From Bremerella sp. P1 (lineage in GTDB: Bacteria; Planctomycetota; Planctomycetia; Pirellulales; Pirellulaceae), in assembly GCF_028748185.1 (NCBI RefSeq), contig NZ_CP118164.1:868001-932000 (forward strand): a DNA stretch of 64,000 nt. Reading direction: 5' to 3'. The notes beneath the pieces were generated by a model. The model searched no databases and had not been told where the DNA came from. It worked only from the letters and a program-made list of their open reading frames with translations. Each line of letters opens with the position of its first letter. The stretch's first letter is position 1. Shown piece by piece: positions 1 through 64,000 of this stretch. The position numbers and the translations under genes are program-made.

Positions 1-240
1 AGCTGCCTGAGACGCTTGCGGCGTCGGCTGCGTAGCGGTGGCAGCGGCAGGCTGTTGCTGCTTTGGCTGAGAACTTGCCGGAGGTCCAGGATTTTGAAAC
101 AAGGCTTCAATATCGTTCTGGTCGAGGGCCTCGAGATCTTCCTGTTGTTTAGGGGCAGGACCGCTAGCACCCACCTCACCCGATTGGGCTTTACGGAGCA
201 GCTCTTCAATCTCGTCCTGTCCCATTTGATCGTCAGTCAT
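1..240 (-). CDS. Flagellar motor switch protein, FliM/FliN type (N-terminus, cut by window edge)
   Basis: Only the first 80 residues are present; the gene runs off the left edge. The N-terminus carries QDEIEELL (residues 8-15) and a second similar motif LDQNDIEALF (39-48). In FliM such an N-terminal motif binds phospho-CheY, and related motifs open some FliN proteins. A Gln/Pro/Ala-rich linker follows. The switch (C-ring) domain is outside the window, so FliM and FliN cannot be separated; the long low-complexity linker slightly favours FliN. It lies 33 bp downstream of fliL in the same operon, as expected for C-ring genes. Confidence 0.75.
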   Translation of the reverse strand, partial: MTDDQMGQDEIEELLRKAQSGEVGASGPAPKQQEDLEALDQNDIEALFQNPGPPASSQPKQQQPAAATATQPTPQASQAA

Positions 241-273
241 CGGATTCCATTCCAGATGAGAGGTCGTCGTCGA

Positions 274-834
274 TTATTGCTCGACGAAGGAAAACTCGCT
301 AAACACGATGGAATGCACCATCGGTTTGCCCAAGATGTTGTTGGTTTTCTCTAAAATCTTCCGCTTGAGCAACCCCAAACTGGGATCGGTTAGCTCTCCT
401 TCGTCGCTACTGCGGACCGTCACAATCACTTGTTCGCGAAAGCGGTTCTCGTTCTTTTCCATCGAAGCGGTGAAGTCGGCCTCGTCGCTGGCCCGAATCG
501 TTGCGTAGAGATGGAAGTCAATTCGCATCGTCGATTCGCTCAGTGGGCGGTAGGCGGTGATGCCAAATGGCTTGCCCAGATCAACCTCGACAGTCTCTTC
601 GTCAGCGGACAACGGCTGAAGCTCCTGCTTCATCATGGTGCCGTCCGTCTGTCCTGACTGAGCTTGCATTTCCGCGGCCCGAATCACGTCCTGCGGACTA
701 GGAATGATGAGGTATGCCACCACGCATTCCACAAGAACCAAGACGAGAATCCCTCCCATAATCTGCAATTTTGCTTTCATGGGAGGTCCTTTTGCTACGT
801 CAGGCGACGCGGTGCTAGATGCTGAATCAGCCAT
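274..834 (-). CDS. fliL: Flagellar basal body-associated protein FliL
   Basis: The protein has 186 residues. A short cytoplasmic N-terminus is followed by one membrane segment (about residues 23-44) and a periplasmic domain ending in VFSEFSFVEQ. FliL is an inner-membrane protein that rings the MotAB stator and stabilises it or raises torque. Size, single N-terminal anchor and position between motB and a C-ring gene all fit. The linker between the membrane segment and the periplasmic domain (residues 50-80) is Gln-rich. The ATG start follows about 70 bp of non-coding DNA after motB, and no separate promoter was recognised there. Confidence 0.88.
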   Translation of the reverse strand: MADSASSTASPDVAKGPPMKAKLQIMGGILVLVLVECVVAYLIIPSPQDVIRAAEMQAQSGQTDGTMMKQELQPLSADEETVEVDLGKPFGITAYRPLSESTMRIDFHLYATIRASDEADFTASMEKNENRFREQVIVTVRSSDEGELTDPSLGLLKRKILEKTNNILGKPMVHSIVFSEFSFVEQ

Positions 835-907
835 GGAAATCTGCTTCTCGCGAGACTATCTCGAACATACTACTGCACAAACGTAGCATGTACTGGCGCG
901 CACGCAG

Positions 908-1675
908 CTAGTTTCCTGGTGCCTCTATCGGAGGGGCCCGCCGATTGGCTTGCTCCTGGGCCGTACCGACCAGATCGTCGATCACTTCATCCAGCAGAAA
1001 CACTTCGACACGCGGGTTTTGCTTCAACAGCAGCGGGTCGGTCCCAATATGAAACGGCTCGTTTTTCCCGGCTACCGAGACACGAATGCGTCGTTCGTCG
1101 ATACCCAGCGACACAAGATACTCCCTAACGGCCATACAACGGGCATAGGCCAGGTCCCAGTGCGTTTTGTAGGGACTATTCGGAGGAAGCGGCCGGAGCG
1201 AAGTATGGCCGCGAATCTCGATCTTTTGTGGTTTCCCACCGAATTCCAAGCTTTGGGCCTGAAGCGCTTCGATGGCTGTCTGGTCAAGCTTCGCGCTGTC
1301 TTCGGGGAAGTAGACAACCGTTCCAACTGCGGTTTTCGATCCAGGCCGGATAATCCGAACTTGCGGGCTATCGCCAACCGGAGCTTTGACTTTGTCACCG
1401 CCAGCATGGGTCGAGAAACGCTTGGCACGCCCCATCGTCGCCAGCTTGGCCAGGTTAGAATTGCGCGGCTTCGCGTTTCCAGCGATCACGCTTTCCATGG
1501 AGCTGTCGTGACCGAACTGCCGGCGAAACGACTCGACGAGTGCCTGATACTGCTCTTCCTTCTTAATCTCGCTCATCGAAACGAGCATGATGAAGAAGGT
1601 CAGCAACAGGGACATCATATCGCCGAAGGTTACGACCCATTCAGGGATACCGCCAGCATCGTCTTCATCGTCCAT
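908..1675 (-). CDS. motB: Flagellar motor stator protein MotB
   Basis: The protein has 255 residues. A short acidic N-terminus leads into one membrane segment containing Asp19 (VTFGDMMSLLLTFFIML), which matches the proton-carrying aspartate of MotB. A plug/linker region follows, then an OmpA-like peptidoglycan-binding domain from about residue 115 with RGHTS (155-159) and a run containing SVAGKNEP. MotB anchors the stator to the wall and, with MotA, couples ion flow to rotation. It starts 12 bp after motA, so the two are cotranscribed. The Asp in this setting fits MotB better than sodium-type PomB, but ion specificity cannot be read from the sequence. Confidence 0.93.
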   Translation of the reverse strand: MDDEDDAGGIPEWVVTFGDMMSLLLTFFIMLVSMSEIKKEEQYQALVESFRRQFGHDSSMESVIAGNAKPRNSNLAKLATMGRAKRFSTHAGGDKVKAPVGDSPQVRIIRPGSKTAVGTVVYFPEDSAKLDQTAIEALQAQSLEFGGKPQKIEIRGHTSLRPLPPNSPYKTHWDLAYARCMAVREYLVSLGIDERRIRVSVAGKNEPFHIGTDPLLLKQNPRVEVFLLDEVIDDLVGTAQEQANRRAPPIEAPGN

Positions 1676-1687
1676 GGCATGCCTTCC

Positions 1688-2464
1688 TTATTTCTCGGCG
1701 TCGAGCTTAGCGCGAACCGACGGCGGCAGAAACGTGCGTAGCTTTTGTTCGATGACTCGTGGATTCTCGCCGGATTGAATCGCCATGATGCCGCGAATGA
1801 CAATTTCCATCCCGAGCAGTTCCTGCTTGTTCAGGAAGCCTAACTTCTCGGAAAACGGCAGAAAAAAGACATTCGAGACAATGGCACCGTAAAGCGTCGT
1901 TAACAACGCGACAGCCATACCAGAACCAATCGAGCTGGGATCGCTCATATTGCCGAGCATGATGATCAGCCCGAGCAGCGTTCCGATCATTCCGTAAGCC
2001 GGAGCGAATCGCCCCATCTGGTCAGAAACGGCCTTGGCATCCCGGTGCCGCGTCGCCACGGCATCCATTTCGGTTCGCATGATATCTTCGATGGCATCCG
2101 GACGAGTGCCGTCCACGGCCATTTGAATACCTGTGATGATGAACGGGTTATCGATTTCGCTCACCCGGTTCTCTAAAGCGAGAAGGCCATCGCGACGAGC
2201 CGTTTCAGCCAGGCTGACGATTTGCTTGATCAGTGCACCGTAGTCGGTTGCCTTGTTTAGAAAGACAACTTTGAGCGACATGGGCATCCCGAGCATCGAT
2301 TTCAGCGGAAATGCGATCATGCACGCGGCCAACGCCCCGCCGCAAACCACCAGTAACGACGGTACGTCGACGAACGCCATCAGGGATGAACCTGGCGCGA
2401 TCAAAATGGCTACGAGAATCAGTCCCATCGCAGCCAAAAGTCCGACGACGGATGCGATATCCAT
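1688..2464 (-). CDS. motA: Flagellar motor stator protein MotA
   Basis: The protein has 258 residues, the normal length for MotA. Two membrane segments lie in the first 55 residues and two more at about 150-205, with a charged cytoplasmic loop between them (including MRTEMDAVATRHRDAKAV) that in the family contacts FliG. It forms the stator ion channel with MotB. The gene sits between flbD (11 bp upstream) and motB (12 bp downstream), the usual flbD-motA-motB order. The start ATG opens MDIASVVGLL, directly at the first membrane helix. Confidence 0.93.
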   Translation of the reverse strand: MDIASVVGLLAAMGLILVAILIAPGSSLMAFVDVPSLLVVCGGALAACMIAFPLKSMLGMPMSLKVVFLNKATDYGALIKQIVSLAETARRDGLLALENRVSEIDNPFIITGIQMAVDGTRPDAIEDIMRTEMDAVATRHRDAKAVSDQMGRFAPAYGMIGTLLGLIIMLGNMSDPSSIGSGMAVALLTTLYGAIVSNVFFLPFSEKLGFLNKQELLGMEIVIRGIMAIQSGENPRVIEQKLRTFLPPSVRAKLDAEK

Positions 2465-2475
2465 GGCGTTTTATT

Positions 2476-2697
2476 CTATTTTTCCCCGGCGTCTGGCCGG
2501 GCAAATCCTGGGGGTAACAAATTTTTGCGTTGGTGGTACTCGATTACGCGATCTACGACAACGTCAGTTCCCTCTTGAACGACAATCCGATCCCCATTGG
2601 TGAGGGTAATAAACGTGTCGGGATTGGCTTCTACGTACCGAATCAACTCGGCATTTAAGACGAACGGCTCGCCACCGAGTCGGGTCAACTTGATCAT
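2476..2697 (-). CDS. flbD: FlbD/SwrD-family flagellar protein
   Basis: The protein has 73 residues and starts MIKLTRLGGEPFVLNAELI. I place the start at 2697 because a Shine-Dalgarno AGGAG lies about 10 nt upstream, although the frame stays open a little longer. The pattern I-x-L-T-R-L-x-G-x-x-F-x-L-N and a later 'LTNGDRIVV' are characteristic of the FlbD family, small proteins encoded just before motAB. The Bacillus homologue SwrD raises motor power, which suggests a role in stator output here. It is separated from flgE by a strong hairpin (2727-2755), so its expression may be uncoupled from the hook gene. Confidence 0.85.
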   Translation of the reverse strand: MIKLTRLGGEPFVLNAELIRYVEANPDTFITLTNGDRIVVQEGTDVVVDRVIEYHQRKNLLPPGFARPDAGEK

Positions 2698-2726
2698 CCA
2701 GGCCGCTCCTATTCGAAGCACGGAAT

Positions 2727-2755
2727 GCCTAGTGCGCTTGATTAGCGCACTAGGC
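2727..2755 (-). other. 11-bp perfect hairpin between flgE and flbD
   Basis: GCCTAGTGCGC (2727-2737) pairs perfectly with GCGCACTAGGC (2745-2755) across a 7-nt loop. On the minus (transcribed) strand it is not followed by a U-tract, so it is not a textbook intrinsic terminator. It could stabilise the 3' end of the hook message, act as a processing site, or reduce read-through into flbD-motAB. Confidence 0.6.
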
Positions 2756-2793
2756 TTTCAACCGTAGGTCACTATTTAGGACGTGCTAGCGTT

Positions 2794-5634
2794 TTATCGC
2801 CGCAGGTTCAAAAGTTCGTCAAACAGCTGCTGGGCAGTCGTGATCACCCGGGAACTACCTCGATACTGCGTCGAAGCCAGAATCAGGTCGATCAGGTTGC
2901 CACCGATATCGGTATTACTCAATTCCACGGCACCAGCGATGACGTCGCCCAGGCCGTCTGCGCCCGGATCGCCGGTAACCGGCAGACCGGAGTTCACGCC
3001 GGTGGCGTACAGGTTTTCACCACGCTGTTCCAAACCAGTCGGGTTACCGAAGCGTGCCAACTGAAGCATGCCCAGGTCACGGTCGACACCGTTGGAGAAC
3101 ACACCACGAATCACACCATCTTCACCAATGATGAAGCTATTGAGCGTACCAGTACCGGAACCGTCCTGCCGCGAGGCATTGAGCGTAGGCTCGTCGGCGG
3201 CCAGACCTGACAGCTGAGTGAAGTCGAGGTCGAATTCCAGTGGCGACTGCGATGGAATGTCACGACGCTGGATCGTGACGGTGTTGTTGTCGGTACCGAC
3301 AAAGTTACCGTCACCATCGAAGTAGATGAGCCCGGTACCTACAGCAATTTCGGCTTCGCCGATATCGCCAGTGTCCATAGCCGCATCGTTGTCCGGCGAG
3401 TCGGCATACCAGCGGTAAACCGTGTTCGTTCCATCTCGGCTTTCCAGGGTGGCGGTCACGCGGACATTCACAGGAATACCCAGCGTATCGTAGACCACGA
3501 AGTCAGATACGGCACTTTGTCCCACCGCTTCCTGAACCGTACCGAAGTTAAGGTTGGGGTTCTGGAGCACACCGCTGTTGTCGTCCAGTGTGAACGACGA
3601 CAGCTTAATGTCGACCGCATTGTCGGTACCGTTGTTCGAGACGATGCGGATGCGACCATCGTCGATCGAGATCCCTTGCGACAATGTTCCCGATTCGCCA
3701 GGAATCGAATTGGTCGAACCAGGAATCGGGTTCGCATTACCGTTCACCGACGGCTGAATACCGGTCGAGGACTGAATAAACTCTAGCAGTTCCTGCACGA
3801 TGGTCGTATCAGTAATCGTGAAGGTCTTCTCGTCGAGTTTGCGTTCGCCCTTGTAGCCGGTAAAGCTGAGTTCGCCGACTTCAAAGACATTCTCGAAGTT
3901 CAGCCCGTCACGCTTCACCACGTCGACCAGCAGCGTATTCGAGTCGATCTTGGGACCGTCCAAGTCAATCGTCTTGTTGCCAGGAATGGACAAGTCAGAG
4001 ATCTCGGAGTCCGGTGTCATATCAATGAAGTCTTCGCCTGGATCAAGCTCTTCCACCAGGAAGAAGCTCGACGAGTCAGTCGAAAGGTTTCGATAGATAC
4101 GGACTTTGTCGTACGCCGGGAAACCACCTTCCGGCGGTGGAGTCGGTGGAAGTGGCAAGTTGGAAAGTTCGATACGACCATTCACCACGTTCTGAGGACC
4201 GATGGCCAACGACGGACGCGATTCTTCTTCACCCGCACGAGCATAGGTGACCAGATAGGTATAGTTACCGTTGATCGTCTGGGCATCGAGCTGATTAGTT
4301 GTCAGCGGCGTGCTGCCATCGTCGACATACGGCGTCGCGGCGGCGGCCATCGTCAAAGTATCCAACTCGTAGAAATCACTACCACCAGCGGCCGTTCGGT
4401 AGATTCGCACCGAATCGTAGTCCGGGCTGGTAGGAAGACTGTCCAGAACCACCGAGTAGCCATTGCCATCGGCCGGGCTACCGGAAACCGTAACGGTGTG
4501 GGCATTGGAAGGAGCCGTTTCGTTGCCCGAACCATCGATGAACGTGTAGCGGTATTGATAGACGTCACCACCATTGAGCGTGCCGTCGACGCCCGTACCG
4601 CCGATCATCGCTGCCCCTAGCTGAGTGGCAGTTGGTGCTGCGGCAGTATCGGTCACCGGAGAACCCATCGCGGTCGAATTGACCAGGAAGTAGGTCGCAC
4701 CGCCGTCGTTACTGCGGTACATATTGACCTGCGAGAACGAACTCGACTGCGGCGGATTGGTGAAGGTAACCGTGTTGTCGTTCGCCGAAGCATTACCATC
4801 GGCCAGGGTCACGGCGTAGTCAGCCGAAGCAAGCGTTTCGCCCGAAAGGCCAGCATTCGAGAACGTAAAGCGATAGTTGAACGTACCATCAGGCACCGAA
4901 CCACCAGCACCTTCAGCCTGTGAATCGGTTGTGGTCGTTACCCCTGGAGTGATCGCTGAAGCGGTCGTCGTAGAGGTAATGTTTGGCTGCGTCGTAACAC
5001 CCACGTTGGTAGCCGAAGTATCGGGACGAGGCACATTGGAGTTACCCAGGATCGCACTCTCGATCACCTGACCTTGCGTTGCCAGGTCACCGGTCGCGGT
5101 CAGCGTACCTTCGAGGTAAACGTTTTCAGTCGCTTTGGCGACACTCTTGGCACCAAGCGGAATCGTGAGCGGTACTAATTGCGTTCGTTGAATCTGGAAG
5201 TTTTCGTCGATACCAAAACCAAGGACGCGCTGGCCGGTAATCGTGACAAGTTCGTTTTGCGAATTCGTCTTGAAGATACCGTTACGGGTATACAACGTTT
5301 CGCCGTTGCCCCCTTCCACGATAAAGAACCCGTCCCCCTGGATAGCCAGGTCGGAAGGGCTGTTACTGACTTCAATCGTACCCTGAGTGAAGTTGGGCGT
5401 GATCTCCGCGACCTTCGTACCCAGACCCGTTTGACGTGGGTTGGTACCACCATTGGAAGACGTCGGCTTAGAACCGAGACTTTGTGTCTGCAGAAACTGG
5501 GTCGCAAACGTTGCCTGCGATGCCTTGAAACCGACCGTCTGCGAGTTCGCCAGGTTATTACCGGTGACGTCGATTTGTGTTTCGGCCGCCGTCATCCCGG
5601 TCAGAGCGGTCGATAATGCAGATGCTAGACCCAT
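2794..5634 (-). CDS. flgE: Flagellar hook protein FlgE with three inserted repeats
   Basis: The protein has 946 residues, far longer than the roughly 400 of enteric FlgE. The N-terminus (MGLASALSTALTGMTAAETQ, then GNNLANSQTVGFK) and the C-terminus (residues after about 860, ending in a coiled-coil with STQYRGSSRVITTAQQLFDELL) are typical of rod/hook proteins and form the D0 helices. Inserted at about 249-333, 356-440 and 455-540 are three similar repeats, each with a Y-x-Y-x-x-T start, an S-containing turn, 'YDxVRIYR'-like motif and a closing acidic turn, probably beta-sandwiches displayed on the hook surface. The protein polymerises into the hook. It follows flgD, its assembly scaffold, by 57 bp. 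Confidence 0.92.
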   Translation of the reverse strand: MGLASALSTALTGMTAAETQIDVTGNNLANSQTVGFKASQATFATQFLQTQSLGSKPTSSNGGTNPRQTGLGTKVAEITPNFTQGTIEVSNSPSDLAIQGDGFFIVEGGNGETLYTRNGIFKTNSQNELVTITGQRVLGFGIDENFQIQRTQLVPLTIPLGAKSVAKATENVYLEGTLTATGDLATQGQVIESAILGNSNVPRPDTSATNVGVTTQPNITSTTTASAITPGVTTTTDSQAEGAGGSVPDGTFNYRFTFSNAGLSGETLASADYAVTLADGNASANDNTVTFTNPPQSSSFSQVNMYRSNDGGATYFLVNSTAMGSPVTDTAAAPTATQLGAAMIGGTGVDGTLNGGDVYQYRYTFIDGSGNETAPSNAHTVTVSGSPADGNGYSVVLDSLPTSPDYDSVRIYRTAAGGSDFYELDTLTMAAAATPYVDDGSTPLTTNQLDAQTINGNYTYLVTYARAGEEESRPSLAIGPQNVVNGRIELSNLPLPPTPPPEGGFPAYDKVRIYRNLSTDSSSFFLVEELDPGEDFIDMTPDSEISDLSIPGNKTIDLDGPKIDSNTLLVDVVKRDGLNFENVFEVGELSFTGYKGERKLDEKTFTITDTTIVQELLEFIQSSTGIQPSVNGNANPIPGSTNSIPGESGTLSQGISIDDGRIRIVSNNGTDNAVDIKLSSFTLDDNSGVLQNPNLNFGTVQEAVGQSAVSDFVVYDTLGIPVNVRVTATLESRDGTNTVYRWYADSPDNDAAMDTGDIGEAEIAVGTGLIYFDGDGNFVGTDNNTVTIQRRDIPSQSPLEFDLDFTQLSGLAADEPTLNASRQDGSGTGTLNSFIIGEDGVIRGVFSNGVDRDLGMLQLARFGNPTGLEQRGENLYATGVNSGLPVTGDPGADGLGDVIAGAVELSNTDIGGNLIDLILASTQYRGSSRVITTAQQLFDELLNLRR

Positions 5635-5691
5635 GATTATGCTCCTTGCAATTTAGGAAACGTCTCCAAGTCCATGGAGAGCGTGGTTGTT

Positions 5692-6255
5692 TTAGGTAGT
5701 CGTTTCTTCTGTTTCGTCACCGGAATCATCACCGCCGTCGGTACTGTCTCCTGAGTCATCCCCAGAGCCAGTTCCTCCCGTGCCGTCGGTTCCGCCGGTT
5801 GGAGGAGTCTGAGTATTTGCTGGCAGAATCGTGAAGATGTCATCCATGTTCACGTCGACCGTCTGATCGCCGGTATTGACCTTCAACGTCATCTCGCGGG
5901 TCCCATCGTCGTTGGGAGCCAACTGGACGCTCTGTACCACGCCAAACAGAACGTACCCGTCGTCGGTCAGTGCCTGGACTTGCTTCCCGATCAAGCCACT
6001 CGCGGTCGAGATGCCTTGACTCTGCTGCATCGATTCGAGCGACTCGCGGAGTTGATCGGTCGCTCCGATCTCGCGAATCTGACTGATCTGTTGCAGCATC
6101 TCCGAGTTTTCCATCGGATCGAGTGGATCCTGATTCTGCAATTCGGTGATCATCAATTGCAGAAAGTGATCCATGTTCAACTCACGCAAGTCCGTAGGCT
6201 GCTTGGTGGTAGAACTGGAACTATTGGTCGACGAACTAGAATCGATTCTTGACAT
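5692..6255 (-). CDS. flgD: Flagellar hook assembly scaffold FlgD
   Basis: The protein has 187 residues. A Ser/Thr-rich N-terminus precedes the conserved FlgD segment 'MDHFLQLMITELQNQDPLDPMENSEML' (about 28-54, key residues F-L-x-L-x-x-x-x-L-x-x-Q-D-P). A small beta domain with IGKQVQAL and VQL follows, then a Gly/Asp/Thr-rich tail (about 150-187) of unknown role. FlgD caps the growing hook and is later lost. It is short, lacking the full Fn3/Tudor region of enteric FlgD, as in many non-enteric bacteria. It lies between fliK and flgE, consistent with hook assembly. Confidence 0.88.
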   Translation of the reverse strand: MSRIDSSSSTNSSSSTTKQPTDLRELNMDHFLQLMITELQNQDPLDPMENSEMLQQISQIREIGATDQLRESLESMQQSQGISTASGLIGKQVQALTDDGYVLFGVVQSVQLAPNDDGTREMTLKVNTGDQTVDVNMDDIFTILPANTQTPPTGGTDGTGGTGSGDDSGDSTDGGDDSGDETEETTT

Positions 6256-6326
6256 GATTCGCTCACAGGAAAGTGAACTGCGGTTAATTTATTTTGTTGT
6301 TACTCAAGTCTGTCTTACGCGTACTT

Positions 6327-7952
6327 TTAAATGGTCACATTCAAGTTGCGACTATCGCGTTCGGCATCCTTGTTGACGGTCTCGCGTGGCCCCGAAGGAG
6401 ACTCTTCCTCGCTACTACTCTCGACGCCTTGGCGGCTTGAAGTTTGCGAACCACTTTGACCTTCGGATTGATCAGCAAAAGTCGATGCCGAACCATCTTG
6501 AGGCGTTTGCTGCCCCATCAGTTCGACCTCAAACTGTTGAACGTTGATATTCGATTCCGCCAACCGCTCTCGCAGTTGCGGAAGGTTTTCTAACAGGACC
6601 TGCCGCGTCGCAGCATTCTCGGCTTCGATCTTGGCGGTCATATTGCCGTTTTCGATCTTGATCTCGACCTTCAATTGACCGAGCTCGGAAGGGTTCAAGC
6701 GAATCTTGATCGACTGCCCTGGCGGCGTCGTTTCGACGGCCCTGGCAACTCGATTGATCAAGCGAATCTGCTGCTTGGGATCGAGTTTGGGCGCCTGACT
6801 TCCCTCAGACTTCTGAAGTGTTCCCCGCTGAAATCCACGCTGCAAGAGCGAGGCCAGGTTGTTCACGCCGGTGGTGTTATTAGAAGCACTACTGCCCGCG
6901 GAGGATGATGCCGGTACCGCACTGCCGGATGCAGCCGCCGCTAGTGCTTCGCTGGCTTTGGCCACGGCAGCGACCGTCGATGTATCAGGCGCCGTAGTCT
7001 GGGTTGGTTCCACAATGTCGACAGACTTGGCTTTATTATTCTCCGCTCGCTGCGACGATGTGTTCTTTGGTTTTCGATCGAAAGAACGGTCTCCCGCTTG
7101 GTCTTCCGTTTCTAAATCGACCGTGGTTTCGGACGTTTCATCGGCGACTTGCTCGACCGATTCCAGCTTCAGCTTTCCTTTGTCGTGGGAATGAACTTCG
7201 CTGGTCTCTTCGCCTGGGTTCGTATCGACGCCTTCGACAGCGACTTCTTCTGCGGCAGCAAAGGTCTGCTCGTCCGACTCTTTCGATTTCCGTCGGACCG
7301 ACTGGATGGTTGTCTCGGCGGCCGAATCGTGCTGCTCATTGGAGGGTTCTTCGGATGCCTTTGTCGTATCAAGCGGTTGGTCGGTATCCACTTCGCCGGG
7401 AAGCGGTGCTTCCTTCTTCTCACCAGATGAGCGAATTACCTCGTCGGGAGCTTGCTCTTCAGCTTCGGCCTGCTCTGTGTCAGCTAAGGTATCGGGAGCA
7501 CTTAACAGTTGCTCTTGCTGAGTCGCCGCGGCAGCGGTTTCCAGGGCCGCCTGATTGGGTTCACCCGATTCCTCTTCACGTGCGGATGGCTGCTCGGAGA
7601 AGTCAACCACGGCGGCCGTATCGTCTTGGTCTGTCGGTGAATCGGCAGGCGGATCAACGTTCGACGTTTCTCTTGTGGGCGCTTCGCTGGTGTACGAAGC
7701 GGACGAATCATCGTAACCGTCGTGCAGGTTGGGATCGTCGGTGGGTGCCGTGTACGGATCGTTTGCTACGGCCGTGGTCCCCGTCGACACGACTGGATCG
7801 AATGGCTTCGAGCCCTTAGATGCCATGGCCTGGGAAGACTTCATGATCAAGTCGAAAAACGCCATCGGATCCGCAGCAGGCGCGGAATTGTTCCGCGTCC
7901 CACCGGACCAGCCGGGCGTCGGATTCACCGAGTTTGATGATGACGGTTCCAT
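6327..7952 (-). CDS. fliK: Flagellar hook-length control protein FliK
   Basis: The protein has 541 residues. The first 370 or so are low-complexity, acidic and rich in Ser, Thr, Ala, Glu and Gln, with little predicted fold. The C-terminal part (about 395-490) is the conserved FliK domain, with IRLNPSELGQLKVEIKIENG, 'AENAATRQVLLENLPQLRERL' split around the RQVL core, and NINVQQFEVEL. FliK measures hook length and switches export from hook to filament substrates. The long disordered N-terminus is normal for the family. It starts 11 bp after the MotE-like gene, in one transcription unit with it. Confidence 0.88.
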   Translation of the reverse strand: MEPSSSNSVNPTPGWSGGTRNNSAPAADPMAFFDLIMKSSQAMASKGSKPFDPVVSTGTTAVANDPYTAPTDDPNLHDGYDDSSASYTSEAPTRETSNVDPPADSPTDQDDTAAVVDFSEQPSAREEESGEPNQAALETAAAATQQEQLLSAPDTLADTEQAEAEEQAPDEVIRSSGEKKEAPLPGEVDTDQPLDTTKASEEPSNEQHDSAAETTIQSVRRKSKESDEQTFAAAEEVAVEGVDTNPGEETSEVHSHDKGKLKLESVEQVADETSETTVDLETEDQAGDRSFDRKPKNTSSQRAENNKAKSVDIVEPTQTTAPDTSTVAAVAKASEALAAAASGSAVPASSSAGSSASNNTTGVNNLASLLQRGFQRGTLQKSEGSQAPKLDPKQQIRLINRVARAVETTPPGQSIKIRLNPSELGQLKVEIKIENGNMTAKIEAENAATRQVLLENLPQLRERLAESNINVQQFEVELMGQQTPQDGSASTFADQSEGQSGSQTSSRQGVESSSEEESPSGPRETVNKDAERDSRNLNVTI

Positions 7953-7963
7953 GATTTCCCTCG

Positions 7964-8662
7964 TTAGTTGGACGGCGGCGCGAACTGTTGAAGTTGATCC
8001 CGGGCATCCCCCAGAATCTCCGTATCTGGCACACCACGTCGAATCTCGTCCAATATGTCGGCAAGCTTTTCCTGCTCTTCTTCCGAGCGAAACTCGCCCA
8101 TAATCTTTTTACGTTTATCCGTGGACATCGCCTTGATGATCTTCACCACGTCGATCATGGCTTCGTCATCGCGCTGCAGCATCATCAAGATTTGCTCTTT
8201 GGCTTGCCGCGGCTCCAATGCCTCCAAGGTCCGTTGCACTTCGACAATCGCCTCGTCCAATACACCGTCTTCGAGTGCCTTCAAACGCTGATCGAATCCC
8301 TGCTTCAGTTGGTCGTAACGACGACGTTCTTCCATCAGCCGCGATTGCATATTGCGGAGGTTTTCAATCCCGGTATCCAAGGCCTGCAAGCGAAAGTCGA
8401 GCGCCAAGTGACGCTGGGCTCTTTCGTCAATGATCTGCTGCATATCGGGCTCTTCATTGTCTTCCGCAGGCTCATCCTTGTTCTGAACTTCTTCTCGGAT
8501 GGCATCCTCATCGATCCCATACACAATGGCCATCAACGAGTAAAAGCGGTCTTTGGAGAATGTCCCTGAGTTGGCAAACACGGCGACACAGATCACCTGC
8601 GCCAACACAGTTGCCACACACAGGTAGGCGAAAAACGCTCCCGCCATTCGTACCAAAGCCAC
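7964..8662 (-). CDS. MotE/MgtE-N-like flagellar coiled-coil membrane protein
   Basis: The protein has 232 residues. It has one N-terminal membrane segment (about 8-30), a long coiled coil (about 60-150, many E/R/Q heptads) and an MgtE N-domain-like C-terminus with 'MMLQRDDEAMIDVVKIIKAM' and KIMGEFRSEEEQEKLADIL. This architecture matches proteins found between fliJ and fliK in many bacteria (MotE/FlbB type), which link stator or cage structures to the motor. The start is GTG: AAAGGAG inside the last codons of fliJ lies about 7 nt upstream, too far from the first internal ATG. The gap to fliJ is 2 bp, so translation is probably coupled. Confidence 0.65.
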   Translation of the reverse strand: MALVRMAGAFFAYLCVATVLAQVICVAVFANSGTFSKDRFYSLMAIVYGIDEDAIREEVQNKDEPAEDNEEPDMQQIIDERAQRHLALDFRLQALDTGIENLRNMQSRLMEERRRYDQLKQGFDQRLKALEDGVLDEAIVEVQRTLEALEPRQAKEQILMMLQRDDEAMIDVVKIIKAMSTDKRKKIMGEFRSEEEQEKLADILDEIRRGVPDTEILGDARDQLQQFAPPSN

Positions 8663-8664
8663 GG

Positions 8665-9114
8665 CTATACTCCTTTACGCATGAAACCGCTCAGGGCGAT
8701 CTCGTCTATTTGTTTCGCTTCCGTCGCAGCTTCCAACTGTAGGTGCTGCTCGTGCTTTTGTTCTTTGAGCTTCTCCAGCGTTCGCACTTCATGGTCCGCA
8801 TCGATCAATGCCTGGCGTCGCTGCTGGATGTGCGGTTGAAGCTTGAGCATCAACTGCTGCTTCTCGACGTGTAACGCCTTCAAAAACACCACCTCACGCT
8901 GCGAAGCGGTGATCAAGTCGACATTCAGGGTCCCGGCTTGGGTCAGACCACGAATGTAGGCGTGTTGGTCTTCAATGTCATTTTCGATCCCCGCCTGGTG
9001 TTCCTTGAGCTGCTCTTCAGCTCGCAGCACTTCGGCAAGTTCCGCGCGACGCTCATCCCGTGCAGCGATTTTTAGCCGCAGGTAGGTCTCGAGTCGGAAG
9101 CGGAACTTGGACAT
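8665..9114 (-). CDS. fliJ: Flagellar export chaperone FliJ
   Basis: The protein has 149 residues and is almost entirely coiled coil, beginning MSKFRFRLETYLRLK, which is the typical FliJ opening (F-R-L-x-x-x-L). FliJ sits in the FliI ATPase ring like the gamma subunit of F1 and couples it to the FlhA export gate. It follows fliI by 17 bp and precedes the MotE-like gene by 2 bp. Sequence conservation in FliJ is low; the call rests on size, coiled-coil content, N-terminal pattern and position. Confidence 0.85.
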   Translation of the reverse strand: MSKFRFRLETYLRLKIAARDERRAELAEVLRAEEQLKEHQAGIENDIEDQHAYIRGLTQAGTLNVDLITASQREVVFLKALHVEKQQLMLKLQPHIQQRRQALIDADHEVRTLEKLKEQKHEQHLQLEAATEAKQIDEIALSGFMRKGV

Positions 9115-9131
9115 GACGATCTATTTCCTAG

Positions 9132-10490
9132 TTACCGGGCGGCGATTTTCGGGCCACCGGCGGCCTGAAGGTTAGGTTGGGCGATACTGCACTTACGAAC
9201 CAGGGCCATCAACTGCTCTTGGGCAGACTCAACGCTTGCCTGTTCATCAACACGCTGACGAAGGAATCGATCAATCTCGTCCTTCAAGCGAATGGCCATA
9301 TCGATTCGCGGATTGGAACCTTGGCGATACGCTCCAATGTTGATCAGGTCTTCGTTCTCGGCATAGGTTGCCATCAGGTCGCGAATCACGATCGCCCCGG
9401 CACGAACTTCCTCGCTCACGAGGTCGTTCATCAAACGACTGATGCTTTGCATAATGTCGATCGCTGGGTAGTGACCTTTGCTGGCGAGCTTTCGCGACAG
9501 CACAATGTGCCCGTCGAGTAAACCACGCACCGTGTCAGCCACCGGTTCATTCGTGTCATCCCCTTCGACCAACACGGTGTAGAACGCCGTGATACTTCCT
9601 TGCTGTGTGCGTCCGGTTCGCTCCACCAGGCGAGGCAGCATCGCGAACATGGACGGTGGATATCCTTTGGTCGTGGGAGGCTCGCCGGCGGCCAGGCCGA
9701 TCTCACGCTGTGCCATGGCGAAACGCGTCACGCTATCCATCAGGAAGAGCACGTTCTTGCCACTTGCACGAAACGATTCGGCAATGCTGGTCGCGGCCAT
9801 TGCCGCTTGCATCCGCTGAATGGCTGGCTGATCGCTTGTCGCCACGACCACAACGCTCCGTGCCATCCCCTCTGGCCCGAGGTCGCGTTCGATGAAGTCG
9901 TTCACTTCACGGCCTCGTTCGCCGATCAACGCAATCACATTCACATCGGCCGACGTGTAGCGGGCCATCATCCCCAGGGTGACACTCTTGCCGACACCAC
10001 TGCCGGCGAAGATCCCCACGCGTTGGCCCAGCCCGCAGGTCAACATGCCGTCGATGGCTCGAACACCGGTCGAGATCGTTTGGTCGATTCGTGGTCGGTT
10101 GATCGCGTTGGGGGGATCTTGGTCTAAACGAACTCGATCCGTAGGAATCGCTGCAGGCAGGTCATCGACGCAGTTTCCATGAGCGTCCAGCACCCGGCCA
10201 AGGAGTTGTTCTCCAACACCCACCGTACGGAACGAATGAGTCAGGCGAACGCGGTTCCCGCGCCGAATTCCTTGTACGCCAGTCAGTGGATAGATGAGCG
10301 TTTGCTCGCCCTTGAAGCCAATGACTTCCGCAGGGATCGGCGGCCCGACTTGCCGTTCGACTTCCACGACCGCACCAATTGGCACCGGGAACCCGGCAAC
10401 GGCGGTGGTGGTTCCGAAGGTTTCAACGACACTTCCGGTAACCGCCGTCGGCATGACCTGATTGAGTCGACTCTTGAGAGCAGCAATCAT
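9132..10490 (-). CDS. fliI: Flagellum-specific ATPase FliI
   Basis: The protein has 452 residues. An N-terminal beta-barrel (to about 95) is followed by the catalytic domain with Walker A AGSGVGKS (162-169), the ALIGERGREVNDFIERDLG signature and Walker B 'VLFLMDSVTRFAMAQREIGLAAGEPP' split around FLMDS. FliI is the export ATPase, homologous to the F1 beta subunit, and energises loading of flagellar substrates. Its ATG overlaps the fliH stop codon by 4 bp (ATGA), so the two are coupled; FliH is its regulator. Length and motifs are full and normal. Confidence 0.97.
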   Translation of the reverse strand: MIAALKSRLNQVMPTAVTGSVVETFGTTTAVAGFPVPIGAVVEVERQVGPPIPAEVIGFKGEQTLIYPLTGVQGIRRGNRVRLTHSFRTVGVGEQLLGRVLDAHGNCVDDLPAAIPTDRVRLDQDPPNAINRPRIDQTISTGVRAIDGMLTCGLGQRVGIFAGSGVGKSVTLGMMARYTSADVNVIALIGERGREVNDFIERDLGPEGMARSVVVVATSDQPAIQRMQAAMAATSIAESFRASGKNVLFLMDSVTRFAMAQREIGLAAGEPPTTKGYPPSMFAMLPRLVERTGRTQQGSITAFYTVLVEGDDTNEPVADTVRGLLDGHIVLSRKLASKGHYPAIDIMQSISRLMNDLVSEEVRAGAIVIRDLMATYAENEDLINIGAYRQGSNPRIDMAIRLKDEIDRFLRQRVDEQASVESAQEQLMALVRKCSIAQPNLQAAGGPKIAAR

Positions 10491-11155
10491 GTGGCACCTC
10501 CCAACTCGTCAGCAATCCGTGACAGCTGCGTTTCGATGCGATTGTCGATTGCCCCAAATGGGGTTTCCACAATGCAGCCGCCGCGACTGATGGCAGGGTC
10601 GGCAATGATCTGCGTCGAGGCAAGCTTCTTCAACTCGTCGCACAGCATCGCTTCGCCACTTTGCATGCTGCTTAAGTCTTGAGGATTGAGTCGAATGTGA
10701 ATCTCGCCACATCCTGACGCCAGTTGCAACGATTCGCGGACGAGCGAGGCCGAGATCTGAGGATCACTGGCTAGCTCGCGACGGACAACCTTTTCCGCGA
10801 TCGCGACGGCGACCTGAAGGCCGATCTTTTCCCACTGATTGAGCCAGTTTTGCCGCTCGGTCGTCAGGTCTTGTACTAAGGTTCGCAGTGCCGGCAGCAG
10901 CGTCGCGGCATGCTGATCGACTTCGGCCTTAAGCGACTGGCGGGCTCTTTGTTCGGCGGCTTGACGCCCTTCGGCTTCGGCCTTGGCACGTATCTGCTTG
11001 GCTTGCTCTTGGGCCTGCTTGATGATGTCGGCGGCCTTGAGCTTCACATTGTTTAAGTCGCTTTGCGCCTTGTCGGATACGTCGTTCAAATTAAAAGCGA
11101 CGGTCGACAGCGTGTGGGCTTCGTGCTCAAGTTTTCCGGATTTGATGACGGCCAT
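10487..11155 (-). CDS. fliH: Flagellar assembly protein FliH
   Basis: The protein has 222 residues: an N-terminal helical/coiled-coil segment (about 30-110, rich in A, E, K, Q and R) and a C-terminal domain with 'VAVAIAEKVVRRELA' and 'CIVETPFGAIDNRIETQL', the latter being the recognisable FliH/YscL signature (G-x-I-D-x-x-x-x-x-Q). FliH is the peripheral stalk of the export ATPase and docks FliI at the C-ring. It lies between fliG and fliI and overlaps fliI by 4 bp. Confidence 0.9.
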   Translation of the reverse strand: MAVIKSGKLEHEAHTLSTVAFNLNDVSDKAQSDLNNVKLKAADIIKQAQEQAKQIRAKAEAEGRQAAEQRARQSLKAEVDQHAATLLPALRTLVQDLTTERQNWLNQWEKIGLQVAVAIAEKVVRRELASDPQISASLVRESLQLASGCGEIHIRLNPQDLSSMQSGEAMLCDELKKLASTQIIADPAISRGGCIVETPFGAIDNRIETQLSRIADELGGAT

Positions 11156-11167
11156 GCTGCGTTCTCC

Positions 11168-12325
11168 TTATGCGGCTGCCTGAAGTCGGCTCGTTGTCGG
11201 AGCCTGGGAAGCCACAAGCAACGCATCCGCTGCCAGGCACATTTGCCGTTTCGCGTGGTCGATATCGGCCAGCAAGACCGGCTGCATTTCACGAATCTTT
11301 CGTTCCAGTAGCTTCACGTCCCCTGCCCCGAGACCACGAGAGATCCGCTTCATCACCGCCGGCGAAGCACCGCACAAAGCCAACAGCACGACCTTAGGGC
11401 CCGCTTGATGCAAGACCTTGGCCAGTGACGTATCGTCCAGCACGGCAAAGCGTTCAAACGGGAACTTGGGTTGTGGTAGTTCTCGCGGAACGGCTTCCTT
11501 CTTGGGTGCCGGTCGGGGAGCTTCTACAACCGCTTCGACCTTTGGTTCCACTTTCGGTTCAGGCTTGGCCGGAACAGGTGGCAGCGAAACGGCCGCCGGT
11601 TGAGGCATGGGCATTTTGATGATCGAACGTTCGATTTCGGCACCCTTGAGCGATTCCAATTCACCTGGAAGCTGCGAACCACGACTGCGTAATTCGGCCA
11701 GAAGTTGTTCGGCTTGATCGCCGGACGAAGCATTGAGGATTGCCTGAGCAGCGGCCATTCCCATACGGCGACGCTCGAATGCCAACACCTGACGCGAAAC
11801 GATCTGTTTGATTCGCGATTCAATCTCGGCCACGATCTCTTGCGAAGGCTCGTCCAACTGCGTGATGCGATGCACGACGTCTGCTTGCAGGCGAGCAGGT
11901 AGTTGCCGCAAGATCTCCGACGCCCGTTCTGGCTGGAGATAGCTCATTACTACAGCGGTGACCTGCGGGTGCTCTTGCTCGAAGAATGGCGCCAGCATCT
12001 CGCTGGGGGCATCATTCAAAAAGGCAAACGGCGGAGGCGTGGACGCCGACGACTCTACCGCGGGGACACCTTCCGGTTCTTGGTAAGTGAACTCCATCTC
12101 GACGCCGGGATCTTCAGCAGGCAGTTGTCGACCTGAGTTACGCAGGAATTCATCGAGAACGGTCTGTCGTTCTTCATCCGATACATTTTCCAACTCGATC
12201 GACATCCAGCGAATCTGAGAGGCGACCTCTTCCGGCATGCTCTCGAGAAGCTTATCGGCCGAGGCCTCATCTAAGCTGGCGATGACGATGGCGGCTTTGC
12301 GAATTGTTTCAGGGGACGTGCTCAT
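11168..12325 (-). CDS. fliG: Flagellar motor switch protein FliG with a long Pro-rich linker
   Basis: The protein has 385 residues against about 330 in most FliG. The N-domain (FliF binding) spans about 1-70; the middle domain has the EHPQ motif (FFEQEHPQVTAVVMSYL, near 115-130). A Pro/Lys/Glu-rich linker of some 60 residues (about 225-285) separates it from the C-terminal torque domain, where 'FERFAVLDD' replaces the usual F-x-F-x-D-L-x-x-L-D-D. Charged residues follow in the helix that faces MotA. FliG transmits torque and switches direction. The gene lies between fliF and fliH, 38 bp after fliF. Confidence 0.9.
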   Translation of the reverse strand: MSTSPETIRKAAIVIASLDEASADKLLESMPEEVASQIRWMSIELENVSDEERQTVLDEFLRNSGRQLPAEDPGVEMEFTYQEPEGVPAVESSASTPPPFAFLNDAPSEMLAPFFEQEHPQVTAVVMSYLQPERASEILRQLPARLQADVVHRITQLDEPSQEIVAEIESRIKQIVSRQVLAFERRRMGMAAAQAILNASSGDQAEQLLAELRSRGSQLPGELESLKGAEIERSIIKMPMPQPAAVSLPPVPAKPEPKVEPKVEAVVEAPRPAPKKEAVPRELPQPKFPFERFAVLDDTSLAKVLHQAGPKVVLLALCGASPAVMKRISRGLGAGDVKLLERKIREMQPVLLADIDHAKRQMCLAADALLVASQAPTTSRLQAAA

Positions 12326-12363
12326 GATGTTTCTCTAAAAAGTGCAACAACCTTTAGGGGCAC

Positions 12364-14034
12364 TTAGTTGGGACTTCCGATCCAGGTTTGCAGAATTCCC
12401 AAAGCCGTATCAGGGTCTTCACGAACCATGTCGGCCAATTCGTTTTTCAAGTTAGGACCGCTACCTTGGGCAAAGCGTTTCTTCAGCAGCCCTTGCATCG
12501 ATCCCTCGGGCAGCTCTTCCTTTTTTTCTTCCTTGGCTTGAGTCGCCGCTGGGTCTTCCAGCTTGAAGGATTCGTTTTGATCGGATGCACCGGCACCGCT
12601 TTTCAGCATGCCACGAAGCATGAATAGTCCGACAACGGCGAATCCAATCGTCGCCATGGTTTGCCAATTGGTTGCCAACCAAGCCATGGCTGTATCAGCC
12701 ACCGCAGGCTCAGGCGTTGGTGTTTCGGGAAGTTGAGGAGCCGTCCAGACATATACCTGGGGATAAGGATCGTCCCCCTTGGCTTGCTCTGGCAGCAACG
12801 TCACCACGGTGGTTTCCACCGTTTTTTTGGTCTCGTCTTCGATCTTCTTCAGTTCGCCCGGATCTGGAGTCTTCGGCTGCTGACCGACAGGCGTAGGGTT
12901 ACGCGAGTTCCAGACATCGACGTAGTACTGACTAGGAATGCTGACCGAAACGGTGACTCGCTTCGGCGTGAGCGATGCCAACTGTTTCTGGGTGTAGTCC
13001 TGGTTGGTGACGGCAAGCGTTTCTTCTCGATTCGATTCCGAGGTCTCTTCGCGCATCGGATTCGAGCTGACTGAGGTGGGCTGATTCGGTCCTTGGCGCT
13101 CCAAACCTGGCCGACCCGAATTGGTTGGCGTCCGGCGTATCTCGGATGATTTCTCTGCCATCGAAGCCAACGGGGTCGGTCGTGGATCGTACTTAATTCC
13201 CTTTTCGATGCGGTTCATCTCTGGATCAAGTTCGACATTGACCGTCACGTTGTTGCCGCTGATGAATCGCAGGGCGTTGTCGATCGTTTCGGTCCAGTGG
13301 TCCTCGAACCATTTCTTGCGTGCTGCGTAAGGGTCGTCATTGACCGAAGCCAAGTCATTGTCCAGCCCGCTAAAGGTTTTCCGCGTGTTCAAGTCGGTCA
13401 CGGAAACATGTTCAGCATCGAGGCCTGCAATCGAGTGAGCGATGTAGTTTTGAACGCTTTTGACGGTCTTGGCATCGATCTCTTCCGAGCCACTCGGACG
13501 CACAACCACCGAAGCCGTGTATACCTTCTTACGAGGAAATCCACCCTTGTCTTCGATGTCGTACTGGACCGACGCGTACTCGATACCACGCATGTTGCGC
13601 AGCACCAAAGCCATCTCCTTCTCGCGAGCAACCTTCTGCCGGTCAGCGCGGTGGGCTTCCGATTCAAATGGACTTGCTTGTTCGACAGCGCCGACCATGC
13701 TGTCGTGGAAGTCTGGCGGAATCGCGTTGTTTTTGACCAGTGCGGCGATGTAGTCGACGCGGCGGCTACGCGGCACGTATATCTGGCTACCGACGACCTC
13801 ATAGTCGTCGAGTGCTTCGGAAGCAAACGCGGCGAGAATGGCCTTTTGATCGGCCGGAGCAATCGGAGCGCCCGACAGAATCGGGACGTCCTTTTGGAAC
13901 ATGTTGCTTTGAAACAGAAAAGCGACACTAGTAACAATGGCAATGACCAATAGGCCTGCGATGATCCGGGAACCGGGTGTCATCGAGACAAACAGGTCTT
14001 TGACTTGTTCAAACGCTTTGTTCAAAAAGTCCAT
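12364..14034 (-). CDS. fliF: Flagellar MS-ring protein FliF
   Basis: The protein has 556 residues from the ATG at 14034 (MDFLNKAFEQVKDLF). The frame opens 5 codons earlier at a TTG, but GAAGGG just upstream fits the ATG better. A first membrane segment lies at about 24-42, periplasmic ring-building motifs include VPILSGAPIAPADQKAILA and EKEMALVLRNMRGIEYASV, a low-complexity stretch spans about 285-340, and a second membrane segment lies near 455-475. The cytoplasmic tail ends in MVREDPDTALGILQTWIG, which binds FliG. FliF forms the MS-ring, the platform on which the export gate and C-ring are built. Confidence 0.95.
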   Translation of the reverse strand: MDFLNKAFEQVKDLFVSMTPGSRIIAGLLVIAIVTSVAFLFQSNMFQKDVPILSGAPIAPADQKAILAAFASEALDDYEVVGSQIYVPRSRRVDYIAALVKNNAIPPDFHDSMVGAVEQASPFESEAHRADRQKVAREKEMALVLRNMRGIEYASVQYDIEDKGGFPRKKVYTASVVVRPSGSEEIDAKTVKSVQNYIAHSIAGLDAEHVSVTDLNTRKTFSGLDNDLASVNDDPYAARKKWFEDHWTETIDNALRFISGNNVTVNVELDPEMNRIEKGIKYDPRPTPLASMAEKSSEIRRTPTNSGRPGLERQGPNQPTSVSSNPMREETSESNREETLAVTNQDYTQKQLASLTPKRVTVSVSIPSQYYVDVWNSRNPTPVGQQPKTPDPGELKKIEDETKKTVETTVVTLLPEQAKGDDPYPQVYVWTAPQLPETPTPEPAVADTAMAWLATNWQTMATIGFAVVGLFMLRGMLKSGAGASDQNESFKLEDPAATQAKEEKKEELPEGSMQGLLKKRFAQGSGPNLKNELADMVREDPDTALGILQTWIGSPN

Positions 14035-14117
14035 CCTTGGACCCTTCAAGCTGCGGAATCGAGTGGATTAGTTTTACCTGGCAACCGCCGAATCCTTCGG
14101 CCGTTACGTTATCTCTC

Positions 14118-14420
14118 TTAAACGCGAATGTCTTTCACTTCGGCGTAGGCTTGCATCATCTTGTTGCGAACCTGCAGCATCATTTTGAAGGACATGTCGG
14201 CTTTCTGAACAGCGGTTAACACCTCGGCCGGGTTAACATCGCCGCCGGTGAACAGCGACTCGACCGCTCGGTCGGCGTCCTGTTGCATCTGGTTTACTTC
14301 TTGAATTCCTTCGAGAAGGAATTTCCCGAACGACTCAGGCCCATTCTCCGGCTTGCCAGGCAAGGGATTGGGGGTCTGAGGAATGTTCAGCTGCTGTTGA
14401 ATTGCGTTAATGGATGCCAT
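14118..14420 (-). CDS. fliE: Flagellar hook-basal body protein FliE
   Basis: The protein has 100 residues. The middle 'ESFGKFLLEGIQEVNQMQQDADRAVE' and C-terminal 'ADMSFKMMLQVRNKMMQAYAEVKDIRV' show the FliE signature (helices with D/A-x-x-A-V, and M-L-Q-V-R-N-K-x-x-x-A-Y-x-E). FliE is the adaptor between the MS-ring/export gate and the proximal rod. It sits between flgC (19 bp upstream) and fliF, the standard flgB-flgC-fliE-fliF order. Confidence 0.93.
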   Translation of the reverse strand: MASINAIQQQLNIPQTPNPLPGKPENGPESFGKFLLEGIQEVNQMQQDADRAVESLFTGGDVNPAEVLTAVQKADMSFKMMLQVRNKMMQAYAEVKDIRV

Positions 14421-14439
14421 CGGGGGGAAGTTCCATCAA

Positions 14440-14862
14440 TTACGCCAAAATACGGAGCGTTTGGCTCGTCATGTTCTTGGTCATTTCAATCACACCCACG
14501 TTGGATTCGTAGGCTCGGCTTGCCTCCAAGGCATCGACAAACTGTTCGGTCATGTCGACGTTGGGATACTCGACATACCCTTTCCACTTGCCATCCTTGA
14601 TGGCTAGGGGGTGGTCCGGTTGCCATCGCCGCTTCGGTTCGACCGCATCTTCACGAACCTCGGCAACTTTCACCCCAGCGGCACCGCTGGTGGTTGCCAA
14701 TTCGTGGTCGGTTTCCAGGATGACGTGCTTGGCCCGGTAAGGACCGAGGCGGCCGTTGGCGTCACGTAGCGACGACATATTCGCAATATTCTGCGAAATC
14801 GTGGTCAGGCGTTCGCGTTGTGCGATGAGCCCACTGGTGCTGATATCCAAAGCGGAAATCAT
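14440..14862 (-). CDS. flgC: Flagellar proximal rod protein FlgC
   Basis: The protein has 140 residues. The N-terminus has the rod-family helix and motif (LDISTSGLIAQRERL, then QNIANMSSLRD) and the C-terminus the motif 'NVDMTEQFVDALEASRAYESNV', here with V-D-M-T-E-x-F-V-D-A-x-x-x-S-R-A-Y-E-x-N-V. These helices form the D0 coiled coil of the rod. The gene lies 40 bp after flgB and 19 bp before fliE. Length and motifs are normal. Confidence 0.94.
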   Translation of the reverse strand: MISALDISTSGLIAQRERLTTISQNIANMSSLRDANGRLGPYRAKHVILETDHELATTSGAAGVKVAEVREDAVEPKRRWQPDHPLAIKDGKWKGYVEYPNVDMTEQFVDALEASRAYESNVGVIEMTKNMTSQTLRILA

Positions 14863-14902
14863 GAGGACATCCTTTCCTGACTAAGTTAAATCCGTTGGGG
14901 GG

Positions 14903-15316
14903 TTAAACGCGTTCGCTAATGGCGACGCCCAACAAACGAAACTGGCTTTCCATGATCGCCAAGGCCGTGTTGTGCATCGTCTGGTTTTTGGACAGTTCGG
15001 CGACTTGCTTTTCGATGTCGAGGTTACTCTCGTCGTGAAACAAGATGCCGTTGAGCGAGTCTTTTACTTCTCGCATCGGGTCGCCGTCCTGGGTGTGGAC
15101 GAGCCCCGGCGAGATTGGTTCGTTCGGGTTATTCTTTCGTTCGATCGCCTCGGAAAGTACTTCGTGAAAGCGATCGACGTTCAGGTCGCGGCCTTTGTAA
15201 CCAGGCACACGCTGGTTGGCGATGTTGGTCGCCAAAATGGAGTGTCGCTTCTGCGCGAAGTTAACGACCTGTTCGAGAACAGGAACGGTGTTCGCATTGA
15301 AGATCGAGTTTTCCAT
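14903..15316 (-). CDS. flgB: Flagellar proximal rod protein FlgB
   Basis: The protein has 137 residues. 'FAQKRHSILATNIANQRVPGYKGRDL' gives the rod-protein signature (R-x-x-x-L-A-x-N-I-A-N-x-x-x-P-G-Y-K), and the C-terminus is a helix with QTMHNTALAIMESQFRLL. FlgB is the most proximal rod subunit. It is the first gene after the sigma54 promoter at 15351-15365 and has a good Shine-Dalgarno (AAGGAAG) about 8 nt before the ATG, so it opens the large structural operon. Confidence 0.94.
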   Translation of the reverse strand: MENSIFNANTVPVLEQVVNFAQKRHSILATNIANQRVPGYKGRDLNVDRFHEVLSEAIERKNNPNEPISPGLVHTQDGDPMREVKDSLNGILFHDESNLDIEKQVAELSKNQTMHNTALAIMESQFRLLGVAISERV

Positions 15317-15350
15317 GATTGGCTTCCTTACGCTTGTCGCCTGATATATT

Positions 15351-15365
15351 GCAAAGGGTGTGCCG
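15351..15365 (-). promoter_or_regulatory. Sigma54 (RpoN) promoter of the flgB operon
   Basis: Read on the minus strand the site is CGGCACACCCTTTGC, followed by A. It matches the -24/-12 consensus (TGGCAC-N5-TTGCW) with the invariant GG and GC ten bases apart. The expected transcription start is about 22 bp before the flgB ATG, leaving room for its AAGGAAG ribosome site. The upstream gene encodes a sigma54-type activator, which makes the assignment coherent. Confidence 0.82.
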
Positions 15366-15401
15366 ATCTAAGCCTGCTGGCGTCGATCACTTCTAGCATG
15401 C

Positions 15402-15511
15402 CCGCAAAGTTTGCCTGCTTCGGCAAATCTTGCGGCAATCCACTTTCGGACCCACTTTTCCGTATCTGCAACCGGCAATTCTTGCCGATCCGTTTCCGGA
15501 ATGTTTTGCCG
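15402..15511 (-). promoter_or_regulatory. Cluster of four 15-bp dyads, candidate enhancer (UAS) for the sigma54 activator
   Basis: Four sites share the form CSGCAA-N3-TTGCSG: 15402-15416 (CCGCAAAGTTTGCCT), 15421-15435 (CGGCAAATCTTGCGG), 15473-15487 (CGGCAATTCTTGCCG, a perfect dyad) and 15497-15511 (CGGAATGTTTTGCCG). They sit about 37-160 bp upstream of the -24 element, the usual place for enhancer sites of NtrC-type activators. Centres are about 19, 52 and 24 bp apart, so the sites do not all share one helical face. Confidence 0.68.
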
Positions 15512-15534
15512 ATAGCACATCCAGCACCAAGTCC

Positions 15535-16947
15535 TTAAACATGGGCAAAGGTACGAGCCCGGGGGGCCAGGCCGTAACTTCGCAGCTTGTTACTTAACGT
15601 TCGCACACTAATCCCAAGGGCGGTTGCGGTCTTTTCACGATGCCCTTCGTAGTGTTCGAGTGTTTGTTCGATCAGCTGCCGCTCCATATCTTCCAGCCGC
15701 ATTCCCACCACGGAAACGTTGCCGGTCGACTGCAGCGAAATCGACTCCTGGCTATTCTCGGTCAGCCAAGGTCGAATCTGTTCAGGGGTCAAATCGTGGC
15801 CGATCGTCAGCAGTGCGGCTCGCGTGATGATGTTTTCCAGTTCGCGAACGTTGCCTGGCCAAGGATGGCTTTGCAGCAGGTCCATCGCCGAATCGGCAAC
15901 TGTCAGCATCTCGCGACCGACTCGAACCACGGCCGCATTCAGGAAGTGATCGACCAGCATCGGAATGTCTTCGGTACGATCGCGAAGCGGAGGTAATTCA
16001 ATCGGGACCACGTTGAGTCGATAGTAAAGGTCCTGACGGAAACGACTGGCAGCCACTTCAGCCAGCAGATCGCGGTTGGAGGTTGCCAGCACGCGAACGT
16101 CAGCTTCGACCGTTGCACTGCTGCCGACTTTCTCAAATCGCTTCTCTTGCAGCACCCGAAGCAGTTTGGCCTGCAGCGGCAGATCAATCTCGGTGATTTC
16201 GTCAAGAAGGATGGTTCCCTTGTCGGCCAGCTCAAAACGTCCGATTCGGGCATGATCGGCACTGGTGAATGCACCTCGCTCGTGACCGAACAGTTCGCTT
16301 TCCATCAGGTGGGCTGAAAGGACAGGGCAATTCAGGCTGATCATCGCCTGGGCACTACGACGGCTGGCCTGGTGAATCGACCGGGCAACCAGTTCCTTTC
16401 CGGTACCACTTTCGCCGGTGATCAAGATCGTCTCGTCGGTCGGGGCTACCAGGGCAATCCGCTGACGCAAGGTCTGCATGGCCAGGCTATTGCCAATCAT
16501 CACGACCGAGTCACTATCGCCACCCGGAGGAATCGCCGTCGCACGATCGCCGCGACTGGTCGACTCGATGGCCCGCTGGATCGCCGATTCCAGGGCTTCG
16601 ACCTGGACTGGCTTTTCCAAGTAGTCGAGTGCACCAAATCGCATCGCATCCACGGCCGTATGGATGCTTCCATGGGCGGTGACCATGACCAATTGTGTTT
16701 TTTCGTGCTGGGCACGAACTTCCCGGACCAGTTGCAGGCCATCCATTCCTGGCATTTGCAGGTCGGTCACAACGACATCGAAGGCCTGCTTGGCCAGCCG
16801 TTCGAGGGCCTCACGACCGCTTCCACAACTTGCCGTTTGATAACCAATCATCGAAACGGCATCGCAAAGGCTTTCGCGCGAATGCGGATTGTCGTCGACA
16901 ATCAGTACGGAATGACTTGGCGTGGTCTTTTTCATGGCGTCGATCAT
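15535..16947 (-). CDS. Sigma54-dependent response regulator (FleR/FlrC-like flagellar activator)
   Basis: The protein has 470 residues in the NtrC layout. A receiver domain (12-125) has the acidic pair D18/D19 and phosphoacceptor D62. An AAA+ domain has Walker A GESGTGKE (178-185), the sigma54-contact loop GAFTSA (225-230, where most members have GAFTGA) and Walker B TILLDE (245-250). A Fis-type helix-turn-helix ends the protein (about 440-462). It activates sigma54 RNA polymerase from enhancers, and the next operon downstream has both a sigma54 promoter and a dyad cluster. Its ATG overlaps the kinase stop codon by 4 bp (ATGA), so kinase and regulator are a pair. Confidence 0.9.
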   Translation of the reverse strand: MIDAMKKTTPSHSVLIVDDNPHSRESLCDAVSMIGYQTASCGSGREALERLAKQAFDVVVTDLQMPGMDGLQLVREVRAQHEKTQLVMVTAHGSIHTAVDAMRFGALDYLEKPVQVEALESAIQRAIESTSRGDRATAIPPGGDSDSVVMIGNSLAMQTLRQRIALVAPTDETILITGESGTGKELVARSIHQASRRSAQAMISLNCPVLSAHLMESELFGHERGAFTSADHARIGRFELADKGTILLDEITEIDLPLQAKLLRVLQEKRFEKVGSSATVEADVRVLATSNRDLLAEVAASRFRQDLYYRLNVVPIELPPLRDRTEDIPMLVDHFLNAAVVRVGREMLTVADSAMDLLQSHPWPGNVRELENIITRAALLTIGHDLTPEQIRPWLTENSQESISLQSTGNVSVVGMRLEDMERQLIEQTLEHYEGHREKTATALGISVRTLSNKLRSYGLAPRARTFAHV

Positions 16948-17825
16948 GCAGCTGCCTTCAGGGATTTCATCGGGAACATGAGCGTAAATGCGGCTCCAAA
17001 GTCGGGGCAGTTCATCGCTGACACTTGCCCCTGATGGACTTCCACGACTCGCTGGACGATTGCCAGGCCGAGACCGGTTCCGGTGCTCTTGGTGCTATAA
17101 AATGGATCAAATATGCGTCGCACGTCGGTGTGGGAAATTCCACAGCCGGTGTCCGCGAACTCGATTTCCAGGTGACCGAAGTTAGCCTGGGAGGTGATCG
17201 TCAGGATGCCTCCACTGGGCATCACATCCAAGGCGTTAAGAATCAGATTCAGAAACGCCCGCTTGAGCATGTCTTTGTCGGCCAGCAGCATCTCCTGCTC
17301 GGTCAGGTCCAAACGTACCTGCACGTTCTGAGCTTGAAACTGCGGTGCCAGGTCTTCGCAGATCTCGCGGATCATTTGCGATGTCGGCACATAGGCCTGA
17401 TTCGGCTGACGATCGGCCGTGAAGTGCAGCAGGTCGTCGACGGTCGTATTGAGCACGGTCAATCCCGACTCGATCTTGTCGACAATCCGCTTCGTTTCCG
17501 GGTCACCATCGATCTTTCGCTTGAGTAGCCCTGTGTAGAGCGTCAACGGCATCAGGCCGTTACGTACTTCGTGGGCAATATGCGATGCCACCAAGCCGAG
17601 ATCGGCCAGGCGATTCTTGCGAGCCAGTTCGCGATTCTTGACTTCCAATTCGTCGGTCAGCCGCGTCACTTCTTTGCGAAGCGATTCGTGCGTTTCCTGC
17701 AACCTGGCTGTGGCTTTGTCCCAGCATGAAAGCAGTTCGCGCAGATCGATCGACTCGTCGCCTGCCGAGAGATTCCAGAGGCGATTGGTATCGGACATCA
17801 TTGGTTCTTCGTTGGGAGAGGTCAT
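16944..17825 (-). CDS. Soluble sensor histidine kinase (FleS/FlrB-like)
   Basis: The protein has 293 residues with no membrane segment and no recognisable PAS domain. A coiled coil (about 38-72) leads to the H-box 'ASHIAHEVRNGLMPL' with His85, then N-box (FLNLILNALDVMPSGG), G1 (DTGCGI), F (FDPFYSTK) and G2 (GTGLGLAIV) boxes, so the ATPase is complete. It should phosphorylate the overlapping sigma54 regulator to time rod/hook gene expression. It starts 16 bp after the FlgN-like gene. What it senses is not visible; neighbours in the operon are candidates. Confidence 0.88.
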   Translation of the reverse strand: MTSPNEEPMMSDTNRLWNLSAGDESIDLRELLSCWDKATARLQETHESLRKEVTRLTDELEVKNRELARKNRLADLGLVASHIAHEVRNGLMPLTLYTGLLKRKIDGDPETKRIVDKIESGLTVLNTTVDDLLHFTADRQPNQAYVPTSQMIREICEDLAPQFQAQNVQVRLDLTEQEMLLADKDMLKRAFLNLILNALDVMPSGGILTITSQANFGHLEIEFADTGCGISHTDVRRIFDPFYSTKSTGTGLGLAIVQRVVEVHQGQVSAMNCPDFGAAFTLMFPMKSLKAAA

Positions 17826-17841
17826 GATTTGGGGACCTTTC

Positions 17842-18300
17842 TTACTCAGCGGTTAAGTCAAAGCCGCGACTTGTGGGGGCGTTCATATCGTTGTATGCCG
17901 AAGCGGAGTCGGCGGCGGTGTGCGTCTCTTGGAGCAACTTCGAGATTTCATCGCGATGCGTCGTGACGATCTCGGTGCTCTTTTGTTCCAACTGCTTCAA
18001 TTCCGTCAGCAGCACTTCGCAGTGCTTGGCTTTTTGCGAACACTGCGTGCGTTCGCTGGCACTTCGCCAAACACGAGCATCCGGATTCTGCTGGCGGAAG
18101 GGATCCATAGTGCGATCGATATGGGTTAGTCGTTCAATCAATGTCTGCTTGGCAACCAACACCCGCATCAAGTCGTCGATGTAGTCGCTGTGCCCGGCCA
18201 ATCTCAGTTGGTATTGCGAAAGGGTCAGCAATTGCGTCAGCACTTCGTGCTTCTGATCAATAAGCTGAACCAGTTGATCGGTTTCCTCAACGCAAGGCAT
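17842..18300 (-). CDS. FlgN-like coiled-coil protein (putative export chaperone)
   Basis: The protein has 152 residues from the ATG at 18300 (MPCVEETDQLVQLID). The frame is open further upstream, but that overlaps the TPR gene stop; GGAAAG lies about 10 nt before this ATG and the intergenic gap is 17 bp. It is predicted all-helical, with 'LIDQKHEVLTQLLTLSQYQL' and a later VLVAKQTLIERL, a pattern like FlgN chaperones (repeated L-x-x-L and a conserved K). FlgN guards hook-junction proteins FlgK/FlgL, which are not in this window. The family diverges strongly, so the call is tentative. Confidence 0.5.
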   Translation of the reverse strand: MPCVEETDQLVQLIDQKHEVLTQLLTLSQYQLRLAGHSDYIDDLMRVLVAKQTLIERLTHIDRTMDPFRQQNPDARVWRSASERTQCSQKAKHCEVLLTELKQLEQKSTEIVTTHRDEISKLLQETHTAADSASAYNDMNAPTSRGFDLTAE

Positions 18301-18317
18301 ACAAATCAGCTTTCCAG

Positions 18318-20840
18318 TTAAAGGGTGGCCCCTAACCAATCGAGGTAGTTTTGCCAGTCGTCCCGCGAACCGTGGGTCGTCTCCGAGTAATCGATTCCAT
18401 CGGCCAGACGGGACAGCACAATCTTGGCCTGCTCGACCGTGCCGCGGGCTTCGGTCGACAAATTCATGTACCGGTAACAGTGGGCAATCTGAACGAATGC
18501 CTCGAGCGAAACGGCTTCCGTTTGATAGCGGTTGGAAGCGGTCGAATAGGCCTCGATCGCATCCTTGTAGCGTGCCAACTCGAACATCGCCGCCCCCTGA
18601 GCGAAGTAGCAGTTCCGCAAAATCTTCGCTTCAACCGGATGGAGGTCGGCTTGCATTTCGAGCTTGGTTGTCAGTTCGTATTCCAGGTCGTTGTAGATCT
18701 CGATCGCACTTTCGAGGTGATCTTTCACTTCTTTGTCGAACTTGATCCGCTGTGTTTCGATGTTCACCAAGCGAAACTTCTTTTTGGGCAGCGTGGACGA
18801 ACGTCGATGACACTCGGCAATCAGATAACGAGCACTGACCGAACGAGGATCATCCGGGTAACGCCGAACGGCCGCATGCAGGTACTTGATCGCCCCCTTG
18901 TAACTCTCGTTGCTCTGTTCCAGGAATTGAAAGGCCTCGCGAGGAATGCTCTCCGGTGCTTCCAGAGCCCCTTTCACGCGGGCCTGAGCTTCATACATTT
19001 CCCCTTCGAGATGCAGCACCTGCCCGAGGGCAAATAGCGAATCTTGCCATTCACGGCTGCTTGGCTCGAGGCGTCCATCGTCGAGATTCGCTGTCAGGAC
19101 ACTCTTTGCCTCGGCCAGCTTGCCGAGTTCCATGTAGGCTTCGCCACCAAGCACACGAGCTTCGTAAACCGAGGGATCTTTCGGATAAAATTCCAGGCAC
19201 TCGTTGATTGGGCTCAGGGCATCTTCCGCTCGATCAAGGGCGATCAGTGCTCGAGCCGTCGCGACCAAGGCACGCGGCTGGTGTTCGCGAGTTTCGTATC
19301 GCTGATACTCGGCGAGAATCTCGACAGCCTTACTGAAGTCTTGCCCTCGCAGGTAAGCCGAAGCACTATTCCAGAGATCATTCGTATACTCGGCCGTAGC
19401 GAACCGGTGTTCGGCCAGGTCGAGATAAACTTTGCCAGCACTGCGGAAGCGAAAACGCGACTTCGCACGCAGGTCGAGTGATTGGTTGAAGGGAACTTTA
19501 TCGGCCTTATGCTCCAGGTAGTCTCCCCAGGCATGCTGCACATCGGCTTCAATCTGAAAGGCCTGATCCGCGGGGAACAAGGGGCGAAGTGCCTGAGCGA
19601 CCTCAACTGCCGGGGCGAATTTTTCTTCCGATTTCCAGGCATCGATCGCTCGCGTCACGCGCTGGCGGAACTCGACTTCATTCACCCAGGGGTTTTCGTA
19701 CTCGCCATTAAGCGCTGCTTCGCGTAGTGCTCGGCGATAGATCTCGACCGCCTCTTCGTCTTTGTCTTCCGCGCGAAGCAATTCCGCTTCTTCCAGGCCT
19801 GCGGCAACGCTTTCTGGTGTTCGGTAGTAAATCTTGCGTGTCCGCGAAGCCTGCTCCATGGCTTCGTCCAACTGCTCGTTGGCTCGCAGCATGACTGCCA
19901 ACAGGTACGAAGCCTTACGCGTCGAGTCGGCGGCAACCAACTGATTGCTCGCAGCCTTACGAAACATTCGGATCGCCGTGTTAAGCGAATCCTGAGCCTG
20001 CTCGTTTTCACCGGCTGCCAGATGATCGTGATAACGACGACGGGCCACCAAACCTTGAACAATCACACCATCGACATAGCTAGGCGAGGTGGGTGGGATC
20101 TCGAGAATCGTCTCTAACGTTTCATCCAACTGACCCAGTTCGAATTGAATACGAGCTAGGCGAATGTGAGCTTCGGACTTTTGTTCTGGCGTAAGAACAG
20201 GATGGGCGTCATACAACCGGCTCCACTTCAAAGCCTGTTGTAGATTGTCTGGTGTCGTGGGCTTGATGGCCAAATAGCAATCGGCCAATGCGTTTTCGAT
20301 ATCGAGTTGATGCAATGGGTAGTCAGCGTAGATCTTGGTGAGTGAGTGAATCGCCTTTTCGTACTGTTTCGATTCCATCTGACTAATACCAAGCAGGTAC
20401 TCGCCACGAATCTCGTACTCAGGCGGGAATCCTCGATCTCGAGCCGTTTCTAGATGTTGAACTGCGACGCGATAGACCGTCTCGCGATCTTTAGGATTGA
20501 GAAACCCTTTCGCTTCGTCGTGCAGAATCATCCCCAACAGAAAAGGCGCGGCACCTTGATAGGGCTGCTCGACGTGAAGGTTGTCGACTTGACTGCGAGC
20601 AACGTCGCGTGCCTTGGTGACTTCGCCTGTTTCGTACGCTTCGATCGCCCCAGCTAAAGTTCTATCCTCTCCCTCTCCGCCACGAAGTAGCACCCAAGAG
20701 ATTCCCGACATAAGTCCCGCCACAACGACAGCGCCAACAATCAGAAAGATCCGATTGCCCAGCATGTCCATGAAACGACCGTGAGGAGTAGTTCCCTCAG
20801 GCGTTTCAGGAGCATCGTTTTGGCCAGATTCCGTCGACAT
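18318..20840 (-). CDS. Membrane-anchored TPR protein at the head of the flagellar regulatory operon
   Basis: The protein has 840 residues. A cytoplasmic N-terminus (about 30 residues, acidic) precedes one membrane segment (about 31-52, with FLIVGAVVVAGLMSGISWVLL). The rest is helical with many TPR-like pairs (e.g. 'EAYETGEVTKARDVARSQVD', SKQYEKAIHSLTKIYADYP, LARYKDAIEAYSTASNRY). Topology suggests the repeats are periplasmic. It begins the operon with the FlgN-like gene (17 bp gap), kinase and regulator. TPR domains hold protein partners; the position suggests a role in sensing or assembly of flagella, but no specific function can be assigned. Confidence 0.7.
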   Translation of the reverse strand: MSTESGQNDAPETPEGTTPHGRFMDMLGNRIFLIVGAVVVAGLMSGISWVLLRGGEGEDRTLAGAIEAYETGEVTKARDVARSQVDNLHVEQPYQGAAPFLLGMILHDEAKGFLNPKDRETVYRVAVQHLETARDRGFPPEYEIRGEYLLGISQMESKQYEKAIHSLTKIYADYPLHQLDIENALADCYLAIKPTTPDNLQQALKWSRLYDAHPVLTPEQKSEAHIRLARIQFELGQLDETLETILEIPPTSPSYVDGVIVQGLVARRRYHDHLAAGENEQAQDSLNTAIRMFRKAASNQLVAADSTRKASYLLAVMLRANEQLDEAMEQASRTRKIYYRTPESVAAGLEEAELLRAEDKDEEAVEIYRRALREAALNGEYENPWVNEVEFRQRVTRAIDAWKSEEKFAPAVEVAQALRPLFPADQAFQIEADVQHAWGDYLEHKADKVPFNQSLDLRAKSRFRFRSAGKVYLDLAEHRFATAEYTNDLWNSASAYLRGQDFSKAVEILAEYQRYETREHQPRALVATARALIALDRAEDALSPINECLEFYPKDPSVYEARVLGGEAYMELGKLAEAKSVLTANLDDGRLEPSSREWQDSLFALGQVLHLEGEMYEAQARVKGALEAPESIPREAFQFLEQSNESYKGAIKYLHAAVRRYPDDPRSVSARYLIAECHRRSSTLPKKKFRLVNIETQRIKFDKEVKDHLESAIEIYNDLEYELTTKLEMQADLHPVEAKILRNCYFAQGAAMFELARYKDAIEAYSTASNRYQTEAVSLEAFVQIAHCYRYMNLSTEARGTVEQAKIVLSRLADGIDYSETTHGSRDDWQNYLDWLGATL

Positions 20841-21232
20841 CGAAAATTGTTCTCAAGTTCCCAAGTGGCTCAAGCCGATATCGAAACTGGGAAGGTTTAC
20901 ACTGAACTTTCCCGACTTCGCTTCAATAAAATCGCGAGTTTGCGCGAGCGCACACGCCCGCGCGGATTTTCGCGGCACAATATGTACAGAAATGCCTGGA
21001 AACGGGTCAATACAGGATCGTTAAGATCTTCTGTCGCAGACGATTAGCCTCGGCCTTTTCCACCTTTGGGCTGAGAAGTGACAGCAGTGCCGGCATGTGA
21101 TATTTGCGACCGGGACGATAATCTTTTACGCAAAAATGCCCGGCAGATTGACGGGAAGCCAAAGAAAAACCCTCGCCGATGCGAGGGTTTCTCAATGCTT
21201 TCAAGGAAGGACTAACGCCAACTCCGGGAGCA
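20841..21232. other. Intergenic region between the TPR gene and the hydrolase-like gene
   Basis: This 392-bp stretch should hold the promoter of the minus-strand flagellar regulatory operon, but I found no convincing sigma70 or sigma54 element. A 65-codon minus-strand frame (21007-21204) overlaps the terminator hairpin and lacks a ribosome site, so I do not call it. The only clear element is the terminator at 21162-21190. Confidence 0.5.
21162..21190 (-). terminator. Intrinsic terminator after the hydrolase-like gene
   Basis: AAACCCTCGC (21167-21176) and GCGAGGGTTT (21181-21190) form a perfect 10-bp stem with a CGAT loop. On the minus strand the stem runs into TTTTTCTTT, so it terminates transcription coming from the gene at 21233-21976. 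It lies about 45 bp past that gene's stop codon. Confidence 0.85.
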
Positions 21233-21976
21233 TTATTTCAAAACCTGCCCCATGACCCAGCCGTTCATATCTTCCAGCATATCGGTCATGATGCCATCGC
21301 CGCAGAGATACTCGCGTACATCCATCTTCAGCCCGGCGCTGTGGCCCAGGCGGATGTCCCCGCAAAGCTGCTGTTCGGTGTAGTAGGTACTCTCGTGGCA
21401 GTGCATCAGCAGGATCGGAAGCTGCTCGCACATTCCCAGATTTCGCAGCGGGGCATGCCCGTTTGGAAATGGACCGTTGATGGAGATGACGCCGGCGTAA
21501 TCGTTTGGATTTTGCAGGGCCAATCGCAGAGCCATCGTCGCTCCATCCTGGTAACCGGCCAGGAAAACACGGCGACGATGAATGTTGAATTGTTCGGATG
21601 CCGACTCGATCGCTGTTTCTACGCGACGCGAAGCGGCATCGATACAACCTTCGTCTTGCGACCAATAGTAGCTGGCAAACTCGCTGCCGGTGTTACGCGT
21701 ATGACGTCGAGTACCGCGAGGACCGACGGCAACGAAGTTACGCGTGCTGGTCAGCGGCATGATTCGCCGCAATTGGGACTCGTTGTCGAACGCACCGTGC
21801 AACCAGACGATCAGCGGATACGCGTAGCCTGGTTCGTAGTGCAGCGGAGTGAACAGCTCCAGCGGGCAAGTTTGGTTGGAATCTCGCCGAATGCGAAATT
21901 CGTAAACCTTGCTTTGCTGGACGCTCAGATTGGACGAATGGTTCGTTGGTAACGCTGGCGTGTCTAAACGTTTCAT
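21233..21976 (-). CDS. Alpha/beta-hydrolase-fold protein lacking a normal catalytic triad
   Basis: The protein has 247 residues from the ATG at 21976 (MKRLDTPALPTNHSS); an in-frame TTG gives 17 more. It aligns by eye with the carboxylesterase/phospholipase family: YPLIVWLHGAFDNESQL (oxyanion strand, about 53-69), FVAVGPRG, 'VFLAGYQDGATMALRLAL' (137-154) and a late 'PILLMHCHEST'. The nucleophile elbow reads GYQDG where the family has GxSxG, so Asp144 replaces Ser. The acid position (family HGxxDxxVP) reads MHCHESTYY, and the C-terminal His position reads YLCGDG. It may be a non-catalytic member or use another chemistry. It lacks a signal peptide. Confidence 0.75.
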   Translation of the reverse strand: MKRLDTPALPTNHSSNLSVQQSKVYEFRIRRDSNQTCPLELFTPLHYEPGYAYPLIVWLHGAFDNESQLRRIMPLTSTRNFVAVGPRGTRRHTRNTGSEFASYYWSQDEGCIDAASRRVETAIESASEQFNIHRRRVFLAGYQDGATMALRLALQNPNDYAGVISINGPFPNGHAPLRNLGMCEQLPILLMHCHESTYYTEQQLCGDIRLGHSAGLKMDVREYLCGDGIMTDMLEDMNGWVMGQVLK

Positions 21977-22311
21977 GAAGACGTTCTGCAGACTCTCGGT
22001 GTTGGTTGTTCGGAGAGCGAAGCCCAAATGTGGCGATGTTCGCCAAATGGGTCAAGATCAGCCTCACCATCTTTTTGACTGATCCACTTCGCTTGAGTAA
22101 TGCCAACGCTGAGAAATCGTTTTCTAGCGTCCTGCGCGACTTCCTTGTCGCCCCGTTGGAACAAGCATTGAAACACGAATGATCCAGGGAAACAATCTTG
22201 CTAGCGATGCCGATAATCGTTGAAATTTCTTTGCGAATTTCATGGCCCAAAAAATGCATGGGCCATGATTTATCGATCGCTTTGCTTGTCTCCCAGTCGG
22301 AAAACCTTTGC
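21977..22311. other. Intergenic region between mdh and the hydrolase-like gene
   Basis: This 335-bp stretch holds a hairpin just after mdh (22241-22267) and presumably the promoter of the hydrolase-like gene, which I could not identify. An in-frame TTG extension of the hydrolase-like gene reaches 22027. No other coding signal was found. Confidence 0.5.
22241..22267 (-). terminator. Hairpin downstream of mdh, possible terminator
   Basis: CATGGCCCA (22241-22249) pairs perfectly with TGGGCCATG (22259-22267) over a 9-nt loop, 44 bp past the mdh stop codon. On the minus strand the U-run is inside the loop, not after the stem, so efficiency as an intrinsic terminator is doubtful. Confidence 0.45.
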
Positions 22312-23331
<1,020 letters not shown>

Positions 23332-23445
23332 CTAAAGCTGTTAAGAAGCATAAGGCCGTTCAGAAGCTGAATATGGGCGCGCCGCCAGCGATTATCAAGA
23401 GGGCTTGACGGCCTATCGTCGATCTTCCAGAAGGTTCGCCGCGAT

Positions 23446-24900
23446 TTAACGTCGGCGAGATGCGGGTTTACGCGAGAAGACGACGCCAAACGCAATGCCC
23501 ACGCCAACCACAACGCCCAAAACAACCAACATGGCAAGTACGAACTGGTTGGTCTGTGGGTTACTGGGAGCCGCATACTTCTCGACGTTCGCGGCGATAA
23601 ACAGCGGGCTGATCTGCCGCCGAGTGAAATCTTCCTGAGACATAAACGGCGTTCGATAGGCCCACAGTTTGAAAAACGGCCCCGTCACGGCGACCGACTG
23701 GTGTAGATCCTCTCCTACCGAAAGCCCTGGGGGTAGTTCAGGCACACAAACCAGCACGGGATAGTCGTTCGTAAACTGTTTTCGTGTCGATTCATCACCC
23801 GCACGCTGTGACACAATCGGGTTAGCAATGGGCACGAAGACCGATAGCTCGTAGTAGTGGTCGATGCCCAGCCGCTGCTGAATATCTTTATCATCAACTT
23901 CGATCTTCGTGATACGCCGGCAGAGCCCGGTAAGCCGCATGAATTTGGCACGATACATTGCCGGGGCAACCATCAAGCCCTCCGTGGGCTCGGTCAGGTA
24001 TTGAGAAACGGTTTGATCGCTCATTGCCGTTTGCTGATCGAGCGGCATGCGTTTGACAGCGGCCATCATTTGATAAAAGGGCTCACGCTCGAGTCCCTCG
24101 AACTTGACACGATCTTTGACATGAGAAAGCTCGCCGATGTCCATCCCCTGCTCCGCCAATCGAACCTGATCGGCTGTGACGCCCAGGTCACTATTGGGCT
24201 CGGTGGGATGCCATGAGATCTTTGGCGTAGCAAACACAAAGCCTTGGCGATCATCGTCAGCCTTGAAGGACTTCAGAAGAACACCAGGAAAACTAATCGG
24301 TGCCCCCACAAGATTCTTTTCGGGATTAAGCGTGACCTTCCAGGGATGCGGAATGTCTTCCACCACGATCGTGCCGAGTACCTTTCCGTTGGGCGTATCG
24401 AGCATGGCATCCACTTCGTAGTAGTTATCCAAACCGACGCTCTCAACCGCTTCCTTGGGCACGATCAACTCGCGAATGGCTTCGACATTTCCGGTAAGCA
24501 AGAAGATATCCAGTCGGTGCTCTTGGGGATTCTCTTCGAGGTCTTTCCAGGGCGTCTCGAGCTTAAGCCAGCGCGTGATTCGATGAGGCTGAAGACGCCG
24601 AATCCTCGTCAGCGCGCGAATGACTGCCTCTTGCTCTCCCTCTTCGAGCGGTTGCCCATCGAAGAACATCTGCAGGTAACTGTCACCAAAGTCAATCAGC
24701 GCGAAGAATTCACGTGCCGACATCTTGTCGAAATCGGGAGTGGCATTTCCAGACGGCTTCCCTTCGCTTTCGGATGCCTCGCTCTCGCCCATCGGTGGCT
24801 TTTCCGAAACATCCTGGGCATTCAGGGAGCCGCTCGCACTCAAGAGAATCACGAGCAGCAAGAGACGCAGAAAATGGAGGCTATTCAGTTGGCTGGCCAT
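23446..24900 (-). CDS. Secreted/membrane protein of unknown function with two copies of a shared module
   Basis: The protein has 484 residues. A signal peptide (about 1-28, LLLLVILLSASGSLNA) precedes an acidic Ser/Glu-rich linker and a long extracytoplasmic part, ending in one membrane segment (about 452-475) and a basic tail. Two similar segments are visible, 130-230 and 315-440; each contains 'GLDNYYEVDA' or 'GIDHYYELSV', then a hydrophobic 'PGVLLKSF' or 'GPFFKLWAY' and a closing 'ATPKISW' or 'PLFIAANV'. The upstream gene overlaps it by 20 bp and has a third copy. I recognise no known family; it may form a complex with its neighbour. Confidence 0.7.
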   Translation of the reverse strand: MASQLNSLHFLRLLLLVILLSASGSLNAQDVSEKPPMGESEASESEGKPSGNATPDFDKMSAREFFALIDFGDSYLQMFFDGQPLEEGEQEAVIRALTRIRRLQPHRITRWLKLETPWKDLEENPQEHRLDIFLLTGNVEAIRELIVPKEAVESVGLDNYYEVDAMLDTPNGKVLGTIVVEDIPHPWKVTLNPEKNLVGAPISFPGVLLKSFKADDDRQGFVFATPKISWHPTEPNSDLGVTADQVRLAEQGMDIGELSHVKDRVKFEGLEREPFYQMMAAVKRMPLDQQTAMSDQTVSQYLTEPTEGLMVAPAMYRAKFMRLTGLCRRITKIEVDDKDIQQRLGIDHYYELSVFVPIANPIVSQRAGDESTRKQFTNDYPVLVCVPELPPGLSVGEDLHQSVAVTGPFFKLWAYRTPFMSQEDFTRRQISPLFIAANVEKYAAPSNPQTNQFVLAMLVVLGVVVGVGIAFGVVFSRKPASRRR

Positions 24901-25996
24901 CAGTTTCTTCAGACGACGGATGATTTTTCATTTGAGCCGACAAGGCACCCAGTTGATCGCGTACCGATTCGCCAACCGAAATGTCCGCAGCGTTTTCTTC
25001 AAACTGCTTTCGATTACGACTGCGCACCAGTTTCTCGACTTGCGAATCACGGTTGCGGTTATTCCACCAGATAAAACCAACAACAGCCATCGCCCCGAGC
25101 AACGTGCAACCAATTCCGATGGCAATCTCGAGAGCGGTGATCTCCCGGTTGACGGTAGCCGACGCTTGCCAATTCACATTTCTCGCCAAAAGAAGCGGCG
25201 CCGTCATCGTGCCCCCTTTGGCCGAATACACCCACTTCTTAAAGTAGACGGCTTGAAGCGATGCTGGTTCGTGAATCTCGTTGCCAACCGGAAAGCCTTC
25301 CGGCAGGTTCATGCTGTAGATCACAATGGGCGAGTTATCCCCTCCCGAAAAGACCCACAACTGCCACAAATTGCCGGCGCGTTCGTCGAGCGGATTCGGC
25401 GGAAGCTTGACACACCGCCGGATGGTTCCCTGGATGGTCACCAATTTCCCGCGATAGAGTTTCGACTGCTGAAATAATTGCCCGAACTGCACCAATGGAG
25501 CGTGCTCGGCTGACAGATCCTGGGCCGTCGCATCTCGCATGTTGTCAAAGATTTGCGACCACGCCTCGAAGTCGGAAGCACGAAAGGGACTGCTGTCCTC
25601 GACCGATGCCAATGCGTCAGTATTGGCCCAAACTCGATTGCGAGCCTCTTCGGCGCTGACCTTACCTTTTTCGCCAAGGGTATACGGTGTGGCCGGGCGA
25701 CGATTCTCGACGACCCGAAACTCCCCTTCGGTACCGTTGTCGCCGGCGACTGCCTTGCGAGGCACCTCGATCTGGTCTCGGGGGACGCGAGTCGGGTCAT
25801 CAGGTGCGACTTCCTCGGATGCCTCATCCGGAGCAATCCAACGCCAAGTCTCCGGATCGGCCGCTCGAATCATGAGGACAATCACCAACCCCAGCGAGCC
25901 GACAAGCATCATAAGACGCAACTGCTCACCTCGCGCAAAGTAATTTCGCGGAGGTTTTCGACTAGGTTTCGATGACTCAGGAGTAACTTGGGACAT
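24881..25996 (-). CDS. Membrane protein of unknown function, paralogous in part to its downstream neighbour
   Basis: The protein has 371 residues. A basic N-terminus precedes a membrane segment (about 27-44), an extracytoplasmic region, a second membrane segment (about 288-311, IAIGIGCTLLGAMAVVGFIWW) and a charged cytoplasmic tail. Residues 170-276 resemble the modules of the next gene: KLVTIQGTIRRCVKL, WQLWVFSG, 'VYFKKWVYSAK', PLLLARNV. The last 20 bp overlap the next gene, so the pair is translationally linked. It is divergent from the ECF sigma gene across a 283-bp region. No known domain was recognised. Confidence 0.68.
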   Translation of the reverse strand: MSQVTPESSKPSRKPPRNYFARGEQLRLMMLVGSLGLVIVLMIRAADPETWRWIAPDEASEEVAPDDPTRVPRDQIEVPRKAVAGDNGTEGEFRVVENRRPATPYTLGEKGKVSAEEARNRVWANTDALASVEDSSPFRASDFEAWSQIFDNMRDATAQDLSAEHAPLVQFGQLFQQSKLYRGKLVTIQGTIRRCVKLPPNPLDERAGNLWQLWVFSGGDNSPIVIYSMNLPEGFPVGNEIHEPASLQAVYFKKWVYSAKGGTMTAPLLLARNVNWQASATVNREITALEIAIGIGCTLLGAMAVVGFIWWNNRNRDSQVEKLVRSRNRKQFEENAADISVGESVRDQLGALSAQMKNHPSSEETDGQPTE

Positions 25997-26102
25997 GTCT
26001 CAAATTATACGCATTGAGTGGAGCAACTCACGGCACTACGGCTAAACACGTGCTGCCGAGCGACCAGCCAAGCCAAACTGACGAGCAAGCCGGACTTCCC
26101 CT

Positions 26103-26116
26103 TAAATCTAGATTTA
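26103..26116. repeat. 14-bp perfect palindrome in the divergent region before the ECF sigma gene
   Basis: TAAATCTAGATTTA is a perfect 14-bp dyad. It lies about 107 bp from the start of the minus-strand membrane gene and 164 bp before the ECF sigma start, in AT-rich sequence that stands out locally. It could be an operator shared by both directions, but no second copy was seen. Confidence 0.4.
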
Positions 26117-26266
26117 GAAAAGAGATACGGCAACACGGCAAAAACTCATGCCGCCTCCGATGCATACCTCGCGCCTTTGCTGAACTCTATGGTATCATGG
26201 GTTTTATCTCGAAATACGCTCCTCTTTCTGGGAATAATTCAATTCGTTAGCTACGAATGGTTTAGT

Positions 26267-26275
26267 AAGGAGGAG
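26267..26275 (+). promoter_or_regulatory. Strong ribosome binding site deciding a TTG start
   Basis: AAGGAGGAG is a near-perfect Shine-Dalgarno. The TTG at 26280 lies 6 nt after the GAGG core and opens the ECF sigma frame; no in-frame ATG fits as well before the conserved region. A second TTG at 26276 is out of frame. Confidence 0.75.
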
Positions 26276-26279
26276 TTGA

Positions 26280-26846
26280 TTGACAGCCACTGCTTGGCTC
26301 CGGCCCAGCAGGAATCGTTCATTCAGTTCTTCCGTGGAGTTTGCGTTGGCTCTTTCCGCCGAGCAGTTTCATCGATTGGTCGACCAGCACGGTCCGACGC
26401 TTTATCGCGTTGCCTATCGCTTGATGGGTAATCGCCATGATGCTGAGGACGTGGTTCAGGACGCCTTCCGATCGGTTTGGGACAGCCGCGATCGATTCGA
26501 CGCCGAAAAGGGAGAGCGTGCGTGGCTGATTGCCATACTCCGTCGCCGCGTTGTCGACCGGTGGCGGCGCAAAAAACAGCCAATGCCCCTTTCCGACCAC
26601 GACGAGACCACGCCAGAATTGGTCGCCCCCGTTGAACCGGAACAAGGCTTCAGCGACGAGATGCAGGCTGCCCTACAGTGTCTCTCGGAAGAACTTCGTG
26701 AGGCAATTCTGTTGGTGGTCGTCGGTGAGCTGACTCACCAGGAAGCCGCAGACCTGCTGCAAGTTCCTCTGGGGACAGTCCTTTCCCGTGTCAGTCGTGC
26801 TCGCAAGAAACTTCATCTAGAATTATCCACAAGATTGTCGTCCTGA
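26280..26846 (+). CDS. ECF-family RNA polymerase sigma factor
   Basis: The protein has 188 residues. Region 2 has 'YRLMGNRHDAEDVVQDAFRSVW', with the conserved D-A-E-D-V-V-Q-D-x-F; a linker with a cluster of basic residues (RRRVVDRWRRKKQ) follows; region 4 has 'LREAILLVVVGELTHQEAADLL' and VPLGTVLSRVSRARKKL, the helix-turn-helix that reads the -35 element. The start is a TTG with a strong ribosome site, so about 25 poorly conserved residues precede region 2. The next gene begins one base after its stop and encodes a membrane protein likely to bind it. Confidence 0.9.
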   Translation: MTATAWLRPSRNRSFSSSVEFALALSAEQFHRLVDQHGPTLYRVAYRLMGNRHDAEDVVQDAFRSVWDSRDRFDAEKGERAWLIAILRRRVVDRWRRKKQPMPLSDHDETTPELVAPVEPEQGFSDEMQAALQCLSEELREAILLVVVGELTHQEAADLLQVPLGTVLSRVSRARKKLHLELSTRLSS

Positions 26847-26847
26847 T

Positions 26848-28974
26848 TTGTCAGCACGGCCACCCACAACTGCCAAAACACCAACCAACACTACCGTGAA
26901 TTCCTCCGACCACGATCACGAACTTGACCAACAACTGCGAGATGTCGCTATGCCGACTGATCTCGTTGCGCGGCTCAAGTGCATCCCTGAGGCTGCTGAG
27001 ATTGACGCAGCCCTCGATCGTGAGTTGTCTACCGTCGAAGTTCCCGCCGGCCTGACCGAGCAACTTCACGAAATCTCGGCATCGCAAACGCTGGTCACGC
27101 GTAACGTTCGTCAACGTAGTGCTGCTAGTCGTCAGTCTTCCCCGCTCACTTGGGTTGCCGTTGCCTGGACAATTGCCGCAACCGTGCTCGTTGCGTTTGG
27201 CATCGGATTGATTTGGCAGATTGACCAGAACACGAATATTGCGAAGAACGACCCGGTATCGGTCATCCCGGCCCCTGTCAGTCCTTCGGAGAAAACCCTG
27301 GCACTGGAATGGCTTGGCCCGACCGGTGCCGATATCGAAGCCCAGGCCGAGTTGCCCGGCGTAAGCCCATTGGCGGAAACGCAATCCTTTTTGCCGGCAA
27401 TCACGGAAGTCTCTCTGCCAGAAACGAAGGTCGCAGACGCGGACACACCTCGAATCAAATCCCTCTCAGAAGAATTGCCGGACGATCTTCTGGCCAATAC
27501 GTTTCTCATGCGTTGGCAGCCCCTGGGTGCCAATCCGATGATCGACTCGATGCACGGCCGGCCGCAGTTGCTCTTGCCGTCGGCCAGTTCCGTTTCCTAT
27601 TTCCCTGAGTCCCTGGCCTACGATCGCGAGTTCCTGCTGCGAGAGTCCTCCCAGCCGTTTGCTTCCACGCAGCATCCTTCGATGCGGTCCACGAGCGTCT
27701 CAGTAACGGCATCCGAGAAGAGCTTCGAGAATAGCCTGTTCTCCGAGAACCCTCTTTCGCCAGAGGTACTGGAAAATGCTCGTTCGGAAGAGTGGCTCGC
27801 GGCAATGGGCAAGTTTTACGTCCCGGCTCAACCGAACCAGATCGAACTGCGCACGGCAGCCGGCCCGGCCGTATTCGCCGGAGCAGGCACACAGCTCTTG
27901 GAAATCGGGATCGTCGCTGGTTCGACCGATCCAGCGGATCGCGCCCCGGTTCACTTGACCGTAGCAATCACGCCTCCCGAGTCCGAACAACATGCTCGAC
28001 TGACATGGCTGCCGGTCAAGATTGCCTTGCGTGAGATGATCGAACAACTCAGCCCGCACGACAGCGTTACCCTGGTCGTCATGTCCGACGTTCCTTATGT
28101 CTTGATCGATGATGCGACCAGCGAACATCGCGATGAATGGTTTGCCGCTCTCGACCGGGTCAAGCCTGGCAGTCCGTCAAATCTTGCCGAAGGAATTCGA
28201 TTTGCCTCGGCCACCGCACTCACCAAAGCTGGGTTTGGCGATATCCGTCGCTCGCTGGTCGTGCTTTCCGACCGCTTCCCGGCGCTTGATGCTTCGACGA
28301 ACCAGCAACTTCGCCCCCTGATTGAGAATGCTTCGCAGCAAGACATCGCCTTCACATGGGTCCAACTCGAAGATGAGAACTATACATCTCTTGTCCCTGC
28401 CCCGCCGGCACTAAAGGGGATGGGTGATTGGCTGGTAACTAATTCGCTGCAAAAGCTCGGCCGAATTCTCAACCAGCAAATTTACGGGGCTACGACCCTG
28501 ATCGGCACCAATCCGAATGTGCGCGTGAATTGGAATGAAAAGTCGGTCGCCCAATATCGACTGATTGGTTATCAACCTGTGGGTGGTCATTTTGTATCCA
28601 CTTCGGACACACGCGAGTTTCATGCACTTGAAAGTGGTACGCTGTTGTTTGAATTAGTTCTCCCAGAGGACGGACCAAACGATATCGCGACAATTGAGTT
28701 GACCTGGAACGACACCAAGGGCAAGCAACATAAGTCGGCACAAAAAGTGAGTCGCCTGCAATTTGCTCCGTCTTGGCAGGCTTCTCCCCTATCGCTGCAA
28801 GCCGCACAACTTACCCAGCAGTGCCTGGCTTTACACCAGAAATCGTACTTTTCACGACGACGTGGCAACACGATCGATGAGTTAGATAGTTGGACTTCCT
28901 CCTTGAATCCTGCAATCCGGCAACATGCGAGCTATCCTCGACTGGAAGTCCTGTTGCCGAGCCTGCAGGATTAG
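26848..28974 (+). CDS. vWA/YfbK-like membrane protein, probable partner (anti-sigma type) of the ECF factor
   Basis: The protein has up to 708 residues. A cytoplasmic N-terminal helical region (about 20-90) precedes one membrane segment (102-124), a linker, a von Willebrand A-like domain (about 350-510) and a YfbK-type C-terminus with YRLIGY (570-575). The vWA domain keeps the fold markers (e.g. REMIEQLSPHDSVTLVVMS, GSPSNLAEGI, RSLVVLSD), but the MIDAS DxSxS is replaced by AITPPESEQ (373-381), so metal binding is unlikely. The first possible start (TTG) is 1 bp after the sigma stop; a GTG lies at 26896. The topology, sigma-facing N-terminus and outside sensor domain, suggests an anti-sigma or signal-relay role; this is inferred. 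Confidence 0.72.
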   Translation: MSARPPTTAKTPTNTTVNSSDHDHELDQQLRDVAMPTDLVARLKCIPEAAEIDAALDRELSTVEVPAGLTEQLHEISASQTLVTRNVRQRSAASRQSSPLTWVAVAWTIAATVLVAFGIGLIWQIDQNTNIAKNDPVSVIPAPVSPSEKTLALEWLGPTGADIEAQAELPGVSPLAETQSFLPAITEVSLPETKVADADTPRIKSLSEELPDDLLANTFLMRWQPLGANPMIDSMHGRPQLLLPSASSVSYFPESLAYDREFLLRESSQPFASTQHPSMRSTSVSVTASEKSFENSLFSENPLSPEVLENARSEEWLAAMGKFYVPAQPNQIELRTAAGPAVFAGAGTQLLEIGIVAGSTDPADRAPVHLTVAITPPESEQHARLTWLPVKIALREMIEQLSPHDSVTLVVMSDVPYVLIDDATSEHRDEWFAALDRVKPGSPSNLAEGIRFASATALTKAGFGDIRRSLVVLSDRFPALDASTNQQLRPLIENASQQDIAFTWVQLEDENYTSLVPAPPALKGMGDWLVTNSLQKLGRILNQQIYGATTLIGTNPNVRVNWNEKSVAQYRLIGYQPVGGHFVSTSDTREFHALESGTLLFELVLPEDGPNDIATIELTWNDTKGKQHKSAQKVSRLQFAPSWQASPLSLQAAQLTQQCLALHQKSYFSRRRGNTIDELDSWTSSLNPAIRQHASYPRLEVLLPSLQD

Positions 28975-29237
28975 GTCAGGATGGGAGTTCACCCGAATAC
29001 GGCCAACCTTGATGCATCATGGTTGAGCCGATCATTTGACAAAAGGAACAGCACCTCCTCCCCCATCTCTTCTTGAGAGCATCCATGCGATCGCTGCCAA
29101 GCAAGGCTTCGCGCCCGCATCGGATGTGGACAATCAGCCTTTTCGCCTTCACAATCGAGCTTGCCTGTCGGCATCGGTTACCGCCGAGAAGTCTTCGTCC
29201 GGGTAGAGGTTTCGCCTTGTCTTTGAGGATAACATCA

Positions 29238-32200
29238 ATGCGGATTACCAAGCAGATTTTGCTCGCTACCGGCCTTCTTTTGGCGTTCTCGTCGGTGACG
29301 ACGGCCAAAGAACCGTTCGACGAATTCTTTAATGGGCTCTTGCAGCGCGGGTACCACGAACAAGCGATCTGGTACATCGAGTCGATGGCCGACAATCCAG
29401 GTCTGTCGGACGACGTCAAAAAGACGCTCGACTATCGCAAAGCACTTGCTCAAATCGAATCGGCTCGCCGTAGTGCGAATCTAGACTCGCGGGAAGCACT
29501 GCTGGTTGCCGCCGGCGATAACCTGGCCAAGTTCCTCAAAGCCAGCCCTCAGAGCGATCGCGTGATCGATGCGACCATCCAACGCGGCAACGTCCTGTCA
29601 GACCAGGCTCGCTTGGCCGAAGCCCGAGCACGTCGCGAAGAAAAGCCGGCCGACAAGAAGCCTTTTTTGGACACGGCCCACACACGCTATGAAGAAGCAC
29701 GAAAAGTCTTTGAAGACGCCAACAAGCAAATTCGTGAAGCGTTGACCGCCTTGCCCAAGGTGCTCGATCCTTCTAAGGACGCTGCGAAAATCACCTTCCG
29801 TGATGAAATGCGAGCCTCCTACATTCAAACGCAGTTGTTGGCATCCAATTGCCTCTTCGAGATGGCTAAGACCCTTCCCGAAGATAACCCCGATCGCAAG
29901 AAACAACTGGAACAAGCGGCGAAGGAATTCGGCGAAACGTACAGTAAGTACAAGTCGCGTCTAGCCGGCTTGTATGCTCGCTTGTATGAAGCTCAGGCTC
30001 AGCAAGCCTTGGGCAAACAGAAAGAAGCCATCTCCATCTACGTCGACGACCTGATGCTGTTAGGCGATCAGCCTGAGCAGTTCCGCCAAGTCAAGCTCAA
30101 AGCGGCAATCGGCTTGGCTGAGATCTGGATGGCGCAAGACGAACAAGCGAAAGTCCTCAGCGATATCGCACCGTGGCTGGCAGATCAACAACTGCGAGCC
30201 AACCAGGAACGTGACGAAGATTGGCTGAACATCAAGTTGATCGTCGCCAAGGCCTACAAGAAGGATGCTGACGGGCGAGACAACAAGGATAAGAAGCGGG
30301 GCGAAAATCGCCGCGAGGCATTGAAGCTGGCCGTCGATGTTGCCAAGTACCCCAGCGAGTTCCAGAAGGAAGCCTTGCAGATTCGGACCGACCTCCAAGG
30401 GGAAGATGCCGTTGCCCAAGATGAAACGGAAGCCAAAACCTTCCAGGAAGCCGTTACCGCAGGCCGCGACCTGATCAACGAAGCCAATACGCAAAGCTTC
30501 GCTGTGAAGAAGATGGAGGCCGACATGAAGGCCGCCAAGGACAAGGCCACCAAAGATCAGCTGGCCAGCCAGATTGAAGCGGAACAGAAAGTCGTTCAAG
30601 ACACGTTCAACCAGGCGGAAAGCAAGTTTCAACAGGCCCTGCAACTGGCCGATCGCGATACGCCATCCGACGAAGTGAACGGCGTGCAGTACTTCCTCTC
30701 GTTCCTGGGCTTCCAGGATGGTGATTACTGGCAGACCTACGCTCGGGCTTCCTTTGTCGCTCAGCGTTATCCGAACAGCCCTAGTGCCAGACCATGTTCC
30801 AAAATGGCTTTGGCTTGTGCTCTGCGATTGTTCGAGGACGCGCCGGCCGACGATCGTGCATTCGAGTTGGGCCTGGTTCAAAACACGACCGACTTCATGG
30901 TCAAAACATGGCCTGATTCCGAAGAAGCCGGCCAGGCATTGCTGGCGTTGATTGGATTCCAATTGCAACAAGCCGGCTCCAAAGAGCTTTCCTGGGAACA
31001 ACAAAAAGCCATGCTGGAAGCCGCCGAAAAGTCAGTCGCCAAAATTGGTGACGGAACGGCGGCGAAAGCGGATGCTCAGTTGAAGGTTGGGCAAACGTAC
31101 TGGAATCTCTTTCTACGCGGCAACGCACTACGCCGCGAAGCCAAAGAGAATCCAGATGCCATGGGCATTCCTACTGAAGAACAACTGACCGCTATCAAGG
31201 ATAAAACGCAGAGTATCCTCTCGGCTGGTGTCGATTCGTACCAAGGTGATGACCCCGATTTCAGCTATGTCCTCGGGGCGTTGTCCCTGATCCAGGTCTA
31301 CACCGACATCGGCGAACCTGAAAAGGCGGTAGCGCTACTGGAAAAGAAGGACGTCGGCCTGATGGGGCTGGTCGAGAATAAGAACCCAGCCGCCACACGG
31401 CCTGGCATCGACCAGTTGATCTACAAGGCAGCCGTTCGTGCCTACATCTCGGCACTTCCCAATACGACCGATTCTTCCAAGACCGAAGCGTTAATGGCTA
31501 ACGCTGAGAAGGCCATGGCTCAACTTAAAAGCCTGGTTGGTAACGATGCCGATAGCCAGAAGCAGTTGGTTGCCATTTACATCTCGCTGGCCAACGATCT
31601 GAAAACCCAGCTCGATAATGCGAACCCGAACTCGAAGGTAGCACTGGCAGGTGCGTTCGAGAAGTTCCTCAATCGCGTCGCCGAATCGAGCAACGAGCCG
31701 AACGTGCTGAACTGGGTTGGCGAAACGTTCTACAACTTGGGACAGAGCTTCTCGGAAGATCCAACTTTCACTGGAGACACCAAGAGCTTCTACAACAAGG
31801 CGATCGCTGCTTTTCAGCAGATTATCGACAAGTCTGGCAGCGGTTCGCTGAACCCAGCCCTGGTCCAGCAAGTTCGAGTTCGTATCGCCATGGCTCAGCG
31901 TGAAATCGGCGAGTACGAACAAGCCATCGCAACCTTCACGGATGTGCTGAAGGAAAAGAACATGATGGTCAACGTTCAAGTCGAAGCCGCAAAGACCTAC
32001 TACATGTGGGGCCTCAACGGAGGAGACTCGAAGACGTTCTATCAATCGCTGATGGGGGCCGAACCCAATCCAGAAACCAAGCAGAATGTGATCTGGGGAT
32101 GGGGTCGCTTACAATCCATTTTGGCACGCTACGCTCAAGCAGGTGCCGATCCTTCGCCGTTCAAAGAAACGTTCTTTGAATGTCGCTATTACCTGGCAGC

Positions 32201-32402
32201 CTGCCGATACCAATTCGCGTTGTCTCAATCGAGCAACGATAAGAAGGATCAATACCTGGCCGCAGCCGCCAAGGATATTACCTCGACCCAATCGTTTGAC
32301 CCCACCTTGGGCGGCGACGAGTGGTTCCAGAAATTCGATACGCTCATGCGAAAGATCCAAAAGGACCTGACCGGTGAGGCCAAGGGCCTGGAAAAGTCGT
32401 AG
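29238..32402 (+). CDS. Large secreted TPR/coiled-coil protein of the ExbBD cluster
   Basis: The protein has 1054 residues from the ATG at 29238 (MRITKQILLATGLLLAFSS), which starts a clear signal peptide and follows GAGG by 10 nt; the open frame extends upstream but without such signals. The mature protein is helical: many TPR-like pairs (e.g. RLAGLYARLYEAQAQQALGK, 'ALVQQVRVRIAMAQREIGEY'), a charged coiled coil near 405-475 (many K, D, E, A), and no membrane segment. It heads a run of same-strand genes with a second TPR protein, ExbB and two ExbD proteins, so it is a candidate periplasmic partner of that proton-driven complex. No enzyme motif was seen. Confidence 0.72.
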   Translation: MRITKQILLATGLLLAFSSVTTAKEPFDEFFNGLLQRGYHEQAIWYIESMADNPGLSDDVKKTLDYRKALAQIESARRSANLDSREALLVAAGDNLAKFLKASPQSDRVIDATIQRGNVLSDQARLAEARARREEKPADKKPFLDTAHTRYEEARKVFEDANKQIREALTALPKVLDPSKDAAKITFRDEMRASYIQTQLLASNCLFEMAKTLPEDNPDRKKQLEQAAKEFGETYSKYKSRLAGLYARLYEAQAQQALGKQKEAISIYVDDLMLLGDQPEQFRQVKLKAAIGLAEIWMAQDEQAKVLSDIAPWLADQQLRANQERDEDWLNIKLIVAKAYKKDADGRDNKDKKRGENRREALKLAVDVAKYPSEFQKEALQIRTDLQGEDAVAQDETEAKTFQEAVTAGRDLINEANTQSFAVKKMEADMKAAKDKATKDQLASQIEAEQKVVQDTFNQAESKFQQALQLADRDTPSDEVNGVQYFLSFLGFQDGDYWQTYARASFVAQRYPNSPSARPCSKMALACALRLFEDAPADDRAFELGLVQNTTDFMVKTWPDSEEAGQALLALIGFQLQQAGSKELSWEQQKAMLEAAEKSVAKIGDGTAAKADAQLKVGQTYWNLFLRGNALRREAKENPDAMGIPTEEQLTAIKDKTQSILSAGVDSYQGDDPDFSYVLGALSLIQVYTDIGEPEKAVALLEKKDVGLMGLVENKNPAATRPGIDQLIYKAAVRAYISALPNTTDSSKTEALMANAEKAMAQLKSLVGNDADSQKQLVAIYISLANDLKTQLDNANPNSKVALAGAFEKFLNRVAESSNEPNVLNWVGETFYNLGQSFSEDPTFTGDTKSFYNKAIAAFQQIIDKSGSGSLNPALVQQVRVRIAMAQREIGEYEQAIATFTDVLKEKNMMVNVQVEAAKTYYMWGLNGGDSKTFYQSLMGAEPNPETKQNVIWGWGRLQSILARYAQAGADPSPFKETFFECRYYLAACRYQFALSQSSNDKKDQYLAAAAKDITSTQSFDPTLGGDEWFQKFDTLMRKIQKDLTGEAKGLEKS

Positions 32403-32482
32403 CCTTGGCTTTTCGGTACATCAGGATCTCTTTTCCCAAACTATTCACGTAAATAATCGATCTACTCGAGGAGTGATAAACA

Positions 32483-33499
32483 ATGCGTCAGATTCTCTTC
32501 CAAGCCGTCACCATGGCGCTCATCGCCGGTGGACCGCTGCTGGCCGATTCGGTTCGCACCGAAAGCGGCGCTCAAACGGGCACCATTGTTGGCGCAACCA
32601 AGGATGCCGTCCAACTGAGCAAGGGAGGCTCGAATGTTGAGATTCCCACGAACGAGATCGTTGAAATCTCGCTCGACGCAGAACCGTTCGACGTGAAGAC
32701 TGCCCGCCGTATGGTTCAGAACGGTCAGTTCGCCGATGCGATCGACAAACTGCAAGGCGTCGAAGGTGGCAACAACGAACTGGTCAAACAGGAAATCGAT
32801 TTCCTGCGGGCTTACTCGATGGGTAAGCTGGCCTTGGCTGGTTCGGGCGATCGCGACAAGGCCTCTCAGGCACTGCTGGGTTTTGCGACCAGTTCTTCTA
32901 ACAGCTTCCACTTCTACGATGTTGCCCGGATGCTGGGTGATCTCGCCGTGAGTGGTGGCGACTATGCTTCGGCGGCCAAGTATTACGGTGGTCTGAAATC
33001 GGCTCCTTGGCCCGATTACCGCATGTCCGCCCAAGTCCTTGCGGGACGTGCATTGCTGGCCCAGGACAAAACGGCTGAAGCCATCGCTAACTTCGATGAA
33101 GTCATGGCGGCCAACGCAACCGTTTCGGGCGCTGCTCGCCAGAAGAGCTTCGCCGCTGTCGGCAAAGCCAAAGCCCTGGCAGCCAGCGGCAAGCCTGCCG
33201 AAGGTATTACGCTCGCGCAGAAAGTGGTCGATAACGCCGACCCAGATGATAAGGAACTGTTCGGTCGCGCCTACAACGCACTGGGGCTGTGCCATCTGAA
33301 ACAGAGCAATGCGAAGGAAGCGTTGTTGGCTTACCTGCACACCGATATCCTTTTCTACACCGACCCGGAAATCCACGCGGAAGCGTTGTATTACCTCGCC
33401 AATATCTGGAAGGACCTGAACGATCCCGATCAGGCCACCGATGCACGAAACCTGCTCAATGACCGCTACCCCGGCAGCATTTGGGCTAATCGGCAATAA
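32483..33499 (+). CDS. Secreted TPR protein
   Basis: The protein has 338 residues. A short signal peptide (MRQILFQAVTMALIAGGPLLA) precedes a small beta-rich segment (about 22-70, 'TGTIVGATKDAVQLSKGG', NEIVEISLD) and TPR-like helices to the end (e.g. GDYASAAKYYGGL, KTAEAIANFDEVMAAN, 'AYNALGLCHLKQSNAKEALL', EALYYLANIWKDL). The ribosome site GAGGAG lies about 8 nt before the ATG. It is the second secreted TPR protein upstream of exbB; the pair probably form an extracytoplasmic scaffold. No closer family was recognised. Confidence 0.72.
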   Translation: MRQILFQAVTMALIAGGPLLADSVRTESGAQTGTIVGATKDAVQLSKGGSNVEIPTNEIVEISLDAEPFDVKTARRMVQNGQFADAIDKLQGVEGGNNELVKQEIDFLRAYSMGKLALAGSGDRDKASQALLGFATSSSNSFHFYDVARMLGDLAVSGGDYASAAKYYGGLKSAPWPDYRMSAQVLAGRALLAQDKTAEAIANFDEVMAANATVSGAARQKSFAAVGKAKALAASGKPAEGITLAQKVVDNADPDDKELFGRAYNALGLCHLKQSNAKEALLAYLHTDILFYTDPEIHAEALYYLANIWKDLNDPDQATDARNLLNDRYPGSIWANRQ

Positions 33500-33745
33500 T
33501 TCACCCAGGTTGGTGCGATTAAAAGGGAGAGTTTGCCCAAAAACGTCGGCAAACTCACCGTGCAGATGCTTTTCGCGGGGAATTTACCCAACTAAAATAC
33601 GAGTCGATCTCGTCCGACTTCCCCTCGAAACAAGACCTATTCTTTCACTCGTTTGTGGGTACAAGAGCAGGTCAAACTCGTTTCTTATTGCTTAACCAAA
33701 CCACCAAGACATAGCTCAGATATTCGCCAAAGTCTGGAGAACCCA

Positions 33746-34558
33746 ATGTTGCGTCGATCTCAAGCGTTTTCCCTTTCCCTCTGCGTGGCTTCTGTGGCCT
33801 TGATGTTGGGTATTTTTCTGACCACTCAGGCAGTCACCGCTCAAGATGCGGCGGCGGACGCCGAGCCAGCTGCTGCCGAACCCGCCGCAGCGGAACCAGC
33901 TGCAAATGGAGAAACAGCCGCTCCAGCTGAAGCCCCCAAGACGGTCTTCGAATGGGTTTACACTTCGCTGAGCTATTACTTCTGGATCTTCATGATCATT
34001 TCCATCGTGTTCGTTGCCTTGCTGGTGATGAACATCATGAACGCCCGCCGCGAAAACGTGGTTCCATTGGCCCTGGTGGAAAGCTTTGAGGCCTGCCTGG
34101 AAGAAAACCAGGTCCAAGAGGCTTACGACATGGCAAAGGAAGACGAGTCGTTCCTCGGCAAGGTTCTTTCGGCTGGCCTGGAAAAGGTCTCGCAGGGCTA
34201 CGACAAAGCCATTGAAGCGATGCAGGAAGTGGGCGAAGAAGAAAACATGAAGCTTGACCATCGCCTGAGCTACTTGGCCCTGATCGGTACGCTCAGCCCG
34301 ATGATTGGCTTGTTCGGTACGGTCGACGGGATGATCAAGTCGTTTAGCGTGATCGCTCGTAGTGGTGGTACGCCGGACGCCTCGCAGCTTGCCAACGGTA
34401 TTTCGACCGCTCTGTTCACCACGCTCGTTGGTTTGGCATTGGCCATTCCTGCGATTGCCGCCTACAACATCCTTCGCAATCGAGTCGATCGCCTGGCATT
34501 GGAAGTCGGTATCACCGGCGAAGGCCTGATGAGCCGTTTCCAAAACGTCGGCAAGTAA
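33746..34558 (+). CDS. ExbB/TolQ/MotA-family proton channel protein with N-terminal signal and periplasmic extension
   Basis: The protein has 270 residues from the ATG at 33746 (TGGAG 7 nt upstream). A hydrophobic leader (about 8-30, VASVALMLGIFLTTQAVTAQ) is followed by an Ala/Pro/Glu repeat (AEPAAAEPAAAEPAA), then membrane helix 1 (about 78-100), a cytoplasmic region with LGKVLSAGLEKVSQGYDKAIE, and the hallmark membrane helices with YLALIGTLSPMIGLFGTVDG and 'ISTALFTTLVGLALAIPAIA'. This is the ExbB/TolQ channel core. Two ExbD genes follow, so it forms a proton-driven complex. The extra periplasmic segment is unusual for ExbB of enterics but known in some other groups. Confidence 0.9.
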   Translation: MLRRSQAFSLSLCVASVALMLGIFLTTQAVTAQDAAADAEPAAAEPAAAEPAANGETAAPAEAPKTVFEWVYTSLSYYFWIFMIISIVFVALLVMNIMNARRENVVPLALVESFEACLEENQVQEAYDMAKEDESFLGKVLSAGLEKVSQGYDKAIEAMQEVGEEENMKLDHRLSYLALIGTLSPMIGLFGTVDGMIKSFSVIARSGGTPDASQLANGISTALFTTLVGLALAIPAIAAYNILRNRVDRLALEVGITGEGLMSRFQNVGK

Positions 34559-34603
34559 GCTCCCTCATTTCCATGTGATCTCTTTCGCGAAAAGATGTAG
34601 CTA

Positions 34604-35053
34604 ATGAAGATCAAGAAGAAGAAACGGGAGATGCTCGAGGGGGACCTTACCCCGATGATCGACATGACGTTTCAGTTGATCGCATTCTTTATGGTGCTGA
34701 TCAACTTTACCCAGGCCGATCAGAACAAAAAGATTCAGCTCCCGCAGAGTGAACTGGCGAAGCCGCCGGAAGTTCCCTTCGAAAACGCCATTACCCTGCA
34801 GATGTACCAGGATGGTCTGGCATATTTCGATGGCAACGACTACACCATGGATGCGCTGCGGCAACGGTTGGTCGTCGAAAAGCAAATTGCCGACGACTTC
34901 AAAGCCGACATAGGTGGTGCCAAGAGTGTGACTGTTATCATTCGTGGTGACGGCCGAGTGGCGACCGGCAAAGTGCAAGAGATGATCAAGCTTTGCCAGG
35001 ATGTCGGCTTTGAAAAGTTCGCCCTCAGGGCTAAAGAAGAAGCTCCCAACTAA
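34604..35053 (+). CDS. ExbD/TolR-family protein (first copy)
   Basis: The protein has 149 residues. A basic N-terminus (KIKKKKRE) precedes 'LTPMIDMTFQLIAFFMVLI', the single membrane helix with the functional Asp of ExbD (D in P-M-I-D-M), and a periplasmic domain ending in 'VQEMIKLCQDVGFEKFALRA'. It partners ExbB to use the proton gradient. It starts 45 bp after exbB and 17 bp before a second exbD, so the complex may be a heteromer of two ExbD types. Confidence 0.9.
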   Translation: MKIKKKKREMLEGDLTPMIDMTFQLIAFFMVLINFTQADQNKKIQLPQSELAKPPEVPFENAITLQMYQDGLAYFDGNDYTMDALRQRLVVEKQIADDFKADIGGAKSVTVIIRGDGRVATGKVQEMIKLCQDVGFEKFALRAKEEAPN

Positions 35054-35070
35054 GGTATACGGTTAGGTTC

Positions 35071-35574
35071 ATGAAACTTCGCAAGAACGAAGTCCACGGA
35101 CGCGAAAAGATCGACGTGCCGATGACACCGATGATTGACATCGTGTTTCAGCTCCTCGTCTTTTTTATCATGACGTTCAAAATCGTCGCGATGGAAGGGG
35201 ACTTCAACATCAACATGCCACAGGCAGCGGCAGGTGCCCCGAGCACAAGCCTTCAGGTTCCTATGAAGCTGAAGCTGCGTGCCGGTCCGAATGGTGCCCT
35301 GCAATCGGTGGCACTCAACAACACGTCCTTCAATGGAAGTGCCCGAGAAAAGTTTGCCCAACTGCAGGATGCCATCGTCGAGCAAATCGGTGTCGCAGAT
35401 GGCCCCAGCTCGGCACAGGAAGAATCGGAAATCGAAATCGATGCCGATTACCAACTTCAATACACCTACGTCATTGAAGCCATTACCGCCGTCACTGGTC
35501 GGATTGACCCCAAGACTGGCGAAGTGCAGAAGCTGATCGAGAAGATCAAGTTCGCACCCGGGGCTGGCGGTTAA
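35071..35574 (+). CDS. ExbD/TolR-family protein (second copy)
   Basis: The protein has 167 residues. KIDVPMTPMIDIVFQLLVFF gives the membrane helix with the essential Asp. The periplasmic part is longer than in the first copy and differs from it throughout, so the two are old paralogues, not a recent duplication. It is the last gene of the TPR-TPR-exbB-exbD-exbD cluster, ending 30 bp before a strong terminator. There is no TonB, TolA or Pal in the window. Confidence 0.9.
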   Translation: MKLRKNEVHGREKIDVPMTPMIDIVFQLLVFFIMTFKIVAMEGDFNINMPQAAAGAPSTSLQVPMKLKLRAGPNGALQSVALNNTSFNGSAREKFAQLQDAIVEQIGVADGPSSAQEESEIEIDADYQLQYTYVIEAITAVTGRIDPKTGEVQKLIEKIKFAPGAGG

Positions 35575-35603
35575 ATCGCCTCGCCTCGCAACTAGACGCA
35601 CGC

Positions 35604-35645
35604 AAAGTTCACGCTCGCGGATGAAACGCGGCGTGAACTTTTTTT
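35604..35645 (+). terminator. Strong intrinsic terminator after the ExbBD cluster, overlapping the xerD 3' end
   Basis: AAAGTTCACGC (35604-35614) pairs with GCGTGAACTTT (35631-35641). Inside it CGCG (35616-35619) can pair with CGCG (35627-35630), giving an almost continuous stem with a GATGAAA loop. A T-run (35639-35645) follows on the plus strand. The hairpin also encodes the last codons of xerD on the minus strand. Confidence 0.9.
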
Positions 35646-36550
35646 AGGCGCGTCTGATCGACGTGCGTGTAGATTTGGGTCGTCGCGATGCTCGCGTGCC
35701 CCAATAGTTCTTGAACTTGCCGCAGATCAGCACCGCCGGCCAGCAGATGGGTGGCGAAGCTATGCCGTAGTGTATGCGGACTGACGGCTGGGTCGATCCC
35801 GGCACGGCGGGCATACTTCTTCACCAGTTCCCAGATCGCTTCACGCCGCAAGGGCCGACCCGTTCGGGTCAGAAAGAACGCTGGCGAGTCGAAGCCTCGG
35901 GCAGCCAGCTTGGGACGTTCTTTTTCTAGGTAGAGCCGACAGGCAGCAATCGCCTTCTTGCCAAGCGGAACGATCCGCTGCTTGTTCCCTTTCCCGTGCA
36001 GCCGGCAATGCCCTTCGTTTAGGTGAACGTTCTTTGCATCGAGGCCCGCGATCTCGGAGGCTCGGCATCCACAAGCATATAAGACTTCCAAGATCGCCCG
36101 ATCCCGCCGCCAGTAAGGATCTTCGCTCCAGGGGGCCGTCAGAAAGTCATCGATCTGATAGGGAGGGATCACAGACGGGATCTTCTGCCATAGCTTTTGG
36201 CAGCCCAGCAGTTCCGCCAGGTTGTCCTGCATGACCCCTTCTAGCTGAAGGTAACGGAAAAAGACCTTCAGCGAGATGATGTGCCGGGCAACGGATGCGG
36301 GAGCCAGGTTTTGCGAGTGGAGCCATGCCACGTAATCGGAAAGCTGGGCAATGGTTAGCGTGGTGGGATTTTTGGGCCCCAGCCATGTCCGAAATCGTTG
36401 TAAATCTCGCGAATAAGCTTGGATCGTATTGGGCGACAGATGACATTCGGTGGTCAAATACGTCACCATCGACGCGATCAGCCGTTCCGTTCGTTCCCCT
36501 TCGGGTTGGGGCAGCGGCCGTTTGAGTTTTAGTTTTAATTTTCGGGGCAT
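35609..36550 (-). CDS. xerD: Site-specific tyrosine recombinase XerC/XerD
   Basis: The protein has 313 residues. A core-binding domain (about 20-115, 'LTTECHLSPNTIQAYSRDL') is followed by the catalytic domain with the full set R163 (CGCRASEIAGL), K187 (HGKGNK), H259 and R262 (SPHTLRHSFATHLL), H285 (LLGHASIATTQ) and Y294 (IYTHV). Spacing and the LLGHASIATTQIYTHV motif fit chromosome-dimer resolvases of the XerCD type better than phage integrases; no phage or att site is near. It acts at dif. XerC and XerD cannot be separated surely by eye. It is convergent with the ExbBD cluster. Confidence 0.85.
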   Translation of the reverse strand: MPRKLKLKLKRPLPQPEGERTERLIASMVTYLTTECHLSPNTIQAYSRDLQRFRTWLGPKNPTTLTIAQLSDYVAWLHSQNLAPASVARHIISLKVFFRYLQLEGVMQDNLAELLGCQKLWQKIPSVIPPYQIDDFLTAPWSEDPYWRRDRAILEVLYACGCRASEIAGLDAKNVHLNEGHCRLHGKGNKQRIVPLGKKAIAACRLYLEKERPKLAARGFDSPAFFLTRTGRPLRREAIWELVKKYARRAGIDPAVSPHTLRHSFATHLLAGGADLRQVQELLGHASIATTQIYTHVDQTRLKKVHAAFHPRA

Positions 36551-36731
36551 CGAGATCCCAAGCTATTTTTAGGAGAGACTATCCACCGTATAGGTGTTTT
36601 CGGCATTCGACTGGGGCCGTCGCACGTTGCTGACGAAGATTCAGGTCGTATTGATCGTAGGGACGCAATGCGACAGAATCGTGGCAAATGCGGTCCCGGC
36701 ATTTTTGGTTAAGGCATTCGAGGAAAAGAAG

Positions 36732-37715
36732 ATGCGCGTTCTTGTCACTGGCGGAGCAGGCTACATCGGTTCGCACACAGCCCGAAAACTGGCGGCTGAG
36801 GGACATGACGTTGTGGTCTTCGACAACCTGTCCGCTGGTCATCGCGGCGCAGTCGGCAAGTTTCCCCTGGTGGTCGGAGACCTCCACGACGGCGAAAAGC
36901 TGACCACCACCCTGAAAGAATACAACATAGAATCGGTGATCCACTTTGCTGCGTTCGCCCTGGTGGGCGAATCGGTCACCAACCCAGCCAAGTATTATCA
37001 AAACAACGTGGTCGGCACGCTGAGCCTGCTCGATGCGATGCGGGCTGCTGACGTGTCACGGATTGTTTTTTCCAGCACGTGTGCCACCTATGGTATTCCG
37101 GCATCTTCGCCGATCGACGAAAGCTTTCCGCAGGCACCCGTGAACCCATATGGCTTCACCAAATTGGCAATCGAACAAGCCTTGCAGGACTATGCCCATG
37201 CCTATGGGATGGCGTTTGCGGCGCTTCGCTACTTCAACGCGGCAGGGGCTTCGCCAGAAGGGGATATTGGCGAAGACCACTCGCCTGAGTCGCACTTGAT
37301 CCCTTTGGTCTTGCAGGTCGCTTTAGGGCAACGTAAGTCGATTAGCATTTTCGGTGACGATTACCCCACCGACGACGGGACCTGCATCCGCGATTACATT
37401 CATGTCGACGATCTGGCCGACGCTCACTTGGCGGCCATGCAGCAGATTTCGTCGGACAATTGCCTGAAGCTCAACCTGGGAACGGGGCGCGGAGTCAGCG
37501 TTCAGGAGATCATTCAGGCCTGCCGAGAAGTCACTGGCATGGATATTCCTGCAGAAATTGGCCCCCGACGCGAGGGAGACCCCCCTGCCCTGGTAGCCAA
37601 CGCCGATAAGGCCCATAGAATTCTTAATTGGCAGCCAAAGTACATGGACGTCCGCGAAACGATTGAAACTGCCTGGCGATGGCATCAATCGCATCCTCAC
37701 GGATTCGCCCAGTAG
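36732..37715 (+). CDS. galE: UDP-glucose 4-epimerase GalE
   Basis: The protein has 327 residues from the ATG at 36732, chosen because it starts MRVLVTGGAGYIGSH and has GAGGA 7 nt upstream; the frame opens earlier without a signal. It is an extended short-chain dehydrogenase: nucleotide-binding GGAGYIGSH (7-15), D31/N32 of the NAD pocket, FSSTCATYG (113-121) and catalytic Y140-x3-K144 (NPYGFTKLAIEQ). The run 'YFNAAGASPEGDIGEDH' is typical of GalE. It supplies UDP-galactose for surface polysaccharides. It is followed by an acyltransferase gene after 38 bp. Confidence 0.93.
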   Translation: MRVLVTGGAGYIGSHTARKLAAEGHDVVVFDNLSAGHRGAVGKFPLVVGDLHDGEKLTTTLKEYNIESVIHFAAFALVGESVTNPAKYYQNNVVGTLSLLDAMRAADVSRIVFSSTCATYGIPASSPIDESFPQAPVNPYGFTKLAIEQALQDYAHAYGMAFAALRYFNAAGASPEGDIGEDHSPESHLIPLVLQVALGQRKSISIFGDDYPTDDGTCIRDYIHVDDLADAHLAAMQQISSDNCLKLNLGTGRGVSVQEIIQACREVTGMDIPAEIGPRREGDPPALVANADKAHRILNWQPKYMDVRETIETAWRWHQSHPHGFAQ

Positions 37716-37753
37716 CAGAAATGCGGTGAGTCCGAAAGGATTTCCGCGAACCC

Positions 37754-38974
37754 ATGCAGAATATCATCATTGAAAAGCCATACCGATTTGTTCCGCCGCA
37801 TCGCGGAACTCGCTGGCCTGCGTTCATCCAAAAATTCAATCTCTACGGAAAGTACCTCCAGCACTTTGAAGGCGTTAAGTCTTACGAGGTCCGCAACGCA
37901 GATCGACTGAAGAAGTCACTGGATGCCAAGCACGGTATTCTGTTGGCTCCCAATCATTCCCGCATGTCCGACCCGTTGGTGCTCGGCTTTCTGGCCAAAG
38001 AAGTCGACTGCAACCTCTACTCGATGGCCAGTTGGCACCTGTTCAACCAGGGATGGTTCAAGGCGTGGGCCATTCGCGTGATGGGTGGCTTCAGCATCTA
38101 TCGCGAAGGGGTCGACCGAAAGTCCCTGGCAACAGCCGTTGATGCCATGGTCGAGGCCGATCGTCCGCTGGTCGTTTTCCCCGAGGGCTCCACGACTCGC
38201 ACCAACGATCACCTGCACGCGCTTTTGGACGGAGTAGCCTTCGTCGCACGTTCGGCCGCCAAGCGACGCATCAAGGAGGGGCGCGGCGACACGGTGATCC
38301 ATCCGATCGGCATTAAGTACGTCTTTCAAGGTGACATCGATGCGACGGTCCGCCCCGTGCTGCACGAGATCGAACAACGGCTTGGCTGGCGAACCTCGGA
38401 GGAACTTCGCCTGCTCGAACGCGTCGAACGCATGGGCGAAGGCTTGTTCGCACTGGAAGAAATTCGTTACGCGGGACGTGCCTACTCAGGCGACGATATG
38501 GCTACTCGCACGTCGCGATTGATCGATTGCATCCTGCATCCACTTGAGAAAGAGTGGCTGAAGGTCGAATCGACTGGCAATATCTTGCCGCGAATCAAGG
38601 CCCTTCGCTCGCGCATGCTGCCGGATATGATCGAAGGGAAACTCTCGCCTGAAGAGCGTTCGCGTCGTTGGATGCAATTGGAAGACATCTACGTCGCGCA
38701 GCAGATCTCGTGTTATATCCCCAATTACCTGCGAGACTATCCGAGCATCGATCGCCTGCTGGAAACGGTCGAGCGGTACGAAGAAGACCTGAAGGACACC
38801 ACAACCGTTCATGGAGCGTTAAAGGTAATCATCGACGTCGAAGAACCGATTTTGGTCACCGATGAACGACGCCCCAAGGGAGATGAAGATCCGCTCATGT
38901 CGCAGCTACGCGACCGTCTTCAGGCCAAGATGACCGAACTCTCCAAAGAATCGAAAATCTACGGTTCCGAGTAA
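37754..38974 (+). CDS. PlsC-type (1-acylglycerol-3-phosphate) acyltransferase domain protein
   Basis: The protein has 406 residues. The acyltransferase domain (about 40-230) has the catalytic NHSRMSD (H68-x4-D73), GGFSIYREG (111-119) and VFPEGSTTRTND (141-152), which binds the glycerol phosphate group in the family. The C-terminal 170 residues are helical and charged, of unknown role, and unlike the short PlsC enzymes. It has no strong membrane helix. It probably transfers acyl groups to a lysophospholipid or other membrane lipid; substrate not readable. Its position after galE may reflect envelope synthesis. Confidence 0.82.
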   Translation: MQNIIIEKPYRFVPPHRGTRWPAFIQKFNLYGKYLQHFEGVKSYEVRNADRLKKSLDAKHGILLAPNHSRMSDPLVLGFLAKEVDCNLYSMASWHLFNQGWFKAWAIRVMGGFSIYREGVDRKSLATAVDAMVEADRPLVVFPEGSTTRTNDHLHALLDGVAFVARSAAKRRIKEGRGDTVIHPIGIKYVFQGDIDATVRPVLHEIEQRLGWRTSEELRLLERVERMGEGLFALEEIRYAGRAYSGDDMATRTSRLIDCILHPLEKEWLKVESTGNILPRIKALRSRMLPDMIEGKLSPEERSRRWMQLEDIYVAQQISCYIPNYLRDYPSIDRLLETVERYEEDLKDTTTVHGALKVIIDVEEPILVTDERRPKGDEDPLMSQLRDRLQAKMTELSKESKIYGSE

Positions 38975-39052
38975 TTTGGTTGGAATCCGCCAAGCCCCCT
39001 AATAAGATGGGACCAGCCACCCACCACCAGAGGACTACTTGGGGGACGTCCA

Positions 39053-40075
39053 GTGAACCAGGTCGATCGCTTAGCAGAGCTGCGGCATGGCCAAGAGGCC
39101 GACTTCTTTGCTCAACTTTTTCAGAAGGACCTTCGTCTGACACGACAGGGGCGTCCCTTCTATCTTCTCGAGTTCCGGGATCGCTCTCGCAATATCGCAG
39201 CGACAATCTGGGAAGGCTCAAGCCACGAGTCGGCTTGCCGCGATCAATGGACGGTCGGACACTTCTACAAGATCCGAGGCACGTTCCAAGAGACGATTCA
39301 CGGTGGCAAGATCGAGATCAAGCTCCTTCGCCCCGTGGAACAAGGCGATCATGAAAGTGGCTTCGATCCCGCGACATGCCAACCATCATCCGAGGCGGAT
39401 ACCCAAGAGTTGTTCGACCGCGTGTTGGATTTGGTCGATCAAGAGATCGATACTCCGGAGCTTCACTCCCTAGTCACAACCATTCTAGAAACGAATCGCG
39501 AGCGTATTGAAACGCTGCCTGGTGCCCTGCATCACCATCATGCGTATGCCGGCGGATTCCTGGAACACATCTACAGCGTGACCCAAAACGTTCTGTACTT
39601 GCTGAATACCTACCGTGGGCAGCATTCTTCGCTTCGCGAACCGATCACGCGGCAGTTAACCATCGCAGGTGCCCTGCTGCACGACATCGGTAAACTAGCC
39701 GAGTTGGATGGCGAGGTTGCCAACACTGCCTATACGCCGGAAGGTGAGTTGGTAGGGCACATCGTTTTAGGACGCGACCTGGTACGAGACACTGCTCGCG
39801 ATCTTGGCATTGAACTCAATTCGCCGTGGCTGCTTCGCTTGGAACATCTGGTTCTCAGCCACCAAGGAACGGCCGCCAATGGAAGCCCCAAGGCACCCAT
39901 GACTTGGGAGGCCAACTTGATCTACTGGGCCGATGAACTGGACGGAAACATCTTTCGTCTGGCCAAGGCCTGTCAGCAGCAGGATGACGGGACCCCCTTC
40001 GTGCCTAAGAGCAACCCGTTTGGGCGACGTGTCTATCGGGGGGATTTGCCCTCGCAACCGGAAGACCCGTCATAG
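39053..40075 (+). CDS. OB-fold plus HD-domain protein (YhaM-like 3'-5' exoribonuclease)
   Basis: The protein has 340 residues. The N-terminus is an OB-fold-like region (about 24-95, FYLLEFRDRSRNIAATIWEG, 'VGHFYKIRGTF'), followed by an HD domain with 'HHHHAYAGGFLEHIYSV' (160-176), the HD pair H210-D211 in ALLHDIGKLAEL, and a later H236. This OB-HD order is that of Bacillus YhaM, a metal-dependent 3'-5' exoribonuclease. The start is GTG at 39053 with GGGGGA 6-7 nt upstream. Activity on RNA is inferred from architecture; another phosphohydrolase function is possible. Confidence 0.75.
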   Translation: MNQVDRLAELRHGQEADFFAQLFQKDLRLTRQGRPFYLLEFRDRSRNIAATIWEGSSHESACRDQWTVGHFYKIRGTFQETIHGGKIEIKLLRPVEQGDHESGFDPATCQPSSEADTQELFDRVLDLVDQEIDTPELHSLVTTILETNRERIETLPGALHHHHAYAGGFLEHIYSVTQNVLYLLNTYRGQHSSLREPITRQLTIAGALLHDIGKLAELDGEVANTAYTPEGELVGHIVLGRDLVRDTARDLGIELNSPWLLRLEHLVLSHQGTAANGSPKAPMTWEANLIYWADELDGNIFRLAKACQQQDDGTPFVPKSNPFGRRVYRGDLPSQPEDPS

Positions 40076-40189
40076 TCGTCAAAATATTTCTTCTGCGTTT
40101 TTCGACAACCATTCACCGTAGCCTACGTTTACGTGACCCATCCAACGGTTGGTTGGTAAGGGGTACACAAATACACTGGGGCTGACTGG

Positions 40190-41482
40190 ATGTTTCTGTT
40201 TCTGCTGCTGATGATTGGAGCCAATCTGTTGATCGGATTCTGCGCCGCCGTGCGCGTCCGTCAGTTGATCCAAAGCCAACCTTCCATCGTCGCAGTCGAG
40301 ACCGAAGAAGTCTTTCTCAACGATTTCGAGAACCAGGCGGCTGCTGACGAGAACACCGATGCAGCCAAGCCAGAGCAACCGCAGCCGGAAGCCGAAGAAG
40401 TCATCCCATACGAATACCTTTCCGCCCTGGAAGAAGAGTCCGTCGTCGCCAACAGCCTGGTCGAAGCGTCAGCCCAAGTTCTTCGCCTGGAAGTCGGCAA
40501 GTATCGAGCTCGGCTGATCGAAATTGAGAACAAGCTTCGCGAGACGTGGTACCAACCGACCGAAGATGCCCTGCACGAAATTGCCGAGCAGCTGGATACG
40601 GTCAACATCGATTGGCTCGACAAACAAGCAGAAGCCGCCCAGCACCTGGACAACAGCCAGTCAGGCCTCGGTGCCTATAGCGATATCGGCAGCCGTCTCT
40701 GCGATACGCTGTTCGAGCAAACGGCCCAAATCGAAACCACGCTTAGCAACCTGCAGCAGATCGATTTCCAAGACAACCTGAACGATGTATGTCGCAAGCT
40801 GGTATTGGAAATCGCTCGACTGGTCGATCTATGCCATGATCTGCGTGACAAGATGACCGAAACGATCGTCACCGTCTTGCGAGCCGAGAAGCGCCTGGGC
40901 ACGGTCGACAAAGGCATGAAGTTCGACTCGCTAACTGGCTTGAAGAATCGCACAGGCCTTGAATGCCAGATCTTTGAGTGGTGGCGAGATGACATTCGTC
41001 GAGAACGCGCGTTGAGCCTTGCCGCGGTCGACATCGACGAGTTTCGCAAGTTAAACGAACGCCTCGGGACGGAAGTGGGTGACATGGTCATCGGCTCGGT
41101 CGGGAAATACCTTGCCGACTGCATGCGAACAGAACGCGGCTTTGAATATGCCATGCGTCTGGAAGGTCAACGATTCATGCTCTTCTTCGGCGATGTCGGC
41201 CCTCGCGGGGCAACCAGCGCCGTTGAACGTATTCGTCAGACAATTGACGGAACGTTCTTTGAGTACGATGGCGAAGAACTCGAAATCAGCGTCAGTGCCG
41301 GCGTCACGGAAGCTAAGCCTGACGATACCGTCCCTAAGCTGTTCACGCGAGCGATCACGTCCTTGCGGACGGCGAAAAAGAATGGCCGCAATCGCACGTT
41401 CATCGACGAAGGCCAGGGCCCCAAGCCAATCGATCCGCCGACCTATCAGATTCGCGACAAGGTCATTACGATCGGCAAGTAG
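40190..41482 (+). CDS. Membrane-anchored GGDEF-domain protein with a degenerate active site
   Basis: The protein has 430 residues: one N-terminal membrane segment (about 2-20), an acidic linker, a long helical/coiled-coil region (about 85-240) and a GGDEF domain. DSLTGLKNR (246-254) and 'AAVDIDEFRKLNERLG' (278-293) are conserved, but the signature loop reads EGQRF (325-329) in place of GGDEF, so diguanylate cyclase activity is unlikely. It may bind GTP or c-di-GMP, or act through protein contacts. It is a single gene between the OB/HD gene and convergent prmC. Confidence 0.85.
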   Translation: MFLFLLLMIGANLLIGFCAAVRVRQLIQSQPSIVAVETEEVFLNDFENQAAADENTDAAKPEQPQPEAEEVIPYEYLSALEEESVVANSLVEASAQVLRLEVGKYRARLIEIENKLRETWYQPTEDALHEIAEQLDTVNIDWLDKQAEAAQHLDNSQSGLGAYSDIGSRLCDTLFEQTAQIETTLSNLQQIDFQDNLNDVCRKLVLEIARLVDLCHDLRDKMTETIVTVLRAEKRLGTVDKGMKFDSLTGLKNRTGLECQIFEWWRDDIRRERALSLAAVDIDEFRKLNERLGTEVGDMVIGSVGKYLADCMRTERGFEYAMRLEGQRFMLFFGDVGPRGATSAVERIRQTIDGTFFEYDGEELEISVSAGVTEAKPDDTVPKLFTRAITSLRTAKKNGRNRTFIDEGQGPKPIDPPTYQIRDKVITIGK

Positions 41483-41491
41483 ATCGCGATG

Positions 41492-42373
41492 TTAAGCGGC
41501 CTTCTTGGCAATCAAATATCGATCGAGCTTCGCCAGGTCTTTACCAATCGATACCTTCTCGTAGAACCCGGTCGCTTCGGCCATCTCGGCAACGCGTTTA
41601 GCAACCATTGGACTGAATTCCAACAGCAGCCATCCATCGGGCTTCAGATAGCCGGCAGCTTCTTCCAAGATTCGCTTGAGAACGGCGGTGCCTTCCTCTT
41701 CAGCGAACAAAGCAACGTGCGGCTCATGCTCGATCACATGGGCATCCATCAAGGGCCGTTCCGATTGGGCGATGTAGGGCGGATTGCTGACGATGACATC
41801 AAACCGGGAACCACTGGGCACCGCCTGGAACAGATCGCCGACGGCAAACTCGAGTCGCTCGCTCACGCCGTGTTTCTCGGCATTTAGCTTCGCGACGGCC
41901 AACGCCTTGTCACTGATGTCGGTTGCCAGCAAACTTGTGTGCTTAAGCTGTTTGGCAATGGTGACCGCGATGATCCCGCTACCGGTTCCGATATCGAGAA
42001 TGCTGACCGACTGATCGGCCGAACGCCCCTTGAGAAGATCAAGCGTTTCGATCACCAGGTGCTCGGTCTCAGGCCGCGGAATGAGAACGTCCGGCGTGAC
42101 CATGAATTCCATCGAGTAGAACTCACTGGTCCCCAGCACATAGGCGACCGGTTTGCCGGCGGCTCGCTGCTTGACCAGTTCTCGAAACTTTGCACGCTTT
42201 TCTTCGTCTACGACTTCCTCGAACCGGGCATAGAGCTGAATCTTGGGACAACTCAGGGCATGGCCTAGCATCAGTTGAGCTTCGAGCCGAGCCTCTTCGC
42301 TACCCTTCGATTCCAGGTACTCCGTCGTCCAATTCAAGAGACGGCCAATCGTCCATGGTTCGGCAGTCGACAT
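41492..42373 (-). CDS. prmC: Peptide chain release factor N5-glutamine methyltransferase PrmC
   Basis: The protein has 293 residues. The N-terminal helical domain (to about 85) binds release factor; the methyltransferase domain has LDIGTGSGIIAVTIA (126-140) for S-adenosylmethionine and the catalytic NPPY (197-200). 'LIPRPETEHLV' is typical of PrmC. It methylates the Gln of the GGQ motif in RF1/RF2. It lies 51 bp downstream of prfA, its substrate, and a rpmE-prfA-prmC order is common in bacteria. Confidence 0.94.
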   Translation of the reverse strand: MSTAEPWTIGRLLNWTTEYLESKGSEEARLEAQLMLGHALSCPKIQLYARFEEVVDEEKRAKFRELVKQRAAGKPVAYVLGTSEFYSMEFMVTPDVLIPRPETEHLVIETLDLLKGRSADQSVSILDIGTGSGIIAVTIAKQLKHTSLLATDISDKALAVAKLNAEKHGVSERLEFAVGDLFQAVPSGSRFDVIVSNPPYIAQSERPLMDAHVIEHEPHVALFAEEEGTAVLKRILEEAAGYLKPDGWLLLEFSPMVAKRVAEMAEATGFYEKVSIGKDLAKLDRYLIAKKAA

Positions 42374-42424
42374 GCGGGCAAATTCGCCTTGAAGAAAGGG
42401 TTGGGACCGACGGCAGTTCGCGGC

Positions 42425-43501
42425 TTAGTCGAGATCTCCCATCTCGCCACGAAGCTGCTCACGATCGTGATCGATCAGCGCGTCGATGACTGGCTGCAAA
42501 TGACCGGCCATCACCTGATCGAGCTTATATAACGTCAAATTGATACGGTGGTCGGTAATGCGGTTTTCCGGGAAGTTGTACGTGCGGATACGCTGACTTC
42601 GGTCACCAGACCCGACGAGGCTCTTCCGCTCGTCAGCACGTTCCTTGGCTTCCTTCTCACGCTGGCTATCGTACAGCTTCGTCTTCAACAGACGCAGAGC
42701 TCGATCCAGGTTCTTGTGCTGACTTCGTTCTTCACAGCACTGAACGATGATGCCTGTTTCCTGGTGAATCAGACGCACGGCGGATGCCGTCTTATTAACA
42801 TGCTGCCCGCCGGGACCGCTACTGGCCGCGTAACGCTCGACCGTGTAGCTATCGGGGCTGAGATCGAATTCCACTTCTTCCGGTTCGGCCATCACGGCGA
42901 CGGTTGCCGCCGAGGTGTGCACGCGGCCCTTGGTTTCCGTTTCCGGAACGCGTTGGACGCGGTGGCCGCCACTTTCGTATTGCATCTCGCGGTAGGCACC
43001 TTCGCCGTGGACCGAAATGATCACTTCCTTGAACCCGCCCAACTCGGTCGGGTTGGACTCCATGATCTCGTATTTCCACTTCTTGGATTCGGCGAAACGC
43101 TTGTACATTTCATACAAGTCGCGAGCGAAGAGGGCTGCCTCGTCACCGCCGGTACCACCGCGAATTTCCAGGACAATCTTATCGCGGTCAGCATCCTCGC
43201 CACCGATGGTCATGTCCAAGAGGTCGCGCCAGATTTTCTCTCGCTTTGCCTTGAGGTCGACGAGATCCGCTTCGGCCAATTCGGCCATCTCGGCATCGTC
43301 CCCTTCCATCAGTTCCCGAGCATCTTCGATCTCTCGAACCACGTCCTTGAACTGACGATAGCGCGTGGCGGTACGAGCCAACGAACCGTGTTCGCGGGCA
43401 ACGCTGGCCATTTGGGACGAGTTCGACAACACGTCCGGATCGCTCATTTGCTTTTCGAGAAACTCGAAGCGAGCAAGCTTTTCTTCCAAAATCTCGCGCA
43501 T
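42425..43501 (-). CDS. prfA: Peptide chain release factor 1
   Basis: The protein has 358 residues, the normal RF1 length. The stop-codon recognition tripeptide region reads RVPETET (PET at 186-188, the P-x-T of RF1, which reads UAA/UAG), and the peptidyl-tRNA hydrolysis motif GGQ is at 231-233 ([12 protein letters not shown]). '[15 protein letters not shown]' is also typical. RF2 would have SPF in place of PxT. It is followed by prmC, which methylates its GGQ glutamine. Confidence 0.96.
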
Positions 43502-43570
43502 GAGAGGCTTCGTCCTGAGAGATAACCTGACCGATGGATTCCAACGTCAGGCCGATTGCGGGATTCTACG

Positions 43571-43607
43571 AAAACACGCGAGTCCCCAGTGCCAGGAAAC
43601 TCGCGTG
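43571..43607 (-). terminator. Intrinsic terminator after rpmE
   Basis: CACGCGAGT (43575-43583) pairs with ACTCGCGTG (43599-43607); on the minus strand the stem is followed by TTTTC. It lies 26 bp past the rpmE stop, between rpmE and prfA. The loop is 15 nt with possible inner CC/GG pairing. Confidence 0.7.
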
Positions 43608-43632
43608 ATGATGGCGTTCAAAATGGAAGAAG

Positions 43633-43863
43633 CTACTTCTTCTTTTTCTTCGACAGACTTGCGTAGTTGCCGGCGAACTTGTTCTTGAACTTCTCGATAC
43701 GGCCGCCCGAGTCGACGAAGCGTTCCTTACCGGAGTAGAAAGGGTGGCACACGTTACAAACGTCGACCACGATTTCCTTGCGGGTGCTTCGCGTGGTGAA
43801 CGAGTTGCCACAACCGCATTTCACTACGGTTTCGTTGTATTTGGGATGGATGTTTTCTTTCAT
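43633..43863 (-). CDS. rpmE: 50S ribosomal protein L31 (zinc-binding type)
   Basis: The protein has 76 residues. It starts [16 protein letters not shown] and has the four cysteines of the zinc form, C16, C18, C36 and C39 (KCGCGN and [11 protein letters not shown]), the latter being the L31 signature. A Lys-rich tail (SKKKKK) ends it. It binds the central protuberance of the large subunit. A consensus promoter lies about 70 bp upstream and an intrinsic terminator follows, so it can be expressed alone. Confidence 0.97.
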
Positions 43864-44261
43864 TGACCTTCACTCCGTGGCAAGTTCGCGGACGAGCCCT
43901 GCGCCGGTCCGTTCCCTTGATGTGCTGGAAAACCTACGATTATAGAGCCGGCATCGACAATGGGCAATCGCAGATAGCACTGCTAAATCCTTACCCAGGC
44001 GCTTTTTCCCTCGCGATCACGCTTTTCGCTTCATCCACAGGCAAAGTGCCCATGTTGTCGGCATCCTTCTTCACGGCTGCCACCTCGCCACTATTCTTTC
44101 CAACCCACTCGTAATAAAAGACTTGCATCTATTCGCGAGGCTCGTCCACGGCATCCCGGCATGCATTATGCCTATTCCCAAAAGACGTGAAGAGAGGCTT
44201 CCCCTCGTAATGGAGATGAGGGGACCCAATAAAGTCCTGGAAATGAACCAAGACCCAGCTG
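43864..44261. other. Intergenic region between divergent rpmE and the transporter fusion
   Basis: This 398-bp stretch contains the rpmE promoter (43939-43967) and a short upstream frame (44243-44269) overlapping the transporter start. Short open frames on both strands lack ribosome sites and were not called. I see no promoter for the transporter gene. Confidence 0.5.
43939..43967 (-). promoter_or_regulatory. Sigma70-type promoter of rpmE
   Basis: On the minus strand a perfect -10 TATAAT (43939-43944) lies 17 bp after TTGCCC (43962-43967, four of six matches to TTGACA). The expected start is near 43932, giving a leader of about 70 nt before the rpmE ATG. Confidence 0.65.
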
Positions 44262-44269
44262 ATGAATGA
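44243..44269 (+). CDS. Possible 8-codon upstream ORF overlapping the transporter start
   Basis: ATG at 44243 opens an 8-codon frame (MNQDPADE) whose TGA at 44267-44269 lies just past the ATG (44262) of the transporter gene, in another frame. Such an overlap could couple or limit transporter translation. No good ribosome site precedes it, so it may be chance. Confidence 0.25.
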   Translation: MNQDPADE

Positions 44270-46472
44270 ACTAACATCGCCGAACGTCACGAAGCCAGAA
44301 GATGCCCAACCTAAGAAGAAACGGAAGTTCCGCTTAAATCTCTCGACGAGTATCCTGATCGGACTGACGCTGGGGATCCTCTGTGGAGTCTTTTTCGGCG
44401 AATCGTGTGCCTGGCTGGGCATAATCGGTCGAGCCTACGTCGGGCTGCTTCAGATGTCGATCCTCCCTTACATGATGGTTTCGCTGATCGGCGGCATTGG
44501 GACCTTAGTCGCCGCGAAGGCTATCCGCCTGGCACTGACCGCCGGCCTGGTGCTGCTGGGATCGTGGATCTTGGCGTTCATCTGCGTCTTTCTTGCCCCT
44601 TTGGCGTACCCCGTGGTGGAAGCAGGCTCGTTCTTCAGCCCGAGCATGACGCAAGTGAAAGAGATCGACTTCATCAATCTCTACATTCCCATCAATCCGT
44701 TTCGCTCGATGGCCGAAACGATCGTGCCAGCGGTCGCCGTATTCAGCGTGGTCGTGGGCGTCGCGCTAATTGGTATCGAAACCGATAAGAAACGAGTGCT
44801 ACTCGACCTGCTTTCTGTCGCGTCGATGGTGCTCACCCGGGTTGCCGTGCTGGTGGTTCGCCTGGCTCCGTTCGGGCTTTTCGCCATCGCCGCAAATGCG
44901 GCCGGAACGATGACCATTCAAGAACTAGGACGTCTTCAGGTTTATATCGGCTCGTTCATCCTGCTGACGCTGCTGCTTACCTTCTTCGTCATGCCAGCCA
45001 TGGTGGCGATCTTCACGCCATTTCGATTTGGGGATGTCCTGCGAGCATCGCGATCGGCAATGCTGACCGGCTTCGTAACCGGAAACTTGTTCATCGTTTT
45101 GCCACTTCTGATCGAACATGGAAAAATGCTGTTTGAACGCGCAGGACTTCGGACCGACGATACCGACAGCTACATCGAAGTGCTCATTCCGGTCTCGTTT
45201 AATTTCCCGAACCTGGGGAAACTGCTGACGCTTGCGTTCGTGCTGTTCGCCGGTTGGTATACCGGCAACCAAGTTGGATTCTCCGAGTACCCCACCTTCT
45301 CAGTCCTCGGGCTTTTCTCCCTTTTCGGCGGCGTCGACTTGGCCCTTCCGTTTCTCTTGGATCAGATGCGAATCCCCTCGGATACGTATCAACTTTACGT
45401 GGTAACTGGGGTCGTCAATGGATGGTTCGCCACGCTGCTGGCAACAATGAACCTGTTCGCATTCACCCTGATCGCCACGTCGGCCGCGACAGGCAACCTA
45501 AAGATCAAGCTGCGTCAGTGCGTGATCCTGGGCACTACCGCAACGGTGCTGACCGTCGCCGTATTGCTGGCCGCGCGTGTTGGGTTCAGTTCGATCATGG
45601 GCAAGTCAGACATCGCGCAAGAAACACTCATGCAGATGCAGGTGAAGTCCGATGTCGAAACGCGTGTTCTGCGTATCGCCAACGAGACGGAACCTACCAC
45701 CGGCGAAGGATCACGGCTGGATCAGATCCTGAACCGTGGTGTACTGCGTGTCGGTTACCACCCCGACATGTACCCCTTCTGCTTCTTCAACGACAGCGAT
45801 CAGCTGGTTGGATACGATGTCGCGTTGATGCACGAACTTGCATCAACGCTCGACCTGAAACTGGAGTTCATTCCCTGGACTTACGAAACGCGCGACGATC
45901 AACTGAAGAGCGGTCAGATCGATGTCGCGATCGGCGGCCTGATGGTGACCCCGGAGCGGCTCGCCCGCATGGCACTAACTGATTCTTATATGACCATCAC
46001 AGCTGCGATTGTCATCGAGGATCACCGACGCGACGCGGTCGGTACCTGGGACGATCTACGAGAGCTCGACGGATTTCGACTGGCTGCCACTGGCCGGCGT
46101 CTTTCGCAGAATGTCAAACGCCACCTGCCAGAAACCGATGTCGTGTATGTCGACTCACCCCGCGATTTCTTTCACGAGCCGAAACAACCGTTCGACGCGA
46201 TCTTAATGACCGCCGAAGGAGGATCAGCGTACACCATCTTGTATCCAGGCTACGACGTGGCGATTCCCAAGCCGCAGTTCAAAGGGAGCGTGGCCTTCGC
46301 GATCCCATCGGACGAGCGAGGACTCGAGAAGTTCTTCAATGCGTGGCTGGCCCTCCAGGAGACTAACGGGACCCTTTCCCGGCATTACGACAAGTGGATT
46401 ATCGGCCAAGTTGCCAGCGAAGAGTCACCACGCTGGTGCGTAATTCGCGACGTGTTGCACTGGGTAGAATAA
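44262..46472 (+). CDS. Fusion of a dicarboxylate/amino-acid symporter (SDF family) and a periplasmic solute-binding domain
   Basis: The protein has 736 residues. Residues 26-440 form a multi-helix membrane domain of the SDF (DAACS/GltPh) type, with 'LTLGILCGVFFGE', 'YVGLLQMSILPYMMVSLIGG' around the L-x-M-x-x-x-P and LVVRLAPFGLFAIAA. Motifs that bind cation and substrate in the family are altered: the NMDGT position reads NFPNLG (314-319) and the serine-rich hairpin reads TGNLFIVLP (273-281). A linker leads to a family-3 solute-binding domain (about 485-730): GVLRVGYHPDMYPFCFF, GYDVALMHELAS, 'GQIDVAIGGLMVTPERLARM'. The binding domain would lie outside the membrane. Substrate unknown, perhaps an amino acid. 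Confidence 0.85.
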   Translation: MNELTSPNVTKPEDAQPKKKRKFRLNLSTSILIGLTLGILCGVFFGESCAWLGIIGRAYVGLLQMSILPYMMVSLIGGIGTLVAAKAIRLALTAGLVLLGSWILAFICVFLAPLAYPVVEAGSFFSPSMTQVKEIDFINLYIPINPFRSMAETIVPAVAVFSVVVGVALIGIETDKKRVLLDLLSVASMVLTRVAVLVVRLAPFGLFAIAANAAGTMTIQELGRLQVYIGSFILLTLLLTFFVMPAMVAIFTPFRFGDVLRASRSAMLTGFVTGNLFIVLPLLIEHGKMLFERAGLRTDDTDSYIEVLIPVSFNFPNLGKLLTLAFVLFAGWYTGNQVGFSEYPTFSVLGLFSLFGGVDLALPFLLDQMRIPSDTYQLYVVTGVVNGWFATLLATMNLFAFTLIATSAATGNLKIKLRQCVILGTTATVLTVAVLLAARVGFSSIMGKSDIAQETLMQMQVKSDVETRVLRIANETEPTTGEGSRLDQILNRGVLRVGYHPDMYPFCFFNDSDQLVGYDVALMHELASTLDLKLEFIPWTYETRDDQLKSGQIDVAIGGLMVTPERLARMALTDSYMTITAAIVIEDHRRDAVGTWDDLRELDGFRLAATGRRLSQNVKRHLPETDVVYVDSPRDFFHEPKQPFDAILMTAEGGSAYTILYPGYDVAIPKPQFKGSVAFAIPSDERGLEKFFNAWLALQETNGTLSRHYDKWIIGQVASEESPRWCVIRDVLHWVE

Positions 46473-46550
46473 GCTTGGCCCCCGCATCCCAATCGAGGGG
46501 ACGCACGGAAAATCGACGCCGGAGGCATGTTACCAAGCGAAACGATTTCC

Positions 46551-46570
46551 GGTAAATTAAATAGTTTACC
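46551..46570. repeat. Inverted repeat upstream of ubiE/menG
   Basis: GGTAAA (46551-46556) and TTTACC (46565-46570) flank an 8-nt AT-rich spacer, 36 bp before the methyltransferase start. It could be an operator for the menaquinone cluster. A 6-bp dyad can easily arise by chance. Confidence 0.3.
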
Positions 46571-46605
46571 CCGTTAGGCTTAAGACAATTCAGGCCCAAG
46601 CACGC

Positions 46606-47316
46606 ATGGCGATCGACAAATCGGGAACACGCGTTCGGCAGATGTTCTCGGAAATTGCGGGCAACTACGACCGCATGAATCATCTCTTGTCGATGAATAT
46701 CGACAAGTACTGGCGTTGGCGAACCGTTAAGATCGTCCCTCCGACTGGTGATAGCCCCATCTTGGATGTCTGCACGGGCACGGGTGATCTCGCTCTGGCT
46801 TACTACAAAGCCGCCGGCGGTAAGGTCCAAGTCGAAGCGACCGACTTCTGTCCCGAAATGCTCGAGGTGGGCGAGGTCAAGAAACAGAAGCTCGGCATCA
46901 ACGGTCAGGTTCGCTTCCAAGAGGCTGACACTCAGCATCTTCCCTTTGAAGACGACACATTTCAGATTGTCTCGGTCGCCTTTGGTCTGCGGAATGTCGC
47001 CGATACCGATCTGGGTCTGAAAGAGATGGCTCGTGTTTGTCGGCCCGGTGGCAAGGTCGCCGTGCTGGAATTCTCGCAGCCCCGATATCAGCCGTTCCGA
47101 GGCGTGTACCAGTTCTACTTCAAAAACATTCTTCCCCGAGTCGGTCAGGCCCTGGCCAGGAACAAACAAGATGCCTACAAGTACCTGCCAGACAGCGTCG
47201 GTGAATTCCCCCACGGGGAAGCATTGGCCGAGCGGATGCGTGGTGCAGGCCTGAAGGATGTCTTCTTCAAGCCGTTCACCTTTGGTGTTGCAACTTTGTA
47301 CGTGGGGACGAAATGA
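46606..47316 (+). CDS. ubiE: Demethylmenaquinone methyltransferase (UbiE/MenG)
   Basis: The protein has 236 residues. It shows the UbiE/MenG pattern: 'VRQMFSEIAGNYDRMNHLLS', PILDVCTGTGDLAL (S-adenosylmethionine binding), 'VAFGLRNVADTDLGLKEMAR' and RPGGKVAVLEFSQP. It adds the last methyl group in menaquinone (and ubiquinone) synthesis. Neighbours ubiX, a ubiA-like gene and mqnE point to menaquinone. Its stop overlaps the ubiX ATG by 4 bp. Confidence 0.93.
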   Translation: MAIDKSGTRVRQMFSEIAGNYDRMNHLLSMNIDKYWRWRTVKIVPPTGDSPILDVCTGTGDLALAYYKAAGGKVQVEATDFCPEMLEVGEVKKQKLGINGQVRFQEADTQHLPFEDDTFQIVSVAFGLRNVADTDLGLKEMARVCRPGGKVAVLEFSQPRYQPFRGVYQFYFKNILPRVGQALARNKQDAYKYLPDSVGEFPHGEALAERMRGAGLKDVFFKPFTFGVATLYVGTK

Positions 47317-47966
47317 GCCTGCCCGTTGTCGTGGCAATCACCGGAGCAAGCGGGGCCGTCTATGCCCAGCGGCTTCTGAACGTGCTGCACCACAGTGGTT
47401 ACGACGTACAGCTCTCGATCAGTCCTTCGGGAAAGATTGTGCTGCAGCAGGAAATGGGCATCCAGCTTGAACTCGACAATTTCGATCCCGAAACGATCAT
47501 TCCACTGACGGTCGACGCGGAAGATAGGCGACTGCTGGAAACGATTGCTCTCAATCAGGCGACCAAGCCCGGCGACTTCCAGTATTTCCACTTTGCCAAT
47601 TTCATGGCTCCGATGGCGAGTGGTTCGGCACGTTCGGCAGGCATGGTCGTCTGTCCTTGCTCTGGCGGCACCTTGGCCGGCATTGTCGGTGGGACGTGTA
47701 CCAATCTCATTCAGCGGGCGGCCGAAGTCCATTTGAAGGAACGCCGCAAGCTGATCCTCGTTCCGCGCGAGACGCCCCTTTCCTTGGGCTACATCGATAA
47801 TATGAAACGGGCGACCGAAGCAGGTGCCGTTGTCATGCCGGCCATGCCGGGTTGGTATCACGGGGTGAACTCACTAAACGACCTGATCGATTTCATGGTG
47901 GCCCGGATTTTAGATCAGTTGGAAATACCACACGCTTTGATGCAACGCTGGGGAGAAGATGCCTGA
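47313..47966 (+). CDS. ubiX: Flavin prenyltransferase UbiX
   Basis: The protein has 217 residues. ITGASGAVYAQRLLNVL at the N-terminus binds FMN; 'PCSGGTLAGIVGGTCTNLI' and 'KLILVPRETPLS' are UbiX hallmarks. The enzyme makes prenylated FMN, the cofactor of UbiD-type decarboxylases, which in this pathway act on futalosine-derived naphthoate. No ubiD-like gene is in the window. It overlaps the genes on both sides (4 and 8 bp), so the three are translated together. Confidence 0.93.
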   Translation: MSLPVVVAITGASGAVYAQRLLNVLHHSGYDVQLSISPSGKIVLQQEMGIQLELDNFDPETIIPLTVDAEDRRLLETIALNQATKPGDFQYFHFANFMAPMASGSARSAGMVVCPCSGGTLAGIVGGTCTNLIQRAAEVHLKERRKLILVPRETPLSLGYIDNMKRATEAGAVVMPAMPGWYHGVNSLNDLIDFMVARILDQLEIPHALMQRWGEDA

Positions 47967-48867
47967 GCGACTTCGTCATATTCTGGAAATGATCCGCTTC
48001 AGCCATACGGTCTTCGCCATGCCGTTTGCCGTATTGGCGACGATCATGGCCTGGTGCCTGCCGGCTCCGGGAAGCGAAACGGTCACACTCACATGGCAAG
48101 CATGCCTGGGAATTGTGCTGTGCATGGTCTTTGCTCGCAGCGCGGCAATGGCGTTCAATCGGCTGGTCGATCGGAAGATTGATGCCGAGAACCCACGGAC
48201 CGCCACTCGGCATTTGCCAGCAGGCATCCTTTCGGTGAAGAGCGTCATTTTGTTCACGGTCATTTGCAGCATCGGCTTTGTGGCCTCTACGCTATTGTTC
48301 TGGCCCAACTGGCTTCCGCTGGCGTTGTCGGTGCCAGTGTTGGCGTTTTTGTGCGGATACAGCTACACGAAGCGATTCACCTCGCTGGCCCACTATTGGC
48401 TTGGCATCTCGCTGATGCTTGCCCCCATTTGTGCCTGGGTCGCGATTCGCGGCGAAGTGGTTCTGGCCCATCCGGCCGATATCTTGCCAGCATTGATGCT
48501 GGGCCTGGGCGTTCTGTTCTGGGTCGCCGGCTTCGACATCATTTATGCCTGCCAAGATGCCGAATTCGACCGTGATGCCAAGCTTCGTAGTGTACCAGCT
48601 AAGTTCGGTGTACCAGGAGCTTTACGGATTGCCGCGGTCAGCCATTTTCTGGCTGTGCTGGCATTCGCTGCTCTGCCCTTCACGGCGTCGTCGCTGGGAA
48701 TCATCTACTGGATTGGATTAGCCGCGGTGGCTGGCCTGCTGCTGTACGAACACGCTTTGGTTCGCCCTAACGACCTATCGAAGGTCAACCTGGCGTTTTT
48801 CAATGTGAATACGATCATCGGGATTGGAGTTCTGGCATTTACCAGTATCGATCTCCTTTGGAATTGA
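47959..48867 (+). CDS. UbiA-family polyprenyltransferase (menaquinone, MqnP-like)
   Basis: The protein has 302 residues with about eight or nine membrane helices. The first prenyl-diphosphate motif is N67-x3-D71-x3-D75 (FNRLVDRKIDAENPRT) and the second 'DAEFDRDAKLRSVPAKFG'. It belongs to the UbiA family, which joins a polyprenyl chain to an aromatic acid. In bacteria with mqnE, a UbiA-like enzyme (MqnP) acts on 1,4-dihydroxy-6-naphthoate, and the cluster makes that role likely. It overlaps ubiX by 8 bp and is followed by mqnE after 114 bp. Confidence 0.87.
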   Translation: MPERLRHILEMIRFSHTVFAMPFAVLATIMAWCLPAPGSETVTLTWQACLGIVLCMVFARSAAMAFNRLVDRKIDAENPRTATRHLPAGILSVKSVILFTVICSIGFVASTLLFWPNWLPLALSVPVLAFLCGYSYTKRFTSLAHYWLGISLMLAPICAWVAIRGEVVLAHPADILPALMLGLGVLFWVAGFDIIYACQDAEFDRDAKLRSVPAKFGVPGALRIAAVSHFLAVLAFAALPFTASSLGIIYWIGLAAVAGLLLYEHALVRPNDLSKVNLAFFNVNTIIGIGVLAFTSIDLLWN

Positions 48868-48981
48868 CCCACCTTGCGGCGTGACGCCCAAATCGCGACC
48901 ATAAACGTTAAGAATCGCGCCGGCAGTGCGGTTCCAACAACATAAGAACATTCGCCCCTTTACTGAGCCAAGCGACCTGGA

Positions 48982-50133
48982 ATGACTCGAGCAGACAAGA
49001 TTTCGTTGGATACCATCGGTAAGAAGGTCGAGAATGGCGAACGCCTGAATCTGGACGAAGGGGTCTTCCTGTACCAGGACGACGTTCCGTTGAACGAAGT
49101 CGCCGAGCTGGCTAACATGGTTCGCGAGCGGAAGAACGGCAACTACGCGTATTACAATATTAATACGCACTTAAACCCAACCAACGTCTGCGTCTACCGC
49201 TGTAACTTCTGTGCATTCCGCGCCGACCTTCGTGACCCACGCGGATACCTGATGAGCGACGAGCAGATTCTCGCTCGTGGTCAGGAAGCGGTCGACAATG
49301 GCTGCACCGAAATGCATATCGTTGGTGGTCTTCATCACCAGAAGAAGTTCGACTGGTACGTCAACGTCGTGAAGATCCTGCACGACGCGTTCCCCAAGCT
49401 TCACCTCAAAGCGTGGACCGCGGTTGAGATCAATTGGTTCGAGTTCCTTACCAAGAAGTCGGTTCGCGAAGTGCTGGAAGTGCTGCGTGACGCAGGCCTC
49501 GGCAGCATGCCAGGCGGCGGTGCCGAAATCTTCCACCGCGAAGTTCGTGATCAGATCTGCGAACACAAGGCCGACACCGGCAAGTGGCACGAGATCCATC
49601 GCACGGCTCACGAGATGGGCATCAAGACGAACGCCACGATGCTGTACGGTCACATCGAGAACGCCTATCACCGCGTCGATCACTTGATTCGCTTGCGAGA
49701 AACGCAAGACGTCAGCGGCGGCTTCCAGACGTTCATTCCGCTGGCCTTCCACCCGGATAACACAGAACTGGCCGAACTCAAAAAGCTGAAGAAGCCATCG
49801 GTGGTAATGGACCTGCGAACGATGGCCGTCTCGCGTCTGATGCTGGACAACTTCCCGCACATCAAAGCGTACTGGATCATGCTCGGCATCGGCACGGCTC
49901 AAACGGCCCTGTCTTACGGAGCCGACGACATCGACGGTACCGTGCGTCATGAACTGATCTACCACGACGCTGGCGCCACCACGCCGGAAGTCATGTCGGT
50001 CGAAGACATCCAGCGTCTGATTGTCGAAGCAGGCCGAGAACCAGTCGAACGCGACACCGTCTACAACCGCGTGATTCGCGATCCGCAGAATATGTCGGAG
50101 TGGACGACAGGCGAACCGTTGGAAGTGGGTTAA
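48982..50133 (+). CDS. mqnE: Aminofutalosine synthase MqnE (radical SAM)
   Basis: The protein has 383 residues. The radical-SAM cluster is C70-x3-C74-x2-C77 (NVCVYRCNFCAF). 'GGGAEIFHREVRDQICEHK', 'EIHRTAHEMGIKTNATMLYG', 'SRLMLDNFPHIKAYWIMLG' and 'GADDIDGTVRHELIYHDAGA' are the patterns of MqnE rather than MqnC or the F420 enzymes. MqnE forms aminofutalosine from S-adenosylmethionine and enolpyruvyl-benzoate, an early step of the futalosine menaquinone route. mqnA, mqnB, mqnC and mqnD are not in the window. Length is normal. Confidence 0.92.
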   Translation: MTRADKISLDTIGKKVENGERLNLDEGVFLYQDDVPLNEVAELANMVRERKNGNYAYYNINTHLNPTNVCVYRCNFCAFRADLRDPRGYLMSDEQILARGQEAVDNGCTEMHIVGGLHHQKKFDWYVNVVKILHDAFPKLHLKAWTAVEINWFEFLTKKSVREVLEVLRDAGLGSMPGGGAEIFHREVRDQICEHKADTGKWHEIHRTAHEMGIKTNATMLYGHIENAYHRVDHLIRLRETQDVSGGFQTFIPLAFHPDNTELAELKKLKKPSVVMDLRTMAVSRLMLDNFPHIKAYWIMLGIGTAQTALSYGADDIDGTVRHELIYHDAGATTPEVMSVEDIQRLIVEAGREPVERDTVYNRVIRDPQNMSEWTTGEPLEVG

Positions 50134-50201
50134 GTTGACCCCCGACCAAGATTGTTCCCATAATTGATGCATCCCATCCGGAACTATGTGGAGCATCACT
50201 T

Positions 50202-50996
50202 GTGGAAGGTCTGTTTGAATTATTCTTTGCACCAGTGGTGGCATTCTTCGAGGCCTTAGCTGGGCTCATTTGCGCGGTTGCCACAATCGTGGGTGAGATC
50301 GTCGGATTCTTTTTCGAACTTCTGCTCCTCGCATTGTTCAAGGGAATTACGCCGGCCAAGCAACGTTTCCGTGAAGGACCTCGTAAGGCTTCACGGGAAC
50401 CTGGTCCCGTCATGACGGTGATCTGCTCAATTGGATTCGTAATATTTGTCGCTGTCGGCCTAACGTTTTTGATTCGCAGCGGAATCGAGCACTCCCGCAC
50501 AGTCACAACGCAGGACCAAGTTGACGCACTGGCCGATGCCTATATTGCGCAGTTGGAGAACAAAGAAGGTGACCTTGTGCCTGGTCCTTCTGGTCACCAC
50601 GACGCTTGGGATAATGCAATCGTTTTGCAAGAGAATGATTTCGTCGTCGGAACCCAGGTGGTCGTTCGTTCGAATGGTCCGGACGGCCAGCCTAACTCTG
50701 GTGACGACATCGCAGCCGTTCGTTACCACAAGACGAATGCGAAAGAGATCCGAGACCATCTCGTCGATAAGGCAGTCGGAAAGTTTGAGAAATTCTTTGC
50801 CAAGGAAGCTGAAGAGAACCAAAATCAGGCCGAACTAGAACTACAGGAGCAGGTTCCCAACGCCAATGAACTTGCCGAGCATGAAGCGGCCGATGCACCG
50901 CTACCCGCTGAGCCAGATGCCGAGGCTCAGGACGAAAAGAAACAGGGCTGGAGGCTTCCCTCCATTAAGTTTGGCTCAGGCAAGAAGGACAAGTAG
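50202..50996 (+). CDS. Membrane protein with a pseudopilin (GspG)-like C-terminal segment
   Basis: The protein has 264 residues. Hydrophobic segments lie at about 10-48 and 72-92. Residues 130-170 read HHDAWDNAIVLQ, VVVRSNGPDG and NSGDDIAAVR, which resemble the C-terminal beta sheet and calcium loop of major pseudopilins (D-x-W-G-N-P, S-x-G-P-D-G, D-D-I). There is no prepilin cleavage site. A helical acidic tail ends in a basic stretch. The start is GTG at 50202 with GTGGAG 9 nt upstream. Function unknown. Confidence 0.65.
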   Translation: MEGLFELFFAPVVAFFEALAGLICAVATIVGEIVGFFFELLLLALFKGITPAKQRFREGPRKASREPGPVMTVICSIGFVIFVAVGLTFLIRSGIEHSRTVTTQDQVDALADAYIAQLENKEGDLVPGPSGHHDAWDNAIVLQENDFVVGTQVVVRSNGPDGQPNSGDDIAAVRYHKTNAKEIRDHLVDKAVGKFEKFFAKEAEENQNQAELELQEQVPNANELAEHEAADAPLPAEPDAEAQDEKKQGWRLPSIKFGSGKKDK

Positions 50997-51087
50997 CCTG
51001 GATTTTGAGCGCATTGGCGATTCGCTTTCGTTAGAATTCGCTCATTGCTCTCATCTCGTCTGTTAACCCTCGCCCCATCGTGCTGCC

Positions 51088-52110
51088 ATGCTGATCAACG
51101 CCTACTGCACGCATCGCAATCCGCCTGCGCTGGAATTCCCTCACGATTTGATCGGAAGCCGAGACCTTTCGGATCCGGAACTGGCCGAGCACCTAAATGG
51201 GTTAATCGGTTTCATCATGCAAGGTGGTGAGCGTGAGATGACGCAAACGCTGTATCACGTTTATCGCCATATCGAGCGTGTCAAGAATCACCTGAGCCTG
51301 GAAGTCGAAGACGATCACCTCGATGCGTTTGCCTCGTGGGCGTGGGACGCCAATGCGATTGTGTTTCTGCCCGATGGATCGGTGTGTGATCCCAACGGTA
51401 ACGTGCTGGTTTCGCCGGAAGATGGTGGCAGCGATCCAGAAGCCCAGGTCCCCTACCCCGAAGACGCCCATCATCGCAAACAAGCGATTTCCCAGGATCT
51501 AAGTGACCTGAAGTTGCAGCCATACGAAGGGCTGCCCCCAGTGATTGGCGAGAACGAGGTCGACCTGAGATCGGCCAAAGAAGTGGCCCGCCGAGCGATC
51601 GCACTGATGGCGGTGGCGGTTCGAGCGGAAGGGCTGGCCTCGGGCGAACCGATTCCAGTCGCAGAAATTCGCGAACGTCTTCCCCAAGCCTTCGAGGTTT
51701 TTACGCCGGTCGAACAAGCATTCATGGATAACGATTCGCCAGACCAGCAGTCGGTCATCAATCATGCCTGGCGGTACGAGTGTTTGTTCGTCTTACAGTG
51801 GGCACTTGGACATTTCGACGAGCTTCATTTTCCTTCCGCGATCTGTGACGTGCCAGAAGTCGCAGGCGACATCCTGCACCGCGATCGAGACGAGATGATC
51901 GCCGAGGCCAAGCTGCGTCCGACGAAGGAAATCCTCGACGAAGTCGATCTGCACTTTCGCTTGCATTGGATTGCCCGTCAGGCGGACCAGAAAGGCCACC
52001 CAGCTCCAGCAGGACTCGACATCGGCGTGATTCAAGAACGCCGCGTCGCACTCAACTGGCTGATTCGATTCGAGAATGCCGACTGGGACGATGTCGACTG
52101 CCCGACGTAG
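51088..52110 (+). CDS. DUF4272-domain protein
   Basis: The protein has 340 residues, soluble. An N-terminal part (about 1-120) of unknown fold precedes a region from about 155 that fits DUF4272: LRSAKEVARRAIALMAVAVR, 'EVFTPVEQAFMDND', 'WRYECLFVLQWALGHFDEL' and FPSAICDV. DUF4272 proteins have no known function. The gene stands alone, convergent with the sulfatase gene, whose stop lies 6 bp from its own. No signal peptide. Confidence 0.72.
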   Translation: MLINAYCTHRNPPALEFPHDLIGSRDLSDPELAEHLNGLIGFIMQGGEREMTQTLYHVYRHIERVKNHLSLEVEDDHLDAFASWAWDANAIVFLPDGSVCDPNGNVLVSPEDGGSDPEAQVPYPEDAHHRKQAISQDLSDLKLQPYEGLPPVIGENEVDLRSAKEVARRAIALMAVAVRAEGLASGEPIPVAEIRERLPQAFEVFTPVEQAFMDNDSPDQQSVINHAWRYECLFVLQWALGHFDELHFPSAICDVPEVAGDILHRDRDEMIAEAKLRPTKEILDEVDLHFRLHWIARQADQKGHPAPAGLDIGVIQERRVALNWLIRFENADWDDVDCPT

Positions 52111-52116
52111 ACCGCG

Positions 52117-53574
52117 TTACTTGCCAGCACCCTGTTGCCTCAGCAACGTATCCAGCTCTTTAATCTTCTGTTGAATCTCAGGCCGTGGATCATTGATCAA
52201 ATTGTTATTCTCGCTGGGGTCATCTACCAAATCGAAGAACTCGTCACAGCCTTCGTTATGGCTATTGCGTACGAGCTTGTAACGATCGGTCCGATAACAT
52301 CGCAGCGAAGCGGTCGCGTAGTGGATCATATCATATTCGGCAAAGACGTCATTGTTCCACTTGTCCGGCTGCTCGCCCCGTAACAGCGGCAAGAGGCTAC
52401 GCCCTTTCAGTTTCGGATCGGCATTCACATCGGCAACTTCCGCCAGTGTGGGGAACACATCGAGCGACGATGCGGTTCTCAAGACGACCGTACCAGGAGC
52501 CACGACACCGGGCCAACGCACGACGGCTGGAACGCGAAGAGATTCGTCATACAGGTTGGGGCGATACTTTTTGGAGATCACACGCACCCCGTTGTGATAC
52601 TCACCAGGGGGCTGTTTCTTCGTCGCCCATAGGCCGTTCCCTTTGTGCCAGATTCCATGGTGCCCCATGTTGAATCCATGATCGGAAGTGAAAATCACGA
52701 TGGTGTTCGCCGCCAGCTGGTTTTTATCCAACGCATCGAGCAGTCGCCCCAGGTTTCGGTCGACGCCTGACGTGCTGGCGAGATACTCGCGCATCATCTT
52801 CTTGACCCGCGTGATGTCGAGGCCGGGATAGTCTGGAATTGTCGGATCCAACTCGGCATAGGGCTTCCAATCTTCCGGCGCCACGGGAAGCCAGCGGCCA
52901 TGGGGTGCCCTGGTGGCCAGGCAAAGAAAGAAGGGTCGATGCTTGTTTCGCTGGATGAAATCAATCGCCCGGTCAGTCAGGATATCGGTCGTCAGTCCCT
53001 CGAATTGGCGAACTTCTCCGTCTTCTTCCAGCGTGGGATTATCAGGCGTCGTTCCGCCACCAGTCAGTCCCATGAAGTAGTCAAACCCATGCTTCGTAGG
53101 ATGAAACTTCTCATTGCCTGGTGCCGTCCAGTCTCCCAAGTGCCATTTGCCAACCAGTCCCGTGCGGTAGCCGGCTGATTGTAAAAGTTCTGCGATCGTC
53201 ATCGTACTGTCCGGGTCCAAACGAACTTCGTCGTTGGGATCGTACAGCTTGTGCCCTGGCTGAGGAATGAAATCGGGAATCCCCAATTCGCTGGCATACC
53301 GCCCTGTCATGAACGATGCCCGAGCCGGACTACAAACGGGCGTCGTGCAAAAGAAGTTACGAAAAACAGCCCCTTCACTGGCGAGTCGATCGATGTTCGG
53401 TGTCGCCGCGGCGGGAACCTCGCGGTACTGTCCCGAGCGAACCGCCGAACCAAATGCCCACGGTGCTTGATCGTCGGTCAACACGATAATGATGTTCGGC
53501 TTCGCCGCCACGGCAGGCACGGCTGTGGTGATCGATAAAAAAGCTGCCAGAGCAGCGAAGATTGCTTTGGACAT
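52117..53574 (-). CDS. Secreted sulfatase (type I, formylglycine-dependent)
   Basis: The protein has 485 residues with a signal peptide (about 1-24). Metal ligands D34 and D35 (LTDDQ) and the active-site motif CSPAR (C81, converted to formylglycine) in 'TTPVCSPARASFMTGRYASE' mark a type I sulfatase. 'TSDHGFNMGHHGIWHKG' gives later metal and substrate ligands. It likely releases sulfate from algal or other polysaccharides; planctomycetes carry many such enzymes. The anaerobic or aerobic maturase is not in the window. The substrate cannot be told; choline-sulfatase and iduronate-like groups are possible. Confidence 0.92.
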   Translation of the reverse strand: MSKAIFAALAAFLSITTAVPAVAAKPNIIIVLTDDQAPWAFGSAVRSGQYREVPAAATPNIDRLASEGAVFRNFFCTTPVCSPARASFMTGRYASELGIPDFIPQPGHKLYDPNDEVRLDPDSTMTIAELLQSAGYRTGLVGKWHLGDWTAPGNEKFHPTKHGFDYFMGLTGGGTTPDNPTLEEDGEVRQFEGLTTDILTDRAIDFIQRNKHRPFFLCLATRAPHGRWLPVAPEDWKPYAELDPTIPDYPGLDITRVKKMMREYLASTSGVDRNLGRLLDALDKNQLAANTIVIFTSDHGFNMGHHGIWHKGNGLWATKKQPPGEYHNGVRVISKKYRPNLYDESLRVPAVVRWPGVVAPGTVVLRTASSLDVFPTLAEVADVNADPKLKGRSLLPLLRGEQPDKWNNDVFAEYDMIHYATASLRCYRTDRYKLVRNSHNEGCDEFFDLVDDPSENNNLINDPRPEIQQKIKELDTLLRQQGAGK

Positions 53575-53599
53575 GGAAGAAGCTCAGTGCCTGGGAAAT

Positions 53600-53624
53600 G
53601 CTGGTATCCCAGCAGTATACCAGC
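53600..53624. other. Hairpin between recG and the sulfatase gene
   Basis: GCTGGTAT (53600-53607) pairs perfectly with ATACCAGC (53617-53624). It lies 33 bp after the recG stop on the minus strand. No U-tract follows, so its role as terminator is unsure. Confidence 0.4.
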
Positions 53625-53656
53625 TCTCAATCGGGACTCAACTTTGCGCGAGGCAC

Positions 53657-55753
53657 CTAGCCCAAGTCACCAATATCAAGCGACTTGCCGTAACGGGTGA
53701 GCACCATCCTCTGCAGCTTTTCCCACTTCGCGCCAGCCAGGTTCGGATCGGTATCGGTGATCGAAAACGCATCCTCGCGGGCTTTGGCCAGCAGCTCGCC
53801 ATCGCGCTGTAGGTCCGCGATCCGAAGTGGAGGCATGCCGTGTTGCTTCCAGCCAAACAAGTCGCCGGGGCCGCGAAGCTTGAAGTCGACTTCGGCCAAC
53901 TCGAACCCATCGGTTGTTCCGGCAAATGCTTCTAAACGTTCGCGCGAGGCATCAGTGGCCGGGTTGGCAAACACGCAAAGATAACCGGGATGCTTACCTC
54001 GACTGATTCGACCGCGAAGCTGATGGAGTTGGGCCAGCCCGAAGCGTTCGCCGCTCTCGATCGTCATGAGCACGGCATTGGCGACATCGACCCCCACTTC
54101 CACGACTGTCGTGGCGATCAAGACATCAATCTCGTGATTAGCAAAACGCTGCATCACGGCATCCTTTTCGGCCGGCGGCATGCGTCCGTGCAGCATCTCT
54201 AAACGAAACTCTTCCAGTTCGCCGTTGGCCAAATTCTCGAGCAGTTGCTCGACGCCACCAAGCGTGTCATCGCGGTTCGTTTCATCGACCAATGGCGCGA
54301 TGACATACCCTTGCCGCCCTTCGCGCAGTTTCTTGCGAAAGAAGTCCCACCACTTGGCCCGCTGCTCATCGTCAGCAATATACGTGCTGATCGTCTGACG
54401 ACCTGGCGGCGCGTTGCGAATGGTCGAGATATCGAGATCTCCGAACATCCCCAAGGCCACCGTGCGTGGAATCGGCGTGGCGGTCATCACCAGGTAGTGC
54501 GGATCATTGCCGGCACTTCGCAGCGCGGCACGTTGGCGAACGCCAAACTTATGCTGCTCGTCGATGATCACCAGGCCCAGCTTTTGGAACGTGATTTCGG
54601 TCGCAATGATCGCTTGCGTTCCGATTAACAGATCGATCTCACCCGCAGCGACATCCGCCAAAAGCTTAGAACGTTCCTTTTCGGTCAGCGAGCCTGTAAG
54701 TACTCCGATCCGAACCTTCGCATGACTTAACAGCTTGCTGAGCGTTCGAGCATGCTGTTTGGCTAAGACTTCCGTCGGAGCCATTAGGGCAGCCTGAGTT
54801 TTGGCAGCTACCGCGGCTAACATTGCGTAGACCGAGACCATTGTCTTGCCCGTCCCCACGTCCCCTTGCAGCAAGCGATTCATGGGAATCGTACGATTCA
54901 AATCGTGGCAGATCTCGTGGATCGCTTTGTTCTGGTCTTCGGTCAGCTCAAATGGAAGCAGCTTACGAATCCGTTCGTCGATGCGAAAATCGACGGGGAT
55001 TGGCAGCGCACTCTTGCGCTCGTTGAGCTGATGCTTGCGCAGCGACATAGCCAGCTGCAGCACGAGCAGTTCCTGGTAGATAAACCGCTTCCGGGCAGCT
55101 TCCGTATCTTCACGCGAGTGGGGCCGATGAATCTTGTTCAGGGCATCGTGAATCGACAGCAGTTCGTGCTGTTTTAGAAACGAGTCCGGCAAGACTTCCT
55201 CTAGGTCACTCCCATACGTATCGAGCGCCGTATGGACCATCTTTCGCATCAACCCTTGGCGCACTCCTTCGGTCAGTGGGTAGATGGGAAGCAGCTTGCC
55301 ACCTTCCGGCTGATCACCAGGCTCGACGATATCGACCACGGGGTGGGCCATCTCCCAGCGATTACCTTGTAGTCGAGGTCGACCCGATACGATCACGTGC
55401 TGCCCTTCCTGGAATCGCTTTCGCAGAAAAGGCTGATTAAACCAAACGCCGCGCACATAGGCTTGATTATCGCGGACGAGTACCCCCAGCACGCTGCGTC
55501 CTGGACCCGTTCCGCGGAAATCGACGTCTTCGATTACGCCGGTAATCGACGCCGGTTCATCTTCCTTCAGGTCATCGGCCGGGATGATATCCAGCAGGTC
55601 TTGGTAGTCACGTGGAAAGAAGAAGATGAGATCGAGGGCCGTGTAGAGCTGCAGCTTCGCCAGCCGCTCGGCACGCTGCGGTCCGACCCCTTTCAGGAAC
55701 TGTACCGGCGTGCGAAGACGCTGGAGCGGAGTCGATTCGCGGCTGTCTGACAT
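53657..55753 (-). CDS. recG: ATP-dependent DNA helicase RecG
   Basis: The protein has 698 residues from the ATG at 55753 (MSDSRESTPLQRLRTPVQF), chosen for the GAGG 6-9 nt upstream; the frame opens 33 codons earlier. A wedge domain (to about 250) includes LKGVGPQRAERLAKL; the helicase domain has Walker A GDVGTGKT, DEQH (IIDEQHKFG), 'MTATPIPRTVALGMFGDLD' and the motif 'QLHQLRGRISRGKHPGYL', which is typical of RecG. RecG reverses stalled forks and branch-migrates Holliday junctions. It lies 34 bp after rnhA, and both enzymes remove R-loops. Confidence 0.95.
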   Translation of the reverse strand: MSDSRESTPLQRLRTPVQFLKGVGPQRAERLAKLQLYTALDLIFFFPRDYQDLLDIIPADDLKEDEPASITGVIEDVDFRGTGPGRSVLGVLVRDNQAYVRGVWFNQPFLRKRFQEGQHVIVSGRPRLQGNRWEMAHPVVDIVEPGDQPEGGKLLPIYPLTEGVRQGLMRKMVHTALDTYGSDLEEVLPDSFLKQHELLSIHDALNKIHRPHSREDTEAARKRFIYQELLVLQLAMSLRKHQLNERKSALPIPVDFRIDERIRKLLPFELTEDQNKAIHEICHDLNRTIPMNRLLQGDVGTGKTMVSVYAMLAAVAAKTQAALMAPTEVLAKQHARTLSKLLSHAKVRIGVLTGSLTEKERSKLLADVAAGEIDLLIGTQAIIATEITFQKLGLVIIDEQHKFGVRQRAALRSAGNDPHYLVMTATPIPRTVALGMFGDLDISTIRNAPPGRQTISTYIADDEQRAKWWDFFRKKLREGRQGYVIAPLVDETNRDDTLGGVEQLLENLANGELEEFRLEMLHGRMPPAEKDAVMQRFANHEIDVLIATTVVEVGVDVANAVLMTIESGERFGLAQLHQLRGRISRGKHPGYLCVFANPATDASRERLEAFAGTTDGFELAEVDFKLRGPGDLFGWKQHGMPPLRIADLQRDGELLAKAREDAFSITDTDPNLAGAKWEKLQRMVLTRYGKSLDIGDLG

Positions 55754-55787
55754 TCCGTCCTCACCAGGGCGATCCGTCGGGGGTTGA

Positions 55788-56252
55788 TTATCGATAAGGC
55801 TGATAGGCCGCCACGGCCAATTCGTCAACACGATCATTTTCCGGGTGGCCACTGTGGCCAGCGACTCGGGTATATTTCACGCGATGCTTTTGCAGCTGTT
55901 CGTCCAGTTGTTTCCACAGGTCGTCATTCTTGACCGGCTTCCACTGCTTGCCTTCTTTGCGCTGCCAGTTGTTCTTCTTCCACTTGGGCATCCACTCGGT
56001 CATCCCTTTGCCGACGTAGACGCTATCGGTAAATAGCTCGATACTACACGCTCGGCTAAGGGTCTGCAGGCCTTGAATGACGGCCATCAACTCCATGCGA
56101 TTGTTGGTCGTATCGCGTTCACCGCCTGACTTTTCCATCTCTTTGCCGGTGGATGGATGGCGCAAGATAAACGCCCAGCCGCCGGGGCCGGGGTTTCCAC
56201 TACATGCCCCGTCCGTGAAAAGAAGAACCTCAGGCTCGAAGGTGGCCGCCAT
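55788..56252 (-). CDS. rnhA: Ribonuclease HI
   Basis: The protein has 154 residues. All catalytic residues are present: D14 (LLFTDGACSGNPGPGGWA), E54 (NNRMELMAVI), D76 (ELFTDSVYV) and D140 with nearby histidines (AGHSGHPENDRVDELA). The basic handle (KWKKNNWQRKEGKQWK) is intact, as in E. coli RNase HI. It cuts RNA in RNA-DNA hybrids. It lies between the membrane kinase gene (82 bp upstream) and recG. Confidence 0.97.
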   Translation of the reverse strand: MAATFEPEVLLFTDGACSGNPGPGGWAFILRHPSTGKEMEKSGGERDTTNNRMELMAVIQGLQTLSRACSIELFTDSVYVGKGMTEWMPKWKKNNWQRKEGKQWKPVKNDDLWKQLDEQLQKHRVKYTRVAGHSGHPENDRVDELAVAAYQPYR

Positions 56253-56334
56253 TCACTGCTCCCAATAGATCGTTCGCTAAACGAGCGATTATGTCCCGGG
56301 ATGCGGTCGGGATAAAGCCCCACCTGGAAGATGA

Positions 56335-58242
56335 CTAGTTTCTCGTTGTCGAATCGATCGTTTCCGGCGTTTCGACCTGGCGAGACCCTTGAATGCGGAC
56401 AAAGTCGCCGTGCTTGGTCTTGGTGATCTCGTCGATACGTGACGTGAACGAATCTTCGCGAACGTCAGGACGATCTTCGATCACCCACGGGATGTCAACA
56501 AAAAACGTACTTCCCTTGCCCAGTTCGCTCTCGGCTCGTACGGTTCCGCCCAGCAGCTGGCATAGCTCGCGGACGATCGATAAGCCGAGGCCGGTACCAG
56601 AGTACTCGCGTGTCAGCGTGTCCCCTTGCGAGGCGGTCCCTTGGCGGAACTTCTCGAAGATGATCTCGCGATCCTCTTCCGCGATACCCACACCGGTGTC
56701 GCTTACGGAAAGCTCAAGACGATTGTTGATGCGATTCGCTTTGACAACAATGCGTCCCCCTTCCGGCGTGAACTTGATCGCATTGGAAAGCAAGTTGGTC
56801 AAGATCTGCTGGAACTTCGATTGATCCTGCAGCGCCGGCTCTTCATTGGGATCGACGTGACAGGTCAGATCGATGTTCTTTTCTTCCGTAAGCGAGCGAA
56901 CCATATCACAGGCGCCGCTAACCACCGAAGCAACCGAAAATCGTGACGGGCGGACTTCCATGCGACCGCTTTCGACCTTTGCCAGGTCGAGAATGTCGTT
57001 GATCATGTCCAGCAGCAAACGACCTGACTTCTGGATGTTCTCGACGTACCGTTTCTGTTTGTCGTTCAGGCTGTCGATACCACGCAGCACATCCGAGAAA
57101 CCGAGAATACTATTGAGCGGCGTCCGCAGTTCGTGGCTCATGCTTGCCAGGAAGTCGCTCTTCAAGCAGTTCATCTCGTACAACTGCATATTGGCCTGAG
57201 CCAGTTGATCGACCTTGCCGTCGAGATCTCGGTTAACGTAGGTCAACTTGTTCTGGGCATCGATCAAGTGAGCAAGCATGCGGTTGAAGGAAGTTGCCAG
57301 GTCTTCGAATTCATCGCCGGTGTAGATCTCGGCCCGCACGTCCATGTGACCTTGGCTCACCTCGTCACTCACGTCACGCAGGTGAGTCAGTGGTTTCACG
57401 ATGATGTAACGCACGATCAGGTACAACGCGATCATGGAAAGCGCGACCGTGATAATAGCCGTGGCTAGAAGGTAGGCCCGGTTCTTCGTCAGCGCGATCT
57501 GCGTGATCTCGTCGTCCTTAACGATCTTGATCACATTGAACGGCAGTTCATTTTCAAGCGGGAAGCCTGTGGTCGAGACGGCCAGTTCCAGGTTCGTATT
57601 GTGACAGGCAACCGTGCAGTTTCGCTTCCAATAGATCGGCTGATAATAAATGTACTTTTGCCGTTCCGCATCGTAGAAAGCTTCTGAGGCTGGCGAATAG
57701 GCGATCGTGTCTTCGTCGTTGTCAGCGTCACCACGCCCCAGTTCGACGAATTCATCAGTCGTCTCTTGGGTACTGATACCGGGCGTGCTAAGGAACTTCT
57801 CGAGGATATCCTTATCACGCGTTTGTTGAATCTCTTTCAAACGCCGCAGGATCTCGGCTTCCTCTTCGTTAGCCGGCAGAAGGATGCGTTCCTCGGGTCG
57901 ACTGGTCGCCGCCAATTTGCGGTCAGCCGGATCGAGGGTCATCACTTCCCAGTCGTACTTCATGTACTCCAGTTCGAGGCCCGTATCACGTACGTGCTCG
58001 TCCCATCCTTCCGGATTCTTTTGGGCCTGGGCGTCATGCTTCCAGTGGATCTTCATCAGAACCGCATCAACCAGGTGCCGCCCGGTGCTCAAATTATTGT
58101 TGTGCACCAACTGTTCGGTCGATTGCCCATACCACCAGAAGCTGCCGGTAATCAGCAGCAACAGGCATGTTCCGTACAGAAAGCGGCACTTTCGTTCGAG
58201 ATTGGTCTCGCCGAGGACGCGCTTAATGGAACGATACGACAT
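56335..58242 (-). CDS. Membrane sensor histidine kinase with HAMP domain and CxxxCH motif in the sensor
   Basis: The protein has 635 residues. A membrane segment (22-38), a periplasmic domain of about 210 residues, a second membrane segment (about 256-282), a HAMP domain and a short coiled coil lead to the kinase core: H-box FLASMSHELRTPLNS (H370), N-box (LTNLLSNAIKFTPEGG), G1 (DTGVGI), F (FEKFRQG) and G2 (GTGLGLSIV). The sensor contains CTVACH (C209-x3-C213-H214) after YYQPIYWKRN, like the heme-binding end of Tll0287/DUF3365 sensors. A heme-based redox or gas sensor is possible. No response regulator is next to it. Confidence 0.88.
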   Translation of the reverse strand: MSYRSIKRVLGETNLERKCRFLYGTCLLLLITGSFWWYGQSTEQLVHNNNLSTGRHLVDAVLMKIHWKHDAQAQKNPEGWDEHVRDTGLELEYMKYDWEVMTLDPADRKLAATSRPEERILLPANEEEAEILRRLKEIQQTRDKDILEKFLSTPGISTQETTDEFVELGRGDADNDEDTIAYSPASEAFYDAERQKYIYYQPIYWKRNCTVACHNTNLELAVSTTGFPLENELPFNVIKIVKDDEITQIALTKNRAYLLATAIITVALSMIALYLIVRYIIVKPLTHLRDVSDEVSQGHMDVRAEIYTGDEFEDLATSFNRMLAHLIDAQNKLTYVNRDLDGKVDQLAQANMQLYEMNCLKSDFLASMSHELRTPLNSILGFSDVLRGIDSLNDKQKRYVENIQKSGRLLLDMINDILDLAKVESGRMEVRPSRFSVASVVSGACDMVRSLTEEKNIDLTCHVDPNEEPALQDQSKFQQILTNLLSNAIKFTPEGGRIVVKANRINNRLELSVSDTGVGIAEEDREIIFEKFRQGTASQGDTLTREYSGTGLGLSIVRELCQLLGGTVRAESELGKGSTFFVDIPWVIEDRPDVREDSFTSRIDEITKTKHGDFVRIQGSRQVETPETIDSTTRN

Positions 58243-58367
58243 GGGATGTTTTCAGTGTTCAGTTTTTAGTGCAAGAGCCAGAAGTGGCCCAAACACGGCT
58301 GGAAACAGCAACTTTTGAATTCTAGGACTTTCGCTCAACTGAAACTACCCAGATTTCCATAGTTGGC

Positions 58368-60653
58368 CTACATCATGTCGATTGGATCGACATCGGCAAT
58401 CCACAAGACATCCTCCGGAACGGCTACCTTTTCGCGACATCGGAGCACGGCCGCACGCATTAACAGTCGATCGAAACTGTGCAGTAGCAAGTGATAGCGG
58501 TAATTCCCACGCAGCTTTTCGATGGGGGCCGGAGCAGGCCCTTGCTGCGAGATGTCGCCCCCCTGCTCTTGGGCGAAACGAGCCAGCTCTTCGGAAATCT
58601 GCTGCATGAACAGTTCCACGGACGGCTGCGATGGACCGCGAGCAATGATCCGAACCATGTGCGCAAAAGGTGTCATCTGAAAGTCGCGGCGAAATGGCAG
58701 CTCTCGCTCGGCAAACAGGGCGTAATCATGCCGTGTCGCTGCTTCGATCGCGGGGTGATCTGGGCTTAGCGTCTGCACCAGGACTTCCCCCCCCAGGTCG
58801 CCTCGGCCGGTTCTCCCAGCCACTTGGGTGATCAATTGAAACGTCCGCTCGCCAGCACGGACATCGGGAAAGTGCAGTGCCGTATCGGCGTTGATCACAC
58901 CCACCAGCGTCACATTCGGGAAGTCCAACCCCTTGGCGATCATCTGGGTGCCGACCAGGATCTTCACTTCGCGATTGCGAAAACGCTCGAGCGCGGCTTC
59001 ATGCGAGCCAGGCTTCTTCATTGTGTCGGAGTCCATCCGAATGATCGGGTATGAGCCGAACTTCGACTTGACTTCCTGTTCCAGCTTTTGAGTACCGATC
59101 CCGGAAAAGCGGATTCCACTATAACGACACGTGGGCACAGGGCAGACACGTGGGGCCGAGCTGCGGTAGTCGCAGTAATGACAAACGGTGCTGCCGTCGG
59201 TGATATGATGCGTCAGCGGAATCTCGCAATGAGGGCACTCCACCAGGTGACCACACGCGGGGCACTGAATGTGCGTACTGTGCCCTCGACGATTGAGCAG
59301 CAGGATAATCTGTCCATCTTGTTCGAGAGTTCGCTTCATCGAGTGATAAAGCTGACGGCTGATCGCACCGCGAAAGCTAGTCGTCTTGTCGTATCGCATG
59401 TCGACGGTACGCACCGCCGGCAGTGGCCGATTCCCAATCCGATGCGGCATCGAGATCAACGCGTACTCACCTTGCTGAGCACGATAGTACGTCTCCAGCG
59501 AAGGAGTCGCCGTGCCGAGAATCAGCGGGATCTTCTCGTATTCGGCCCGCTTGGCAGCGACCTCTCGAGCATGGTACCTAGGCACCGAGTCTTGCTTGAA
59601 CGAGCTGTCGTGTTCTTCATCCAGGATGATCATTCCCAGTTGAGGTGTCGGTGCAAACACCGCACTGCGTGCCCCGACCACCACGTTCACGATGCCTGAA
59701 GCAATTCGTTTCCACTGCCAGTGCCGCTCGACGTCACTCATATGACTGTGCAGTACAGCAATCCGATCGAAGCGCGAAGCGAAACGCTGTTTGGTTTGGG
59801 GCGTGAGACTGATTTCCGGAACCAGGACGATCGCCTGCTTCCCTTGATCGATCACATGTTGAATGGCCTGAATGTAGACCTCAGTCTTTCCACTGCCGGT
59901 CACGCCATGCAGCAGGATGGGCTTCGGCTCAGGTGCATTGACCTGGGCGAGGATCGTCTTGAGTGCGGAAGCCTGAACCTCGTTCAACGTCTTAGCCGGT
60001 TCGCGTTCGATATCAATGTCGTCGAAGTGGGCGTGACTGACGCGGCGGACTTCCGACGTAATGAGCTTCTTCTTGCGTAGCCCGGTGATGGGTGCTTGAG
60101 TACAGCGGCACTTGTCGGCTAGGTCTCCCGGCGTCATCGGCTTACTGGATGCGGCCAGCGTCGTCAGCACGTGATGTTGCTTCTCAGGCAGCTTGATCGT
60201 CGCGATGCGGGCAGCCACTTCGCGGGGAACACTCAGTAGCGTCACTTCGCGTGTGCCTGCGTTGCCGCGCACAGCGGCGGGAATCACGGCGTCGAGCACC
60301 TGTCCCCAACTAGCCAAGTAGTACTCGGCCATCCATTGGGTCATCTTCAGCATCTGCGAAGAAAGCAACGTCTGCTGATCAAGGGCCGACAGCACGTACT
60401 TCAGCTTGCGACGACCATACTCCTTCCGCTCGACAGCCACGCAGTACGCCATCACGCGGCGATTGGATCGACCTAGTGGGACGTAGACCCGGCGGCCAGG
60501 CAAGACTTCGCCGACCAACTCATCAGGCACCAAGTAATCGAAGGTCTGCTCAGGCCCGGTCGACATCACGACTGAGGCCACCAGCCCTGTTTGAGCATCG
60601 TCCTGCTCCCAGGGGGTCGAATCGTCGCCGAAAAGTCCTTTTTGATTCTTCAC
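58368..60653 (-). CDS. priA: Primosomal protein N' (replication restart helicase PriA)
   Basis: The protein has 761 residues. An N-terminal DNA-binding part precedes a helicase domain with Walker A GVTGSGKTEVY, DEEH (ILDEEHDSSFKQD) and 'LGTATPSLETYYRAQQG'. The zinc-binding block has CPACGHLVECPHC, CHYCDYRS and a further C pair. 'GTQMIAKGLDFPNVTLVGVI' is characteristic of PriA. It reloads the replisome at collapsed forks. The frame opens with GTG at 60653 and a weak GAG site, so the start is uncertain. It is divergent from nadD. Confidence 0.94.
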   Translation of the reverse strand: MKNQKGLFGDDSTPWEQDDAQTGLVASVVMSTGPEQTFDYLVPDELVGEVLPGRRVYVPLGRSNRRVMAYCVAVERKEYGRRKLKYVLSALDQQTLLSSQMLKMTQWMAEYYLASWGQVLDAVIPAAVRGNAGTREVTLLSVPREVAARIATIKLPEKQHHVLTTLAASSKPMTPGDLADKCRCTQAPITGLRKKKLITSEVRRVSHAHFDDIDIEREPAKTLNEVQASALKTILAQVNAPEPKPILLHGVTGSGKTEVYIQAIQHVIDQGKQAIVLVPEISLTPQTKQRFASRFDRIAVLHSHMSDVERHWQWKRIASGIVNVVVGARSAVFAPTPQLGMIILDEEHDSSFKQDSVPRYHAREVAAKRAEYEKIPLILGTATPSLETYYRAQQGEYALISMPHRIGNRPLPAVRTVDMRYDKTTSFRGAISRQLYHSMKRTLEQDGQIILLLNRRGHSTHIQCPACGHLVECPHCEIPLTHHITDGSTVCHYCDYRSSAPRVCPVPTCRYSGIRFSGIGTQKLEQEVKSKFGSYPIIRMDSDTMKKPGSHEAALERFRNREVKILVGTQMIAKGLDFPNVTLVGVINADTALHFPDVRAGERTFQLITQVAGRTGRGDLGGEVLVQTLSPDHPAIEAATRHDYALFAERELPFRRDFQMTPFAHMVRIIARGPSQPSVELFMQQISEELARFAQEQGGDISQQGPAPAPIEKLRGNYRYHLLLHSFDRLLMRAAVLRCREKVAVPEDVLWIADVDPIDMM

Positions 60654-60781
60654 AAAAACTCGAAATGCTGGTGGTCCAAGCGTTCATCCTGGCCAATTGT
60701 GCCCCGGACCGATACGATAGCAGTTTGAAGGCGACCTTCCCACCACGCCGAAGATCGGCCCGAAGCGAAAGGGGGAGTACC

Positions 60782-61405
60782 ATGCGACTGGGAATTTACG
60801 GGGGTTCGTTTTCCCCAATTCACAACGGTCATTTGCTTCTTGCAGAATCGTGTCGCGAACAGTGCGCCTTGGACGAAGTTTGGTTCTTGCCTGCGGCCAC
60901 CAATCCACTCAAGCAAGATGGCGTGCTGGCCTCCGATGCTCATCGCGTGGCAATGATCGAACTAGCCATCGCCGGTAACCATGCATTCAAATGCAGTCCC
61001 ATCGAGTTGGAACGCGGTGGACTTAGTTATACCGTCGATACACTTCGAGATTTGCAGAAAATCGTTCCGCAGGCCGAGTTATTCTTACTGGTTGGCGGCG
61101 ACTCGTTCGCTTCGCTCTTTCACTGGCACAAGATTGACGAGATCTGCGAACTGGCAACCATTTGCACGGTGGGCCGGCCTGGCAGCGACTTAAGCGACTG
61201 GGGACAACTGCCGGAAGTCCTAAATGACGATCAGATGACACACATCAAGCAGCACTTCGTCGAAATGCCACTGATTGGCCTATCCAGCACCGACATCCGT
61301 GGGCGAATTGCTAGCGGCAGATCGATCCGCTACATGGTGCCGCGTAGTGTCGAGAAGTATATCGAAACGCAGCACGTCTTCCACAAACAAGTGGCGTCAA
61401 CTTAG
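60782..61405 (+). CDS. nadD: Nicotinate-nucleotide adenylyltransferase NadD
   Basis: The protein has 207 residues from the ATG at 60782, which has AGGGGGAG about 7 nt upstream and begins MRLGIYGGSFSPIHNGH; the frame is open upstream but overlaps priA. GGSFSPIHNGH (7-17) holds the HxGH nucleotide-binding motif, 'LVGGDSFASLFHWHKIDEI' and LSSTDIRGRI are the other NadD signatures. It adenylates nicotinate mononucleotide in NAD synthesis. The next gene, 14 bp away, is convergent. Confidence 0.94.
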   Translation: MRLGIYGGSFSPIHNGHLLLAESCREQCALDEVWFLPAATNPLKQDGVLASDAHRVAMIELAIAGNHAFKCSPIELERGGLSYTVDTLRDLQKIVPQAELFLLVGGDSFASLFHWHKIDEICELATICTVGRPGSDLSDWGQLPEVLNDDQMTHIKQHFVEMPLIGLSSTDIRGRIASGRSIRYMVPRSVEKYIETQHVFHKQVAST

Positions 61406-61418
61406 ATCGCTACGTGAA

Positions 61419-61679
61419 TCACGCAGCTCGGCGACGACCCAAAACCTGACCGAGTTGCGGCGTCAGAGGCGTTTGCTCGAGGGAAGGATCACTCTTAAGC
61501 GCTTCCAGTACTTGGTCCAGCTGCTCGAGCGAGGACAAGCTCAGGTCGAGGAAGATCCATCGTTTGCCGGCGATTTCGCAGACGCCTCCGCCTTGGCCGT
61601 CGAGCCATTCACGGCGAATCTGGTATCCCAATTCTTGAGCGGTAGCGATGGCCTGGTCGAGTAGATCGAGGGTGTGCAT
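61419..61679 (-). CDS. Small protein of unknown function
   Basis: The protein has 86 residues from the ATG at 61679 (MHTLDLLDQAIATAQELGY). CGGAG about 9 nt upstream supports this start; the frame continues 64 codons upstream without a signal. It is small and mixed alpha/beta, with 'REWLDGQGGGVCEIAGKRWIF' (a G-G-G-x-C turn) and 'LSSLEQLDQVLEAL'. I recognise no family. Its compact fold-like pattern and clean start suggest a real gene, convergent with nadD. Confidence 0.6.
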   Translation of the reverse strand: MHTLDLLDQAIATAQELGYQIRREWLDGQGGGVCEIAGKRWIFLDLSLSSLEQLDQVLEALKSDPSLEQTPLTPQLGQVLGRRRAA

Positions 61680-61904
61680 CCTTGCGAACTCCGATGATCT
61701 AGGTAATTTGCATGAGCAACCATAAAGGTTACCGGTTCTTTCGCCGGGAATTGTAGCGGTCAAAGGGGGATCGACGATAGACATATTACGGGCCAGCGCG
61801 ATCAGGCCATCGAATTCGTCGAAAGGATTCTGCGATTTCGATCGATGCCAGCTGCTAGCTCGTCCGCTCACAAGTCGCGACTAACCATGGAAGCAGGGTC
61901 AAGG

Positions 61905-62759
61905 ATGAACCACTCGCAATCCCCCTCAGATGCTTCGCTGATTGAACGTCAGGCGAAGGAAATCGAAATCTTGAAGCGCCGTTTGCTCGAAGCGCAAAAA
62001 CTGACCGCGATGGGGGAACTCGTCAGTACGACGACGCACGAATTCAACAACGTGCTGATGGCCGTGATCAACTACGCCCGCATGGGGCTGCGTCATCAGG
62101 ACGAGCAAACCCGCAACAACTGCTTTGAAAAGATCGCAGCCGCCGGGGACCGAGCCGCCAAGATCACGACCGGTGTGCTGGCGATGGCCAAGAACCGTGG
62201 CGACCGCATGGAGCCAACCGACCTGTCGAAAATCGTCGACGACACCATCGTGCTGCTCGAGCGGGAACTTCGCAAATATCGCATCGAATTAGAATTTCAA
62301 AACGAGAACGCTCCCCTGGCAATGGCCAACGGGAACCAGATTCAGCAGGTCCTGTTGAACCTGATGATCAATGCTCGCCAGGCGATGCCTCACGGCGGAC
62401 GGCTGATCCTGAAGCTTTCGTACGACAAAGCGAATGACACGGTCGACCTGTTGGTACGCGATCACGGCACCGGCATTCCGACCGATCAACTGCCGCATAT
62501 CTTTGATGCGTTCTACACGACCAAAACAGGTCCCGATGAAACGGGCAAAGGGGGAACCGGGATCGGTTTGGCCGCTTGCCGCGACATCATCGAAGCCCAC
62601 CAAGGCAAGATCCGCGTGCAAAGCACCGTGGGGATGGGAACCGCCTTCACGATCCGAATTCCGGCCGCTGCCGTGAACCCTACGCCGACCTCAACTGTCT
62701 CCAGCGGCGTACCGATCGCAGGCAGCGAAATGCTTCCCACGTCGCCTGTGAGGCACTAA
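61905..62759 (+). CDS. Soluble sensor histidine kinase
   Basis: The protein has 284 residues from the ATG at 61905 (MNHSQSPSDASLIERQ); two earlier in-frame ATGs (61845, 61887) lack ribosome sites. It has a short coiled coil (about 15-35) and no sensor or membrane domain. The H-box reads 'TTTHEFNNVLMAVINYARM' with H-E-F-N-N, followed by N-box (LLNLMINARQAMPHGG), G1 (DHGTGI), F (FDAFYTTK) and G2 (GTGIGLAAC) boxes. It is of the NtrB/HPK4 type. No response regulator is adjacent. A Pro/Thr/Ser tail ends it. It resembles the flagellar kinase at 16944-17825 in size and layout. Confidence 0.87.
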   Translation: MNHSQSPSDASLIERQAKEIEILKRRLLEAQKLTAMGELVSTTTHEFNNVLMAVINYARMGLRHQDEQTRNNCFEKIAAAGDRAAKITTGVLAMAKNRGDRMEPTDLSKIVDDTIVLLERELRKYRIELEFQNENAPLAMANGNQIQQVLLNLMINARQAMPHGGRLILKLSYDKANDTVDLLVRDHGTGIPTDQLPHIFDAFYTTKTGPDETGKGGTGIGLAACRDIIEAHQGKIRVQSTVGMGTAFTIRIPAAAVNPTPTSTVSSGVPIAGSEMLPTSPVRH

Positions 62760-62799
62760 GCAAGTTTGATGCTTCATGGCAAGTTCATGAAATTCGGAC

Positions 62800-62827
62800 T
62801 TGTCACAAACGAAAACGCGCACATAAT
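62800..62827 (+). promoter_or_regulatory. Sigma70-type promoter ahead of the aromatic leader
   Basis: TTGTCA (62800-62805) and CATAAT (62822-62827) are 16 bp apart, each five of six to consensus. The start would be near 62834, practically at the leader-peptide ATG (62835), so the peptide may be read from a leaderless message. A start further upstream cannot be excluded. Confidence 0.55.
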
Positions 62828-62834
62828 AACCGAT

Positions 62835-62906
62835 ATGAACAGCTGGCAGTTTACTTTTGGATTCTACTTTCCCTACTTTCCGAGTAGGGCCGAGGATTCT
62901 GTGTAA
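62835..62906 (+). CDS. Aromatic-rich leader peptide of the DAHP synthase attenuator
   Basis: This 23-codon ORF runs from ATG 62835 to TAA 62904-62906. Residues 4-15 read WQFTFGFYFPYF: one Trp, five Phe and two Tyr, eight aromatic codons of twelve. It lies 129 bp upstream of a DAHP synthase gene and just before an intrinsic terminator, the layout of the pheA, trp and pheST leader peptides of other bacteria. Ribosomes would stall here when charged aromatic tRNAs are scarce. No ribosome site precedes the ATG; the likely transcription start is one base upstream, so leaderless initiation is possible. The codon run is too biased to be chance, in my judgement. Confidence 0.8.
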   Translation: MNSWQFTFGFYFPYFPSRAEDSV

Positions 62907-62972
62907 ACTGCTAACTGCAAAACGCGAGAACTCCAAAAGCCCTGAATCGGAAAGCGATTCAGGGCTTTTTTT
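62844..62972 (+). promoter_or_regulatory. Transcription attenuator (competing hairpins) upstream of DAHP synthase
   Basis: Four regions can be read. 1:2 hairpin: CCCTACT (62871-62877) with AGTAGGG (62883-62889), lying over the last aromatic codons. 2:3 antiterminator: TAGGGC (62885-62890) with GCCCTG (62939-62944), and GGATTCT (62894-62900) with AGAACTCC (62927-62934, one bulge). 3:4 terminator: 62936-62949 with 62955-62968. A further stem, GCAGTTTAC (62846-62854) with GTAAACTGC (62903-62911), encloses the 1:2 hairpin in untranslated RNA. A ribosome stalled on aromatic codons masks region 1 and frees 2 for 3; one at the stop codon masks region 2 and lets the terminator form. Confidence 0.75.
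62936..62972 (+). terminator. Intrinsic terminator (attenuator stem 3:4) before DAHP synthase
   Basis: AAAGCCCTGAATCG (62936-62949) pairs perfectly with CGATTCAGGGCTTT (62955-62968) around a GAAAG loop, and a T-run reaches 62972. It lies 62 bp before the DAHP synthase ATG on the same strand, so it can control that gene as well as end upstream transcripts. Confidence 0.9.
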
Positions 62973-63034
62973 GTTTCTATTGCCAACTTTAAGACCTGAC
63001 ACCTCACCAAACTAAAGCCTGGGAAGAGAAAGCA

Positions 63035-64000
63035 ATGATCATCGTTATGAAACGGGACGCCACCGGCGACATGATTCAACATGCCGCCGAAAAAGTCGAG
63101 AAATTAGGGCTCAAAGCCCACGTCATCGAAGGGACTGAAAGGACCGTGATCGCCGCAATTGGCGACAAACGCGAAGAAATGCGGGAGTCGTTCGAGACCG
63201 TCACAGGTGTCTCGAAGGTCGTACCGATCCTGGCCCCTTACAAGGTCGCCAGTCGCGAAGTGAAGCCAGAGCCAACGCTCGTCAAAGCCGGTAGCCTGGA
63301 AGTCGGCAACGGCAAGTGCGGCGTCATCGCGGGTCCCTGTAGCGTGGAAAGCGAAGACCAGATTGTCCAGACTGCCAAAGCAGTGAAAGCCGCAGGAGCC
63401 ACGGCGCTGCGTGGGGGAGCGTTCAAGCCACGCACGAGCCCTTATTCCTTCCAGGGTCTGAAAGAAGATGGCCTGAAGATGCTGGCCACAGCACGCGAAG
63501 AAACCGGCCTGGCCGTTGTCACGGAAGTGGTCGCGTCGGAAGACGTTAAGCTGGTTGCCAAGTATGCTGACGTATTGCAAATCGGTGCCCGCAACATGCA
63601 GAACTACCGCCTTTTAGAAGAGGTGGGCCGGGTCGATCGAGCCGTACTGCTCAAGCGTGGACCTTCCGCTACCATCGACGAACTGCTTCTGGCTGCCGAA
63701 TACATTCTCAACGAAGGCAACAGCCGCGTCATGCTGTGCGAACGCGGGATTCGCACCTTCGAGTCGCACACGCGGTTCACGCTTCCTCTGGCTACGGTGA
63801 CTTACCTTCATCAGAAGACGCACCTCCCGGTGGTCATCGATCCTAGCCACGGCACCGGCCATGCTTCCCTGGTCCCCGACATGTGCGTTGCCAGCGTGGC
63901 AATCGGCGCTGACGGCATCATCGTGGAAGTGCATCCCGAGCCTGACGAAGCCATGAGTGACGGCTATCAATCGCTTGATCTGCCTACCTTCGCGGAAACG
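63035..64000 (+). CDS. aroF: 3-deoxy-7-phosphoheptulonate (DAHP) synthase, type I-beta (3' end outside window)
   Basis: The first 322 residues are present and the frame is open at the window edge; the family has about 340, so little is missing. The N-terminus (about 1-70, [20 protein letters not shown]) is the ferredoxin-like regulatory domain of the Thermotoga-type enzyme, used for feedback by aromatic amino acids. The barrel has AGPCSVES (99-106), '[17 protein letters not shown]', '[13 protein letters not shown]' and IDPSHGTGH. It joins phosphoenolpyruvate and erythrose-4-phosphate in the first step of the shikimate pathway. GGGAAGAG lies 8-13 nt before the ATG. The upstream attenuator suggests transcriptional control on top of allostery. 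Confidence 0.93.

Follow-up and report, generated by a model that had tools for sequence, protein, structure and literature searches.

How entry into the shikimate pathway is controlled in a planctomycete is the question raised by the DAHP synthase (3-deoxy-7-phosphoheptulonate synthase) gene, aroF, that starts at the ATG at 63035 (63035–64000, + strand) and runs off the end of the window, the 64,000-nucleotide stretch of Bremerella sp. P1 DNA analysed here. The identity of the enzyme rests on profile matches to NF006421 (475 bits), TIGR01361 (377 bits), PF00793 and PF18152. An earlier note on this DNA had described, ahead of the gene, a 23-codon open reading frame (ORF) with aromatic residues at eight of positions 4–15, and had read it as the leader peptide of an attenuator. 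The ORF is present as claimed (62835–62906, + strand), 128 bp from aroF; it is thus a short upstream frame rich in codons for the end products of the pathway, and encodes MNSWQFTFGFYFPYFPSRAEDSV, with W4, F6, F8, F10, Y11, F12, Y14 and F15 accounting for the eight aromatics. Its start was chosen from promoter spacing and genus conservation; our scripts used the earliest ATG in each leader, so some leaders, L083 included, are longer than is likely. We consider that transcription of the DAHP synthase gene is very probably controlled by ribosome-mediated attenuation of the trp/phe type, and on all of the sequence evidence the element is a conserved leader-peptide attenuator.

The leader is predicted to adopt alternative RNA structures (all on the + strand), and the hairpins, antiterminator and terminator proposed earlier were found where they had been placed to within about one base. 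Between the leader ORF and the structural gene lies the strong intrinsic terminator (3:4; 62935–62976) that had been described ahead of the DAHP synthase gene, comprising 15 pairs (62935–62949 with 62955–62969) followed by a T-run. The antiterminator (2:3; 62885–62944) draws on the part of the leader ORF immediately 3' of the control codons and excludes the terminator; the 13 pairs previously assigned to it are all there (62885–62890 with 62939–62944, 62894–62896 with 62932–62934 and 62897–62900 with 62927–62930), and the fold extends beyond this core through 62901–62904 with 62922–62925 and two 3-pair helices. Folding energies were −24.0 kcal/mol for the antiterminator stretch 62881–62950 (z −3.8 against shuffles) and −61.5 kcal/mol for the whole leader, 62836–62975 (z −7.3 against shuffles). 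The 1:2 hairpin of the earlier note stands as to its place, but has eight pairs (62871–62878 with 62882–62889) and not seven. In the untranslated leader it forms part of a long predicted protector hairpin (62844–62913), in which 62859–62865 pair with 62893–62899 and the beginning of the ORF is base-paired to the stop region (62844–62854 with 62903–62913), an interaction missing from the earlier note. Segment 2 is predicted to be hidden by this 1:2 protector in the ribosome-free fold. Alternative 1:2, 2:3 and 3:4 hairpins, as in the window leader, also make up the trp and pheA attenuators of Escherichia coli, the leaders of which have their own ribosome-binding site.

From these features we infer that the ORF is translated, that ribosomes stall on it and that transcription reads through, together with the start site and the acting amino acids, as follows. 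Transcription would start at or beside the leader AUG, as the position of the promoter suggests. If no ribosome were loaded the protector hairpin would form, followed by the terminator, and transcription would stop. With Phe, Tyr and Trp tRNAs charged, a ribosome at the stop codon would cover segment 2, and the terminator would again form. Scarcity of charged Phe, Tyr or Trp tRNA would stall the ribosome on the aromatic run, so that segments 2 and 3 could pair, terminator formation would be prevented and the shikimate entry enzyme would be made. By analogy, it should not be assumed that all three amino acids act, since the aroR leader of Corynebacterium glutamicum is reported to respond to Phe but not to Tyr limitation (PMC11802643).

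The leader is not confined to the window. In 80 named loci, which are genes for close relatives of the window's DAHP synthase, a leader was called when a small ORF at most 400 bp upstream held at least 6 F, W or Y residues in 12, with at least 7 as a stricter cut-off. Leaders were found by the first cut-off at 42 of the 80 loci, compared with 2/80 reverse complements, 7/1462 control segments (other parts of these loci, on either strand) and 12/1600 shuffles, and by the second at 29/80, compared with 1/80, 0/1462 and, for mononucleotide shuffles, 0/1600. A terminator lies 3' of the leader ORF in 41 of the 42 named loci; that of L057 is weak (−4.5) and L075 has none. Leader length and sequence are highly variable across loci except in aromatic content. 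In the aromatic blocks 68% of codons encode F, W or Y in frame, compared with 14% and 18% in the two alternative frames, an excess that is partly by construction because leaders were selected for these residues, a bias from which the genus comparison described below is free; TTT and TTC together number 210 against 3 for TTA and TTG. As a separate observation, TTT is used over TTC in the aromatic blocks of 58 leaders (154 to 56), whereas the aroF genes use TTC over TTT (319 to 99); the preference in leaders may reflect slower decoding or merely the avoidance of structure.

The other 38 loci fall below the leader threshold, and in 29 of them no terminator reaching −12 kcal/mol lies within 400 bp. 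Among the 38, L071 has an aromatic leader and terminator farther upstream, L074 an aromatic leader with no terminator detected, L012 a weaker leader (5 of 12 aromatic) with a terminator, and the count is 4 of 12 aromatic residues at L067 and 5 of 12 at L070, both with terminators. At L034, L072 and L004 a strong terminator is retained with no clear or recognisable aromatic leader, an arrangement that the earlier note had held to be incompatible with its proposal. These three loci, where decay or constitutive termination is possible, count against attenuation. The phylum was sampled by an even draw of 149 genomes, 118 of which carried the enzyme at the cut-off, and upstream DNA was taken from 69 other genomes (L100–L168; three were unreadable at contig ends). 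Terminator-linked leaders were present at 8/8 loci of the window's own class and at 7/61 outside it, five of the seven in family f56, with L108, L110 and L113, whose upstream DNA was not properly read because of a contig end or a match starting inside the gene, scored as misses. The leader is mostly absent from DAHP synthase loci in the deep planctomycete classes sampled.

It could be argued that the leader acts not on termination but on translation of aroF or the stability of its mRNA, through masking or coupling that depends on the small ORF. In one study planctomycete leader genes are treated as reinitiation sites, and reinitiation is proposed for leader genes near structural genes, in Planctomycetes too (PMC4833913). 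The distance proposed there is ~10 bp, however, compared with the 128 bp of the window, and the near-constant presence of a terminator between leader and gene counts against such a mechanism. The terminator, moreover, lies anywhere from 30 to 171 nt ahead of the aroF ATG across loci, and 81% of 53 aroF genes have a strong Shine-Dalgarno sequence of their own. We regard control at the level of translation or stability as very unlikely.

The window itself suggests another reading, in which the terminator merely ends the transcript of the upstream neighbour and the aromatic ORF has arisen by chance. That neighbour, which lies outside the element, is a sensor histidine kinase gene (61845–62759, + strand; PF02518 above cut-off and PF00512 slightly below) on the same strand as the leader ORF, ending 75 bp upstream of it. 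A promoter-like site lies between the two, however, and the frequency of aromatic frames at these loci is far over chance. Furthermore, the longest upstream open frames, which may include shadow frames, fall into 45 sequence clusters among 57 loci, with 25/57 on the opposite strand; leader and terminator are therefore kept beside unrelated frames. As the neighbour varies while the leader persists, the terminator cannot be put down simply to the end of the kinase transcript, the alternative that the earlier note had named as fatal to its proposal; the leader belongs to aroF rather than to the kinase, and a chance frame ahead of a kinase terminator is extremely improbable.

Within the genus the element is present in 9/9 genomes, including that of the window. 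The earlier note had named conserved aromatic codons in related leaders, and compensatory changes in the antiterminator, as checks on its proposal. All eight aromatic positions remain aromatic in 9/9 genus leaders, with F/Y swaps at residues 10–12; codons vary while the aromatic positions persist, and residue 13, unlike these positions, varies between P, T and S. The retained aromatic residues speak indirectly for translation of the ORF. The antiterminator gave a different picture: 12/17 pairs are invariant and none is changed on both sides, the helix varying so little that covariation is uninformative there. Compensatory change was thus not seen in the genus, but a cognate fit between the two strands was found across distant relatives (46/57, see below). 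In the protector hairpin 88% of cells are paired and one pair is changed on both sides, its covariation score in the genus being no higher than after sliding by one column, while in the terminator 100% of cells are paired, with one two-sided change from A-U to G-C.

Conservation in the genus extends to the SRAEDSV residues of the leader peptide, which are near invariant, as might be expected if the ORF encoded a functional small protein and the terminator gave constitutive partial attenuation. The codons for these residues coincide, however, with the antiterminator strand; class-wide, the tail changes yet in most loci still fits the terminator arm, and the wide variation in length and sequence, aromatic content apart, makes a conserved small protein hard to credit. 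That the ORF is incidental to an RNA-only sensor (a T-box, riboswitch or protein-bound attenuator), as the highly structured leader might suggest, is scarcely conceivable given the retention of aromatic positions despite codon changes, and given that no Rfam family reached its gathering score in 17 loci and the best matches on the window stretch had E values of at least 0.47, far under gathering, which places neither the loci nor the window in a known Rfam leader, T-box or riboswitch family.

Support for attenuation also comes from the pairing of ORF tails with terminator arms (plus 18 nt), computed for 57 of 66 leaders, eight genus relatives and L129 being left out. Tails paired with their own arm at a mean of −22.1 kcal/mol compared with −16.7 kcal/mol for the arms of other loci, a value reached in 0 of 20000 permutations. 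Kinship was controlled for by setting each own arm against the average for the five loci whose enzymes are closest in sequence; the own arm was better in 46/57 loci (mean difference 4.0 kcal/mol, Wilcoxon 2.5e-7) and not better in 11/57, including 4/4 loci of family f56. Against shuffled tails, z fell below −2 in only 30/42 loci. Exact complements of at least 8 bases occurred in 8/58 cognate pairs, compared with 2.5% of non-cognate and 1.1% of shuffled pairs. This cognate fit, together with the excess of leaders over control segments, the conservation of aromatic positions in the genus and the terminators at 41/42 loci, upholds the attenuation reading of the earlier note.

The same pairing was followed in a stall model in which the ribosome makes 13 nt, counted from the A-site codon's first base, unavailable for pairing. 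Over 66 leaders a mean of 8.4 antiterminator pairs could form with the ribosome at aromatic codons, compared with 0.55 at the stop codon. In 58 leaders the last permissive codon lay a median of 2 codons past the last aromatic codon (quartiles 0 and 3), and in 55 of the 58 a ribosome at the stop codon left at most 2.6 antiterminator pairs. The exceptions, L014, L071 and L080, kept 4.4–6.8 pairs, and L080 had more at its stop codon than at its aromatic codons. In the window leader the antiterminator was permitted up to Y14 and blocked at F15. As a stall at F15 no longer frees the antiterminator and W4 is far from it, the model suggests that the Phe and Tyr codons at positions 10–14 should be the most important in this genus. 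In the complete transcript the terminator won at every ribosome position in 6/12 loci listed (the window and 5 of 11 others); the switch must therefore be kinetic, the choice falling before segment 4 is made.

How a ribosome would be loaded on the leader is suggested by the sigma-70-like promoter at 62800–62827 (+ strand; TTGTCA and CATAAT separated by 16 nt). A scan of 62740–63060 returned this as the sole promoter-like match, along with one terminator-like site, where shuffles gave 0.3 of each on average. The promoter ends 7 nt 5' of the leader ATG, so the transcript probably starts at that ATG and the leader mRNA is probably leaderless. The wider set is consistent with such a start. For 55 leaders, after removal from the 66 of three without an in-frame ATG and eight other genus members, a −10-like hexamer lay 6–7 nt 5' of the ATG in 22, where the rate at 407 other ATGs of these stretches predicts 2.4. 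Most leader starts have a weak or absent Shine-Dalgarno sequence, strong anti-Shine-Dalgarno matches being found at 9% of leader ATGs and 19% of other ATGs, compared with the 81% given above for aroF starts. Promoter and anti-Shine-Dalgarno scores were computed with consensus strings.

Leaders of the same design precede other biosynthetic genes of this genome. A Leu-rich leader, MNQNLLLLQLLLITSGC, with a terminator lies ~310 bp upstream of the match to leuA (2-isopropylmalate synthase; L171, G000:C1 near 1115361), and a leader rich in Ile, Val and Thr, MLQPVTDITVVSTISIVGVPTTSA, also with a terminator, lies upstream of cimA (citramalate synthase; L172, G000:C1 near 5610013). The Leu-rich leader precedes leuA in 9/9 genus loci examined. 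Across genomes, with cimA upstream DNA drawn from the own genome and 20 others of 40 searched, terminator-linked leaders were FWY-rich at 40/75 aroF, Leu-rich at 23/30 leuA and Ile/Val-rich at 11/21 cimA genes; off-diagonal entries of the table ranged from 0 to 3, the highest being three Leu-rich leaders at aroF, and 54 control segments yielded no terminator-linked leader of the FWY, Leu or Ile/Val type. At leuA, 14 leaders (22 of 30 loci chosen, less 8 genus relatives) paired better in cognate than in permuted combinations (138 of 20000 permutations did as well). In the own genome the two chorismate-binding (trpE/pabB-like) genes and hisG showed no leader. Amino-acid sensing finds its strongest support in this match between codons and pathway. 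We incline to the view that leaderless-started leader-peptide attenuation is regulon-wide in Planctomycetia, acting on the entry enzymes for aromatic amino acids, leucine and isoleucine through matching codons, and that it works in Gemmataceae too. Aromatic, Leu and Ile/Val leaders would also serve as ready amino-acid sensors for Planctomycetota.

The closest known system is aroR-aroF of C. glutamicum, for which the primary paper is reportedly Neshat 2014. There an aromatic-codon leader peptide likewise precedes the DAHP synthase gene, with ribosome-mediated attenuation reported (PMC4046766, PMC11802643); its core is Phe-Tyr-Phe, however, whereas the window leader has eight aromatics including Trp and belongs to another phylum. 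The uORFC-13-1 motif, known as a prediction from Acholeplasma and environmental sequences only, similarly places an upstream ORF with one or more Phe codons and a terminator before aroF but, unlike the window leader, has a ribosome-binding site and a U-run with at least one Phe (PMC8632094). DAHP synthase genes being attenuated, or thought to be so, in C. glutamicum and Acholeplasma, the kind of control is already known. The E. coli trp and pheA attenuators share end-product codons in the leader peptide (PMC11802643), but serve terminal-branch genes, one amino acid each. In the ilvBNC attenuator of C. glutamicum the reported transcription start lies a single nucleotide away from the leader AUG, a position comparable to the start predicted here from promoter position, and the beginning of the leader ORF lies within the first hairpin, as in the window; its leader codons are for Ile, Val and Leu in contrast to the aromatic ones here (PMC11857589). 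According to a 2010 survey, the leader-peptide systems demonstrated until then were, as far as its authors knew, confined to Proteobacteria and Actinobacteria; the survey itself contributed an example from Firmicutes (PMC2965389). The earlier note knew of no planctomycete example, and we likewise found none in the open-access literature searched, although the supplementary tables of PMC4833913 might include this leader. What is new is the phylum, the dense run that combines all three aromatics, the prediction of a leaderless start and the set formed with the leuA and cimA leaders.

In Gemmataceae, the family of Gemmata and of L065, the enzyme is present in 24/61 genomes at a strict cut-off. 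Aromatic leaders were found at 12 of the 24 DAHP synthase loci, 11 of them with a terminator (L256, L257, L265–L269, L271 and L274–L276), and with L278 and partly L272 and L273, whose upstream DNA was not properly read, scored as misses. Separate transcription and translation has been proposed for Planctomycetes, and for Gemmata above all (PMC6212462, PMC5394234), a proposal that is contested (PMC6554331). As such attenuation needs a ribosome close behind the polymerase, the Gemmataceae leaders bear on the disputed separation in Gemmata; if real, the attenuator would imply coupling where coupling is disputed, and the leaders make that dispute addressable by a reporter experiment.

Aromatic leaders also occur outside the phylum. 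In Calditrichota, to which L080 belongs, 34/40 genomes carry the enzyme, and 7 of 30 loci examined have an aromatic leader, in 7/7 cases with a terminator (L175, L178–L181, L183 and L184), the 30 including five loci (L182, L191, L197, L199 and L202) that could not be properly read upstream and were scored as misses. By eye, the start of the ORF in L080 and L175 looks complementary to the region 3' of the stop codon.
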